Assembly: GCA_964036195.1 (NCBI GenBank)
Contig: OZ038455.1
Span: forward strand, 16,261,855-16,325,854
Source: Sphaerolaimus hirsutus
Taxonomy: Eukaryota; Nematoda; Chromadorea; Monhysterida; Sphaerolaimidae
DNA: 64,000 nucleotides
Direction: 5' to 3'
Shown: piece by piece, positions 1 through 64,000 of the stretch
How the letters are laid out: the number at the start of each line of letters is the position of its first letter
Position numbering within the stretch: the stretch's first letter is position 1
Made by a program: the position numbers and the translations under genes
The notes under the pieces: generated by a model
What the model saw: the letters and a program-made list of their open reading frames with translations, nothing else
The model's database searches: none
What the model was told of the DNA's origin: nothing

Positions 1-150
1 CGACAATTTAGTACTGGGATTTCAAAAAATTTCTGGCGAAATAATAACCCCCCCTCCCCTCGAAATACCCCCTCGTTTAACCCCCCCCCCAAAAAAAATT
101 CTTACTCTGAAGAAATAAACTCCCTGGGAGTATTTCGAGGAAATACGGTA
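1..150. mobile_element. Partial TACCGTATTT element, C-rich type
   Basis: Right-hand part of a short inverted-repeat element cut by the window edge. It holds runs of CCCCTCGAAATA and ends in GAGGAAATACGGTA, the complement of the TACCGTATTT terminus seen at 991. The stretch near the start (AGTACTGGGATTTCAAAAA) recurs with changes at about 1310 and 17265, so it belongs to the element body. Confidence 0.6.
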
Positions 151-990
151 TGTTGCTTCCATGTTCACACCATAAATTGACTCAAATTGTGACGAGTTTG
201 TGTGTAGTTCCATTTGCCCTTGCCAGGATTTTTCTGGTCTCACCCGGAGAAGGGTGCTGCCCCCTCCAATGAAAAAAACAACACCAAATCTTTGCCACTT
301 GCTTTAAAAATGATTTTAAAAAATTATTTTTTTACCAGGGACTCAAACATGTGGACAGCAGTATCAAATTTAACATTATTTCACGTGCGGTTACTATGAC
401 TATGTTACTATTCGTTTCAGTCTTGAGTTGATTAATCGAATAAAAAGTGAAAGTTTGTTCTCGCTGACTTGCGCATAATTTACTCATTTAATTATAACGG
501 AAACTCGCTGCCAATTATGCACAAATGAATTAACTCGAGAGCTATAACCAGTTCATTTTCCAAAAATTACAAAGACAAATGTTGTGAAAATGTACTAATA
601 ATAGGGTCAAAGAAATAAGCAGAGGGGGCTTTTTTCCTTACAAATATATAAATATTTATGATGTAATTGTCATCGCAGATAAACCCAAATATGGCAACAA
701 TTCCGGTGGCGCCAATATCGCACAGCAATTCGACTACAGACTGCTATTTCTTTTACTATGCCACTTGCAAAAAGGCTAGTTTGTCTTGAATCGGAAAGAA
801 TATTTTTTGGGAAAATTTAATATATGCGGTTAATCCTGGCTGGCTTTTAGTAGCAGTGAGGGACTGTCACTTAGTAAAAAAATATAATAACTTATCATTA
901 GTTCCAGGGGCTAATAACGTTGAAAAGTGCGTTTAGTTGAAACCGTTTTCATTTTGGACGTAAACTTGGGCGTCGGCGTGAAACTTAGCT
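151..990. other. No gene seen
   Basis: AT-rich sequence with only short open frames in both strands. I see no splice-compatible exon chain, RNA gene or terminal inverted repeat here. Confidence 0.5.
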
Positions 991-1444
991 TACCGTATTT
1001 CCTCGAAATACCCCCCTCGAAATACCCCCCCCCCTCTCGAAATACCCCCTTACAAATTGGATATGAAAAAATTACCAACCCCCTCGAAATACCCCCTCCC
1101 AATTGTATGTAAAGGGAACATACATGACAAAAGCTGCGGTTTGTGATCCGGGCAATGCAGAACATACGTTCAAAACAATGTCTGTGTTACGTTAGAACAT
1201 TGTTTATACCAACTACATACTTATACAAGTCAATAGAGTCTCATACATTTTATTTTTTGATGGTTTTTGATACATTTTTCCACGTCTGCGTACGTTACGA
1301 ACAACAAATTAGTACTGAAAGTTCAAAAAATTTCTGGCGAAATAAAAAGCCCCCTCGATATACCCCCCTCGTTTAACCCCCCCCCCCTCAAATTCTCACT
1401 CTGAAACAATCACCCCCCGGGGGGTATTTCGAGGAAATACGGTA
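991..1444. mobile_element. TACCGTATTT element, C-rich type
   Basis: Begins TACCGTATTTCCTCGAAATA and ends in its complement, TATTTCGAGGAAATACGGTA. Outer TA dinucleotides fit a TA target duplication. Subterminal parts are runs of CCTCGAAATACCCCC on the left and its complement on the right, around a roughly 250-bp non-repetitive core. The same core words occur at 1-60, 12376-12480 and 17225-17290. Confidence 0.75.
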
Positions 1445-1789
1445 AATGGGGTGCGCGAGCATCGTAAATATAACGTTCACGGCACCACTATTTTTGTGAT
1501 GCAACACTCGCTCACAGCACCCTTTCACACACAATCGAGAAAAAATCGCTAAATTTTCCCTTTTACCTTGAAAACTTTTCCAGGGTCTGCAATGTCCGTT
1601 TCGCCACAATTCGCTGGCACTCCGAGCCACTGCGGTCTGCATTGAATGGCTGAATAAGGGCGCCTGCGCGAACGGTGTCGCGTGTCCTTTGAGACATGTG
1701 AAAATTGAGCAGCAGAGTAAAAATCAGGTGATTTTGATTGTTTACTATTTACTGCAGCCACGTAATATCATCCAAAACGGGTTTACACT

Positions 1790-1950
1790 TAGGGAAGGTT
1801 CAAACGGGACCAGATTTACGGACGGGATCGGGACTAGGGTGTCGGGACCGGGACTGGCTTTTTTCAAATATCGGGACCGGGACCGGAGCCATCCCAGTCC
1901 CGACTTTTCGCCGAACCATGTACCGGGACCGCGGTCCCGTTTGAACCCTA
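1790..1950. mobile_element. hAT-type element, GGGACC repeat interior
   Basis: 161-bp element that starts TAGGG and ends TTTGAACCCTA, with subterminal GGTTCAAACGGGAC against GTCCCGTTTGAACC. It is flanked by the perfect 8-bp duplication TTTACACT (1782-1789 and 1951-1958), as expected for hAT insertion. The inside is mostly repeats of CGGGACCGGGAC. Larger relatives with GGGATC repeats are at 41645 and about 23640. Confidence 0.85.
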
Positions 1951-2323
1951 TTTACACTACCGGGCACAATAGTCCGGAATCTGGTATCATGCATCGTTCT
2001 GGCGATATTTCAACGCGGAGAAGCATGGCTACCAAGTAAAAAGCCATTTGGTTGATGCGCAGGAGTGTTATAAACATCATCCTATTTTACTCCCAGTCCC
2101 AGGTCACGTTTTTGAGAAAAGAACGAAAAGTATTCAAAATTGATTACCATGGTCTACTGGAATATGTAAAAAAGTATCAAGATTAACATTGCTAAATACA
2201 TATAAGATAAAGGGAAAAACACCAATATGTGAAATTGTATCATTAGCAACTATATGGTTATCTGCGCTTTTCTCAATTAATATCACCATTTAAATTAATA
2301 TCAAATTACTCCCTACTTTGCAG

Positions 2324-4149
2324 ATATTCTGTTTCTATGAAAGCCAACCAAACGGCTGCACCAAGACATCGTGTCCATTCAAACACAGCAAACCCAGAAC
2401 AACTGGCACACTTCCCGTGGGGACAAGTGCGTATGTTGGCAACGTGCCAACTTCTACTAAAGTTGACCAAAATGGGCAGAAAAGACCGCAGAAAGAACCG
2501 GTGAATAGTAACTGGAGTGAAAGCAGTAGAGTATGGGTGAATCCAAATTTAGGAACGGGGCAAAATAAGGGATATGGTAAGTGTTGATTACTGTTCCTAA
2601 TCACTGTTCCTTTTTTGGAGCATGGCTTTTTGGGTTTCACATCAAATCGGGTTTCACAATCACGGCTATCACATCTCAAGTTTTCAGGATTTTCACACAT
2701 TTGAAATCATCACTCCACACAGCCGACACTGCTGGTATGAGTTCCCACAAACCCCCAATCGACACGTCGCTGCCCCCGCCGAATGTCGGTATGGCGCCAC
2801 AAATGGCGCCGGCGCCATTCGCTCAGTCGTACCCAGGCGCCGGTCCGAATCCAGTGCCCGATCAGAGTCTAGGTTATACCACATTCGTTCCGAGTTTTCA
2901 CGCGGGGCGGATTGATGTGGTGGACACCAGCGTGCCGCCACCGGTGCCCGGATTTTGGTTAGCTATAGTGATTCTTTTATTTGTAATTTTTAGGGCACAC
3001 TGAAGAAATAAATAGGTAGAGTGTTGCGCGAACTTACACAGTAGGACAAATACACATTTTTGCTCTATACCCCATTTTAGATTATTTTGAAACAATCTGA
3101 TTTTTATTTTTTATGTATTTTTACCAATGTAATTGAGAAAAAAATGGTTTTCCAACTCTAGTATTCACTGACAATGTAACCTAAACATAATTTCAGCCAA
3201 CCGCCGCCAATGGCGGGACAAATGATACCGCCGCAGCAGTACGTCGTTTCCGCGGCACAAGTGTCGCCTTACCCACAAACCGGTTACTATGTATACGACG
3301 CAACCGCTGGCGCCTGGCTTTACTGCAGTCAAAATTTGGCACACAGCCAACAGATTGATCCAGAGCACAGTGCGAAACGCAATGATGTGAGTATCGCCCT
3401 TGAATATTATCGCCCCAACAGTGTTCCAAATTTATTATCCCGTTTTTCCACCAGGATCTCCTCACCGAAGACGAAGGTATCCACCATTCAATAAATCCAA
3501 ATCCAGAACGAAAAGTTCTCAGAGCCAACGATTTGAGGCACAGACTTATGCAGCGGAAACGCAGTGGGAGCGGCGAGAGTAGAAGGAAAAGATTGTCTGA
3601 CCCTGAATGGCAAGGTTGTGTAGAATTCGATAAAGGGGGAACGAACAGATCGGACAGGGATTTTGAACGTGGAAGAAAAGATAGAAAAGGTGTGTAAATG
3701 TGTCTTCCAGTGAAAATATCCTGAAGAACGCACATTTTTATAGAAAGTTCCTGGGGCGCTGTTTCTGAAAAGCGTTTTCGTGGGATAGTGGCATTTTTCA
3801 CATCACCGCGGTTATGTTTTTCTCATTTAATGAGTTGTCAAGACTAATTCTGTCAGCCAAAAAATGCATGTCATCACATGATCACGAGAAATCTCAATAT
3901 TCAATTCTTGGCACTTTGCCAATGCACCCGATTATTTCCCCACCCTACACAGTGTCTCCTCTCCGAAGCAAAAGTGTCTCCAAGTCTCCATCTCCAGTGG
4001 AAACGCGTGTACGAGCGTCTCCGCAGCGCGATGTTTCCATGGTGCAGCAAATTTTACAGGCTGACCCGGCTTTTAATCCTAATTTGGAGGATAAAAAGGA
4101 AGCGACAAAAAGTGGTGGGAAAGTGATAAGGCTGAAAAGGTGTAAATGA
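2324..4149 (+). CDS. CCCH zinc-finger protein, 5' end missing
   Basis: Five phase-compatible exons: 2324-2576, 2723-2957, 3197-3386, 3455-3689 and 3953-4149 (stop TGA), giving about 369 residues; all introns are GT-AG. The first exon opens with a finger spaced C-x8-C-x4-C-x3-H (CFYESQPNGC, then TKTSC and PFKH) followed by SKPR. This closely resembles the single N-terminal finger I recall in vertebrate C12orf50 and ZC3H11-type proteins, so RNA binding is likely but inferred. The middle is rich in Pro, Gly and Tyr and looks disordered. Exon four is basic (NDLRHRLMQRKRS), and the C-terminus is Ser/Pro-rich ending in IRLKRCK. I could not find the first coding exon: the sequence before the acceptor at 2321-2323 has no phase-0 partner with a convincing ATG. 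Introns are short (68-263 bp). Confidence 0.72.
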
Positions 4150-4740
4150 TTTGTATTTGAATTTGGGAAGTATTTGTGGGTTTGTTGTGTTTTATATGTG
4201 GTTCGTTTTTGTCTACTTTGGTTGCCATTTTGTGATGTTTTTTTGAATTAGTAGCTAGTTTTGAATAGAAGGTATTGTTTTTATACTCAAGAAATCTATT
4301 GTGCTGTGCTGCAAAATATCAAGTGCAAACTTTTCACATTTTCTTGGTGTTAATTTTAATTTGGCGTCTTATTTAAAATTCCTTTGTTTGGCGCCAGTTT
4401 TTACAACACAACGTGGCCATACACATTAGGCGTTGGGCACCATTCACACCTCGCTTTGCGACGGCAATAACAAAACCAACAACGTTTTCGCTGAAAAATG
4501 TGTTAAGTTAAATGGAAATTTGGTCTAACAATTTGACTACCTGAAAACCGTCACGTTCCTGTCTGCGCTGCCTGGTACAAATGCGGTCAAATTTGCAGTT
4601 TTTACAATAAACACCTGTAAAGTGTAAATACGGTATCCGTGTGGCACAGCCCGCCGACGGCCAATATAAGTCCACACGTACTTATGTCTTAGCACGCCAC
4701 TTTCACAAAGAGAAAAATGTTTTTTTGAAAGTGAGTCTGA
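4150..4740. other. 3' flank of zinc-finger gene, no gene seen
   Basis: AT-rich sequence after the zinc-finger stop codon. No further exon or RNA gene was recognised. It ends at the target duplication GAGTCTGA of the next transposon. Confidence 0.4.
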
Positions 4741-5263
4741 TAGGGTGTCAACTTTCCGTTTTCCGCTTTCCGTGGGCAATTTTTTTCCGTTTCCGTTTTC
4801 CGGCTGCAAATTTTTTTCCGTTTCCGTTTTTCCGGCTCATTTTCCGTTTTCTGGCTAAATTTTCAGTTTTTCCGCCGTTTTTCCGTTTTCCGGTTCAATT
4901 GTCTGTTTTTCCAACTTTTTTCATATTCCAGCATAATTTTCTGTTTTTTTTGTTTCAACCAAACTGGTAAACATGCATGCAGGTGCTCAATTATGTGAAT
5001 TTTTTGTATTTCTAGCAAGATTTCTGCCAAAAAATTTATTTCTGGATAACTTTCTGCAATTTTTCCGTTTCCGGCAAAATTTCCGCAAATTTTTTCCGTT
5101 TCCGGCATCATTTCAGCAAATTTTTCCGTTTCCGTTTTCCGGCCTTTCATTTTTCCGTTTTCCGCCAAGTGCAAAAAAATTTCCGTTTCCGTTTTCCGGC
5201 AAGTGTTAAAATTTTTCTGTTTCCGTTTCCGTTTTCCGCCAAAAAGTTTTTGTTGACACCCTA
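4741..5263. mobile_element. hAT-type element, TTTTCCG repeat interior
   Basis: 523 bp, starting TAGGGTGTCAA and ending TTGACACCCTA. It is flanked by the perfect 8-bp duplication GAGTCTGA (4733-4740, 5264-5271). The interior is a degenerate array of TTTTCCGTTTCCG units with no coding capacity of its own; open frames there are repeat artefacts. Sister copies are at 37290 and 63118. Confidence 0.9.
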
Positions 5264-5429
5264 GAGTCTGATACAAGCAGCGCATGCTTCGTGCGAGAAA
5301 AATTTAGAACAAAATTGATTTTATTAACTATGATGTGAGTATTGAGTGTTTCGTTCCGAAACATGTTCAGCGTGCGGTCCGCGCTGTATTTATATTTACA
5401 AAATACATTTCAGTTTTAAACATTTTGTG

Positions 5430-6112
5430 ATTGCCATCGCAGTAGGAGTGTGTGAATGCAGTTTTCATGTGCTCAGCGATCCCGCATGTGCCATGCTTTT
5501 GGATATTTATACATTACCTTATAAGTATTTATGTAATTTATGCGGGGAGTTGCCGCCCGAAAAGTTGCCGAAAATATCTAAATTAGAAGTACACTGCAGT
5601 AAATCAAAGGTCGTCTTTTATTTATTTGTTTCATCTGTTTCTTTTGCATAAATTTCATGGTTTATGGCATTTTTGTAGTGGCAAAACACTGTTGTCAAAT
5701 GTAATAAAAGTTGTAAAAAGTGATAAAATAAGTAAGAAATCAAAATGCTGCAAAGACCGGTTACAGTTGGGTGACATAAATATTTACATAAATGTTTGTC
5801 CCGTTTTATGCGACGTTTTGGATGCCTCTCAGCGTGGTGGAAATATTTTTCTGTGGTGTTTATTTTTTTGTAAATCTTCTTAACCGGTCAACGTTTTACT
5901 CACATATCAAACTGTTTTTTACAAATGATAATAAATGTCCTGAAATGGGAACATTGCCAAATGTCAAGTGTTACCAAATAACGGTAGCCGACAACGGTAC
6001 TGACCACATACAAACACAGGGACGAAATTCATTAAGCTGGACGCAAAAAATCGTAGGCAAATGTTTGTACATTGCATCGGAAATCGTGTATTTACCTAAA
6101 ATATCAGTATAA
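5430..6112 (+). pseudogene. Coding-like stretches in three frames
   Basis: Three successive open stretches look more protein-like than their surroundings but lie in different frames: about 5430-5610 (contains YLCNLCGELPPEKL), about 5670-5850 (contains KCCKDRLQLGD and VCPVLCDVLDASQRGG) and about 5880-6112 (contains KCPEMGTLPNVKCYQ and LSWTQKIVGKC). I could not join them by convincing splice sites in compatible phase. Either this is an intact gene whose introns I mis-set, or a decayed copy with frameshifts. No family recognised. Confidence 0.25.
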
Positions 6113-6187
6113 TGCTGGCATTCATCCAAGTATCCATCATTGACACGATTTCCGACCCAATAACTAGGGCAACCCGAACAACGTGTT

Positions 6188-6350
6188 GGGCCCGCACACG
6201 CTAGTTGACATCGACACCAAATGTCAACTGGTGCCGATCCCGATTCAAAGCTTGCCGACGAGAGAACGAACGATGTTCAAACGCAAGCTTTGAATTGGGA
6301 TCGGCACCAGTTGACATTTGGTGTCGATGTCAACTAGCGTGTGTGGGGCC
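6188..6350. mobile_element. GGCCC-CACAC-CTAGTT element, GTTGACA type
   Basis: Short palindromic element. The left end GGGCCCGCACACGCTAGTTG is matched by CAACTAGCGTGTGTGGGGCC on the right. The inside repeats the word GTTGACATCGACACC in both orientations. It lies in the last 200 bp below the cysteine-rich gene on the other strand. Relatives at 6716, 26608 and 61966. Confidence 0.7.
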
Positions 6351-6380
6351 GTTATGGGGCCACCACGTGATCACCGGCGC

Positions 6381-9091
6381 TCACACGCACTCGTAGCTGC
6401 AGTTGCAGCTGCACACGCAGCTCTGCCGCTTGCGTCGCTTGGTCACCAGCCGGTGCACCGTCTTGCCAGGGGGGCACTCGAACGGGTCGCACGTGCACGA
6501 GCACGGGGGGCAGGGGCCCCCGTCGCCGCCGCCGCCGCCTGGGGGGGTTGAGGTGAATGTGGGCGCTTGATGAGCGGCGAGATAGGTATGTGCGAAGTGA
6601 ATCCACGCGTCAATTGACATGCCACTTCGTAGTTTTCTTAACGCTCCATGATTCCAAGTTGACTCAGAAAATTTTGACTTTGTTCCATTAGAAAACTTTG
6701 TAATTTGTATAACTGGCGGCCCGCACACTAGTTGACTCACGCGTGTCAACTGGTCCGTGTCAACTCAGATGTTGGCTTCACGTGTCGCAGGGCGATCTCC
6801 AAATGCACATGCAATTAATTTACATTTGAACATTGCCGCATGTGCATTGGAAGATCGCTCCGCGAAACATGAAGCCGAAATCAGAGTTGACACAGACCAG
6901 TTGACACAGTTGTGTCAACTAGTGTGCGGGCCGCCGATGAATACAGGCGCTCACCAAATCATTGGATTCAGTTGCACCCAGTTCAAATATAAAAATGGAG
7001 TTTCAGTTCAAAACTCGAATATTTATACTGAGAACTTTTGCCACTTGCTACTTTCCACCTTGAAAACGACAGCTTACCTAATCGAGAGTGAGCTAATGGC
7101 CCTACACACACTAGTTTTCACCGTGACCGATGTGAAAAATGAAATGGCCACATGGCGACATTCAGCCTACTCTTTTTGTATGCTATACGTGTTTTAGTTT
7201 TCAAATTTTAACTTTCATTAATTTAATTTCTAATTGAAATAAAATAAAATAATTCAACCGTGTTCATTAAATTGCATTTGAAAAAAAATTCAGTTTTCAC
7301 ACGAAGTCACGGTGAAAACTAGTGTGTGTAGGCACGATCATCTTCAAATTGTACTCATTGACTACTGATAAAAATATACTTGGGTTCAATAATCAAAATT
7401 GTAAACAAACCGTTGGGGTCGAATGTGCTCGGGCATTCTTCAACTTTCCAGATGAAGTCCCACAGCCTGGAGATTGGGGAATAAACGGGTTTTTTTAAAT
7501 GTAAAAATTGTTTTTAAAATTGTGTTTTAATTTTTGATTCATTATTCAGATTGGTTATGGTAGGTTTTCATACTAAGTGTGATGTCCGCCGAGTATAACG
7601 TGCATGATTATGTAATCTATGAAATTTGATGTTTCTTTTCGATTGAAGTTTGACAGGTCACGTGAGCCGCCAATTGCAGCTAAAAATTTAGTAATTCTGG
7701 CGTCTTGCCATGCGCCAACGATGGCACAGCAAAACGCATCGCACCCCACAAAAGTAATGCTGCAATAAACATAAAGGCGAAGTGAAATGGCAAGTGAAAC
7801 GGCAAAAGCGAAGAGAAATTACTTTTTATTTTTTACTTCGCTTTCGCCAATTCACTTGCCATTTCACTTCGCCTTTGCGCTTTTACTTCGCCTTGCCGTT
7901 TCACTTCTCACTTCTCATTTGGCGGAACTGCCCCAGGTTCACACCATACTTCCCAAATTTCCCACCAAACTAATTGCCAAAAAAATCAAAATTAAAAAAC
8001 CCAAACACACTTCTTCTTGCCCTGTTCCTTGTGCTGGTGGTGCTGCCAGCACCTGATACCGGTGACCACCGTGTCGGGCCTGGCTTCCCACTTGAAGCCG
8101 CTGCGGAAGCTGTTCAAACGCTTCGATTTGCACTGCTCCATGTCCACTTGGACGGCGCCCGTTTTGCAGCAGATCGGGTGCAGGCTGGTTTGAGAAGGGG
8201 GTGAAGGGGTTAGAGGGGTTGGAGGGATCAACTTTTCCGTGGGTAAGGTGTTGTGTTTTCTCATACGACTGGCAGGGAGGGACTTTTCAAGGGGAAAGTA
8301 TTTTTCTCACTCTGTTATCTGGGGGAATATTTAAGGGTGAACAATCCACAACTTTACGAGATATTTTACATATACGGTATGTATTTTTTATTTACCGCAA
8401 ATCCTCGAAAAACTCCCCCCCCCCTCGAATAACGCTGTACCCAAACCCCAAACGCACAGTGTGGCTCCGGTTTCGGGTTCCAAGACGAATCCCAAAAGGC
8501 CTCCGAGGTAACCCCCTTCAGGACACACTTTCTCCAGTTTGCCATCGCACACCAGCGACTGGTTGGCTGGCGCGCATTGCGCCTGCGAAATTGAATCGTA
8601 TTCGATTGTGCGTTCTATAATATAAAATATTGTTGGGCTACCCTAGCAAACATAGCCCATTACCCGTTAGTAAACATAGCCCCAACTTCCACCATGATTT
8701 TTTTTGTTGCAAAAATACCGTGCTTTTGCAATTTGCAGTGGCACGGTTTGAAAAAGGCGGCGCCAAAAGTACACTTCGTCCAAAATGGCGCACTGCCATC
8801 ACCAGCATCGGCTGGTTTTCTACATGTACCCATTCAATCCTATCCAAATAAAATAATTAACGCATAGTCTGATCGTATATGCGGAAAATCATCGAATAAC
8901 ACACTAGTATTATGGTGAATATGGTGACTTTTCAACGAGATAGCAAATTAGTCCCCCATAAAAATTCGTCATTCTGCTTAAAATACCTCAACAGGATCAG
9001 GAAAATCTTCGCATTCTACAGTCATACCGCCCAATTTTCCATCGCCCCCTTCATCCTCCAGCTGCCAGGGCTCGCGCGTGATTTTTGTCAC
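6381..9091 (-). CDS. Cysteine-rich, probably secreted protein (partial)
   Basis: Four phase-linked exons on the minus strand: 9091-8987, 8582-8458, 8184-8009 and 6538-6381 (stop TGA), about 187 residues. Cysteines are dense: TVECEDF in the first exon, AQCAPANQSLVC and EKVCPEGG in the second, HPICCKTG, MEQCKS and GIRCWQ in the third, and a C-terminal string CPPCSCTCDPFEC, then SCVCSCNCSYEC, in the last. A dibasic KRRKR precedes the final cysteine group. This density fits a disulfide-rich extracellular protein, perhaps a cystine-knot ligand, but I do not recognise the family. The second donor was set at 8458 because phase demands it; the better-looking GTTACC at 8512 breaks the frame. The signal-peptide exon was not found upstream of 9091. 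Introns hold several transposons. Confidence 0.55.
6716..6935. mobile_element. GGCCC-CACAC-CTAGTT element, GTTGACAC type
   Basis: Begins GGCGGCCCGCACACTAGTTG and ends with its complement, CAACTAGTGTGCGGGCCGCC. Words such as GTGTCAACTGGTC and GAGTTGACAC alternate inside. It sits in the last intron of the cysteine-rich gene. Confidence 0.75.
7098..7333. mobile_element. CTAGTTTTCAC element
   Basis: Left end GCCCTACACACACTAGTTTT, with CACCGTGAC following; the right end is the near-exact complement through GTGTGTAGGC. AT-rich interior of about 180 bp. A close copy lies at 21632. Located in the last intron of the cysteine-rich gene. Confidence 0.75.
7778..7939. mobile_element. Introner-like element, GAAGTGAAA type
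   Basis: Purine-rich GGCGAAGTGAAATGGC words on the left pair with CACTTGCCATTTCACTTCGCC on the right, and the right end reads GGCGGAACTGCCCCAG, the terminus seen in the element-introns at 15262 and 59718. The left terminus is unclear. It lies in the last intron of the cysteine-rich gene. Confidence 0.45.
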
Positions 9092-9940
9092 CTGAAAAAT
9101 TGATGTGACTGTTTAAAATGTAGAAATGTAAAATGTTTGAAATCTAAAATCGACGTTTAGCTAACCCTTCCTGTGGGAGGGCAGGGAAAATTGACTTCTT
9201 GGCTGTGTGCCAACGTGAACACGGCTAATAATGAGATTAGACGAATCATTTTTGGTAGTAGAATATACCTATGAAGATCGATGTGATTATTATCTGGCTA
9301 TACTTTGTGATAGATAATTGTATAAAATAAGTCATTTCAAAAAATTACACGTCAGCACCTACACGTGTGGAAATGATTTAAAGATTATTTCTATGCCACA
9401 CCTACAAATAAATACCTATTCACATTGATGTAAACTTCATCACTAGGAGAACACGAGGCACAAACAAGTAAACAAAATATTCACTTTCCATCAATTCTAT
9501 GGCACCAAAACAGCGCCAAACCTAGGTCATGTCCCAACGAGAAAAAATCGAAATCATCACGGCCAGAACTTGAAATGTGAAAATTTTGAGGTCTTGCAAA
9601 AATCGCGCGCACTTCATTTACAACACGGGGACGTCACTCAACGCCCCGACGCTGGGTGAGTGACGTATTGTAAACTTGGCGGCGGTGGTTACGCTGCGAT
9701 TGCATTGGCGCACAATTGAAAAAGGCGTTTTATTTTTATGAAAATAATTTAATTTAATTAATCCGATTGTCAATATTATCGAGATGGGTACAAATTTTCC
9801 GTTTTTACCTAGTTAATGCGTCATTTCTTAATGCGCGGTTATGAGTGCATTGTAGAATGGAGGAAACATTCCACTTTGGTAAATGCAACAGAATATGAAT
9901 TGAGGTTCACACCATGCACATTCTGGTAGAACATTCTGAC
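9092..9940. other. No gene seen; short palindrome
   Basis: Searched on the minus strand for a signal-peptide exon of the cysteine-rich gene without success. Around 9620-9672 there is an inverted repeat of the word TTTACAAtACGtcACTCA type (arms TTTACAACACGGGGACGTCA and TGACGTATTGTAAA), probably a small element end. Confidence 0.35.
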
Positions 9941-10845
9941 TAGTGATGGAATGGCGCCATGGCGCTGGCGCCATTTGAGGGCGCCAAAGGGCGCCGCGCC
10001 ATGGCGCCATTGGCGCTTGGCGCCATTTTTCTGTGGCGCCCTTGGCGCCTGGCGCCCACATTCTGAAAGGCGCCATGGCGCCCTTGGCGCTTGGCGCCCT
10101 TTTTCCGTGGCGCCCTTGGCGCCTGGCGCCCTGCTTTTGAAGGGCGCCAAAAAGGCGCCAGCAGGGTTTCACGGTGAGTGCTGTGTAAACGAAAAAAAAT
10201 GAAAAACGCATCCTTGGATGATCTAAATTCGCCAGAAAAATGGAGGGAATGGTGTGAGTTTGTGGAAATCTTTCGTCCAACAGTTCATCAGATCTGTCTA
10301 ACGGATCAGAAGACAAGAATGATGGACCGTCTAACTTGCAAAATCATAAATAAACGGATTTAAATCGTTGCAATAAGGAAACATTGTTTGGAAATGTCTA
10401 TTTGTAATGAATGGATTGTTGTCAAATGACAATTTCCATTGCGTTTGAATTCGTCATGTGGATTTTATTCAAACAATTTTTGTTGCTAGCCTTGTTTTTG
10501 TTCATTACATCCTGGAGAACGCGAATTAAGAAGTGAATGCGCGTACAATGGTGCTGTAGAAACATTTTTAGCACACACATGGTGTTGTAGGCACTTTTTT
10601 ATCCTGGCGCCCTTGGCGCCTGGCGCCCTATTTTCCAAATGGCGCCATGGCGCCCTTGGCGCTTGGCGCCCTCTTTCCGTGGCGCCCCTGGCGCCTGGCG
10701 CCCACTTTCTGAATGGCGCCATGGCGCCCTTGGCGCCTGGCGCCCTTTTTCTGTGGCGCCCTTGGCGCTTGGCGCCCACTTTCCGAATGGCGCCATGGCG
10801 CCCTTGGCGCCTGGCGCCATTTTTTCTGGCGCTTTTCCATCACTA
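9941..10845. mobile_element. hAT-type element, GGCGCC repeats, copy 1
   Basis: 905 bp, starting TAGTGATGGAATGGCGCCAT and ending GCGCTTTTCCATCACTA. It has the perfect 8-bp duplication ATTCTGAC (9933-9940, 10846-10853). Both ends are arrays of GGCGCCNTTGGCGCC words. A roughly 380-bp unique core has a 61-codon open frame (10178-10363), shared with the inverted copy at 52023. Repeat-encoded frames such as GAKGAMAPF are artefacts. Confidence 0.92.
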
Positions 10846-10939
10846 ATTCTGACTGAAACTTGCTTCATTTCTGATTTTTATTTGATTTATTTGGACAGTA
10901 TTCATACCCATTTGTCTTAGGGTTCCACATTAGATTTAA

Positions 10940-11120
10940 TACCGTATTTCTTCTAATAGAAGACCGCCGTTCTATTTTTTCGTCAACGGTCTACATGCCG
11001 TTCTATTGGAGGTGCCGTTCTATCGGAGGCTGCCGCTCTATTGTTTTCGTGGGTGCAAAACAATAGCCAAAACCTGCCGTTCTACTGGAGGTATGCCGTT
11101 CTATTAGAAAAAATACGGTA
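10940..11120. mobile_element. TACCGTATTT element, TTCTATTAGAAG type
   Basis: Starts TACCGTATTTCTTCTAATAG and ends CTATTAGAAAAAATACGGTA. The inside is made of GCCGTTCTATTGGAGG units. It has the same outer 10 bp as the C-rich type at 991 but an unrelated interior. A copy lies in a MAM-gene intron at 16545. Confidence 0.75.
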
Positions 11121-12261
11121 TATTGATAGGGATCATGTTATTAGGAGAACAACATATAGGAGATATACGTCGACATCGTACGATGTTTTAACATTTTCTT
11201 TTGGTAATCATTCATTTTGTCTGGTGTTTGTTGACTGGGGAGTGAAATGATACCTGCGACACCAATTTTTACGATAAACGGACTGGCAGAGAATCCACAA
11301 CGCTTTTTTATATTTCTTTTATAAATATGTAGGTATTTACTTTTGTCCTCTTATTTGACTTTTAATTAGGTAATCGACATGTTTCTGCAAACTGCATGTA
11401 TACCAATGAACAAAGTTTATAGAAAATAAAGTGTAAAAATAAGAATAAAAGTGTGCTAAGCATCCTTGTAAATAAATATAAATAGGTACCTACCTATATA
11501 CGAACTATAGTAAAAATAATTAAATCGACATGCGCAAAGTCAGTTTTAAACAACTTGCAGCAATCACATAGGTAATCACATGAGCACGTAATCACAAGAA
11601 TTTGCCTGATGAGTTGCAAAAATACACTTCACTGCGTTTGCAATAATTTTGCAATAATAATTCTGCACAATCCAATTTGCACATGCAAATGTACGAGAGA
11701 TGGATCCATTTTTACGCCCATCTCCTCCAGTGTTTCCGCCGAATGTCTGGCTCCACTGTAAAGTTTCCGTCTGTCGGCGCACTAACTTGAACTTGATAAA
11801 GTGCTTTTTCCGCTCCGTTTTAACTCGCGTAACAGGGAATTTTACGCTTTGCTTCCTCACAGTAATTATGCTCAAAGTCTAACAATGAAATCAAATGATG
11901 GTGCGTGACTGCGCTGATTACAACAGCAGACAATGGCGAGTGCCTTTTGATATTTGTTAATTTTGGCCTCGGCTTTTAAATAAAATGCGAAAGTGCAGTT
12001 TCGCATTTTTGAGGAATGTGTAAATGCGTTTTGCGTAAATACGTTTACCACACTTTGGAGCATAATGTGTGAGGTCCAGGGCAACCAACATTTGTAAAAG
12101 AAAATATAGGTATACTTCACGAAATTTGTCATTGGTCAACAAAGTCACGTTTTTTTATATAAAAAACGTACCTGAAGAAGCAGAGACTAGCATTGTGATA
12201 TTTTACTGATTGGGTTTGCCGGCCAACTTTTTGAAAAAAGAATACCATGGTTGGCACCATT
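11121..12261. other. No gene seen
   Basis: AT-rich, with only short frames. Nothing recognisable apart from scattered poly-A and poly-T tracts. Confidence 0.4.
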
Positions 12262-12498
12262 TACCGTATTTCCTCGAAATACCCCCCTCGAAATACCCCC
12301 CCCCCCTCGTTTGACCACCCTCTCGAGACCACTATGAAAAAATCACCCCCCCCCCCTCGAAATACCCCCCCAAATTGAGTGTAAAGAGAACGTACATGAC
12401 AAATACTACAGTTTGACAAATACTACAGTTTGTGACAAATACTCAAAATGTGCACTCTGAAACAATCACCCGAGGGGGTATTTCGAGGAAATACGATA
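12262..12498. mobile_element. TACCGTATTT element, C-rich type
   Basis: Short version (237 bp) of the element at 991: TACCGTATTTCCTCGAAATA on the left, GGTATTTCGAGGAAATACG on the right, with CCCCTCGAAATACCCC runs inside. Confidence 0.7.
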
Positions 12499-13361
12499 CA
12501 TATAAAGTGGGTTATACATGTGAAACCCATCACATATTTAGGGAGGCGTTATTCAAGTGGGAATATATTTAACAGGGGGGAGATATTTGAAGACAATATT
12601 TGGAGGGGGACTTTTCATAATTTTCATAATTTTTTGGATAAAAAATTGAGCAAATTGCCCAATTCTTCCCTTCGGGCCATGAAATAGGTAAATAGAAGGG
12701 CGGCCTCCAATAGAAGGGTGCCAAATGAAGTGTGCTGGAAGTGTGCCAAATGTAAAAAGTATAAAATGTCATTGGACGTAAATGATAATGCGGAATAAAA
12801 CCCAAAATGTTGAATGCGGCTGCTCGATCAGAACTGAACGATTGCCAGAAGAATGGAAACGGGCAACCCAAAACGCAATATATATTTTGACATTTTTGAT
12901 AATTTTTTAGTTTTGATAATTTTCGATTATTAATGAATATACATCAGGTAAAATTTATACATGATCAAACCTAAAACCACCGAAAACTCGCTCCAAATGT
13001 CAGTATTTATGGAGCGGGGGTTGGAGTCCCTAGTGATGGAAATGTGTCGGGAAAATGCTGCCGACGTGACGGGTGTTGTAGCCGTTATCTGAAACTGTTG
13101 TTTCGCCGATCGCTCAATATTTCGAAATAAATTTGTCAAAAACCAACATTGAAAAATCCATCGACTAGTACAAGTAGAAGTGCACGTGGCTCACGTTTTT
13201 CTATCGAATGTGACAACAAAAATTATTTTAGAAAATGGAATGTCGTCATATCCGACCCCTCCACGTGCGACGGCACGGTGTCTTTCAAAGGCCAACGCTA
13301 GTCACTGCGTGTGATACATATTCGTAAATGGTCAATCTCACGGCCTTTCTATTGTCAAAGG
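12499..13361. other. No gene seen
   Basis: Low-complexity, AT-rich sequence with a few short frames. No splice-linked exons recognised. Confidence 0.35.
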
Positions 13362-14153
13362 CAACGATGGGTAAGTTCTCAAAAAAAAAACACTTTCTGT
13401 GTTTTGAGTTTTTCAAAAATAAATACCTGTGTTTTGAGTTTTTTTTATTGAAAAAAAACTTGAGTAACTCTGTTTTTATTTCTGTGTTTTTTGTTAAAAC
13501 TCAAGTTTTTGTCCAAAAAACTCGAGTTTTACCCCGAAAATTCTGATTTACAGCATTTTGATGTGGAAACAGCGGTTTTCTTATAAAATATTGGTTTTGC
13601 ACATGTTTTAACCCCACATAACATGTGTATTCATTCAAGTGTCGAAAGGGTCCATAAAAATGTCCTCAATGAGGACATCCACCCACATCACAACACCAGT
13701 ATCAACAAAATGCTCACAAACGAGAATTTATGCAGTACTCCAAAATTCTTCAATGGATGTGCACTTTATGTAAGACTTGATTTGAACTACAACTATATTT
13801 AAACATGTCCACCAGGAGATGTGCATGCCATCTTTAATTTATTCTTTGTTCCATCATAAAATATGAATACATTATGTACATATTTTCATGCTATACATGC
13901 ATATCTCATCTTGTTTAGTTTAACTGAAGTCATGTGCATTCTGAAAATGTGTTCAACCACTTCGCTGAAAAAAACTCAAAAACTCAAAAATCTTTTCTGT
14001 GTTTCCGTGGTTCTGTGTTTCTGTGTTCTGCAAAAAAACTCGTTTGAGTTTTGAGTTTTTCAAAATTTGTGAGTTTCCGTGTTTCTGTGTAAAACAAAAA
14101 CACCGAAACTCAATGAGTTTCTGTGTTCAATTTCTGTGTTTTTTCCATCGTTG
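13362..14153. mobile_element. hAT-type element, GTGTTTTGAG repeats
   Basis: 792 bp bounded by CAACGATGG and CCATCGTTG, with the perfect 8-bp duplication GTCAAAGG (13354-13361, 14154-14161). Both ends are arrays of TGTGTTTTGAGTTTTTC; the middle third is unique AT-rich sequence. A 130-bp relative with TAACGATGG ends is at 24427. Confidence 0.88.
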
Positions 14154-14544
14154 GTCAAAGGATATCGCATGGTGGCTGAATTGATAAACCCATTTACATG
14201 CGCGTATCGAAATGAATTGGCTGATAAAATATTTATATATTCGGTGCTTATGTATGGAGTCATGGACACGAATGTAGGTAAAATAAAATATGTTTACGTG
14301 TTGTAGAGGCATGAATAGATATTCGACGCATCGCATGTAAATAAATATGAAAATCGCTCGCACACCTGCGAAATCCAAGAGCATGACCCAAGCTCGACAC
14401 AATTGGAATCAACTCATGAATGTGAGATTTTACTATTATCAGTCAAACAAATGTGTTTAGACTTCGTTTCTCCTACTTCCTCAAACTTTGAAGCCTGCTC
14501 GGAATGGATGAACTTTTGAAATCAGTGGGTCTATTCATGAAAAA

Positions 14545-17500
14545 ATGGAAATGAAGACATTGCTGGTATCGCTGCTGTTCCAAATTGTGAATACGGCATC
14601 AGGTTTGTAAAAAAATGTGCATCAAAGTATGATCGCGCCCAAAAAGTGTCATAAATTACACAAATATGACTACCTAATTGAAATTGAGATTTTGGAAATT
14701 GTTTGATTGAATGTCACAAGTTGATGTTGATCCTTTGACCGTTTGTTAGAAAATTCTTTGACTGCTTTTGAAGATCGCTGGAATTGTTGTTAAGTATTTA
14801 TTCAATAATGGGCAGTCCCCATTTTCGAGCATTCTTCCCAGAAAATGGTTTTACCGTCCATCTCAAAAGTCCGATTTTGTGACATTTTCGACAACTGAAT
14901 CTGTCATCACTTACACAGCAGGCAGCTGGGACAGAAGGAATTCATGGAATCCACAGACTAGTGGCCAACCGCAGCCAAAAATAAAAGCGCCACCAATGCT
15001 CATAGTGGCACAGAATATCCCAGGCTACAGAGAAAGCCAATACACAGACCCCTACTATGACACTTTGGATTATGGCTACCAACCCAGATCAAACATACCC
15101 CCATCTCAGCCAGAAAAATCTAGAAACACTCTTGCGAATCGGGGAAACATTAATGTGGCAGCCAGAGCAGTGCCCATACCGAAGCAACTTCATAGGAACC
15201 GGTACAACAATTATCAGCAGCGCTATCAACCACAATTGTCATTAAGTGACAATGATCCCAGGTGCCAATCCCAGACCCTGCAAGGTGGAAAGTAAAGTGT
15301 CTAATGTCATGTAAATTGTCATGCAAAGTGTCAATGGTCATGACAAATGTAAAGTAAAGTGTCAATTGACATGAAAAGTTCAGTAATAAAATCTTTTTTG
15401 TTGTGATTGACATTTTACATGAAATTTGACACTTTACTTTACACTTTACAGGGTCTGGGACTGCCCCCAGGAACCAGTACAACAATTATCAGCAGCAGTA
15501 TCAACCACAATTGTCAATAAGTGACAATGACCCCAGATGGCTGAACAGAGGCTACTTTAACCATCTTGCCCACACAACCATTAGACCACCAACCACAAGC
15601 ACGAGCTCAACCACTCCAAGCACAACTTCAACAAGCACGACACCGCCTTCGACCAGCGTGCTTACATTGGACTTGAAATCACTTGACCCGACAACGATAA
15701 AGAAACTGAGTGAGGCGGGTCTGTTGAAATTGAAGTCGCAACAAAGTGGTGTAGCTGCGGACTTCTTTGGTGAACCAGGTTTGTGATATTGCTGAGTGGC
15801 TACATGTTGACAGAAATTAGTTGATGATTATCTGAAATTGTGGCAAATGCAGATTGGCAGGTAATTTTCTTAAGGGCTTTGTCTGTGTTGTCTATGAACT
15901 CAAAAATACTATCAGCACGCACACTCACCACTCAGACTTCTACTTATGCAGACCATAATGGCCCTGCGCACACTAGTTTTCACACGAAATTTGGAAAACT
16001 CATAAAAGAGCTTTAAACGTGTTTGAGTTTTCCACAATGAGTCATTTTTAATCTCCGTCAACTGTAGTTGACAGCCACCTCATTGTAGAAAACTCAAATG
16101 CGTTCTAAGCTGATTTGTGAGTTTTCAAAATTTCGTGTGAAAACTAGTGTGCGCAGGCACAATCATACATAAAATAATTTTTGAGACACGTTTCAGGTGT
16201 GAAGCAACTTCAAAATAAGTTGCAAATCACAAATACACAAACCTAAAAAACCCTTCTCACCGTATCCTCCATCAATCTCAGGCGGCGCCGAATGGCTCAA
16301 CATATTCAGAGAGTTGGCCCCCCTTCTACCAGCAGTGCTCACAGGGGCCTCAATGTTTGGCCCGTCTGCCGGGGGTGCCGGTGCCATACCCCCACCAGAC
16401 AGCATCGTGGTGCCCAGCGATGCTGACATTCTGGCACAGCTGGGCGGGGCGGGGCCCGATTTGGGGGCCTTTGCTAGTCATTTGAATTTACAGGAAGCTG
16501 CCGCTGTGGGCGCCATTATTGGTTGGTGATGAAAAACGGTTTTCAGTATTTCTTCTAATAGAAGAGCACCGTTCTAGTTATTACGTCAACTTTTTTACCT
16601 GCCATTCTATTGGAGGTGCTTTTCTATTGCAGGCTGCCGTTCTACATGTATTTTTTCGCCTCAATTTTCCACACATTTTTCATTTGAACATGGTGTTTCT
16701 GAACAATATTGTTTTCGTGGTGTAAAAACTTGCCAAAACTTGCCGTGCTATTGGAGGTGCTGTTTTATTGGAGGTAGGCTGTTCTATTAGAAGAAATACG
16801 GTACCTACCTATATGCATAACAATATGTTGAACTCTTCACACTGGCAAAAACGTAATATCGTTTTTCCCCTCCAGCCAACAACGAGCCATCAGTCAATCC
16901 AATCGTGGGAAATAACCAGGCTACATTCATTTCGGGAATGGGACCACCAATCAATGGGCAACCAGCACCAATCAATGGCTTGCCAGGATCTATCCAGCCA
17001 AACAGACAGGCGCCAATGCAACAACCATTGTCGCCACAGCAAAGTGGGGCTCAGAACGGCCACACGTCACCGGCAGATGTCCACACTGGTTGCTCACAGG
17101 TGAATATTGTAGTGATGGGATCGTATTTACATACATCATGTACCCAAATTCGAGCACTTTTGAACTATCGTATTCCCTTGACATACAAGCCCGAAATACC
17201 CCCCGCCCCTCGAAATATCCCCAGTTCTGAACGAGCTTGTGAAGAAATAAACAAAGCCAAAGTACGGAGAGTTCAAAACTTCTGGCGACATAACACCCCC
17301 CTCGTAGTACCCCCTCCCTCGTTTAACCCCCCACCAAACTTGCACTCTGAAAAATAAACCCCTGCGGGTATTTCGAGGCAATTCGCTAGTCGAATGGAAT
17401 CAACGAGTCCACACAAGTCCACAACCAAAAGACAGATCCACACACGCAGGTCGACTGCAACATGGACCAGGGCACCCTCTGCGACTACATGTCGCCCCAA

Positions 17501-19370
17501 GGCACCACCTCCTGGCGGGTCGCCTCCAGACACGCGCCCAACGCTCTTACAGGCATTTTGTCCGACGCTAGTGGCTCGGGCATGTTCGCGTACTCGGGTG
17601 GCCATCCGGGAACTGGGTCGGGAACTAGATTTGTGATCAGTTCTAAGGAGTTTAAGCATACTAAGGGGGCTGTGCTGAGGTTCAGGTATTATCAGGTCTG
17701 TTTGGATTTTTGGTTTGGTTGTTATTCCTTTTTATGTTCGTTAATTAAATGATTGAAAGATGGAATAAAAATGTGATTCGCATCCCAGTTTGGAAAATAT
17801 AGTGAAATATGATTTTAGCAAAATCTTTCAAACCAAAAATATAATTTAATCTCTCTGCGAACAAAATATATATTTTTTTAATTCAAAAAATTCCTCAAAT
17901 GAAATTTGATTAAATGAATGAATGAATAATAGTAATTATGATTAAATTTCACCGGAAAAATCTGTAATAATGTTTAAAAAATTTCCTAATATATTTTGAA
18001 CGCTATACACAACACTCCCCTTCACAGGCGGGCATCTTGGGTCGTCTGCGAGTGTGCCTAGACAATTTCCAGGCACAACATTGTCCATTCGAGACAACCG
18101 GTTCAGACGTGAGACCGCAAAATTCGAGACAGTGGCGCGCGGTCACTTTGCCCCTGCCCAGGGATGGCAAGGAACATAGCGTAAGTGGCGACGGCCATTA
18201 GGCACAGTTGACATTGGCTGTCCACTCTTTTCATTTCTGTTACATTTTAGTTGACGGGCCGCTCAAAGATGTTCAAACTCGTATGCGCCATCACGTCAAC
18301 TAGAGTTTGTAGCGCTATTGTCCACCTACACGCAAAGCATTGTATAAAAAAACTACAAGCAAAAAACTACACTCGCGGCAAACCCGTAACGTTGATGTTT
18401 CAAAAAGACATATATTCAGTCAAACTGCAATATTGGTTAGCTTTGCGCAGAGGCGATAACCCACACGATGAGGCTCAGCCGAGTGGGGTTTATTGCTGGT
18501 TGAAAACTTTTCCCAATTGCCCGCCATGACGACCTGAAACACGGTCGGCACTGGCAATTTTTGGGGCCCCACACAGGGGGCTAATAATAATAACTTCGTC
18601 CGCTGCACAAGTTGGCGACATCAAGAAATTACCCGGATTTCTTGGGCGCACCGAAAAAAGCCTAGTTTGATGAGGAAATGTTTTTTTACATAGGAAGCGC
18701 AAGGGTTTTTCACCGTTAGCTTTTTATCAGAGGCAGAATCCAGGAGTAGATAGCAAAGTGGAAGGGAAAATAGTAATGGGAAAAATAACAACAAACTTTG
18801 AAATAAAAAGCTAACGCCAAAGAAAAAAGCTCCATGGCGATTCTGTCGCTTGGCGCTAATCGTATGGCGCCAGTGGCATGAGAAAAGCGCCATGGCGCTT
18901 TTTACATCACTACAGTTGACACTTGTCACTTCAAACTTGACTTCTTCAAACTTGACAACCTACTTTTCTTGTCACTTTTCCACGTACAGATCTGACACCA
19001 GGGGGCGGCCCCGGAGATGTATTTTTTTAAAGTCAAGTGTCAAATTTCATGCAAAATGTAAATAAATAATAAAGGAAAAAATATTCTGAAGTTTTGACAT
19101 TTTGTATGAAAGTAGGCAAAGTTGCATGAAATTTTACATGACACTTTACTTTGCACATGACTTTACATTTGACACCTTACTTTGCACTTTGCAGGGCTTG
19201 GGACTGCCCCCAGCTCACATATAGGCACAAGTGGTCGTTTTGTCAAAGGAAACATTTCCGCCCCACAGGTGCACTTCGTGGCCGACGGTCTGAAAGAGAA
19301 CTACATGATCGGTTTGGACGACATACATTTGGCTATGGTCGACCAACCCGGCCCAGTCGACTGCGTGTGA
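14545..19370 (+). CDS. Secreted MAM-domain protein
   Basis: Eight exons in consistent phase: 14545-14602, 14919-15261, 15471-15778, 16282-16521, 16876-17099, 17450-17695, 18028-18180 and 19269-19370 (TGA); about 557 residues. Exon 1 encodes a signal peptide (MKTLLVSLLFQIVNTAS). Then comes a Gln/Tyr/Pro-rich region with a 22-residue unit present twice (each containing YNNYQQ and SDNDPR), then a Thr/Ser/Pro stretch likely to be O-glycosylated, then a Gly/Pro-rich linker. The C-terminus is one MAM domain: it opens CNMDQGTLCDY and contains RLRVCLDNF, CPFETTG, QWRAVTLPLP and ends MIGLDDIHLAMV. MAM domains mediate extracellular adhesion. Exon 2 has a tandem CAGCAG acceptor, so one residue may vary. 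The intron at 15262 is a transposable element, and four other introns hold elements. AATAAA near 19463 may be the poly(A) signal. Confidence 0.82.
15262..15470 (+). mobile_element. Introner-like element forming an intron
   Basis: The intron starts GTGCCAATCCCAGACCCTG, and its 3' end reads CAGGGTCTGGGACTGCCCCC then CAG, so its ends are inverted repeats of each other (inner TAAAGTGTC against GACACTTTA). CAG stands on both sides (15259-15261, 15468-15470), giving exon-CAG|GT...CAG|exon. Splicing joins phase 2 to phase 2 and leaves the frame open. About 66 bp of exon is duplicated on the two sides of the element. Confidence 0.75.
15961..16158. mobile_element. CTAGTTTTCAC element in MAM intron 3
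   Basis: Ends GCCCTGCGCACACTAGTTTT and AAAACTAGTGTGCGCAGGC are inverted repeats; the inner words are CACACGAAATTTGGAAAACTC and its complement. It fills much of the 503-bp intron between 15778 and 16282. Confidence 0.75.
16545..16803. mobile_element. TACCGTATTT element in MAM intron 4
   Basis: TTCTATTAGAAG type. The left end is slightly degraded (CAGTATTTCTTCTAATAGAA) and the right end is CTATTAGAAGAAATACGGTA. It occupies most of the 354-bp intron between 16521 and 16876. Confidence 0.7.
17166..17392. mobile_element. Degraded TACCGTATTT element in MAM intron 5
   Basis: C-rich type with worn ends (ATCGTATTCCCTTGACATA and GGTATTTCGAGGCAATTCG). The core words AGAGTTCAAAACTTCTGGCG match the core at about 1315. 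It occupies most of the intron between 17099 and 17450. Confidence 0.6.
18520..19214. mobile_element. Element remnants in last MAM intron
   Basis: The intron 18181-19268 holds several remnants. One is a GGCGCC/AGCGCCATGGCG palindrome ending TTTTTACATCACTAC near 18911. Another is an introner-like right end at 19150-19214 (TTTGCACTTTGCAGGGCTTG, then GGACTGCCCCCAG). Part of the first, from about 18526, recurs at 29908-30060 (CTGAAACACGGTCGGCACTG). Confidence 0.5.
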
Positions 19371-20029
19371 TCTTATCGACGCTGGTGAAAACGTAAAATA
19401 CCTAGGTAAATAGCGTCAACTCAAGTCCCGGAGGGAGTTGCTATTACGAATTGTTTCCAAAATAAAATAAATTTATCGTGACGGTGTTCCATAAATTGTA
19501 AATATTACCACTTTTTAGAATTTAATAATCGAGCAATGGAACCAATATAAGTGAGAATGAACGGCAAAGTTAATGAAAAATAAAATGATACACGAGATAG
19601 CGTTCCAACCGACTAAATAAATACATTATGTTATTCATGGGGAGGAGTTACCCATTCGATACTTGCACAACAGTTGTGAGCAATTCAAGGGGGAAACATA
19701 TTCAAAGAAGGGGACATCTTCAATAACTTACGGTATTTTTAATAAATTTGCTGCCAAAATGGTTAGCATTTCATTCGATATATGTTGCTGTTGCTAAAAC
19801 ATTATCATACCGAGTCGAGCACCCTTTACATACTTTGGCACGTCTCCAATGAAGGTATTGAGCTTAACCCAAATTTGGCATTTTCCCCACATTCTTTTTG
19901 CATCAGTTGCGTTCAAGTTTTCTTATGCCATATTTTTCGTCACAGTAGAGTGACATTAGCACCACAACCGTCCAATACGTGCTTGTTTGTCAACCAGAAA
20001 TTAGAGTTAGTCTAAGTACAGAACTTTTT
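19371..20029. other. 3' flank of MAM gene
   Basis: Contains a possible poly(A) signal (AATAAA near 19463) and a degraded TTCAAG/TACGGTATTT element end at about 19690-19740. No gene seen. Confidence 0.4.
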
Positions 20030-20530
20030 CAAAGTTTGCGTAAAGTATTTTGATTTTACTTACCCCGCGAGTACAGAAAGCGTAACGTAAAAATTATTTA
20101 CGTTTACTCACAAGTGAATGAGAGTAAAATAGGTTTTTTTCTCAGAGAAAGTGTGAATGTGAGTATTTTTTCTCAGGAAAGCATAAAAGCGAGTACATTT
20201 CTGACGCTCATTAATGACTGGGCAATAAGTGCTCGCCGCTAGCAAAACACGTTTTGACAAAAAATCACATTTTCATTCAGGAAAAAGCATTACCTATGAA
20301 TTTTTATGCTGGACGACAAAAAAGGTTTTTTTCTGTCGATCAAAGTATTCTTTGCGAAAACAGGTCTTTCGAATGCCAAAAATACTCTTTCTGTACTTGC
20401 AAAAATTATTGTACTGTACTCGAGTACTCTCAAAAAGCAAGCGTACAGGCTAGTACAGATACTTTTTTCAAAGTATTTACTCGGTACTCGAGTATGCATA
20501 CATTTTGAGTAAAAGTAAATACGCATAGTA
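20030..20530. repeat. GAGTAC/CTCGAGTACT element
   Basis: Words such as GAGTAAAAGTAAATACG, ACTCGAGTACT and GCGAGTACA repeat in both orientations. It matches the elements at 47495-47998 and 62318-63868, whose termini are better preserved (AGAGTTGTTAAAAGTACC). Ends here are uncertain. Confidence 0.5.
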
Positions 20531-20765
20531 AATAGCTGTGCTTTTCCATAGCAGAGAGGCAGTATGCCCTCTGCATGTGACGTTTATCGTTTTCGAATAG
20601 TTCAAGCCGCGAGGAGGACATGCCGAAACAGAACACTCATTTAACCAATCAATTATGTTGATCTGATTATTTATTAAAGGGAAACTTAAAATTAATGCGC
20701 AACTTCATTCTACGCCAACGTCTTATACACTCACATCAGCGCACAGATTCCCTCGCACAAGTGGT

Positions 20766-20781
20766 GGCCCTGAAGAGGGCC
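20766..20781 (-). terminator. Histone H3 mRNA 3' stem-loop
   Basis: On the minus strand GGCCCTCTTCAGGGCC, preceded by CAAC and followed by ACCACTTGTG. This is the 6-bp stem, 4-base loop bound by SLBP in replication-dependent histone mRNAs. It starts 58 bp after the H3 coding region. Confidence 0.93.
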
Positions 20782-20838
20782 GTTGGGTTAGTTGAGATCA
20801 TGGGATCAGTGCCGAGTGGCTGGCCGCCGCAGCGCCAC

Positions 20839-21345
<507 letters not shown>

Positions 21346-21631
21346 CAGAATTGGGCGCGGGGAATCGATTGCATTGTTGGGCGCGGGCCAGGATTTGAAT
21401 TGCGCTTGGGTCAACTGCATGTACACACAACGAAAGACATGCGTGGTGCGGACCCCCCGGTGAGACATTACCTATTCTGCAAAATGACCTTCATTCCGAT
21501 TTTACAGTGGCACCTGTCGTTCTGTTGAGTGTAACAAAAACACTCATGGTATACGCATGTGCATGCTTGGAATTCTTGGCGCCATTTCATGTTTGAGTTC
21601 CCTCCACTTAAATATGACATATCGTGTTATA

Positions 21632-21868
21632 GGCCCTACACACACTAGTTTTCACCGTGACTTGTGTGAAAACTGAAATGGCGACATCGCGACATTCAGC
21701 CTACTCTTATCGTATGCTATATGTGTTTTAGTTTTCAAATTTTGAAACTTTAACCTTCATTAATTTAAATTTAATTAAAATTAATTCATTCAACCGTGTT
21801 CATTAATTTGCATTTGAAAAAATTTCAGTTTTCACACGAAGTCACGGTGAAAACTAGTGTGTGTAGGC
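21632..21868. mobile_element. CTAGTTTTCAC element
   Basis: Near copy of the element at 7098: GGCCCTACACACACTAGTTT on the left and AAACTAGTGTGTGTAGGC on the right, with the same interior words (GCCTACTCTT, CATTCAGC). Confidence 0.75.
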
Positions 21869-23005
21869 AGGCACATTATACAAAATTTCATACAAAGTGA
21901 AAATTACATACATGTTGCGTGATAAAATGAAGCAATTGCAGTTTGTTGAACGAGTTTCTTTTAACCACATCACTATAATGTGTTGTGTATAGTGTCATGA
22001 TAAGCACTGAGACTTTGGTGCCAACTGCTGGAAGCAACACTTTTCTAACCCCAAGCACCAAGTGCGAATGCTGCCAGCCAGAGCTGCCTGCTGAATTCGC
22101 AATCGACACTTAGCTCATTTCTCCATCTGCTCTGCATTCGATCGACTTCTCGGCACCATGGGCAAACGTTCGGGCAAGCGTTCGCACAGCGAGCGTGGCA
22201 CCGAAAGGCAGCGCCGTTCCCACTGAAGGGTTTTGAGGTACATTTGTTTGCACCTGGTATAACAATAGAATGTGCTACGGGTAAAATTATGTGCAATACC
22301 GGTGCTTTTTGTCTTTTATTTTTTGTTTTCGACATTAGGATACACTCGACACGTTTTGGATACATTTTGGATGCTACAAAAAAAGCTGTTTAACGCTAAA
22401 CCTAGGGCGAGGTGCCTATCAAAAGAAAACTAAGTCAAAAAACACGTGTACTTCTTTCTTGTGATAGGGCGATACGAGCTCGCCAACAGCTTCAAAAAAA
22501 CTATATAAAAATGGCATCAAGCACCAACCAGGTGCTTTTGTCCCAGGCATCACTGAAAAAACCACCCATACACTAATAGCACCACAAGGATCAAGTGTCA
22601 ATCAGATGAAAAACTTTACAATGCCATGGTGATAAAATATCGGTAAGATGTTCAGCAAATATGTCATCCTTATGTTTGTTGATACCAGAATGTCATTTTC
22701 ACACGGTCTTTCAGTTTCATATGTGGGTATTTTACATGTTAACGGTAAAGGTAAAGCTTTATGACAATACATGAAGCGTTATAGCAACAAAATGTATGAG
22801 CAGTGTAAACATACTGAATTTTCTCGAATAGCCCCCTCGTTTAACTCCCCTCAAAATTCCCACTCTGAAAAAATAAACCCCGGGGGGGTATTCCAAGGAA
22901 ATACGGTCTGTGTATTTATTTATTGAAGAAAAAACGCGGAATTCTCGGTGAATTGTGTTGTTTAAAAGCAGATTTCGAGGCGACGGAGCCGCATGGCCCC
23001 ACGCA
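21869..23005. other. No gene seen
   Basis: Short frames only. A degraded C-rich TACCGTATTT element lies at about 22815-22907 (CTCGAATAGCCCC to GGAAATACGGT). Around 22140-22230 there are GC-richer words but no exon I can support. Confidence 0.35.
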
Positions 23006-24384
23006 TAGGGCTCCAACTCGACTCGACTCGTGACTCGAGGGTAAAATTGGGTACTGACTCGACTCGGCCGACTTTACCGGAAAAATATGCCCTGACTCGA
23101 GACTCGAGGTTTCTGCCTGACTCGACTCGAAATATTGACAAATTTCGAGTCGGGGTTACGATTAAATAATGTCAAAAAAGTTCAATTTTGATATGAATTT
23201 TTTTGACATATTTTTCAAAAATTTGTGCACAAATGCGCATTTCCACTCCAGATGCATGATATATCATTGATTGGCTTGGCATATGTATTGAATAAAGTTA
23301 AAACTCGAGTTTCTTTATGCCAACCATGCCATGTTGTGGTGCCTATGATGTAGCCAGTGTAATGGCATGAATCCGTTTGTCTAGGCAAAATTTGTGTGGT
23401 AAGAGAGCCCCCACCATTCATTCACCATTACAGAGGGTAAACAAATACTCCTTTTCAAAAATACCTGATAAATCCCAGGTTGTAGCCAGGGACGTAGCCA
23501 GGATTTTTTGAGCGGGGGGGGGGCGGATTGTATACAGAGCCTGGCGAATGGGGGGGGCGGCGCCCCCCCCCCCTAAAATTTGACCCCAGTGGTAAATAAA
23601 GGAATGGCGCCTTGGCACCAGCACCATTTGTAGGAATCGAGATTTGTCGGAGTCGGGATCGGGATCGGGATTGGTATTTTGAGATTTCGGGATCAGGATC
23701 GGGATTGGCCGGGATTGGGGTCACGGGATCGGGATCGGGATTGGCTTTTTTTCGGGATCGGGGTCTAGGGATAGAGATTTTCGTCACTGTTCTGGCATTC
23801 ACAGTTGTTCATAAAGGTCTCAAAACACTGTTGGATGCCAGAAAAGTGACATAAAATGGACGCTGGGGGTTTGCATTCACATTTTTGCACACAAAAATGT
23901 CATTTTTTCACTTTTTATAATTTCCACCATTTTTTCCGGGATCGGGATCCCGGACTTGGGAGATTCTCGGGATCGGGATTTGAAAGTTTTCGGGATCGGG
24001 ATTGGTATTTTTGGATTTCGGGATCGGGATTGGGGTTTCGGGATCGGGATTGGGACTGCTAAATCCCGGAATTTCACGGGATCCGGGATCGGGATCCCGT
24101 TTGAACCCTACCTGTAAGGTGATATTTTCACTTTATTTTGATAGTAAAATCAACCGTTGGAATTTAGACTTCGTTAAGTGTGTGTGAAAACATTGGTAGA
24201 GAAACCAGTATCTAAAATATCTGCAAGGGTCATACCAAAAAGTAACGCATCCGACTCGACTCTCGAAATTTTTGCCTGACTCGACTTTTCACTGACTTGC
24301 AGAACTTGACTCGCCAACTCGACCGGAAAAATTTTGGGATGCGACCCGAACTCGAGTCTGAAAAAATCGAGTTTCGAGCCTTAC
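23006..24384. mobile_element. GACTCGA-repeat element, carrying nested elements
   Basis: The left end TAGGGCTCCAACTCGACTCG and the right end AATCGAGTTTCGAGCCTTA are imperfect inverted repeats with arrays of GACTCGA inside. The middle is occupied by a GGGACGTAGCCAGG fragment (about 23487-23600) and by a GGGATC-repeat hAT relative (about 23640-24110). No clean target duplication was found. Confidence 0.55.
23640..24110. mobile_element. hAT-type relative, GGGATC repeats
   Basis: The right terminus GGGATCCCGTTTGAACCCTA is intact; the left terminus is degraded. It shares with 41645-42181 both the GGGATCGGGATTGG arrays and a unique core (TTCTGGCATTCACAGTTGTT and following), in opposite orientation. 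Confidence 0.7.
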
Positions 24385-24426
24385 CTACACACCTAGTTTT
24401 CACCGTGACGTGACGTGGGTGAGAAC

Positions 24427-24556
24427 TAACGATGGCAAACCCCCCAGAAAAAAAGTATTTTAATTTTTCAAGTGTTTTTTTCTAAATTGACATTTCGAAT
24501 TTTCTTATTTTTTCCCAAATTACGTGCCGAAATTCGAATCTTTTTTGCCATCGTTA
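24427..24556. mobile_element. 130-bp hAT-type element
   Basis: Ends TAACGATGGCAAA and TTTGCCATCGTTA, with the perfect 8-bp duplication GTGAGAAC (24419-24426, 24557-24564). It is inserted into a CTAGTTTTCACCGTGAC element whose left part starts near 24387 and whose interior words resume at 24566. Confidence 0.88.
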
Positions 24557-25016
24557 GTGAGAACTGAAATGGCGACATTCAGCCTACTATTATTGTATGC
24601 TATGAGTGCCATATTACCTCGAATTATCCGGCACGACTCAAATCAATAAATCGAATATTGCAATGTGTTAAACACGTAATTTCCCAAACATCTGCTAAAA
24701 ACCAATCAACATGTCATGAAATGTCGCTTCATCTGTTTAGACTTTTTTTCCGGCAGCGCGCTGCAAATTAACCACGCGATCTGCCCCTTCCCCGCGACGT
24801 ATTGCGTATTTTAACACCGGCGATAACTACATTTGCGTAAATTTGTTTCACCCATCATAACGTGAACCGATCCGCATTTGCATTTTACTGTAAATACCGC
24901 ATCGTCGAAAATTTACAGACGCCCAGCAAAATTGAAGCCTGCTTTCGACAAAGTGAGGCAGCGACCGCGATAGTTTTCTAGATCACAAAAAGCACATTTT
25001 CTCTTGCACAAGTGGT

Positions 25017-25032
25017 GGCCCTGAAGAGGGCC
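25017..25032 (-). terminator. Histone H2A mRNA 3' stem-loop
   Basis: The minus strand reads GGCCCTCTTCAGGGCC followed by ACCACTTGTG, starting 47 bp after the H2A coding region. It is identical to the H3 stem-loop. Confidence 0.92.
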
Positions 25033-25078
25033 GTTGGGTTAGGTTCAGAGTCGACTCTCGTCACTCCATCCAGCCAAT

Positions 25079-25462
25079 CTACTTGGCCTTCTCCCCACCA
25101 GTCTTCTTGGGCAACAACACAGCCTGTATGTTGGGCAGGACGCCGCCCTGCGCGATGGTTACGCCGCTCAGCAGCTTGTTCAGCTCCTCGTCGTTGCGGA
25201 TGGCCAGCTGCAGGTGCCGCGGGATGATGCGCGTCTTCTTGTTGTCCCTGGCCGCGTTGCCCGCCAGCTCCAGCACCTCGGCGGCCAGGTACTCGAGCAC
25301 TGCGGCCAGGTAGACTGGGGCGCCGCTGCCCACGCGCTCGGCGTAGTTGCCCTTGCGCAGCAGCCGGTGGATGCGGCCCACGGGGAACTGCAGCCCCGCC
25401 CTGGACGAGCGCGACTTGGACTTGCCCTTGGCTTTGCCTCCTTTGCCTCCGCGACCGGACAT
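25079..25462 (-). CDS. H2A: Histone H2A
   Basis: Intronless, 127 residues. It starts [20 protein letters not shown], contains [19 protein letters not shown], the acidic-patch helix and VLLPKKT, and ends GGEKAK. The short tail lacks an SQ motif, so it is not H2A.X, and loop sequences are canonical rather than H2A.Z. The ATG at 25462 was chosen over the longer open frame because homology starts there. It is transcribed away from H2B with a shared 271-bp promoter; a TATA box lies 83 bp before the ATG. Confidence 0.98.
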
Positions 25463-25544
25463 GATTTTGGATTTGGGGGCTTGGAAAAGACGAGAAAAGA
25501 GCGCGACTACACGATTTTTGAATTTGAACATGCGGCGCGAGCAT

Positions 25545-25550
25545 TTTATA
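25545..25550 (-). promoter_or_regulatory. TATA box of H2A
   Basis: TATAAA on the minus strand (in CGTATAAAATGCTC), 83 bp upstream of the H2A ATG and inside the divergent H2A-H2B promoter. Confidence 0.75.
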
Positions 25551-25640
25551 CGCACGCGCGGCGTACTCTCCGCCCACCGGTGGGCACCGGAATGTATCGC
25601 GTGCTCAGGGCCATTGCAATGCACGCGCGCACGGCGGGGC

Positions 25641-25650
25641 AAATAAAATA
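25641..25650 (+). promoter_or_regulatory. TATA-like box of H2B
   Basis: AAATAAAATA, 84-93 bp upstream of the H2B ATG, at the same spacing as the H2A and H4 TATA boxes. Confidence 0.55.
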
Positions 25651-25733
25651 GCGCCGCGCCGCCTGCCCGGCACCCAGTCTGTCTCAGTGCATTCAAACCC
25701 CGAACACACAAACGCCACCACTCAACCCGCACC

Positions 25734-26105
25734 ATGCCGCCCAAACCCTCCGCCAAAGGCGCCAAAAAGGCGGCCAAGTCGCAGAAAGCCGCTCGCACGG
25801 GCGACAAGAAACGCCGCCACAAGCGCAAAGAATCCTTCGCCAGCTACGTGTACAAGGTGCTCAAGCAGGTGCACCCCGACACGGGAATCAGCTCCAAGGC
25901 CATGTCCATCATGAACTCGTTCGTGAACGACATATTCGAGCGGATCGCGGGCGAGGCGTCGCGCCTGGCGCAGTACAACAAGAAGCACACGATCACGAGC
26001 CGCGAGGTGCAGACCAGCGTCAGGTTGCTGCTCCCCGGCGAGCTGGCCAAGCACGCCGTCAGCGAGGGCACCAAGGCTGTCACCAAGTACACCAGCTCCA
26101 AGTAG
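25734..26105 (+). CDS. H2B: Histone H2B
   Basis: Intronless, 123 residues. It starts [15 protein letters not shown], has a basic N-terminal tail, [20 protein letters not shown] and [20 protein letters not shown], and ends KYTSSK. It pairs with H2A in the nucleosome core. Some positions are unusual compared with the arthropod and mollusc H2B I remember: [10 protein letters not shown] where most have Y-x-IYIYKVLK, and [17 protein letters not shown] where RIAAEASRLAHYNKRST is common. These differences could help place the organism. A canonical stem-loop follows. Confidence 0.98.
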
Positions 26106-26144
26106 GGCGCTGTGCGTCACTGAGATTCAATCCACTAACCCAAC

Positions 26145-26160
26145 GGCCCTCTTCAGGGCC
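26145..26160 (+). terminator. Histone H2B mRNA 3' stem-loop
   Basis: GGCCCTCTTCAGGGCC preceded by CAAC and followed by ACCACTCGTG, 40 bp after the H2B stop. Confidence 0.93.
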
Positions 26161-26607
26161 ACCACTCGTGCGAGAGAACCAGTGTGCATGTGCGACCGTT
26201 TTTCACTCGTTCTATTCTACAATATTCGTTGGTGATGCGCGTAGAACCCCCAGCGTCCGGAAATGTCATCCGCAATTTTCAAAAGGGTGTGGATGGCGGT
26301 ACACCGTTAATTTCGTGATCACTCTGCAACCATACCGAACAGCAAAAAAGCCTACCTAATTCACGTTTGAATTGGAACAGCGGTGCTGACGGCAGTTCAT
26401 GACAAATACTCTGGTCTACCAAAATACCCACACGTATTACTGGTTAGGTATCCGAGAAATTCATTGCAGGTAGAAAAATTACCTGAGAAGGTTATTGCGT
26501 GTAAAAAAACCCTGCGTAGACAAACCCACAGCTTTCCATTTACATAGGTGTGTAGAATGTTCGGAATAATGCGAAGAGCTTATAAAATTGCACGGGGGTC
26601 TGGGCTC
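26161..26607. other. No gene seen
   Basis: Flank of the H2B gene; short frames only. Confidence 0.4.
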
Positions 26608-26815
26608 ATACACGCTAGTTGACATCGCACATTCGTGTCAATGTCAACTTAATAACACAAACCAGATTTTTGAAGCTACATGTCTAACCGAGACAATGAA
26701 AATTACATGTCCTGATGTAAAATCAACTATGCTTTATCAGATACAGTTGAAATGACATAATTCACTAAAATTTAGTTGACACGAATTCAGTTGACGTCCA
26801 GCGTGTGTGGCGCCA
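26608..26815. mobile_element. GGCCC-CACAC-CTAGTT element, GTTGACA type
   Basis: Left end GGGCTCATACACGCTAGTTG followed by ACATCGCAC; right end AGTTGACGTCCAGCGTGTGTGG then CGCCATTAT. The inverted repeats are worn. AT-rich interior. Confidence 0.6.
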
Positions 26816-27464
26816 TTATCACGAGTTTAAAAATGTTGCTCAAGCAATGAAACTAATTCCACGGCGTACGTTGACGACAAGAAATACCATATTTCGAATT
26901 TAGAAATACCTGGCCTACATGGGGGGGGGTATTCAAGGATATACGGTAATAAAAAAACCCGTGCTGAAACATGTGTGTGCGTGTGTGTGTGTGTTTGTCA
27001 CTGCAACTTCCCTCAACCTCATTAAGCTCCTCAAACATCAACGTCATTGACACATTGTCAAAAAATATGCAGATTACCCATAAGAACCCGACGAAAGCAA
27101 TCAAAGATTCAGAAATTTCATCATTTTGGGAAAACAAACAAAGGGTATTACTCCGATAATCATTACAAAGATAATCTGCTCAACGATGGCGGGTGCACCC
27201 ATGCGATCATCACATTCACATGCCGTATTCAATGCATGGCAGGTGGTCGCCGGGCACGTGACCCGCAGCGCGGCACCCCATTTCCACGGTCAAACCGATC
27301 CCTCACTCACTCAGCGATCCATAGTCCTTGGGCGCCGAACAAAGAACCACTGCACAGCAGGTGGCGCCGCACCGCACGGCTCCGACTATGGCGGCTGCTG
27401 GCCAACGCGCAAACAAAACGGGAGTCACGCATCCCGCCCCTGCCGCCGCGCCAACGCGCGCGCA

Positions 27465-27859
<395 letters not shown>

Positions 27860-27902
27860 GCTGCTCAGCTGGATGCGAGGCGATGATCTCAATCAACCCA
27901 AC

Positions 27903-27918
27903 GGCCCTCTTTAGGGCC
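27903..27918 (+). terminator. Histone H4 mRNA 3' stem-loop
   Basis: GGCCCTCTTTAGGGCC preceded by CAAC and followed by ACCACTTGTG. One loop base differs from the other three stem-loops. Confidence 0.93.
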
Positions 27919-28380
27919 ACCACTTGTGCGAGGGAACTGTTGTGCATCTTTAAGGTCGTCACATTTATGTCTTAGTACCCTGGCAAAGGTGGCTACTAAA
28001 TTCCTAGTGAAAACTCAGTTGACAAGGCACAGAAACGTTTTTGCTAACAATAAACCAGTTTCGCAATCGCCTTCAAAAAACACGTTCAAAATTTTAATTT
28101 TTTCAGCTTTCTGAGCGGACACAGTAAGCTCATGCGAATTGAAATTTACAACAGCCAGAGGCTTTCCAGAAAGATTTTTGAAATGAACAACTGACATCTA
28201 CATTTCAAGCTGCACAGGTATTCATGTTGCGAGTGAACTTGGGTATACATTTGGAAAGAATCACCGCACGGTAATGTCGTGCAATGCGAACGAAGTCTTC
28301 GAACGCCAGGAATTATACCCATGCGGCAGTGAATGCAAACGTAATAAGGAGCATCGCTATATTGCACGCATTAAATAGCT
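27919..28380. other. No gene seen
   Basis: Flank of H4, AT-rich, short frames only. Confidence 0.4.
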
Positions 28381-28900
28381 GTGAGCAGGGGTATCTTGAA
28401 TTTTGACCCTCCGAGTGGTTGGATAGATAGCAAATCGCTCCTCCGGAGGGATAGATGGCTGAATAATTTTCTGGGGGGGGGGGGTTGTGGTGGTTCGATA
28501 CATAGGCTTTTTCGGGGCATAGAAGGAAGAAAAGGAGGAAAAATCGCTAAAAGTAGGTGTAAAATAGCTCAAAATGGGTATACAAGAGCATATAGTACTT
28601 AAAATAGCTGAAAATAGGCAGTTAGATGCATGAACTAGTGATTTTGGAGGTGAAAATCTATATATAGGTGTGAAAAATAGCGATTTTGAGCGAAAATAGG
28701 GTTATAGTTTCTGAAAAATCGCTCCAGATAGCTAGATAGTTGGGCGATTTGGGGGGGGGGGGGTTAGGGGGTAGTAGCCCAAAATTTTGCCTCCGGGATA
28801 GATAGATAGCTGAGCGGCCTCCGGGATAGATAGATAGCTGGGCGGTTTGGGGGGGGTAACCCCCCCCCCCCACCAACCCCCCCCCATTCGAGACCCCTGG
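28381..28900. repeat. GATAGATAGCT and poly-G low-complexity element
   Basis: GGGATAGATAGATAGCTGAG words and G or C homopolymer runs recur, with AAAATAGC words between. Related words (CAGCTATCTATCTATCCC) occur at about 48105-48125. Probably a degraded dispersed element. Confidence 0.45.
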
Positions 28901-28967
28901 CTGTGAGCGACGAGCTATTTGTACAGCGGCACCAGCGATGGAAAAGCGCCGTCCGTTAGACCTGGGG

Positions 28968-29110
28968 GCAGGCAGTTCCAAGCCCTGCAAAGTAAAATGT
29001 CAATCAAAACAAAAGATTTCATTACCGAATTTGCATGACAATTGACAGTTTACTTTGCATTTGACTTTACATTTGACACTTTACTTTACCTTGCTTGGGA
29101 CTGCCACCTG
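28968..29110. mobile_element. Introner-like element
   Basis: The left end GGGGGCAGGCAGTTCCAAGC and CCTGCAAAGTAAAATGTCAA face a right end of TTTACCTTGCTTGGGACTGC then CACCTG. CTG flanks both sides, fitting a 3-bp target duplication. Not inside a recognised gene. Confidence 0.55.
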
Positions 29111-29714
29111 TAGATGAAAAACCTGTGACAAATTTTCAATTACATTACAAAAGTTGCATGCAGTAGGTATTGTTAGCTAGCTACAAGTGTAAACTTACAA
29201 TTATTGATAACAATTGTTTGCATTTTCAGTAGAAGAACTACTGGAGTGTCAAATTTCAAGCAATGTTGCAATTGTGATGACAAATGCCATGCATAGTGCA
29301 AATTGTGTATCCAATGTTTTTTTTGTATCCAAAGCTTATGATTTGTATCCAATATAAAAATTAAGATTTCATTACAATTTGCTTGACGATTGACACTTAA
29401 ATTTATATTTGTCATGACAATTGACATTTTGCATGACATTTTACATGAAATCTGACACTTTACAAAGCTAGGGACTGCCCCCAGTTCCGCCAATAAACAG
29501 GTAGAAGCTCAAGCAACAAGATACATTTTTTACAAAAATGTGGATTTTTGTACAATTTTACAAAATCACCACTTTAAAATTTTTTTTAACAAAAATTCGA
29601 ATTTTTATCAACTTTTCTTTTTCTTTTTTCTTTTCCATTTTATGTTATTCTTACATTTTCCATTTCATTTTTATTCTTTTCTGAGATTTTGCCAACACTG
29701 GCCATGACGACCAG
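29111..29714. repeat. Degraded introner-like fragments and AT-rich DNA
   Basis: Words TGACATTTTGCATGACATTT and CTAGGGACTGCCCCCAG (about 29400-29484) belong to the same family, but no left terminus is clear. The rest is poly-T-rich. Confidence 0.4.
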
Positions 29715-29909
29715 GTGGCAGTCCCAAGCCCTGTAAAGTGTAAAGTAAAGTGTCAAATGTAAAGTCAAATGCAAAGTAAACTGTCAATTGTCATGCAAAG
29801 TTCAGTAATAAAATCTTTTCTTTTTTGCTTTGATTGACACTTGACTTTGCATTTGACTTTACATTTGACACTTTATTTTACACTTTACAGGGCCTGGGAC
29901 TGCCCCCTG
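29715..29909. mobile_element. Introner-like element
   Basis: Starts GTGGCAGTCCCAAGCCCTGT after CAG and ends ACAGGGCCTGGGACTGCCCC before CTG. The inner words TAAAGTGTCAAATGTAAAG and GACTTTACATTTGACAC are inverted repeats. Not in a recognised gene, so it shows the family outside introns. Confidence 0.7.
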
Positions 29910-30774
29910 AAACACGGTCGGCACTGGCAATTTTTGGGACAGCCCCGCACAGGTGCCATAAGTTGGCCGCGTCAAGAAACAAGTTTTTGTGAGCACCCTG
30001 AAAAAAGCTAGATTTAATAAGTTATGTTTTTTTTACATGGGAAGCGCGCGGTGGGAGTTGTCAACTTCTGATCAGAATCGACGAGTAGATAGGAAAGTGG
30101 CAAAGAAACTGGTAATGGGTAGCAATCAAATTTTGACATCTCGCTCAAATTTTGACTGAAATCAAAGCTCGCCGCATATAAATTCAGTTGATTAGTAATG
30201 TAACAGACCCATGGTGCTAGCGCCACAGCAAAAAGCGCCATGGTCATTTTGGCGCTTTTTTCGTGTGGCGTTCAGTCCCGCACTTAGGAAAAGCCCTTTG
30301 GCGCTTGGCACCAAAGCCATGGCGGTTCTTACATCACTACGATTGACATTTCACCACCTCAAACTTGGCACACCTAAACCAACGTAAACGTAAACACTGG
30401 TTCGCATTTGATTCGTTATATCTGTTGCTGACACAAATGACAGCGTGTAAAAAGCTGTTTATTTTGCCATATCGATACAGAATATCGTCGATTTTTTGTT
30501 CAGAGGAATACAATATTTGGGGGTTCATATATTTACTGCAATCGCATTCCCGAAAGTAAAGATAACTGGGTGTAACAAGTATAAATACATTCATAGCTAA
30601 AGCGGTAAGCATTGGCGAACTGGTTGAAAAAAATAAATTCAATTTGAGCGAGCAGAGTAACAAATCGCCCAGCTGTGTCGATCATGGTATCTGGCATGGA
30701 GACCTAACTGGATTGAACATAACTCATTAAAAACCATGCATGATCCTAAAAATATCTTAGTTACGCAAGTCAGC
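29910..30774. other. No gene seen; GCGCCA remnants
   Basis: AGCGCCATGG/GGCGCTT words at 30220-30340, ending TTCTTACATCACTAC, are a remnant of the TAGTGATG-type family. The following 430 bp is the 3' flank of glyoxalase I (minus strand). Confidence 0.4.
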
Positions 30775-32943
30775 TCAAGCGGTTTCAGGCACGTAATTAG
30801 GATTGAAAATTTCTATCCAATACTCATCTGGATCCTTGATAAATGCGAGTCCCTTCATTTTACCATCGTCAGGTTTCTTGACAAACTGTACGCCCAGTTT
30901 CTCAAACCGCTCGCACGCCCTGTGTGATTCGGTCCTTTTGCATTTTGTCAAGCCAGGCACGTATCCAGGATTTTTCTAGGGGGGGGGGGCGTACAGTAGG
31001 CTCAGACTCCCCCCCTCGTAAAATTTCGCCCAAACGGAGACAAAATGGCGCTGACACCAAGGACGTATCCAGGGGGACGGGGGGGGGGCTGCAGCCCCCC
31101 CCCTTCGCGGGTGAGACCGGAAAAATCCGAGGAAAAAGCAGTTTTCGGTGGCGATTTCCAAGGTGACATGTAAAAATTTTGCGCGCGAGCGCGCATCTAT
31201 CCACCGTACACGGTATTTATCAAAACATCGGTGCCTGTAAGCTCAAATCGATGTAAAATACACCGAATTCGTGCGTTTCTTTCTATATGTATGTATTTTT
31301 ACATACAAATCAGCTATTTTTGGCGCCAGCGCCAACGGTGCTATGGCGTGGCGCCCACGAATGGCGCCAGCGCCATGGCACCATTTCGTCACTATTGAAA
31401 GAAAATTTTTAGGGGGGGGGGGCTGAGCCCCCCCCCGTTCGCCAGCCTCCGTAAACAAGCAGCCCCCCCGCTCAAAAATCCTGGATACGTCCCTGGCTGA
31501 CACTATTTGTAGGCGACACGCCATGGCGCCGAGAACCGCGTTGGCGCCGAGAACCGCTGTGTACAAATATATGTACATGCATGCACACCGTTGAGTGCAT
31601 TTAATGGTGATTCAGGACTGCAGCTACTGATTTGGTGAAAATACAGCTTGCGTAATGGTAAGCTAGGCGCTTGCGTGCAAAATTTTCACGGACACTTCTG
31701 AAAATGGGTACTGGAAGTTGTACACATTTTTCGGCATTTTTATGTCCAACCCGGGAACGCAGCCCCCTGGATACGACCTTGGGTCAAACCAAATGACCAG
31801 TAGGAAACATGGGCATGACGCATATGGCTGAAATAAACACAAACAATGCACCAACTTGTACACATCGTTGACGGCGATGCCGATGTGGCCGAAGCCGCGG
31901 GGGTCGCTGTTGCCGTTGTGGTAAGCCACTGCCGGGTCCGACTCGCTGCCCCAGTTGCTGCGCGTTTGCAATCGGAACGTTTGTTTCCATTACTTTGAAG
32001 CAATTTTGGTGTTCGGATAGGCGGAGCTTGTAACCAGTACGGTAATGACGCTATAGGGACCTGGTTTTTTCAACAAAAAAGTGGGTTTAAAAAACAACGG
32101 TTTCGATGGCAAGGTTTTTAAATAACTAACCCGGCCACGCCTAACTGACTCACTGGGTATTTTGAATTTTTTTGCGCTGAACTATCGTCACTTTTTGCAT
32201 TTAACGGTCAAGCGAAATTAATAATCCTAACAGAGAAAACGACAAACTATGTGAGCTCCAAAGTGGCTGGCTGGTTGAGTGCCCATTTTCTCCTCTCGTC
32301 ATCATCGGAGGGCATGACGGAACCCGCCGGCGGATACCCCATGAAAAACAAAGTGAATTTCATGGCCGGAAAATCTAGCTTTTTAAGCAGCCTGTGCGGG
32401 GTTGTTTTTACGGGGCACTATTTATGCGGCTTACCTAGTCTGTTATTATTACGAAGGGGTATAAAAATAATCGCCAGTGAGATTATCCAACTATTAAACA
32501 ACAATTATGAAGACTTGGAACCGTGGAAAACAACGCCCTGACAAAAGGACATTGCACATTAGCAGTTTTTTTGCTAAAAAACTTACGACGTTACCTACTC
32601 ATTTTCTGACGATTTCCGTTCAATTAGATAACTATGACTTAACATATAAATCACATGTATTTTTAAAAACACGCAAAAAACAAATTCAAACTCACGTCAT
32701 ACCTAATACATTTGTGTAGAACGGCAATGACTTTCGGGGATCCTTTATTCGCATCATTGTCTGTTGGAAAAAGAAATCCTGCGAGAAAATAAATGAGATA
32801 AGATTTTTGGCCTTTTTATTGGCTGGATTGGCTTTTATGGAACATCAAATTGGCCTTTTTAGAAATCAAATCAGATACACCTTTGTAGCGTCATCTTTCG
32901 GCTTACACAATTGCGCAATTTCTTCGTCGCTTATCGGCGCCAT
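30775..32943 (-). CDS. GLO1: Glyoxalase I (lactoylglutathione lyase)
   Basis: Five exons on the minus strand, all in phase: 32943-32881, 32778-32696, 32391-32248, 31957-31856 and 30919-30775 (TGA); 178 residues (human about 184). It isomerises the methylglyoxal-glutathione hemithioacetal to S-lactoylglutathione in the cytosol. Landmarks: [66 protein letters not shown] and YWIEIFNPN. The four expected metal ligands are present: Gln of FQQT, Glu94 of LELT, His121 of GHIG and Glu167 of YWIE. An unusual DPDEYW replaces the common DPDGYW. The start is supported by homology of SDEEIAQLC. It overlaps the stop of an upstream same-strand ORF. The last intron (936 bp) holds an element. Confidence 0.93.
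30951..31500. mobile_element. GACGTATCCAGG element with G/C runs
   Basis: CACGTATCCAGGATTTTTCT near 30957 faces AAATCCTGGATACGTCCCTG at about 31478; a further GGACGTATCCAGGGGG lies at 31062. It contains runs of eight or more G or C and a GGCGCC patch. It lies in the last intron of glyoxalase I. A fragment (GGGACGTAGCCAGGATTTT) is at about 23487. Confidence 0.6.
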
Positions 32944-33278
32944 GATCCAGTTTCAATCCAACGCAAAATGTTGTGCCAAATGGAGTCCGGGTCTTTGCTC
33001 GATGAACCTAAACGGTAATAAACTCTTATCAGTTCTGGGGTTAAAGAAAAAAAATCGGGGAAAAATTACGCAGGTGCAATCTGGCATGATGCCAAAAATA
33101 GTCCGCGAAACCAACTTTTGAAATAAACAAAAGCACCGCCTCCGATAATACTGAATCCTCCGAACAAACTTTTCCAGGGGATAGCGTATTCAGTCGGGCG
33201 GCCCTCTGGCAGTTTGAAGAAACTCTGTTCAGCCCAACCTTTGCGTGTTATAGCCAAAATTGGCCGGGAAATCCGCAT
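32931..33278 (-). CDS. 88-residue single-pass membrane protein, unrecognised
   Basis: Two exons on the minus strand: 33278-33116 and 33034-32931 (TAA), joined in phase 1 across an 81-bp intron with a strong acceptor (T-rich tract, CCCCAG). The protein starts MRISRPILAITRKGWAEQSF, has a hydrophobic segment around SLFGGFSIIGGGAFVYF (residues about 38-54), then a basic/aromatic tail ending [17 protein letters not shown]. Size, basic N-terminus and one membrane helix would suit a small mitochondrial inner-membrane subunit, but I recognise no family. Its stop lies 13 bases inside the glyoxalase I reading frame, and its ATG is 29 bp below the stop of the next gene upstream. If the intron is not used, the frame ends at 33066 (70 residues). 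Confidence 0.5.
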
Positions 33279-33307
33279 TCGGTACGACGAAACATAGATT
33301 TCGAAAT

Positions 33308-33941
33308 TTATTTATCATTTGCTGCGTGAAGATTATATTTGGATACACAGTCGTTCGCCATTTTGCGGGTGGCTGTTGTTATTTTCACAATGGTCACTCT
33401 TTTACATAGCTTATAGCGGTATATATCATGAAAACGGTACACAGCCTTAGATTTCAGTGTGATATCTCCGAAGGGCTGCCGACGTGTTCCAAGCATAAAG
33501 TGCATGTATCCAAAAAGACTCTAATAAATAAAAATACAAATATTACAAATCACGTACGGTTCGAGATTTAATTGACACGCCATGTTTTTCGGCCAGCCCG
33601 ATCGCTCCATTTACCTGAATAATACAAGCTGCATGATTCAATGTTGTACCAACAAGTCGCCGCAACAAACCGATGAAATGTACTAAGGAAAATCAATGAA
33701 TGTCTCGATCGTGTTTGAAAAACGTGTCTGGCGATTAAATTTCGCGCTTAGGTTCCTAATGTTTCGGTCAAGCATGTGCAACTCTGAGTTTCCGCGACCC
33801 TGACACTTCATAAAATTATAATTATCCAAAAATCGCATTGCAAAATGTTGCGGTTGCCCACACCTCCGATGGACATGGGAAATAGCTCGATTGGCAGAGG
33901 GAAACCTTTGGACATTTGCCAAAATTTCAGTCCATGGCAAT
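33308..33941 (-). CDS. Unrecognised gene, 3' exons
   Basis: Three phase-compatible minus-strand exons: 33941-33724, 33682-33615 and 33520-33308 (TAA). The introns are very short (41 and 94 bp) with good T-rich acceptors; one donor is strong (CAG|GTAAAT), the other weak (CAC|GTTTTT). The product is basic and aromatic: segments include LPWTEILANVQRFPS, CGQPQHFAMRFLDNYNFMKC, FIGLLRRLVGTTLNHAAC and HFMLGTRRQPFGDITLKSKA. No family recognised, and the 5' end was not found; the frame stays open about 100 bp upstream of the acceptor at 33942. It could be a single longer exon followed by decay, but the phase agreement over two junctions argues for a gene. Confidence 0.4.
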
Positions 33942-35456
33942 CTGACGGTTAGTGGGTCGGCGATTTCAATAAGTCGTTGTTTGGTGTTTTTTTTAATGCT
34001 TTTTACTACTTTATATCCAATACACGGTTAGTTTCCAATATTCTCACCACTAATAAAAGAACATATTTTATTTTGTGTGTATTCTAGTTTTTGTGTGTTT
34101 ACTAATGACCCTAGTAACTAGTAGGAAGGATTTGGCTACGATTTGGGTGTGCCTACAGTACCGTATCCATTCCTTATGTATTCACCACTCTCGCAGTGCT
34201 GCCAACTTTGTGGGCGCCGCCTACCCCGCCAGGAGTGCCCAGCTCAACTGTGCCGCATAATTCGGATATGGGATACCCCAAGGTTATCTTGCGGTACAGA
34301 TCGGAGGTTTGTTTTTGTCACTTGTGTTTTTACTGGTTGGATCGGCTTTTATCAATTTTTAATAGATTAAAATGTTTTTTTTGCCTGTTTTACTGGGAAT
34401 TTGTTTCACATGGAACGAATTGAAATACAACGTGCAACTCCAAAGCTAAATATGCACAATGGGCCAGGGGTCTAAAATATTTGAGGTTGTGAGTGTGACA
34501 TCATTTTCCATGTACTTAAGGCGGTGGGAAGAGGCGTGTCAATATTATAAAAGTATTTATTATGAAGATTTAAACTGTGAAAATCAACTTTAAATGACAC
34601 TCAACCCCCGCTACGTGTTTGGTCATTTAATTTTATGTAAAATTCTGACTTGAACTTAGCGCTTTATAAATGTGAATATTGTATTTATCCGGGCTCCACT
34701 TTTATTTATAGTCAGCTCCACTGACTTACTGACTTATAGCTATCTTTGGCAGTTTTGAAAAAAGGTTTTTCGGGGTGTTAACAAACAACCTTTTTCACAC
34801 CTTGTGCGGTCAGCAGACTATATCTCTGATAATGTAAGGAATTTTTCAGGTTTGCGAGAACCTGCTCGACAGTACAAATTATGGCGATGAGACACCACCT
34901 TTAAAACCGATTGTCAACTAGTTCGGTCAAAAAACACATTCGTTTCGGCTGTCCATTTAAAAAATCAAACTCAATTTTTTGTGTTCCGTTGTTTTTCTCT
35001 GAAATCATGATTGCTTGAGGTGGGTATCTATAGATAAAAATTAAAGCTATAGCAATAGCCATTGTATGAAATCAATTGAAGGTGATACACACAGCAAACT
35101 CATCATAAATTACTCTGAAAAGTGAAAGTGAGCCCATTTGATGCCATTCCGTAGCTCTACAGTGTTTATATGATCACAAAACACCTGATATGCCTATCGA
35201 TGGCTATCACTTGATACACGCTTCGCAAAAACGTTTTTTCAAAAATAAGCTTCCACCTTGCCCACGTCGAATGTATTAGCATAGCGCATGTCGTGCAGGC
35301 TGTGGGGTATCCGAGAGGTGTAGCTATTGTGCATTTGTCTCCTACTCCTATTTTTAGGACTAGGTGATTTCGAGGAAAAATAGATAGTGTTTAGATATTT
35401 TTAATTGAAAACCATCTTTTTCTTATCGGACAGCTTCAACGAAATAGATTTTTGAC
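33942..35456. other. No gene supported
   Basis: Mostly AT-rich. One proline-rich open stretch at 34197-34282 has acceptor- and donor-like edges but no partner exon that I can defend. The 5' part of the minus-strand gene at 33.3-33.9 kb may lie here. Confidence 0.35.
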
Positions 35457-35459
35457 CAA

Positions 35460-35628
35460 GTGGCAGTCCCAAACCCTGTAAAGTCTAAAGCAGTGCCAAA
35501 TTTAAAGTCAAATGCAAAGATCAGTAATAAAATATCATCGGTTTTGTTTTGATTGACACTTTACTTTGCATTTGACTTTACATTTGACACTTTACTTCAC
35601 ACTTTACAGGGCTTGGGACTGCCCCCAA
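35460..35628. mobile_element. Introner-like element
   Basis: Starts GTGGCAGTCCCAAACCCTGT after CAA, ends ACAGGGCTTGGGACTGCCCC, and is followed by CAA (35626-35628). So a 3-bp duplication CAA replaces the CAG seen in the two intron cases. The inner GTCAAATGC/GCATTTGAC words are inverted repeats. Confidence 0.7.
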
Positions 35629-35906
35629 GCCTTTTTTACATTCCTGAAATTCTGTGTCATCATCTGTTCCATTTATTTTTTTGTACACCTTGAGATTAAT
35701 TGTTTATGCTTCTTTTACAGTTCTTCATCATTTTTTTTTCTTTTACCGTTTGTGATGTTTTACACTGGATTTGATTGTACCCAATATACACGGCTTCAAC
35801 GTCAGTTGTTAATTGAATTTTTTTACAGAAAATGTATCAAAATGTGACTTGCGCAAACGAAATAATTTATTTTAATCATTCAAGTTTTTCAAATTACCAA
35901 CTAAAA

Positions 35907-36557
35907 ATTGAGGCGTCTAATTCTAAAAGTCGACAAGTCCACAAAATGTGATTTTGAGTAAATCGCATTTTAAGTTTCATTTCCACCTCCAGGTCCGTGG
36001 TGCGTGTCCAATGGGGCTCTCTCATGCTCAACATTAAGTTCCAAATGTTAACAATAAAGTGTCAAATTTTCAGCCCCTGCTCTCAACGTAAATATATGTG
36101 AAAAATTGGGTGTCTATAAAATTCTACTCTGACAGAACAAAACTGTTTTGGGGAGGGAAATGGACTTGTCGACTTCTTGCACTCGAGAACATTTTTGTTC
36201 CCGGGGAAGAAGGGGCTGCCTTATGGGAAATTTATGGACTTGTCGACTTTTAGAAATTGGTGTCCATGATGGACTTATCACATTTCTTGCGTTTTTTCCT
36301 ATAAAAAGGCCGCGGAAGGTGGACTTGTCGACTTTTAGCCCAAACCTAAGTGGACTTGTCGACTTCTTGCCCAAATTTTTTTGCATTTTTCCCAAAAATG
36401 TCAAATTTGGCACTTTGCCATATGGGCATATGAGGTCGAAAAAATTATGGAAAATTGTGAAAAATGTGCGGTAGTAGCCCCAGATGACGTTTCCGGGCCT
36501 AACTCAAAAATTTTCATATTTTGAACTTGTCGACTTTTAGAATTGGACGCCTCAATT
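35907..36557. mobile_element. GTCGACTTTTAG-repeat element
   Basis: The left end TTGAGGCGTCTAATTCTAAA and AGTCGACAAGTCCA are repeated in complement at the right (TGTCGACTTTTAGAATTGGA, CGCCTCAATT). TGGACTTGTCGACTTTTAG recurs four or more times inside. Target duplication not clear. About 650 bp. Confidence 0.7.
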
Positions 36558-37289
36558 GTATTGGCAACTGACAACAAATGATGTTGCATCAGTAAGTTTG
36601 TGTGTCTATCGATTCACTTAAGGATTTTTTACACTGTTTAATCCTAGTCACTGGAGTTTCAAATAAATTTTGTTTCATTGGCTACCCGTCTTTCGTGACA
36701 CATTGTGCATTGTTCTGAGATCACATTTTTTACCTGTGGAATTGGATGATATTTTTTGCATTTGCATCTCTGCATTTTGCATCTTTTGCATTTGTCGCGC
36801 AGCTCTGAGGTGATCTTTACAAAAATTTATCTACATTTTCACAATGAGGATCATTTTCGACAATGAAGGAACATGTGAGTGCTTTTATTTTTTCTTTGGT
36901 ATCTAACTTCTGTCGCTGTGTTTGTGGTACCTGCGGCACAGGGTGTTCGACAGAAGTGCGCGATTTTCAAAGTTTTTTTTTTCGGAATTTCATTTTAAAG
37001 CTTGGCACTGGTACAGATGTGGCCATGTTAGAGGAACAGCTTGCCCAGCACTTTTCAGATCGTTACCTTAGACATCATTTTTTGCTTCCACGTTTTTTGG
37101 TCGAGCAGATCGTTTGAGAATGGAATCTCCGGAAACGGTGGACTGTTAAGTTGTTTACATGTTGAGCTTAGTACGCGATCAAGAGATGGAGTGCTTCGTC
37201 CATGACGAGTTAGCGACTCGTATCATCAGCAAGCACATAGTTAAAAACATTTATTGTAAAATTTTATGCTTGAATTTCTGCATCCCAAC

Positions 37290-37908
37290 TAGGGTGTCAA
37301 ATTTCCGTTTTCCGTTTTCCGTTTCCGTTTTCCGCAGGCAAATTTTTTCCGTTTTCCGTTCCGTTTTCCGGCCGCTGAAATTTTTTTCCCGTTTTCCGGC
37401 CACCTTTTTTTCCGTTTCCGTTTTTCCGGCTCATTTTCCGTTTTCCGGTTAAATTTTCAGTTTTTCCGCCTTTTTTCCGTTTTCAGGCTCAATTTCCAGT
37501 TTTTCCGCCTTTTTTCCGTTTTCCGCCTCAATTTTATGCTTTCCGCCTCATTTTACCCTTTTCTGGCTCAACTTTCTGTTTTCTGTTCCAGCCAAACTGG
37601 TAAACAGTTGTGCAGATTGTCAATTATGTAAAACAAATTCTGTTTCCAGCAAAATTTCAGCAAATTTTATCGTTTTTTTAGTCAAAATTTCAGCAAATTT
37701 GTCCATTTCCATGCAAATTCCATTTTTCCGTTTCCGTTTTTCCGGCCGCTTTTTCCGTTTTCCGGCCACTGAAATTTTTTTTCCGTTTCCGTTTCCGTTT
37801 TCCGCCAAGTGCAAATTTTTTTCCGTTTTCCGTTCCGTTTTCCGGCCGCTGAAATTTTTTTTCCGTTTCCGTTTCCGTTTTCCATAAAAAAAATTTTTTT
37901 ACACCCTA
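37290..37908. mobile_element. hAT-type element just upstream of CISD
   Basis: 619 bp, TAGGGTGTCAAA to TTTACACCCTA, TTTTCCG-repeat interior, with the perfect 8-bp duplication ATCCCAAC (37282-37289, 37909-37916). The right end lies 30 bp before the ATG of the CISD gene, so it sits in its leader or core promoter. Confidence 0.92.
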
Positions 37909-37938
37909 ATCCCAACTCGTGTACCCCGCTACGATCCA

Positions 37939-38752
37939 ATGGGATCCAATACAGAAACTACAAAAACTTTCCCGTCAGGCCAATATGAAAATACGTCAAA
38001 ATCACATTTCCAACCTTCAGGGAACGACACCGTGAAGGTGGCCGGCCTAGTACTAGGTTCGGCGCTCGCCGGGGCCACCGTGTACTCGTTTCTGCGTCAA
38101 AAAGTATCTCGCGTGAATGGGGCTAGGTGCATCGATCCAAACAATCCAAAGGTGGTTCACATGGTCGATGTGGAGGATGTGGCTGAGAAGAAGGCATTTT
38201 GTAGGTGCTGGCGCTCGGGAAATGTGAGTTGTTGTTTGTGTTTTGTTGATGTTTTTTTCGGGGGGGGGGGGTGTTGATGCGCGTTTTTCTTGCGAGATGA
38301 TTTCGGTGAATATTTCAAATGTAATCTGATGTATTTAATTATTTTGTATTAATCATTACAAATGAATGCAATTACAAAGAAAAAAGAAAAAGTATTTTTT
38401 TCCAAAACTACTCGGGAAACATACAATTTGTGCCTCAACACTCATCTATAGTTAGAGAAGCCCTTTCGGCCAGCCCCCTTAAATAGCCCCCTTTCGACCG
38501 GCCCCTTATCCTAGCTGATACCGTGCTTTGCGCCATACTTTGCATTTCCGTTGTAACGGCATCACAAATCATGTTACGAGAACTACCAAAATGATTCTGT
38601 GCCAAACTGATCCAATGTCAGTTTGCCAAAAATACATTTCTTGCCGTCATTTTGAATTTCAGTTCCCCTACTGCGACGGGTCGCACAACCTGCACAACAA
38701 GATGACCGGAGACAATGTCGGCCCCGTAGTCGTGAAACACAAATCCACTTGA
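37939..38752 (+). CDS. CISD: mitoNEET-like CDGSH iron-sulfur protein
   Basis: Two exons, 37939-38223 and 38663-38752 (TGA), joined in phase 0; 124 residues. The N-terminus is polar, one membrane helix follows (about 32-52, VKVAGLVLGSALAGATVYSF), then the soluble CDGSH domain. The 2Fe-2S ligands are all present: Cys88 and Cys90 in FCRCWRSGN, Cys99 and His103 in FPYCDGSH. The tail TGDNVGPVVVKHKST matches the CISD1/CISD2 C-terminus. Such proteins are anchored in the mitochondrial outer or ER membrane facing the cytosol and transfer Fe-S clusters or electrons. The intron splits the cluster motif, between the second and third ligands. The frame is open upstream of this ATG to the transposon, so an upstream start cannot be excluded. 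CISD1 or CISD2 orthology is undecided. Confidence 0.92.
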
Positions 38753-40470
38753 TTTTGACAGTTAGGTTGGATAAGTTCTTGTCAACTGAAAATAGATATT
38801 TGTGAACTCTGTTTTGTATGTACTTCTGGTACGTATACGTGTATCTAGGTATTTACGTATTTACATACTTTTTAAATGTGGCTGACCAAGTTAAGAATTG
38901 AAATTGAAAGGCGATTGGGGCCAACTGAAATTATTTCCAAAAGAACGCAATCTTAAGATGGCATTGTGAGCACAGTTTATGAAAGTATACTAAATTCTGT
39001 CTAGTAACTGTATGTACGTTTTTTGTCTGTCAATCTAAAATTACCCTATTAAAAAAACTTGTTGTCTTCGTGAATCGCTTCTGTTGATTGTAGAAAAGGG
39101 TCTATTTTCAATTGGCATATGTCCAACGTTTTCCCTATGATTTAGTTTAGCAAAATTGTGATCATCCGGTTGATTGGAAAATTGAATATTTCTCGATTCA
39201 GAGCCTGTATTTTCTCACGTTGAAAAGAAACAATATATCAGTAATTTGTGACATGTTAGTATATGTTTTTGTTTTTGTAGTGAATGCTAAAATTCTAGTC
39301 TAGATAATATACCTATCATAATGAACTTTTTCGTTGACACGTTTTTATGAGCTCAATTCCATTGCTTTAGTGGTAATTTCAAGTGGCATGTGTTGGTTGT
39401 CAATCATACTTTTTCGTATGTTTTATTGTGAAATCCAATATTTATGTAGTTGTGAAATAAACTATCTAGGAATACAAATACTTGTTTACGCATTAAAAAT
39501 GTCAATATTAAAAATATAAATTCGAAAACAGCGAATTCTTGATATTTCTTGAATTTTTTGAAACGTCCCGATGAAATCTGGGTCCCTATGCAAGTAGAAA
39601 GACGTGTATTCGATGCCACGGTGAGGGTATCGACCGTATTTCTTCGACTTACCCTCCCGGGGGGTTTATTTTCTCAGGGTGGAAATTTTGAAGGGGTGTT
39701 ATACAAGGGTGGGGGTATTTCGAGGGGGTTCACCTAGTATTTTGCCAGAATTTTTTGAACTCGCAGTACTAATTCGTCATTTGTAACGTATGCCTACGTA
39801 CAAAAATTTTGTATTTTGTTTTTGCCTACAAAACGTGTGGCATATTTGTGTAAACAGAAACTGAATTCCACCCTTGTAGAAAGTGTCCTATGTTTTCTTG
39901 CCTAGATGGCGCACTGCACACTCAAAAGAGTGTGGACGTTGTTCAAACGCTTTGCTAAGAGTGCAGACAATATCACCAATCGGTGCTTAAAAAGAGTGTG
40001 GACGTTGTTAAAACGCTTTGCGCTTTCCTACCTGCCGAAATAATTCCACCCCTGCACAAATCCAGCCAATTCCGCCATCGTGCTAAGTGTTCGAACGTTT
40101 CGTGTGCGGAATTGAAATCGAGGGCGGTTCGGACATTTTTGGATTCCACCCCTGTTTTGAATTCCACCCTTTTGAATTCCGCCCTTGAAAAAGTGTTCAA
40201 ACTGCAACTGAAAATTTGAGTGTGCCGTGCAACATTAGGTCATTGAAGTGGTGTTCTCTCACTTGTCTTACACGGTGTTTTATTCACATTGCACACAAGT
40301 AATCCGTAAATGTCAAATATATTGAAGTGATTCACTCTCAAGTGCAGAAAACTAAGGTGAATATTATTTGCCCAGCAAGACATCTAAGAAACATACTAAA
40401 AGTGCTTTTTATACAGACAGCATTGGAAAAAACACTTTCTTGTTGTTGTTTTTTATCCAACGAAATGAAT
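38753..40470. other. No gene seen; degraded C-rich element
   Basis: Contains a worn TACCGTATTT-type element at about 39630-39830, in inverted orientation to that at 991 (GGGGTATTTCGAGG and TTTTGCCAGAATTTTTTGAA words). Also a tandem pair AAGAGTGTGGACGTTGTTCA / AAGAGTGTGGACGTTGTTAA (39924, 39991), and the word GAATTCCACCC repeated. No exon supported. Confidence 0.4.
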
Positions 40471-40898
40471 GTACATGGTCGGGCTGAAAAGTCCCCGGGC
40501 AGTGCTCGCCATTCGCGCTAGGTGTAAGCTACGGTGATTAAAATTTTAACACATTAATATATCAGGTGTTTTGAGTTGTCACCCAAAATTTCACCCCTCT
40601 AGCTTTACCCACTGCGGAACTGTGGGGGTTACAATTTCGGTCATTTTGTACTGATGTACAAATGGTGCTCTAGCTCAACGCTGCTTTAAGTTGTGATCAT
40701 GAAACTTTGGCTAGAGTAAGCCACCAGTGTCAACAATGTGCCAGCACTAACCAACATTAACTATGATATCATAAGCCTAGTTCATATTTCCATTACTGTC
40801 ACTACTCTCACTACCAAATTCATCATTCTGCCTTTACGGTTGGTCAATACAGGTTAATACAGGAGGCATTTTTCGTGCACACTGCTGTTGAACACAGG

Positions 40899-41392
40899 TA
40901 CCGTATTTCTCCGATCAAAGCACCCCCCGTTCAAAGCTCCCGGGGTGCTGTGCTGTGCAAAATGTTCCGTATAAAGCACCCGGGTGCTTTACTTTTCATC
41001 CGAAAAAAATTTGGTGATCATGTTGGCGTAAGTAATATTGCGGCGCGCGGTGTTTTTTAGCACAGATATGCCTATTTATCTAATTGCATATTTTGCATTG
41101 TGCGCGGCGTTCTTTTGCGTGCTGCGGCTAAATCAAACGCTTCTGGCATAATTCACCAGAACAACTTGAAGTGGCGCTTGTGTTCAAAGATTTGTGGGTC
41201 GTGGGATAATTGCAAAAGCATTTCAATCTTACCAATCACAGTTTTGCAACACATCGGTATTGAACAATACATAGTATAGCACCCCGTGATTTGCATTGCA
41301 CCAGGGTGCTATAAACAGCACTTCAAAAGTATTTTGAAAAGTGCTCCAATTTTGTAAAGCACCCAGGGTGCTTTGATTGGAGAAATACGGTA
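40899..41392. mobile_element. TACCGTATTT element, AGCACCCGGGTGCT type
   Basis: TACCGTATTTCTCCGATCAA on the left and TTGATTGGAGAAATACGGTA on the right, with AAAGCACCCGGGTGCTTT words repeated inside. It is the third interior type found with this terminus. Nested in the foldback element. Confidence 0.78.
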
Positions 41393-41644
41393 ATGTGTCG
41401 ACTACAGATTAGTAATGAAACACAAATGAAATTTAATTGACATAATAATTTACTGCACATTTCAAAACAACATTAAAATCACTGCAATAAAACATGATCT
41501 CAGGTCATCACCAAAAACATCCATCACAGTTCCCACGTTCCTTGCACCTCACCCTGATCTGCATATTTATTTTACTATCATAGCAATGGTGTTGATGAAA
41601 GTGTTGATTACTATCAGCACATTGCCAACACACTGGCTTACACT

Positions 41645-42181
41645 TAGGGTTCAAACGGGATCCCGATCCCGATCCCGGATCCCGTGAAATTCCGGGATTT
41701 AGCAGTCCCGATCCCGATCCCGAAACCCCAATCCCGATCCCGATCCCGAAATCCAAAAATACCAATCCCGATCCCGATCCCGAAAACTTTCAAATCCCGA
41801 TCCCGATCCCGAGAATCTCCCAAGTCCGGGATGTGTGACACAAATAAGTGCACAAATGTGAACGCAAACCCCCAGCGTCGATTTTATGTCACTTTTCTGG
41901 CATCCAACAGTGTTTTGAGACCTTTATGAACAACTGTGAATGCCAGAACAGTGACAAAAATCTCTATCCCTAGACCCCAATCCCGATCCCGAAAAAATGC
42001 CAATCCCAATCCTGATCCCGTGACCCCAATCCCGGCCAATCCCGATCCCGATCCCGATCCCGAAATCTCAAAATACCAATCCCGATCCCGATCCCGAAAC
42101 CCCAATCCCGATCCCGATCCCGAAATCTCAAAAAGTGAATCCCGATCCCGATCCCGAAAAGTCAATCCCGTTTGAACCCTA
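41645..42181. mobile_element. hAT-type element, GGGATC repeats
   Basis: 537 bp, TAGGGTTCAAACGGGATCCC to CCGTTTGAACCCTA, with the perfect 8-bp duplication CTTACACT (41637-41644, 42182-42189). CCCGATCCCGAT arrays flank a unique core shared with 23640-24110. Nested in the foldback element. Confidence 0.92.
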
Positions 42182-42430
42182 CTTACACTAGCCAAAGTTT
42201 CATCATCACAACTTAAAGCATCATTGAGCTAGAGCACCATTTGTACATCAGTACAAAATGACCGAAATTGTAACCCCCACAGTTCCCCAGTGGGTGGAGC
42301 TAGAGGGGTGAAATTTTGGGTGAAAACTCAAAACACCTGATATATTAACGTGATAAAATTTTATAACCGTAGCTTACCCCTAGCGTGAATGGCGAGCACT
42401 GCCCGGGGACTTTTCAGCCCGACTATGTAC

Positions 42431-43614
42431 TTACAAGTACTTTTGGCTAGTGATGTAAAAGCGCCTGGCGCCGGAGCCATAACAAAGAGCGTTATAGCAT
42501 AATTTTTCGAGGTCCGTTAAATCAAAAATACTAGAATTTCATGCCCCCTCCCCGAAAATATTAGCGAATCCGCGTAAAAATAAGTTCTCTGTACACCTAT
42601 ATTCTGAAAAAGTAAACGTAATAACCTAAACTGGCGGCAGCGTTAAATGGGAATTACATACTGGGGATACTTTCCAAGTTGCTCCTACTTATTTATTTTA
42701 TAATCCAAGCTGGGAAGTTACCATTCAAGTGATTGGGTGGGTACAAGTCTTGGCTGTTTTGGCGTCTGCACATTGCTGCAGCACTCAAATAACTGGCAAA
42801 AATAAATGGGAAACCTCAAAATAATTTAAACTACTGTTTTTTTGTGTTCTTACTGTTTTAACATTTGTGTATTAGGTATTTTCTGATAGAGCGTAGTGTG
42901 GAGAATATGTTGAGGCTTAAATAAGTACACAGCTGTAACCCAAAGTATGACACAATTATTTACAAACAAATGAGACATGAATGTGGTATACTTAGGGTTG
43001 AAATGGGATTGACATTTTGAGATTGGGATTGTTTTTTTAGTTTTTGGCATCAGGATTGGTTTTGGAGTTTACACAATCAGGATTGGGATTAGCGATCACA
43101 ATCAAGCAAGCAATTAGCAATCAAGCAAGCAATTAGCAATCACAATTTCTTAGCGCTATTCCATGCCTAATTTCACTTGAAGTTTTGTTGACAAAAAGTG
43201 AAATACATAATGAGTCTACAAAAAATGGATATTTTTGACAGAAATCACCACTTATATTGCTATGCCATGGCTCATTAGCTATATATAATATCAAGAACTC
43301 CTGCCACCTGACTGATATACCGTATTACCTTGAAATACCCCCAGGGGGTTTATTATTTCGCCAGCAAAATTTGAGGGGGGGTTATTCAAGGGGGGTCTAT
43401 TATTTCGCCATAAATTTTCGGAAATTCCCCATACTTGCGCGCAAAATTTCTTCAAAATGTGACAAAATCATCTTCTGGAACTGCCATTTCTGGCATATTT
43501 TTCGGTCCGGGAAGGGGGGATTGCCACCCCCCTGCCCCCCTGGCTACATCCTTGCAGTGTGCAGATGACTGAAACTTTTCTTGGGGGTAGGTGTTGTCAA
43601 TACTTTTACCTACC
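42431..43614. other. No gene seen; element fragments
   Basis: GCGCCTGGCGCC remnant beginning TAGTGATGTAAAAG (about 42449), a TAGGGTTGAAATGGGATTGA element end (42993), and a C-rich TACCGTATTAC end at 43318. Short frames only. Confidence 0.45.
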
Positions 43615-45166
43615 TACTGTATTACCTCCAAGATAAGGTATACCTCTAATATAAGGCACAGCTGGCTGCATGCCAAATTGCATAAAAACGATTGCCAGAC
43701 ATGGTGGAAAATGATGAAAAGATGAACTCTATGTTGACTTCTGCCACTGAAAAATTGAAAATTTTGTTACATTCCAGTATGAAAAAAATTTATTGTGTTG
43801 TTGTTCACTGTTGGTTAAATTTTTGCAAAATCTGGTGAAAATAATTGAAGGTACCCCCCTAATATAATTTAGCATACACCCATGTTCACATGGGTTTGGA
43901 CACTTGAAAAAATTTTATTCAAACATTAATTCCACTGGAACAGGTAAATCCCAAAGGTTTTGGGTTCTATCAAAAGAAAGTTCAAACATTTCTCTACAAA
44001 TGCCTAGGGCCGCCCCTTGACAGAATCCCCTGTGGAATTCGTAAGAGGCCCACACATTTTTTTATACAGAATTGTGTTGCTCACTTGGGTTCGGACACTT
44101 CCTTTATGTAGCAATAGATCTGTCTTTGAAGGCCGGATTTTGGCTTTGAAGACAGAAGTAAGCTCTGGCTAGTTGCCAGAATCCAATTCCTTTTAAAAAT
44201 CAGATAAAGACATACTTTCATCACCTCATGCTTCTTGGTACTCATTGGGTGAGTTGACAACCATTTCCCCTAGTTCCCCACAAATGTGCATCACTCAAGC
44301 ACCATTGTCATGCAATTTTGGGCATTCAGCAGTGTGTAGGGCACTGGAAACAACCAGGACAGTTAGAGGAGGTTGTGGGGAATTTTTTATTATCACCCCC
44401 ATTCAAGGAAACCTCCCAAACTCCAGAATGTTAAGAGTAAAAATGAAAAAAATGAAAAATATAGTAGTAAAAAGGTAAGATAAACACAAATTTTTTTGCA
44501 CTCAAGTGCCTCTAGTTTGGGGAGGTTCCCTTGAATGGGGGGGTGTATAAAAGATTCCCAACAACATTCTCTAACTGTCCTGGTGGTTTCCAGTGGCATA
44601 CACACTGCTGAATGCCCAAAATTGTGTGCCAACTGTGCTTGAGTTATGCACATTTGTGGGGAACTAAGGAAAATGGTTGTTAACTCACCCCATGAGTATC
44701 AAGAAGCATGAGGTGATGAAAGTCTGTCTTAATCTGATTTTTAAAAGGAATTGGACTCTGGCAACTAGCCAGAATTTATTTCTGTCTTCAAAGCCAAAAT
44801 CCATCCTTGAAAGACATTTATTGCTACATAAAGGAAGTGTCCGAACCCAAGTGAGCAACACAATTTTGTATAAATTCCTCTTATTATTATAAATAATTAT
44901 AAATTATTGGCCTCTTACGAATTCCACAGGGGATTCTGTCAAGGGGTGGCCCAAGGCATTTGTAGAGAAATGTTTGAGCTTTCTTTTGATACAACCCAAA
45001 ACATTTAGGGTTTACCTGTTCCAGTGGAATTAATGTTTGAATGAAAAAATTTCAAGTGTCCGAACCCATGTGAACATGGGTGTATTTTGAGCAAAATCTA
45101 GTAGTATAACGATTGTCAGTAAAAAGTTGGTGAAAACGTATACCTTATAATGGAGGTAATACGGTA
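43615..45166. mobile_element. Long inverted-repeat element, TACNGTATTACCTCC ends
   Basis: 1.55 kb. The left end TACTGTATTACCT is matched by TGGAGGTAATACGGTA on the right, with GGTATACCT words inside. The arms (about 43615-44460 and 44490-45166) are diverged inverted copies, e.g. GGAAACCTCCCAAACT against AGTTTGGGGAGGTTCC. Paired open frames in the arms (CITQAPLSCNFGHSAVC / CITQAQLAHNFGHSAVC) are mirror copies with no recognised function. Confidence 0.72.
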
Positions 45167-46316
45167 ATCACTGAGCGGTAAATAATTGCAAAGCTTGAAT
45201 GATAAATAAGAGTGAGCTAGTTGATCATCATTTTCCATTTAACGCTGCCACCAGTTTACGTATTTATTTTTACATGTACCTCTGTGGGAATATGTGAATG
45301 TAAATTTATACTCTATATCCAGGTATACGTATTTATTATTTTCTAAACATGTTTTCACAACAAGAGTTGTACACAGCGCTATGTACATACTTTCAAGACT
45401 CTCGCCTACTGCAATTCTGTGCGTCAATTTTTTGGATATTTCTGCGAAATTCTACTCTGTTCCCATGAAATATTGTGTAAACGTGTCATTCGGACTATAT
45501 GAAAGTTTGCGCAATTTGTGTGTATGTAAACGTGTAGTATTTCGAAGAAAGGAGGTAGGAACTATTTACAAACGAGAAAAGCCCCCCCCCCCCCCCGCCC
45601 ACTTGAATAAGTCATCCACCTGGGGCATTTGGCGCATCAAACAAAATAAAAACCTTAAGAACAACTCTACAACCTCGGTGCGATTTGGACGAACTGGGAT
45701 ACCTATGCTGGCACACAATGATACATAATAAAAAATTAAAACATGCTAATACATATATTTATACCTATGGATACAAACTACTGTAAATTTTGATAAAGAG
45801 AGCCTCCCTTGAATAATTCCCCATTTAAAACCGCATTACGAAAAAAATAACTCCCCCGGGGACTTATCGGAGGATTTAGGGTACTCCTGACTGGGAGTAT
45901 TTAAAGGCACCTGAATATTCATGTATTCATTTTGTGTGTTCCTAATTTAAGTATTTTACCTAAATATAAATGAATATTTAATTCGATTTTAAAATCCGGA
46001 ATTTACTGATGTTGATGTGTTTAAATATATGTTTATGAGAACTAAACATGAGCGTTTTTCGCATTCACTGTAAAAATTTTTAATTCCCGGTAACATGAAC
46101 AGTTTCCAATATGACAGCTTATCAGTTATTTTACCATGTACTTATTTTTTAAGCGCGGCCGGTTTTACACGCAGACGCGGCTGGCAAAAAATTCCTGTCT
46201 AGGCAGCCGTCAAACTTTGAACTCGCATTTTATTTGTGAATTCAAGCTACCTGACCTAATTCTTCTCTATTGGGATCTCGCAAACTATACTCTTTTTACT
46301 TAAAATTTCACTAAAA
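45167..46316. other. Upstream flank of SQOR, no other gene seen
   Basis: AT-rich; a C-run (45580-45600) and a degraded element with CCCCCGGGGACTTATCGGAGG at about 45850. The SQOR promoter should lie at its 3' end, but no TATA box is obvious. Confidence 0.35.
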
Positions 46317-49300
46317 ATGTCTCACTCAACGTTACTCAGAAATCTGGGTAAATTATCCTGTTGCCCGATGCAGGATGGATTGGCTGTTTTCAGTACCAGA
46401 TTTTGCTCAAATGCTCCAGGTTATCTTTTGACATTTATTTTACATTTTGCAAATATTTTTTTTCGCGCTGAGTGTGTATTAATTTGCACTTGCCCAGGGG
46501 AAATTTTCTGGGAAATTTTCGTGGTAGCGGTGGGAAACTGCCAGAAAAAATGGCGCACAGAGAAGGGACTTCAGTTTTATAATATACTTTATACTGTAAT
46601 TATCTACAAGTGCCAGTGTGACATTTCCAAAATTTTAGAAAACTCACACGTCATTTTTGAACGCGTTCGAGTTTACCGAAATGAGCTGTCCGTCAACTAA
46701 AGATGATCGGAATCAGATCGGAAGCGTTCCGGTAAACTCAAATCAGTCCAAAGCTAATTTTTGAGTTTTCAAAATATGAAAACTATGGTGTGGAATACAG
46801 TGTCATACAATCGCCGCATGCAGGCAAACCACAGCATTACAAAGTAGTTATCGTCGGGGGCGGAGCCGGGGGATCGACCGCCTGCAACCACTTCGCTCCC
46901 AAGTTGGGCAAGGGCGCCATCGCCGTTGTTGAACCAAGTCAGGTCAGTGTTGACTTGTAAAATCATTTTTCGGCACTTTTTCCGGGCTGTACGCAAGTAA
47001 AATCGAATATTCGCCTGACTATTTATTCGATTCCAATGATTTTGGTTCACATTATTCTGGAGTATATTTTTCGGTTTCACATGCCTTATTATTATACGGA
47101 AGCATGCTGAAATGGAAATCATGGAAATGGAGTTTGCCGCCAAAAATAAAACAAAAGCAATGAAAATACTGGTAACAGTTTTGTGCATATTGTGTATCAA
47201 TACTTAGATATCAATCACCCCCCCCCCCCCGCAGCATCACTACTACCAGCCTGGTTTTACATTAGTGGGTGGTGGCTTGAAGAAATTTGAGTGGACCAGA
47301 CATTCAACGCAAAAGCATTTGCACAAAAACGCTGATTGGCTCAAAGTCAGCGCAAAATCTTTCGAGCCGGATGAAAATTGTGTTACCTTGAGCGATGGCA
47401 CCAAGTTGAGTTACGATGTTCTATTGGTCGCCATGGGAGTGCAGCTACGTTTTGATCTGGTTAGTTTATGTGTTTTGGAGACTGTTCTGCAGAGTTGTTA
47501 AAAGTACCAAACTTTTTTTAAAGTATATGTAAACATAAAGTATTTATTTTTACTCACCCCCTGAGAACTGACAACGTTAAGAAAATTTTATACTTTTACT
47601 CATAAGTAAAGGTGAGTAAAATACTTTTTTCTGAACAGCGTAAAAGTCAGTATTTTTGTGAAATTTTGCCCCAATTTTCACTCAAAATCACTAATTTTCA
47701 TATATTTTTGCCCATTTTCACCTTCATATTCGCCTATTTTCAGCTTTTTTGGCTATATATGACCTCATATAAATACCGCTTCTTTATTTTTGGTCTCTTT
47801 TCACCCTTTTCTCCCTTCCTTTCCACGCCTTAAAAAACCTGTGTAAACGCCTATCAGAAATGCGTTTTCGTACTCGAGTACTTTTGAAAAGAATATGTAA
47901 AAGCGAGTACAGAACGTTTTTGTTCGAAGGAAACCAAACGTATTTACTCTACTCGAGTATACGTATTTATCGAGTAAAAGTAAATACGGTTCAACAACTC
48001 GGTGCAGGCCTATTCCGCATGTAAACCCATCCCGCGTAAACCCATGATAGACACATTATAGCCGCAGGGGTAAGAAAGGGGGGCGGGTCACCCCACCCCA
48101 AACTACCCAGCTATCTATCTATCCCTGTCATTAATTTTTTTTGGCAAGTTTCCCCTGAACACCCCCCCTGCGAATTGCGTAGCTGTCTAGCTATCTGGAG
48201 CGCTTTTGAGCAATTTTACCCTAATTTTCAGCCAAAATCGCTAATTTTTATACTTTTTATAGATTTTCACCTTCAAAATCATCAAGTTATGTGTTTTATA
48301 ACCTACATCATGCCGGGTATACTTAAATGTGTTTCGGGTCAACATGCGGGATGGGTTTACATGCGGAATGGTACAGTGCCAACAACTCTGCTGTTCAAAA
48401 CCTTAGTATTTATGTTAGATGTCGTGTTGATGACCCAATTTACTCGACCCGCTCAGGTGGAAAATCTGCCAGATGCGCTGGAAAAAAGGCCGAACGTACT
48501 GTCGAACTATAGCCCAAAATATGTGTCAAAAACATTTCCCGCATTTCAAAATTTCAAGGGTGGCCGAGCTTTGTTCACGCACCCCGATACGCCTTTGAAG
48601 TGTGCCGGCGCACCGCAGAAAGCTTGCTATCTTTTTGAGAGCCATTTGAGCAAGGTGAATGTGTTTTTTTGCAAAACTTGAAAGCCACGGGTGCTCACAA
48701 GTTGAAGCGGGCCTGCAGGAGAAACGTAGCACAAAATGTCAAGTGTATTACTGTTAAGATTGTATCCTCAGCTCAGACATGGGGTATTTCGAAGGGGGGT
48801 TAAATCGGGGGTTTATTTCGAGTAAATACGGTATTTCTTATTTTATCGCTTTTTGGGGTTATATTTATTTCATCATGTCTGTCGAAAGTTATTCAAGGGG
48901 AGGTTTACATCGCTGACACTGAAACTTATCTAGGAAAATGCGACATTCGGTACCAATAATCATAAAATACCAATAAGCATCGAATCACCGTGGACAGAAT
49001 CTATAAACCATCAAAAAATCAAACTATTTACCAATCCAAAAAACCTACCGCAGTACAACAAGCGCACACCGGACACTGAAATCCACTTCAATACCGCAAT
49101 ACCGGCTGTTTTCGGCGTACCGAAGTATGCGCAGGCGCTGATGCCAATCCTGAAACGCAAGGGAATCACCTTGAATGTCAGACACGTTTTGAGGGCCGTT
49201 AAAAAGGATAAAGACGAGGCATTGTTTCATGTTTTTGATGAAGATGGCAAACTGATTGACGAGAAATGGGTTCCGGTTAGTGGTGGGGAAGATACTGGGA

Positions 49301-51858
49301 AATATGGCACCGCACCGTACCAGCACCAGTGCTTTTCTGTAAAAATGGCACCGGCACCAGCGGGCACCTTTAACAAATTTCAAGGGTGCTGGTGCCCTAC
49401 ATCGGAGTACCGGTGCCTTCCAAACACTAGTTATGTTTTCGCTTTGTGTTTGTTTGAAAGCGGTATAGGTCAATCTATCTAAATATATGTTTATCATATG
49501 TATGTAAATATTGAAATGGATATACGCGGCGGACCGCAAAGTATGCGCAGAATCCTACCATTATTTTATGATAAAATCTTGTGATTAATTTCGTAATTGA
49601 TTTTTCCATAGTAACAACGAAATATTATGATGACCAAAATTTGGTTCAAATTCAGATGGGTTATGGTAGGTGTCCATACTAAGTGTTATGTCCGCCGAGT
49701 GGAACAAATCCGCGCTGAATTCGATTTTTCCTGATTTGGCGCTCGCGCACATTTAAATATAACGAAACCCTACATAAATAAGACTCCGCCTTTCCAGTTC
49801 AGCCTGTTGCACGTGGGCGCGCCATGCTCTGCCCCCGAACCGCTGAGAAATATGGCGACGCTCGGGTCGAAATTAGTCGACCCGGCTGGATTCGTGGCCG
49901 TGCACAAGAACACCTTGAAGCATCTGGAGTACCCGAATGTATTTGCGATTGGAGATTGCACCGCGCTGCCCAATGCGAAAACTGCCGCCGCTGTGGGTGA
50001 GTGAAGATTCCAGGGGTGGGTGCTGTTTTACAAGTTTTGATTTCCTTCAGTTTAGGTGTGTTTGCTCACAGTGAGCCACCACATTTGCCGGGGGCCGATA
50101 CCGTCCAACTTTCGGTGTGGTTCTTATTTTTAAATGGGCGAAAAATAAACTGAGATCACCGACGAATGCCAGATCGTCCACACCACACTTATTATTATAT
50201 CATTTATAAACTTTAAAAGAAGTCTAGGGGGCAAAGTTTTTGACGATATTGGCACACTGCCAACCAGTGGTCCCAATGCTTTCATGCTCATTTATGGTGT
50301 TGGCAAGCGATTTGAAATTCTACTTCGAAAATAAATTGCAGCATAAACAGATCAGTTCATGGGTCGAGATTGACAACTGACGAGGTTTATATTCTGTGTG
50401 CACTTTATCCTGCACTCGCAATTTATAAATATTGAGAATTGACATTGCAGTAGAAAAACGGGTAGCAGGCAATCATCTCAAGTTGTAAAAGATCATTTTC
50501 ATTTGTTTACCACTATATTGTTGCTTGCAGCGGCTCAGTGGGGTGTAGTGCGACAATTGATGGCAGCAAAATTGAATGGAAAATCTACGGATGGTGTCAC
50601 CGACACAGTGAGTGGTTTTGTGTGTTGATGTAGACTGCCTGGTGGGCGTGCCAAAATACCTCGAATAAATCCACCGTGGAGCAAATAACTCCAGGGTTGA
50701 AATTTCAACCTTCTGAAGACATGGTATGTAACTTTTACTTTCATTGTAAATTTGAGGTAAATCTAGGTATGTAAATTTTACCTCCAATATGTTAAATGTA
50801 AATGTAATATGTAAGCATATTTACATATTGTGTGGATAGCTGAACTAATACATGTTTACACTGTGATTCTGTAGGACATTTGTGGATTAGGAAGTTGTGA
50901 GAAATAATTCATTCCAAAATGTCACATTAAACATTCGAAGCACCTATTCAACCGGCGCACACGCACATTACAGTACGACGGTTACGGTAGCTGTCCTTTG
51001 ATCACGGACTACGGTAAGACGATTCTGGCTGAATTCGGGTACGATGGACAGATTCTGGAGACCTTTCCCATAAATATGGGGAAGGAGCGCTATACGAGCT
51101 GGCTGCTGAAAACGCAGATGATGGCGCCCTTGTACTGGAACCTAATGGTTGACTCGTGAGTTTCGTATGTATGTGTTTTTTATTGGGTTTAGGATTAGGA
51201 TGTTGCTTAAGTAAAACTCTGGGTTTTCTGAAATGACTCTGTGCCTGTAGGCATGTAAACCCGCTAGTCATGTAGACCCACCAGCCATGTGTCTTAGGGG
51301 GATCAGCATGTCACTAACCTGTGCTGTGCAAATCCCCCACTCCCTAAGATACATGACTGGCGGGTCTACGTGACTAGTGGGTTTACATGACTAGTAGGCT
51401 TGAAATGAGTCTAGTATTAACTGTCACAGTTGATGCTAGACCAGTCGAGAAAACGCGCACTTCTGCACGTATTAATGACTGGCCAGAACTAATAAGCTTA
51501 TTTGTGTTGACTGCACCCTGCAAAATAACAGACAAAATTATCCCTGTTCCCTGCATAAATTTGGGAGTACTTCTCACTAAAATTTTTGATGTTAATTGAA
51601 CTCCATTTATAACGACCCACGCAACGGGTATCGAGTGAAACTTTTCCAATCATGACAATACTGATGCCATGCCAATCAGCACTTGACAGTTGTTATGTCA
51701 ACTATAGTTGACGGATTCCTCATTTCGGTGAACTCAAATGTGTTCATGGTTGATGTATCAACTTCGGAAATGTAAACGCCTTGAAAAATTTTTCCAGGGC
51801 TTTGTGGCGCGGACCAAAATGGGCGAGGAAATTGTTCCATCTGGGCATGACAAAGTGA
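46317..51858 (+). CDS. SQOR: Sulfide:quinone oxidoreductase, mitochondrial
   Basis: Nine exons, all phases consistent: 46317-46419, 46824-46942, 47235-47459, 48457-48654, 49054-49275, 49798-49996, 50531-50607, 50974-51155 and 51798-51858 (TGA); 461 residues (human 450). It oxidises hydrogen sulfide at the inner mitochondrial membrane and passes electrons to ubiquinone. The N-terminus is a likely targeting peptide (MSHSTLLRNLGKLSCC). FAD-binding VIVGGGAGG lies at 44-51. Both redox-active cysteines are present: Cys198 in PLKCAGAPQK and Cys388 in YGSCPLITDYGK. Other landmarks are YYQPGFTLVGGG, FAIGDCTALPNAKTAAAV and the C-terminal LFHLGM motif, which binds the membrane in homologues. Intron 3 (997 bp) holds a GTACTCGAG element and another repeat. 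No frame disruption seen. Confidence 0.95.
47495..47998. mobile_element. GTACTCGAG element in SQOR intron 3
   Basis: The left end AGAGTTGTTAAAAGTACCAA is matched at the right by AAATACGGTTCAACAACTC. GAGTAAAAGTAAATAC and ACTCGAGTACTTTT words recur. Similar elements at 20030 and 62318. Confidence 0.6.
48008..48370. repeat. Inverted repeat in SQOR intron 3
   Basis: ATTCCGCATGTAAACCCATC (48011) is repeated in complement as GATGGGTTTACATGCGGAAT (48350-48369), enclosing CTATCTATCTATCCC and AGCTATCTGGAGCGC words. Probably an inserted element next to the GTACTCGAG one. Confidence 0.55.
51241..51400. repeat. Palindromic repeat in last SQOR intron
   Basis: CATGTAAACCCGCTAGTCAT and GTAGACCCACCAGCCATGT on the left are mirrored by ACATGACTGGCGGGTCTAC and GTGACTAGTGGGTTTACATG on the right. 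About 160 bp, likely a small foldback element. Confidence 0.55.
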
Positions 51859-52022
51859 AACCGAATCTACACGCCCGCATAGATTTCTATCGTCTATTTT
51901 TTCTTACATTCCGTAGTATTTAGTGCCTTTGGTGATTCGCCTCGAACGCACACGAGTTTATGTCCATTCATGTCACTTTTCCCTGATAAAAACACCTGTT
52001 ATGGTTTTTTGTTTCTGGTGAC

Positions 52023-52905
52023 TAGTGATGGAAAAGCGCCAGAAAAAATGGCGCCAGGCGCCAAGGGCGCCATGGCGCCATTCGGAAAGTGGGCGCCAAG
52101 CGCCAAGGGCGCCACAGAAAAAGGGCGCCAGGCGCCAAGGGCGCCATTCAGAAAGTGGGCGCCAGGCGCCAGGGGCGCCACGGAAAGAGGGCGCCAAGCG
52201 CCAAGGGCGCCATGGCGCCATTTGAAAAATAGGGCGCCAGGCGCCAAGGGCGCCAGGATAAAAAAGTGCCTAAAACACCATGCGTGTGCTAAAAATGTTT
52301 CTACAGCACCATTGTACGCGCATTCACTTCTTAATTCGCGTTCTCCAGGATGTAATGAACAAAAACAAGGCTAGCAACAAAATTTTTTGAATAAAATCCA
52401 CATGACGAATTCAAACGCAATGGTAATTGTCATTTGACAACAATCCGTTCATTACAAATAGACCTTTCCAAACAATGTTTCCTAATTGCAACGATTTAAA
52501 TCCGTTTATTTATGATTTTGCAAGTTAGACGGTCCATCATTTTTGTCTTCTGATCCGTCAGACAGATCTGATGAACCGTTGGACGAAAGATTTCCACCCA
52601 CTCACACCACTTCGTCCATTTTTCTGGCGAATTTAGATCATCCACGGATGCGTTTTTTATATATTTTTTTCGTTTACACAGCACTCAGCGTGAAACCCTG
52701 CTGGCGCCTTTTTGGCGCCCTTATTAAGCAGGGCGCCAGGCGCCAAGGGCGCCACGGAAAAAGGGCGCCATGGCGCCTTTCAGAATGTGGGCGCCAGGCG
52801 CCAAGGGCGCCACAGAAAAAGGGCGCCAAGCGCCAATGGCGCCATGGCGCGGCGCCCTTTGGCGCCCTCAAATGGCGCCAGCGCCATGGCGCCATTCCAT
52901 CACTA
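52023..52905. mobile_element. hAT-type element, GGCGCC repeats, copy 2
   Basis: 883 bp, inverted relative to 9941-10845. TAGTGATGGAAAAGCGCC to GGCGCCATTCCATCACTA, with the perfect 8-bp duplication CTGGTGAC (52015-52022, 52906-52913). It carries the same unique core and 61-codon frame (minus strand, 52496-52684). It lies 164 bp after the SQOR stop, so it may affect the 3' end of that transcript. Confidence 0.92.
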
Positions 52906-53063
52906 CTGGTGACTGATATTTTTACGCTTGACCTTTTGCGTTATTACTCCAGTTTAATAAAAAAATTCTTAAAGTTGAACTTATGAAATTTGGATGTAAG
53001 TCGTGTAGTTTCACTTAAAAAGCATTCCGTCAACTCATGTAATCCAGGCATAGCACGAACCAG

Positions 53064-53191
53064 TTCCGCAAGTTGCAAAGTAAAGAGTGAAATTTTACTC
53101 TTCACTTTACTCTTTACTTTTAACTTCACTCTTTACTTTGTTTTTTACTTTTCGTTTTACTTTGCCACTTGTGGAACTGGCCCTAGTTCAA
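53064..53191. mobile_element. Introner-like element, AAAGTAAAGAGTGAA type
   Basis: ACCAGTTCCGCAAGTTGCAA on the left and TTTGCCACTTGTGGAACTGG then CCC on the right are inverted repeats. TAG flanks both sides (in GGCATAGCACG and CCCTAGTTC). Interior of CACTTTACTCTTTACTTTT words. Confidence 0.55.
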
Positions 53192-53532
53192 CAACCTCAG
53201 AAACACGGTATTCATGCTAAAATTCGTGTTCATTGGCACCCGAATCATTCAAATACATACACTTTGTGGATACATATCAAATGCCCAAATGCGGGAGTTA
53301 CTCAAGGGGGAGTTATTCAAGCATGTGTTATTTTGTCCTCACCTGGCCAACAGTGGGAGCTATTCAAGTGAGGTCTTATTTAAGGATATCCGGTACATGT
53401 GTGCCCATAAAAATTAATTGTTTAAAGCAGCGTTAACACGGCCTCCTGTGAACGCCGCAAGTTCCATAATTCCGGAACAAAGTTCTTAATCTGCAAGAAA
53501 AGGCAGTGAAGTGCCGCGAAGCCGTGTAAACG

Positions 53533-53752
53533 GGGGTGCACTGATACGCACATCTGCCCGTTACGCACATTTGCCCGTTTTTTTCACTTGACACTTTTTC
53601 AAGTGATTTTCAGATATGAGTGAAGTGAAAAAAAGTTCACTAATGTCATTGCGCAACTTTTTTTCATATTACTCATATCTGAAAATTACTTAAAAAAGTG
53701 TCAAGTGAAAAAAGGGCAAATGTGCGTAACGGGCAGATGTGCGTATCAGGCC
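53533..53752. repeat. Inverted repeat with GCACATCTGCCCG ends
   Basis: TGATACGCACATCTGCCCGT and TACGCACATTTGCCC on the left recur in complement on the right (GGGCAAATGTGCGTAACGGG, CAGATGTGCGTATCA), with AAGTGTCAAGTGAAAA words inside. About 220 bp, foldback-type. Confidence 0.65.
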
Positions 53753-53939
53753 TGCCCCGTGTAAACTACCGTTTACGTATTATTTAGATTTTAGCATGAA
53801 AAAATTGATAATTGCCAGGGATAATCAATTGTGATAGTCCATTGCCTTCCAAAATGCTGCCATAGTAAACATAGACAGGCTTCGCGTAAAATGTCAACGC
53901 TGAATTTACCTATCGAGTTCACATGTTCACCTAATGAAG

Positions 53940-54103
53940 GGCAGTCCCAAGCCCTGTCAAGTGTAAAGTGTCAAATGCTAAGTAAAGTGTCAATCAACAC
54001 AAAGAAGAAAATATTTTATTACCGAACTTTGCGTGACAATTGACAGTTTACTTTACATTTGGCACTTTACTTCACACTTTACTGGGCTAGGGACTGCCAC
54101 CTG
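53940..54103. mobile_element. Introner-like element
   Basis: GGCAGTCCCAAGCCCTGTCA and AGTGTAAAGTGTC on the left; GGCACTTTACTTCACACTTT and GGGCTAGGGACTGCCACCTG on the right. It lies 155 bp upstream of tRNA-Tyr. Confidence 0.65.
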
Positions 54104-54257
54104 TGCGCAGTGAAAATTTTCGCGTGACGCAATAAAAACGTGTTGGGTGGAATGGAATTTTTGAGGTGAATTTGATAAGTGTAATGTAAAAAAGCGTACG
54201 CAAGACTCAGGACAACCACGTTCAACGTATTGTAAATTAAGAAGGCCGCTTGTGTGC

Positions 54258-54342
54258 CCTTCGGTAGCTCAGTTGGTAGAGCGGTGGACTGTAGTGGTCG
54301 GCGGACATCCATAGGTCACTGGTTCGAATCCGGTCCGAAGGA
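54258..54342 (+). tRNA. tRNA-Tyr (GTA) with 12-nt intron
   Basis: Complete cloverleaf. Acceptor stem CCTTCGG (54258-54264) pairs with CCGAAGG (54335-54341), discriminator A54342. The D arm reads GCTCAGTTGGTAGAGC, the anticodon stem GTGGA/TCCAT, and the T arm ACTGG-TTCGAAT-CCGGT. Anticodon GTA is at 54291-54293. A 12-nt intron (54295-54306, TGGTCGGCGGAC) sits after the base 3' of the anticodon, the usual place in eukaryotic tRNA-Tyr. A T-run from 54350 would end Pol III transcription. Confidence 0.95.
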
Positions 54343-55264
54343 GTCATGATTTTTTTGCATTTTTTGAGTGAAGGTGATGTGCTGAACAACAGGGTATTTT
54401 AGGAAAATAATTAGGTGAGCTTTTTGTATTTTTTGAGTGTGCAGGACACTGCCAGGCAAACATTTGGTATTGGTGAAATTGTTTCCTTGTGATGCAGTTT
54501 GCTGTGTTATTTTAGGTAATATGCAAACTGCATCGCTCATTAATTGATTGCCTACCTATATTAATAGACTGTGTAAAATATACATATTACCCTTGATATC
54601 GGGTGGGCGCGCCAGCGCCATCCCTCGCTGCCGAGGGAGGGCGCAAGCGACCCACCCATAATATGGTCGGACACACCAAAATGCGGAAATCGCAAATTTA
54701 AAATCGCAATAACTTCGGAACGCAATGCGCTAGTGCAGAACCGACTGCACCATTAAAAAGCCCGTGTCGAAAAGTACCACCATGCAAATTTTCAGATCCA
54801 ACGGTTGAGTTCGACAGAAGTTATTACGGATTTTCTTTTTCAAGTAGTGTTGTTGTCGTTGTTCTTGTTCTTGTTCTTGTTGTTCTTCTTGTTCTCCCGA
54901 CAATCTTCAAACTGCAATAACTTCTTTGAAACACGACCGATTTTCATGGTTGATGGCTCATATGAAAGAGCATATGATGCCATTTCTTATTTTCGGGATT
55001 TTTTTTCACAGGCTCCGCCCACTTCGGGACGGTATCTGTTTGAAATTTTCAAACCTCAATAAATTAAAAATTTGAATACAAATGCAGCAATAAAAAAAAT
55101 TTGTTGATGTGCGCCATGACTAGAGCTTTCAAATGAGCCAATTTTTGGCGATTTTGGTTGAGATTTACAAAAGTTATTCAAGTTTGCTTGTTTTGTGTAA
55201 AATGCGCAAACATGCCTGAACTACTGCTTGATGTGATACTGAGCATGTGACCTTGCATGGTGAT
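54343..55264. other. No gene seen; short GC hairpin
   Basis: At 54606-54662 GGGTGGGCGCG, CCAGCGCC and TCCCTCG are mirrored by CGAGGGA, GGGCGC and CCCACCC, a 55-bp hairpin. The rest is AT-rich with words such as AATAACTTCGGAAC; no exon supported. Confidence 0.45.
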
Positions 55265-56940
55265 TACTATCAGGTCATAAATTTCTAGTGGTTAATGTCA
55301 AGTCAAATGTCAAGTTATAAATGTCAAGTCAATTGTCAAGTGATAATGTCAAGCAATAAATGTCAGGCCAAATGTCAAGTGATAAAATATTAAGTGATAA
55401 AATATCAAGTCAAATATCAAGTGATAAATGTCAAGTGGTAGATTTCGAGTGAAATTTCAAGTGAAAAATGTCAAGTGATAGATGTCAAGTGATAAATGTC
55501 AAGTGATAAATTTCACGTTAAATGTCAAGTGATGAATGTCAAGACAAATGTCAATTGATAAATGTCAATTTATAAATGTCAAGTTTTAAATATCAAGTGA
55601 TAAATGTCAAGTGATAGATGTCAAGTTATAAAATATCAAGTGATAAAATATCAAGTCAAATATCAAGTGATAACTTTCAAGTCAAATGTCAACTGATAAA
55701 TTTCAACTGAAATGTCAAGTTAAATGTCATGTCAAATGTCAAGTTAAACATCAAGTGATAAATTTCAAGTGAACTGTCAAGTTTAATGTCAAGTGATAAA
55801 TGTCATGTCAAATGTCAAGTCAAACGTCAAGTTGTAGATGTCAAGTCTAAAGTCAAGTCAAGTCAAATGTCGAGTTTTAGATGTCAAGTGATAAATGTCA
55901 AGTGATAAATTTCACATGAAATGTCAAGTTAAATGTCAAGTGATGAATGTCAAGACAAATGTCAATTGATAAATGTCAATTGATAAATGTCAAGTGATAA
56001 ATATCAAGTGATAAATGTCAAGTGATGGATGTCAAGTTATAAAAAATCAAGTGATAAAATATCAAGTCAAATATCAAGTGATAACTTTCAAGTCAAATGT
56101 CAACTGATAAATTTCAACTGAAATGTCAAGTTTAATGCCAAGTGATAAATGTCATGTCAAATGTCAAGTCAAATGTCAAGTGATAAATTTCAAGTGAAAT
56201 GTCAAGTTTAATGTCAAGTGATAAATGTCATGTCAAATGTCAAGTCAAATGTCAAGTTTAATGTCAACTGATAAATGTCATGTCAAGTGTAAAGTGACAA
56301 ATTTCAAGTCAAGTCAAATAACAAGTCATATGTCAAGTCAAATTTCAAGTGGTAAATGTCAAGTCAAATTTCAAGTGGTAAATGTCAAGTCAAATGTCAA
56401 GTTAAATGTCAAGTGATCAAATATCAAGTCAAATGTCAAGTGATAAATGTCAAGTCAAATGTCAAGTTGTAAATGTCAAGTCTAAAGTCAAGTCAAGTCA
56501 AATGTCAAGTGATAAATTTCAAGGTGAATACAAAGTGATAACTTTCAATTGAAATGTCAAGTCAAATGCCAAATGATAAATTTCAAGTGAAATGTCAAGT
56601 AAAAAATTTCAAGTGAAATGTCAAGTCAAATGTCAAGTTAAATGTCAAGCTTAATGTCAAGTGATAAATGTCATGTCAAATGTCAAGTTTTACATCAAGT
56701 GATAAATTTCAAGTGAAATGTCAAGTTTAATGTCAAGTGATAAATGTCATGTCAAATGCCAAGTCAAATGTCAAGTTTAATGTCAACTGATCAATGTCAT
56801 GTCAAATGTCAAGTGACAAATTTCATGTCAAGTCAAATAACAAGTCATATGTCAAGTCAAATTTCAAGTGGTAAATGTCAAGTCAAATGTAAAGTTAAAT
56901 GTCAAGTGATCAAAAAATCAACAAAAGTCAAATGAGAAGT
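55265..56940. repeat. 1.7-kb tandem array, 14-bp unit
   Basis: Degenerate tandem array of ATAAATGTCAAGTG and variants (CAAATGTCAAGT, TTTCAAGTGAAATG). Higher-order copies are visible: words around GTGATGAATGTCAAGACAAA occur at about 55530 and 55939, and those around TTTAATGTCAACTGAT at about 56256 and 56775. Open frames in it (MSCQMSSQMSS type) are repeat artefacts. The word resembles the interior of the introner-like elements (GTGTCAAATG). Confidence 0.9.
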
Positions 56941-57343
56941 GAAATGGCAAGTAAAAAATTAAATTGAAAAACTTTGATAAATGGATACTGAACTGTGATC
57001 CATATTTCTAGTTAATTTTTTTGTGAACAATCACATAATGCTATTGTCACAAATATAGTTGTACATAGAATTATGATACACTCCTTAACTCTTGATGGCG
57101 GACCATATTGGTTTAAGAGACATTTCTCAATGAGTTTTGGATATGTCATTTAACACAACACATATGCAAGATCATTGGCATGCGCTGGCACCATGCCAGC
57201 CGATATTTGTAGGATGAAATTCACCCGGTCACATATAAACTTGGCCCTCATCCAAGTTATGGGTTGCATATTTTTGATCAAAATATAGTGCTGTTTGATG
57301 TGATACTGCCACTATATGGGTCTTCAAGGGTTATGATTTCAAA

Positions 57344-57520
57344 TTGTGCAATTTTATGGAGTGGTGCCATCTACTCCAAAATGGTGCCATTTTCATGAAG
57401 TGGCGCCAACTACTCCAAAATGGCATCATTTTCATGGAGTGGCGCCATCTACTCCAAAACGGCAGTGCCATCTACTCCAAAATGGCACCATTTTTGTGGA
57501 GTGGCACCATCTACTCGCCA
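57344..57520. repeat. Tandem ATCTACTCCAAAATGG repeat
   Basis: At least four tandem units of about 38 bp built of GGCGCCATCTACTCCAAAAT and GGTGCCATTTTCATGGAGT variants. Encoded peptides are repeat artefacts. Confidence 0.75.
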
Positions 57521-57556
57521 GCATATATATATTGTTCAGCAAGACACCTACTGGGT

Positions 57557-59290
57557 GTCATTCGGGGAAGCCTGGGCCACTGGCCACACAAAAGAAGTAT
57601 ATCAGTAAAAAAATGGCTAAAGCCAAATAAAAAGTGGACGCTGCCTCCACAGCAAATAGACATGAAGTGTGTCTCTCAAATGGACATGAAGTGCATCCCT
57701 CAAATGGACATTAATATATATTGGATGCACAAAAGAAATGTATCATTGCTTAGAAAATGGCATACACTTCACTGATAACACACTTTACTGTGGTTACATA
57801 TCCCACCTGAATAAAGAAACTATTTGTATTACATCACAAGAGTTACATGTATTGACTGTTAAATGCACAAAAGCAATATATCATTACATCTGCATTGTGA
57901 GAAATGTCTCACATGGAACCCAGACTTTTATTTATTCAATAGTTTTCAAGGCAGATTACAGTGTTAGACGTACACATCCATGTAAAAAAAGTTTCACACC
58001 CTTCAACGATCTGAGACAAAAAGGAAAAAAATTCACTCAAGTTTATCACAGCTGCGTGAGCTTTTTGGTTTCAAACACACACATAGNNNNNNNNNNNNNN
58101 NNNNNNNNNNNNNNNNNNNNNNNNNNNNNNNNNNNNNNNNNNNNNNNNNNNNNNNNNNNNNNNNNNNNNNNNNNNNNNNNNNNNNNNNNNNNNNNNNNNN
58201 NNNNNNNNNNNNNNNNNNNNNNNNNNNNNNNNNNNNNNNNNNNNNNNNNNNNNNNNNNNNNNNNNNNNNNNNNNNNNNNNNNNNNNGGTGTCATTCGGGG
58301 AAGTCTGGGCCACTGGCCACACAAAAGAAGTATATCAGTAAAAAAATGGCTAAAGCCAAACAAAAAGTGGACGCTGCCTCCACAGCAAATAGACATGAAG
58401 TGTGTCTCTCAAATGGACATGAAGTGCGTCCCTCAAATGGACATTAATATATATTGGATGCACAAAAGAAATGTATCATTGCTTAGAAAATGGCATACAC
58501 TTCACTGATAACACACTTTACTGTGGTTACATATCCCACCTGAATAAAGAAACTATTTGGATTACATCACAAGAGTTACATGTATTGACTGTTAAATGCA
58601 CAAAAGCAATATATCATTACATCTGCATTGTGAGAAATGTCTAACATGGAACCCAGACTTTTATTTATTCAATAGTTTTCAAGGCAGATTACAGTGTTAG
58701 ACGTACACATCCATGTAAAAAAAGTTTCACACCCTTCAACTATCTGAGACAAAAAGGAAAAAAATTCACTCAAGTTTATCATAGCAGCGTGAGCTTTTTG
58801 GTTTTAAACACACACATAGCACAGCTCACGCAGCTGTGATAAACTTGAGTGAATTTTTTCCTTTTTGTCTCAGATAGTTGAAGGGTGTGAAACTTTTTTT
58901 ACATGGATGTGTATGTCTAACACTGTAATCTGCCTTGAAAACTATTGAATAAATAAAAGTCTGGGTTCAATGTGAGACATTTCTCACAATGCAGATGTAA
59001 TGATATATTGCTTTTGTGCATTTAACAGTCAATACATGTAATTCTTGTGATGTAATACAAATAGTTTCTTTATTCAGGTGGGATATGTAACCACAGTAAA
59101 GTGTGTTATCAGTGAAGTGTATGCCATTTTCTAAGCAATGATACATTTCTTTTGTGCATCCAATATATATTAATGTCCATTTGAGGGATGCACTTCATGT
59201 CCATTTGAGAGACACACTTCATGTCTATTTGCTGTGGAGGCAGCGTCCACTTTTTATTTGGCTTGAGCCATTTTTTTACTGATACTATTT
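57557..59290. repeat. Direct and inverted long repeat around assembly gap
   Basis: A roughly 530-bp unit beginning GGTGTCATTCGGGGAAG occurs at 57557-58086 and 58287-58800 in direct orientation. A third copy in opposite orientation runs from about 58824 to 59285. The second and third copies form a near-perfect palindrome with a spacer of about 30 bp. Open frames (CVSQMDMKC and so on) are the same in all copies and match nothing I know. Confidence 0.85.
58087..58286. other. Assembly gap (200 N)
   Basis: Exactly 200 undetermined bases, the usual arbitrary scaffolding gap, placed between two direct copies of the long repeat. Confidence 0.99.
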
Positions 59291-59340
59291 TTGTTAGGTC
59301 AATGTAAAAAGGTACGTGATATTTTTTGTGCATTCTAAAT

Positions 59341-59465
59341 CTAAGTACAAAAATGCCATGGCGCTTTTCATGGGCATGGCGCCACGGCAAGATAGCGTCA
59401 AGCGCCAAATTCGCCATGGCGCTTTTTCCTTTGGCGTCAGCGCCATGGCGCTTTTACATCACTAC
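59341..59465. repeat. GGCGCC-type remnant
   Basis: CATGGCGCTTTT words in both orientations, ending CGCTTTTACATCACTA, the terminus of the TAGTGATG family. The left end is not clear. Confidence 0.5.
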
Positions 59466-59668
59466 CTAATCATACAGATGTTTGGCTGCAGCGTCCACTT
59501 TTTGTTGGCTTCAGCTTCAGGCTTTTTGTGGGCTTTTTTATGGGATTGACACGTCGGTCTTTATCAAGTGACGGAACCAAACACCTAAATTAACAATGAT
59601 TCTTTTATCCTTCGCTATACAATTTGAATAAAGAAAAAAGTAGAGAACCAGAACATGTCAAAAAAACA

Positions 59669-62232
59669 TCAAGCCAAATCAATTGCGTCCAATTTCCTCG
59701 GGTCCTCGGGATCGAACCTGGGGCCAATTCCACAAAAGGAGAAGTGAAATGAGAAGCGAAACAAAATGAAAAAAGTGAAGAAATGAATTCTGACTTAGGA
59801 AGCATTGTTTCGTAGGAAACGGGCAGACTTTCTCGCTTCCGTCAGAGGTTTCGAATTGAAAATGTGACCCTAGTCTCATTCGAATTCTATTTCACTCCGC
59901 TTTTCACTTCTCCTTTTGCGGAATTGGCACCTGGCGGCAAAATCGCTGCCCCTCCGATGGAACACGGAGTTGATGGAGCCGACTAGCAAGTTGGTGATGT
60001 GCCCGCTGGCCGAGATGTTGCGCTCGCGCGTGCTGGGCGCCGCGCCCGGAGAGCTGCAGTGCGACCGCGCGGGGTCGTCCCTGGGGCGCGGCTCTGAGTG
60101 TTGACAAAGTGCATGTATTTAGGTAATTGCTCATACATACATATTTGCATATTCAGTTTACATTTTACATGGTCATACAGATTTTATTTGTGTTCATCTT
60201 GCTTTGACGCATGTCGCTCTGGGGCCAGTCCCGCAATTGGACAAGTACTTTACTCTTGACACGTTTTTGTATCCAAATCTTATGTAACATAAGATTTGGG
60301 TACGAAAAAGTAAAGATTTGGATACAAAAAATCATGAGCTTTGGATACAAAAAACACATAAAATTTGAATATTAAAAGATAAGATTTGGATACACAATTG
60401 ACACTTTGGAACTGCCCCCTGGTGCCGGTTCCGCAAGTGGAACAGTCAGATGAGTAAAGTTAAAAGTCAAGAGCAAAGTCAAGAAGAAAGTCAAGAGTAG
60501 TAAAGTGCATGTCCACCTGATTAGTGATGGAAAAAGCGCTAGGCTTTTAGCGCCAAGCGTCAAAAGCGCCATGGCGCTTTTCAGGACCTGGGCGCCAAGC
60601 GCCTTTTTGCACTAGCGCCAGGTGCCAGCGCCATGGCGCTTTTCCATCACTACACCTGATGCCTAACAAGGTCTATGACAGGAACAAATGTTATGCGAGC
60701 TGTCTGAAATCTTCAGAAAAGTAGCACGAACCCAGTATAGTGCTGGTGTGCCAGCTATTATTGAACGGCGTTTTCCCGGCATTTTTTCCCACCATTCCGA
60801 CCATATTTCCATCCGCTTTGATTACATTAGCAAACAGATATTTGTTGGCACCCGAGAAATTTGCGCATTGGGCGCTCCTTCGTTTGCAACTAGCATTGGG
60901 TAGTTGGCCTTTCTCAGCTAAATCGGATATTTTCGCTGATGCTAGACTGTCCAAGAGGGTGAGGTCGCGTTCAACTGCAAAGATGCGAGAATAGGTGATC
61001 TACAAAATTTAGAAAATCAATCAACTGTACCACGGGTTCAACCGTATAAATATCATCAAAATTTCCGGTATTTCAGTATTAATATACCGGCGTCGGCGTT
61101 TTTCATTCAAAAATGTGTGCCATTTTCATTTTTTACGCCAAACGTGTCTGCAAAAGCATTTCAAGTTGGCGACATTTTAGCACCCTTTAGGCACAGCGCA
61201 CCAGGCGCCAACGGGGTCATGGCGCGGCGCCGTTTGGCACTGGCGCCGTTCCAACACTAGTCGCGAGCTTAGAAACATAGCATTCAGCACTGACCATTGG
61301 CGCTGCACTGTGGAAACCGGCCTCCATCCAGAACAACTCTCAATAAGTTCTCAGCAGTGGCTATTTGTTCTAGTTCGATTTGTGAACTGTCGATCAATAT
61401 TTTGAAGGGATTACATCCTGAAGTCGTCACCACATTTAGCTTGCGTGCAAAAAGTACCAAATCGCCGGCTAGTTCCACAGCATGAACAGCTGCGACGGCA
61501 GATAAAATTCGTCAAATGTCGTACCATATTTCCTTGAATAAACCCCCTTGAATTGTCTCCTCGAAATACCCCCACCTCTGATCAACCTGGGGAAATAATA
61601 AGCCCCCCTCGAATTACCCCTTATGAATTACCACGCCGAGAAAACCAGCTTACCATCGCCGCTATTGTAGCGTGTCAATATCGGCGGCTCAATACATTTA
61701 TTTGTACTTGGCACGGAGCCAAATTCTACCATTTTGTCGTCAGTCCCAGTGCACGCTGCATGGGCGCTGTGTCGCCTAAGTCCCTGTCCGGTTTGTCTCA
61801 TTAAACTGACGTGTCCACTTAGTGGGTCACTCCGCAAAATAAACGTATCACAGCGTGGACATTTTTCCGCTTGTGGAATGTCACTGGTAGATGTGGATGA
61901 GTCATCAAGCTGTGACGAGTACTGATTTTGCAGAAGAGGCTTTTAAATCGTTTTGGCACTATTGGCGGCCCTCACACTGGTTGACACAAGTGTGTCAACT
62001 AGTCTGTGTCAACTGATATTTCGGCTTCACGTGTGGTAGAGCGATCTCCAAATGCACACGCGGCAACGTTGAAAAAATACCTGCGAAACGAAAAGCAGAA
62101 ATCTGAGTTGACACATACCAGTTGACACACGTGTCTCAACTAGTGTGCGGTTCGCCATTGATCTGTCACTCACCACGGTGCACTGAGCATCTGTGTCTGA
62201 TAAGGCACTGATTTTGAAATTTGCAAACAATT
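59669..62232 (-). CDS. Unrecognised six-exon gene, 5' end missing
   Basis: Minus-strand exons in consistent phase: 62232-62174, 61921-61654, 61489-61295, 60974-60732, 60093-59931 and 59717-59669 (TGA); at least 324 residues. Features: a CPRC pair in QAEKCPRCDTFILRSDP, a helical-looking stretch with AVELAGDLVLFARKLNVVTT and SSQIELEQIATAENLLRVVL, NKYLFANVIKADGNMVGMVG, a Ser/Pro/Arg-rich linker, and a C-terminus SINSVFHRRGSDFAA, then RFDPEDPRKLDAIDLA. I do not recognise the family; it reads like a cytosolic or nuclear protein. Most junctions have good sites (GTGAGT, GTAAGC, GTCAGT donors); the fourth donor (GTTCGT) is weaker. The last intron is an introner-like element, and others hold a hAT element and a CTAGTTGACA element. 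Confidence 0.6.
59718..59930 (-). mobile_element. Introner-like element forming an intron
   Basis: On the minus strand the intron starts GTGCCAATTCCGCAAAAGG (then AGAAGTGAAA) and ends TTTCACTTCTCCTTTTGTGG (then AATTGGCCCCAG). Complementing the 3' end gives GGGGCCAATTCCACAAAAGG, so the intron is the element, TIR to TIR. CAG stands at the exon end and at the intron end. Splicing (phase 2) restores ...GCCAG|GTTCG... with an open frame to the stop. Confidence 0.75.
60222..60420. mobile_element. Introner-like element
   Basis: The left end GGGGCCAGTCCCGCAATTGG and the right end CACTTTGGAACTGCCCC, with CTG on each side. The interior repeats AAAGATTTGGATAC words. The right CTG is directly followed by the left end of another copy (GTGCCGGTTCCGCAAGTGG, from 60424). 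It lies in the fourth intron of the minus-strand gene. Confidence 0.6.
60522..60652. mobile_element. hAT-type element, 131 bp, AGCGCC repeats
   Basis: TAGTGATGGAAAAAGCGC to GCGCTTTTCCATCACTA, with the perfect 8-bp duplication CACCTGAT (60514-60521, 60653-60660). A short relative of the 9941 and 52023 elements. Confidence 0.9.
61966..62156. mobile_element. GGCCC-CACAC-CTAGTT element in intron
   Basis: GGCGGCCCTCACACTGGTTG on the left and CAACTAGTGTGCGGTTCGCC on the right, GTTGACACAAGTGTGTCAAC words inside; close to the copy at 6716. It fills most of the 252-bp first intron of the minus-strand gene. Confidence 0.75.
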
Positions 62233-62317
62233 CTGCAATCGATTCACATTCGCGAACCTATTACAACGCGTAAATGTTTATAATTTTCTGATGAAGGCAG
62301 TAGGTTGTGATATAAAA

Positions 62318-63868
62318 CATAGTTGTTAAAAACTATTTACGTTCACTCAAAAAGTACGTATACTCGAGTACTGAATAAAAAGGTTTACGTATAATTTACA
62401 GAGTAAATACGTTTACGTTTTCTCCGAAAAAAGTACCTTTACTCGCATTTACGTATACTTTTTGAAAGTACTCGAGTACAGAAAACGTATTTCAGGCTTT
62501 GTTATAGGCTTTTGCGAGGTATAGATGGAAAAAATGGAGAGAAAAAGTGAAAAATAAGAAAAAATTGTCAAAAATAGCTGAAAATATATGAATAACACAT
62601 GAACTAGTGAATTTGAAGGTTATAATGATCAAAAAGGTACGAAAATCAGAGTTTTTTAGTGAAAGTAGGGGCAAAATTCCCCAAAATTACACACTTTTAT
62701 GTTTTCTGGGGAAAAAAGTATTTTACTCATGTTTACTCATGAGTAAAAGTAAAAAATTTTACTGTACATTTTCTGTACTCAGGGGGTGAGTGACAAATAT
62801 ATATAAAAGTACCTGTACTCACATTTACGTATACTTTTTGAAAGTACTCGAGTACATAAAATGTATTTCAGATAGGCTTTATTGTAGCCTTTTACAATGC
62901 ATAGATGGAAAAAAAGGAGAGAAAAAGTTAAAAATAGGAAAAAAATTGTCAAAAATAGCTGAAAATAGACAAATAACACATAAACTAGTGAATTTGAAAG
63001 TTCAAATGATCAAAAAATGATCAGAGGATTTTAGTGAATGTTGGGCAAAATTCCTAAAAAGTACTCACTTTTACATTTTCTGGGGAAAAAAGTATTTCAC
63101 TCATGTTTACTCATGAGTAGGGTGTCAAATTTCCGTTTTCCGTTTTCCGTTTCCGTTTTCCGCAGGCAAATTTTTTCCGTTTTCTGTTCCGTTTTCCGAC
63201 TTCTGAATTTTTTTTCCGTGTTCCGTTTTCCGGCAATATTTTTTCCCGTTTCCGTTTTTCCGGCTCATTTTCCGTTTTCCGGCTAAATTTTCAGTTTTTC
63301 CGCCTTTTTTCCGTTTTCCGCCTCAATTTCCAGTCTTTCTACCTTTTTTCCATTTTCCGCCTCAATTTTCCATTTTTCCGCCTCATTTTACCTTTTTCTA
63401 ACTCAACTTTCGGTTTTTTGATCAGCCAAACTGGCAAAAATTCATGCAGATTGTCAATGGTGTAAAAAAATTTCTGTTTCCAGCAAAATTACTGCAAATT
63501 TTTTCCACTTCCAGCAAAATTTCAGCAAATTTTATCCGTTTCCGGCAAAATTCCAGCAAGTTTTTCCATTTTCGTGCAAATTTGATTTTTCCGTTTGGCC
63601 TCTTTTTCCGGCTGCTGAAATTTTTTTTCCGTTTCCGTTTTCCGCCAAGTGCAAATTTTTTTCCGTTTTCCGTTCCGTTTTCCGGCCGCTGAAATTTTTT
63701 TTCCGTTTCCGTTTCCGTTTTCCGTAAAAAATTTTTTTTTACACCCTACTCATGAGTAAAAGTAAAAAAATTTACTGTACGTTTTCTGTACTCAGGGGGT
63801 CAGTAAAAAATAAATACTTTATGTTTACGTATACTTTGAAAAAAGTTCGGTACTTTTAACAACTCTGG
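62318..63868. mobile_element. GTACTCGAG element with nested hAT
   Basis: Left end near TAGTTGTTAAAAACTATTTACG, right end GGTACTTTTAACAACTCTG. Inside, ACTCGAGTAC and CTCATGAGTAAAAGT words recur, and a block around GGAAAAAANGGAGAGAAAAAG is present twice (62525, 62909). The hAT element 63118-63748 is inserted near its right end. Confidence 0.65.
63118..63748. mobile_element. hAT-type element, TTTTCCG repeats, nested
   Basis: 631 bp, TAGGGTGTCAAAT to TTACACCCTA, with the perfect 8-bp duplication CTCATGAG (63110-63117, 63749-63756). It is the third copy of the family seen at 4741 and 37290 and closest to the latter. Confidence 0.92.
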
Positions 63869-63879
63869 TATAAAAGCGC

Positions 63880-64000
63880 CATTATGCCATCGGCGCTTGA
63901 CGCCGTGTCCACGAAAAGTGCCACGGCGCTTTTTTGCATGACGCCACGAACAAAACGAGTGACGCTGGTGCTCGGAGATGAGCGCCAAAGGAAAAAACGC
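63880..64000. repeat. GCGCCA remnant at window end
   Basis: AAAAGCGCCATTATGCCATC and CGGCGCTTTTTTGCATGACG words, apparently the start of another GCGCC-type element that runs out of the window. Confidence 0.4.

What the first reader, a model, noticed from the sequence alone, without database searches (positions are those of the whole stretch)
15262..15470. A transposable element that is exactly an intron in the MAM gene
The 209-bp intron begins with the element's left terminus (GTGCCAATCCC) and ends with the inverted right terminus (GGGACTGCCCC) plus CAG. CAG is also the last triplet of the upstream exon, so the structure is CAG|GT-element-CAG|. Splicing joins phase 2 to phase 2 and keeps a long open frame on both sides. 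Introner elements that carry or co-opt splice sites are known from some algae and a few animals. A GT-starting, CAG-targeting one in this genome would be a live intron-making system.
Basis: partly seen in the sequence, partly recalled or inferred. Interest (0 to 1): 0.9.

Follow-up and report, generated by a model that had tools for sequence, protein, structure and literature searches.

The report
Transposon that inserts as an intron
A short mobile DNA element, one of thousands with the same end in what looks like an animal genome, carries an intron start at one end and lands on a CAG that can serve as the intron end, so copies that land inside genes can apparently be cut out of the message without a trace; splicing itself still has to be seen in RNA.

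Summary
Window 15262-15467 is a 206-bp inverted-repeat element (MITE) flanked by CAG/CAG. With the second CAG it forms a 209-bp GT...AG segment inside a MAM-domain gene. Left in place it gives a stop at codon 143; removed, the frame stays open. Relatives lie outside exons in the window, and a second MITE family (59721-59930) may be a precise intron in another gene.

In the window's 348-Mb genome the end motif CAG|GTGSCARTYCC occurs 5,757 times, the reversed control 5 times. Of 72 fetched copies 53 had both ends. In six genes (mitochondrial Phe-tRNA ligase, METTL6, FBXL2, granulin, MULE and, weakly, RIH) the element interrupts conserved coding sequence in the sense orientation, and taking out element plus one CAG restores it. 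The antisense control gave none.

I read this as an introner family. CWG target duplications and GG-type ends resemble NuwaI transposons; one end has GT instead, the 5' splice site. Not shown: splicing in RNA, present activity, the transposase. For this copy an inner splice pair adding 14 codons also stays open and scores higher.

The parts
15262..15467 (+). E1, the MITE itself (206 bp; end A GTGCCAATCCC, end B GGGGCAGTCCC read inwards)
   Evidence: sequence; inverted repeat; copies elsewhere in the genome
15259..15261 (+). left target-site copy CAG = last exon bases
15468..15470 (+). right target-site copy CAG = predicted 3' splice site
15262..15470 (+). predicted intron 2 of the MAM gene (209 nt, phase 2)
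15285..15451 (+). rival inner intron (AAG|GTGGAA ... TTTACAG|GG), adds 14 codons
14551..14602 (+). MAM gene exon 1 (signal-peptide-like start, my reading)
14919..15261 (+). MAM gene exon 2
15471..15778 (+). MAM gene exon 3
16282..16521 (+). MAM gene exon 4
16876..17099 (+). MAM gene exon 5
17390..17695 (+). MAM gene exon 6 (MAM domain begins; weakest acceptor of the model, -5.86)
18028..18180 (+). MAM gene exon 7
19269..19370 (+). MAM gene exon 8, ends TGA
15196..15261 (+). first copy of the 66-bp coding tandem duplication that abuts E1
15471..15536 (+). second copy of that duplication
29715..29906 (+). E4, relative in a U4 snRNA copy; the paralogous empty site shows a 3-bp CWG target (left CAG, right CTG, empty CTG)
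35460..35625 (+). E5, relative with CAA/CAA flanks, no coding frame recognised at its flanks
28965..29107 (-). E2, relative on the minus strand, CAG/CAG
53938..54100 (-). E6, relative on the minus strand, one clean flank CAG; inner border approximate
19002..19210 (+). E7, relative inside intron 7 of the MAM gene, CAG/CAG
59721..59930 (-). F2, element of a second MITE family, CAG|GTGCCAATTCC...GGAATTGGCCC|CAG, candidate last intron (phase 2) of a minus-strand gene
59931..60093 (-). exon before F2 in that gene (other exons 60732-60974, 61295-61489, one ending at 61654)
59669..59717 (-). short last exon after F2 (49 nt with its TGA), weak support

Best explanation
E1 is one copy of a large clan of short non-autonomous DNA transposons that insert at CWG and duplicate it. 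End A of the element begins GTG, where a PHIS/NuwaI-type end begins GGG, so an insertion at CAG in the sense orientation reads CAG|GT...CAG|. The spliceosome takes the element's terminal GT as 5' splice site and the downstream target-site CAG as 3' splice site. Removing element plus one CAG gives back the sequence from before insertion in any reading phase. The long inverted repeat brings the two sites together in the RNA. Shown: anatomy, target duplication, copy number, sense-only interruption of conserved exons in the sample, in-frame stops in the elements, seamless joining at the DNA level. Inferred: splicing in RNA, the exact sites used in E1, the GG-to-GT history, the transposase, the hairpin's role.
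For: Window: inverted repeat, CAG/CAG, open frame on removal, stop on retention; 14 of 20 terminus-like sites preceded by CWG against 0.3 expected; paralogous empty site in U4. Genome: 5,757 CAG|GTGSCARTYCC against 5 for the reversed pattern; 40 places scored of 1,161 candidates, E1 itself and 39 others at 81-90% identity. Of 53 copies with both ends placed, 40 have identical 3-nt flanks, 36 of them CAG/CAG (a left CAG was a condition of the search for 38). Pfam at E<=0.01 on translations joined across the element: 11 families in 88 sense frames, none in 69 antisense frames. Matches across the junction: mitochondrial Phe-tRNA ligase E=6e-31, 78 residues without a gap; METTL6 5e-14, 41 without a gap; FBXL2, best stretch 7.5e-12, 78 without a gap; granulin 1e-6 in PDB without a gap, 1.2e-11 in Pfam; MULE 8.6e-6, 63 residues on 63 positions; RIH 2.3e-4 with gaps. 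In all 11 exonic candidates examined the retained element has an in-frame stop; in 5 of 11 the terminal CAG is the only AG in the last 45 nt.
Against: The donor is weak: 8 of 9 ordinary donors in two genes of the window have G at +5, E1 and F2 do not. With the generic matrix the exact pair is the best frame-open pair in only 2 of the 9 candidates that gave a list (L021, L052) and fourth in E1. In 6 of 11, E1 included, another AG lies 19 nt upstream of the CAG, and in E1, L017 and L018 an inner pair adding 42 nt also stays open. Most copies are not shown to be exonic: a domain spans the element in 3 of 52 pattern copies and, by Pfam or PDB, in 3 of 20 E1-like copies. Of 19 E1-like copies with proposed ends, 5 do not begin GT. 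MULE and RIH scores lie just under the Pfam cut-offs. No RNA was available. No homologue of E1's own host protein was found among the 7,994 candidates scored.
Confidence: 0.83

Rival explanations
1. E1 is spliced, but at inner sites (15285/15451), so that the outer parts of both inverted repeats stay in the mRNA as 14 extra codons, as reported for an Aureococcus introner that adds codons.
For: Frame stays open and the generic matrix score is 6.55, the best of 20 open pairs, against -0.41 for the outer pair; TTTACAG follows a pyrimidine-rich tract and is the first AG; the same +42 option is open in L017 and L018. Precedent: PMC9860276 Fig. 2F legend.
Against: In 5 of 11 exonic candidates there is no inner AG in the last 45 nt; in L021 and L052 (the latter exonic by eye only) the inner acceptor reads TTTACACGG instead of TTTACAGGG. 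The +42 pair is among the five best open pairs in 3 of the 9 candidates with a list. A 14-residue insert in the middle of the conserved Phe-tRNA ligase segment would probably be harmful (inference).
Confidence: 0.2
2. E1 is not spliced; the insertion has broken the gene and the open flanks are recent remains.
For: Weak donor; no homologue was found that would show the gene is under selection.
Against: The rest of the gene model is intact (8 exons, 1,728 nt open); E1 is 10% or more from its nearest scored relative, which suggests time enough for decay; the same arrangement occurs in conserved genes such as mitochondrial Phe-tRNA ligase and METTL6.
Confidence: 0.06
3. An older intron existed at this site and the MITE later replaced or filled it.
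For: MITEs do sit inside ordinary introns here: E7 in intron 7; L061 and L011 a few bases past what I read as an ordinary donor.
Against: The E1 segment contains nothing but element plus CAG; the second copy of the 66-bp repeat runs on without an intron at the matching place; the same exact fit recurs in the other exonic copies.
Confidence: 0.05
4. The CAG|GT match is a chance property of CAG-targeting MITEs and the exonic copies are random rare landings without any splicing.
For: Most copies are not shown to be exonic, and GT could be a neutral variant of the end.
Against: Domain hits across the element were all in sense frames; none of 69 antisense frames had any Pfam hit. Unspliced, each of the 11 candidates would stop translation.
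Confidence: 0.05

Closest known systems
Introners with TSD and TIR (Gozashti et al. 2022, PMC9860276)
   Same: Short non-autonomous DNA element that makes an intron on landing in an exon; one splice site from the element, the other from the target duplication; mRNA length unchanged in most families.
   Different: Here the target duplication is 3 bp, CWG, and the long inverted repeats differ at the second base, so only one orientation offers GT. The host looks like an animal; among animals and land plants that survey found introners in only two groups, both animals.
NuwaI group, PHIS (PIF/Harbinger-like) transposons (PMC4482050)
   Same: CWG target duplication, inverted repeats beginning GGG (here at end B), animal hosts.
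   Different: End A begins GTG; no transposase has been linked to the element here. That paper searched by transposase and says MITEs may be missed.
Amoebophrya introner elements (PMC7789003)
   Same: Direct repeats of 3-5 nt at the borders and inverted repeats that fold into a hairpin (passages).
   Different: Those were defined there among non-canonical introns with varied splice sites; here the predicted sites are GT-AG.

Membership tests
Introner | Introns in different genes share sequence up to both splice borders | tested here: met
   E1, L017, L018, L021, L087: E1-type termini at the predicted borders; the borders are predicted, not seen in RNA
Introner | Insertion lies in coding sequence that is otherwise continuous | tested here: met
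   Homologue or domain matches across the element in six genes:
Introner | The element is spliced out of mRNA | not testable with these tools
   No RNA data; only frame and splice-site arguments
Introner | Intron absent in relatives (recent gain) | not testable with these tools
   No relatives of this genome are held; no homologues of the two window proteins found
Introner | Over-represented in genes | tested here: inconclusive
   A domain spans the element in 3 of 52 pattern copies and 3 of 20 E1-like copies; no gene annotation to give the expectation
NuwaI (PHIS) MITE | 3-bp CWG target duplication | tested here: met
   14 of 20 termini in the window after CWG; identical flanks in 40 of 53 copies, 39 of these CWG (38 of the 53 were chosen by CAG at one end); empty site
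NuwaI (PHIS) MITE | Inverted repeat beginning GGG | tested here: inconclusive
   End B reads GG inwards in 42 of 53; end A reads GT in 14 of 19 E1-like copies with proposed ends (the other 38 of the 53 were chosen by GT)
NuwaI (PHIS) MITE | Mobilised by a PHIS transposase with the same ends | tested here: inconclusive
   163 DDE_Tnp_4 matches in the genome, 150 of 306 candidates scored; the two stretches read showed no such ends
MITE | Short, inverted repeats, target duplication, no coding capacity | tested here: met
   206 bp

The most novel reading that the evidence does not exclude
A whole clan of CWG-targeting PHIS-type MITEs in an animal has become an intron generator through one asymmetric base change (GG to GT) in one inverted repeat. 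It has seeded hundreds of seamless introns in this genome, in one orientation only, and at CTG targets it may even leave a CAG on the acceptor side and so bring its own 3' splice site (METTL6 copy L017: CTG left, CAG right).
Probability: 0.33. Interest if true: 0.85.

Novelty: new member of a known kind. Interest (0 to 1): 0.74.

Why it matters
Where new spliceosomal introns come from is an old question, and in animals and land plants introners are nearly absent (two groups, both animals, in the 2022 survey). A genome with thousands of copies of an element whose end differs by one base from a 5' splice site makes the steps testable: GG-ended and GT-ended relatives, intergenic copies as neutral controls, and exonic copies of different divergence lie in one assembly. 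It also suggests that a CWG-targeting transposon is pre-adapted, because CAG is at once a good exon end and a good intron end.

Tried and rejected
Rejected: reading the element as an isolated MITE accident. That was my view after the window alone; the genome searches and the domain tests changed it. Rejected as exonic: L011 and L061, whose left flanks code (TPR, WH2) but where I read an ordinary donor about 10-14 nt before the element; and L014, where the SWIM hit lies in the right flank only (residues 40-55) and the left flank is another MITE. L101 looks like an S9 peptidase by eye, but neither the structure search nor Pfam found anything. L100 matches S9 peptidase only up to the junction. 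L064, L075, L097, L099 and L005 look like coding by eye only.

Dropped: 5 of 20 E1-like loci. For L009 no ends were proposed; for L010, L012, L013 and L015 the proposed ends begin AT, AT, TT and CT and I left them out by hand. Also dropped: 14 of 52 pattern loci without a clear right end. For L093 the entry used is a neighbouring element with CTG/CTG. For L008, L052 and L053 the right end was moved one base to fit the CAG. Right ends were scored with a bonus for CAG or CTG.

Unequal treatment: the ten peptides and the five were sense peptides chosen by eye; no antisense peptide was sent to the structure search. The even-handed comparison is (all 88 sense and all 69 antisense frames).

Led nowhere: protein homologues of both window genes (none at E<=0.01 among the 7,994 candidates scored; none at E<=0.1 among 1,664); Pfam for the F2 gene; ends of two DDE_Tnp_4 places; counts for CTG|GT and for GGG ends, which did not complete. 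The short last exon after F2 has weak support: 4.75 bits, reached by 3.6% of random stop-free stretches, in a model trained on the two genes of the window.

Splice scores use human-like frequencies that I recalled, not a model of this species. One search had wrong exon borders and is replaced.

Full report
What is there. The finding's segment is in the sequence as described. Its left border is GATCCCAG|GTGCCAATCCC and its right border GGGACTGCCCC|CAG|GAACC. The termini form an inverted repeat with 46 of 53 aligned positions matching (score 35.5); the other six introns of the gene score 5.0-9.5 in the same test. As RNA, 15242-15490 folds into one long hairpin (-92.7 kcal/mol, z -8.7). The best description is a 206-bp MITE, 15262-15467, with a 3-bp CAG target duplication.

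The gene. Eight exons (14551-19370) join into 1,728 nt of open frame ending in TGA, with a MAM domain at the C-terminal end (PF00629, E=7.7e-11). The element sits between exons 2 and 3 in phase 2. Left in, it stops translation at codon 143. Taken out exactly, it leaves a 22-codon tandem repeat: 15196-15261 and 15471-15536 are copies of each other (63 of 68 aligned positions). No homologue of the protein was found among the candidates scored, so nothing outside the window tests this one gene.

Relatives in the window. BLAST finds further copies, the best at 29732-29907 (78% over 176 nt). Five copies with a clean end A (E1, E2, E4, E5, E6) read CA(G/A)|GTG there. At the other four I recognised no coding frame on both sides (by eye in the ORF list; E4 lies in a U4 copy). 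So the GT most likely came with the element and did not evolve in the exon. A scan for the terminus found 20 sites (control mean 10.1, maximum 19), 14 of them after CAG or CTG (control mean 0.3, maximum 2). The intact U4 sequence at 18439-18579 gives E4's empty site ...GACGAC-CTG-AAAC..., which fits a 3-bp CWG target.

A second case in the window. F2 (59721-59930, minus strand) belongs to another MITE family but has nearly the same end, CAG|GTGCCAATTCC, and CAG/CAG flanks. It follows an exon of a minus-strand gene in phase 2, and a 49-nt stretch ending in a stop follows it in frame. That last exon has only weak coding support and the protein has no homologue found, so this is a candidate, not proof. 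F2 has no other AG in the 48 nt before its terminal one.

The genome. The window lies in a 348.5-Mb assembly. The E1 search scored 40 of 1,161 candidates: E1 itself and 39 places at 81-90% identity. CAG|GTGSCARTYCC occurs 5,757 times against 5 for the reversed pattern; of the 100 places listed, 21 lie in what looks like a tandem array on C1 below 190,307. I fetched 20 E1-like copies and 52 of the 79 listed places outside the array. Both ends were placed in 15 of 20 and 38 of 52, 53 in all. Flanking triplets are identical in 40 of 53, 36 of these CAG/CAG; for the 38 pattern copies the left CAG was a condition of the search. Of the 19 E1-like copies with proposed ends, 14 begin GT, one GG and four something else; the four were dropped.

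Test in conserved genes. For each of the 53 I removed element plus three bases and translated all frames that stay open for at least 30 nt on both sides: 88 sense and 69 antisense frames. Pfam at E<=0.01 gave 11 families, one member each, in the sense set and none in the antisense set. Matches that run across the junction: L018, mitochondrial Phe-tRNA ligase, 78 residues without a gap, E=6e-31 (the Pfam match tRNA-synt_2d, 1.6e-15, has gaps elsewhere); L017, METTL6, 41 residues without a gap, 5e-14 (no Pfam hit); L087, FBXL2, 78 residues without a gap, best stretch 7.5e-12, whole sequence 4e-31; L089, granulin, 34 residues without a gap in PDB, 1e-6, 38 residues on 38 positions in Pfam, 1.2e-11; L053, MULE, 63 residues on 63 positions, 8.6e-6, just under the family's cut-off; L021, RIH domain, 2.3e-4, with gaps and under the cut-off. 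Hits that do not run across: S9 peptidase in L100 ends at the junction; SWIM in L014 lies in the right flank; WH2 in L061 and TPR in L011 lie in the left flank, and there the element is inside an intron close to what I read as its donor. So the spanning cases are 3 of 52 pattern copies and 3 of 20 E1-like copies, all sense. By simple proportion that would mean some hundreds of such introns in the genome; this is an extrapolation.

Which splice sites. The joining above is done on DNA; it shows where the element sits, not where the spliceosome cuts. I examined 11 exonic candidates: the six above, L100, L101 and L052 (these last two exonic by eye), E1 and F2. In all 11 the retained element has an in-frame stop. 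In 5 of 11 (L021, L052, L053, L089, F2) the terminal CAG is the only AG in the last 45 nt; in L021 and L052 the inner TTTACAGGG reads TTTACACGG. In six an AG lies 19 nt upstream. Nine of the 11 gave a list of frame-open pairs (for L089 and F2 the test window ran into the downstream stop). With a generic human-like matrix the exact pair ranks first in L021 and L052, second in L053 and L101, third in L018 and L087, fourth in E1, fifth in L017 and L100. A pair that adds 42 nt is among the five best in E1, L017 and L018; for E1 it scores 6.55 against -0.41. Against easy splicing at the outer site, 8 of 9 ordinary donors in the two window genes have G at +5, while E1 and F2 have C. I put 0.2 on the inner pair for E1.

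What it works like and what it is. The mechanism is that of introners with target duplications, where one splice site comes from the element and one from the duplication (PMC9860276: Results and Discussion read; passages). The transposon kind resembles NuwaI of the PHIS group: CWG duplication, ends starting GGG, animals only (PMC4482050: one section read; passages). End B keeps GG in 42 of 53. The simplest history is GG to GT at one end, which makes CAG|GT in one orientation only; this is inference. The transposase was not found: 163 DDE_Tnp_4 matches are listed or counted in the genome, but the two stretches read showed no such ends. That DDE_Tnp_4 is the Harbinger-type domain is recalled.

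Age. E1's best scored relative is 90% identical. Within the sample a 192-bp GTGGCAGTCCC-ended group, with E4, is 96.9-97.9% identical. This suggests amplification after E1, but 'live' is not shown.

Print. A search for 'introner' with 'Harbinger' returned one paper, seen as a listing only. Other searches on introners and intron gain are (listings); PMC7789003 was seen in passages. The library lacks most subscription papers and preprints, so I make no claim that this family is unpublished.

Noticed in passing
15196-15261 and 15471-15536: E1 lies exactly at the junction of a 66-bp in-frame coding tandem duplication (63 of 68 aligned positions). Both copies end in CCCAG, so it may be a coincidence of CAG borders; no single-event explanation was found.
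   Followed up: partly
18439-18579: A full U4 snRNA match (112 bits) lies inside intron 7 of the MAM gene; a second, MITE-interrupted U4 piece lies around 29700-29950.
   Followed up: partly
L014, L017, L066, L074, L078, L083; also E4 at 29715-29906: Flanking triplets that differ are often CAG on one side and CTG on the other (6 of 13 unequal pairs among 53; E4 in addition). At L017 the Leu codon conserved in METTL6 gives CTG left and CAG right, so the acceptor AG may not come from the target. My scoring of right ends favoured CAG and CTG, so this needs an unbiased count.
   Followed up: no
G000 contig C1, 3861-190307: The first 21 listed CAG|GTGGCAGTCCC hits lie on one strand, 12 of their 20 spacings at 7.33-7.35 kb: apparently a large tandem array that contains the MITE end.
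   Followed up: no
G000, many contigs: Well over 100 DDE_Tnp_4 matches with almost the same score, most with 4 TGA in the matched span and open frames of 300 codons: perhaps a recently amplified transposase family with an intron or a common defect.
   Followed up: partly
54258-54342: tRNA called Leu by the bacterial-code tool; by my reading it looks like an intron-containing tRNA-Tyr.
   Followed up: no
20800-27900: Core histone genes (4 of 80 ORFs scanned match Pfam Histone), with a histone 3' stem-loop at 24993-25037.
   Followed up: no
58087-58286: A run of 200 N, an assembly gap beside near-identical direct and inverted repeats at 57554-59284.
   Followed up: no
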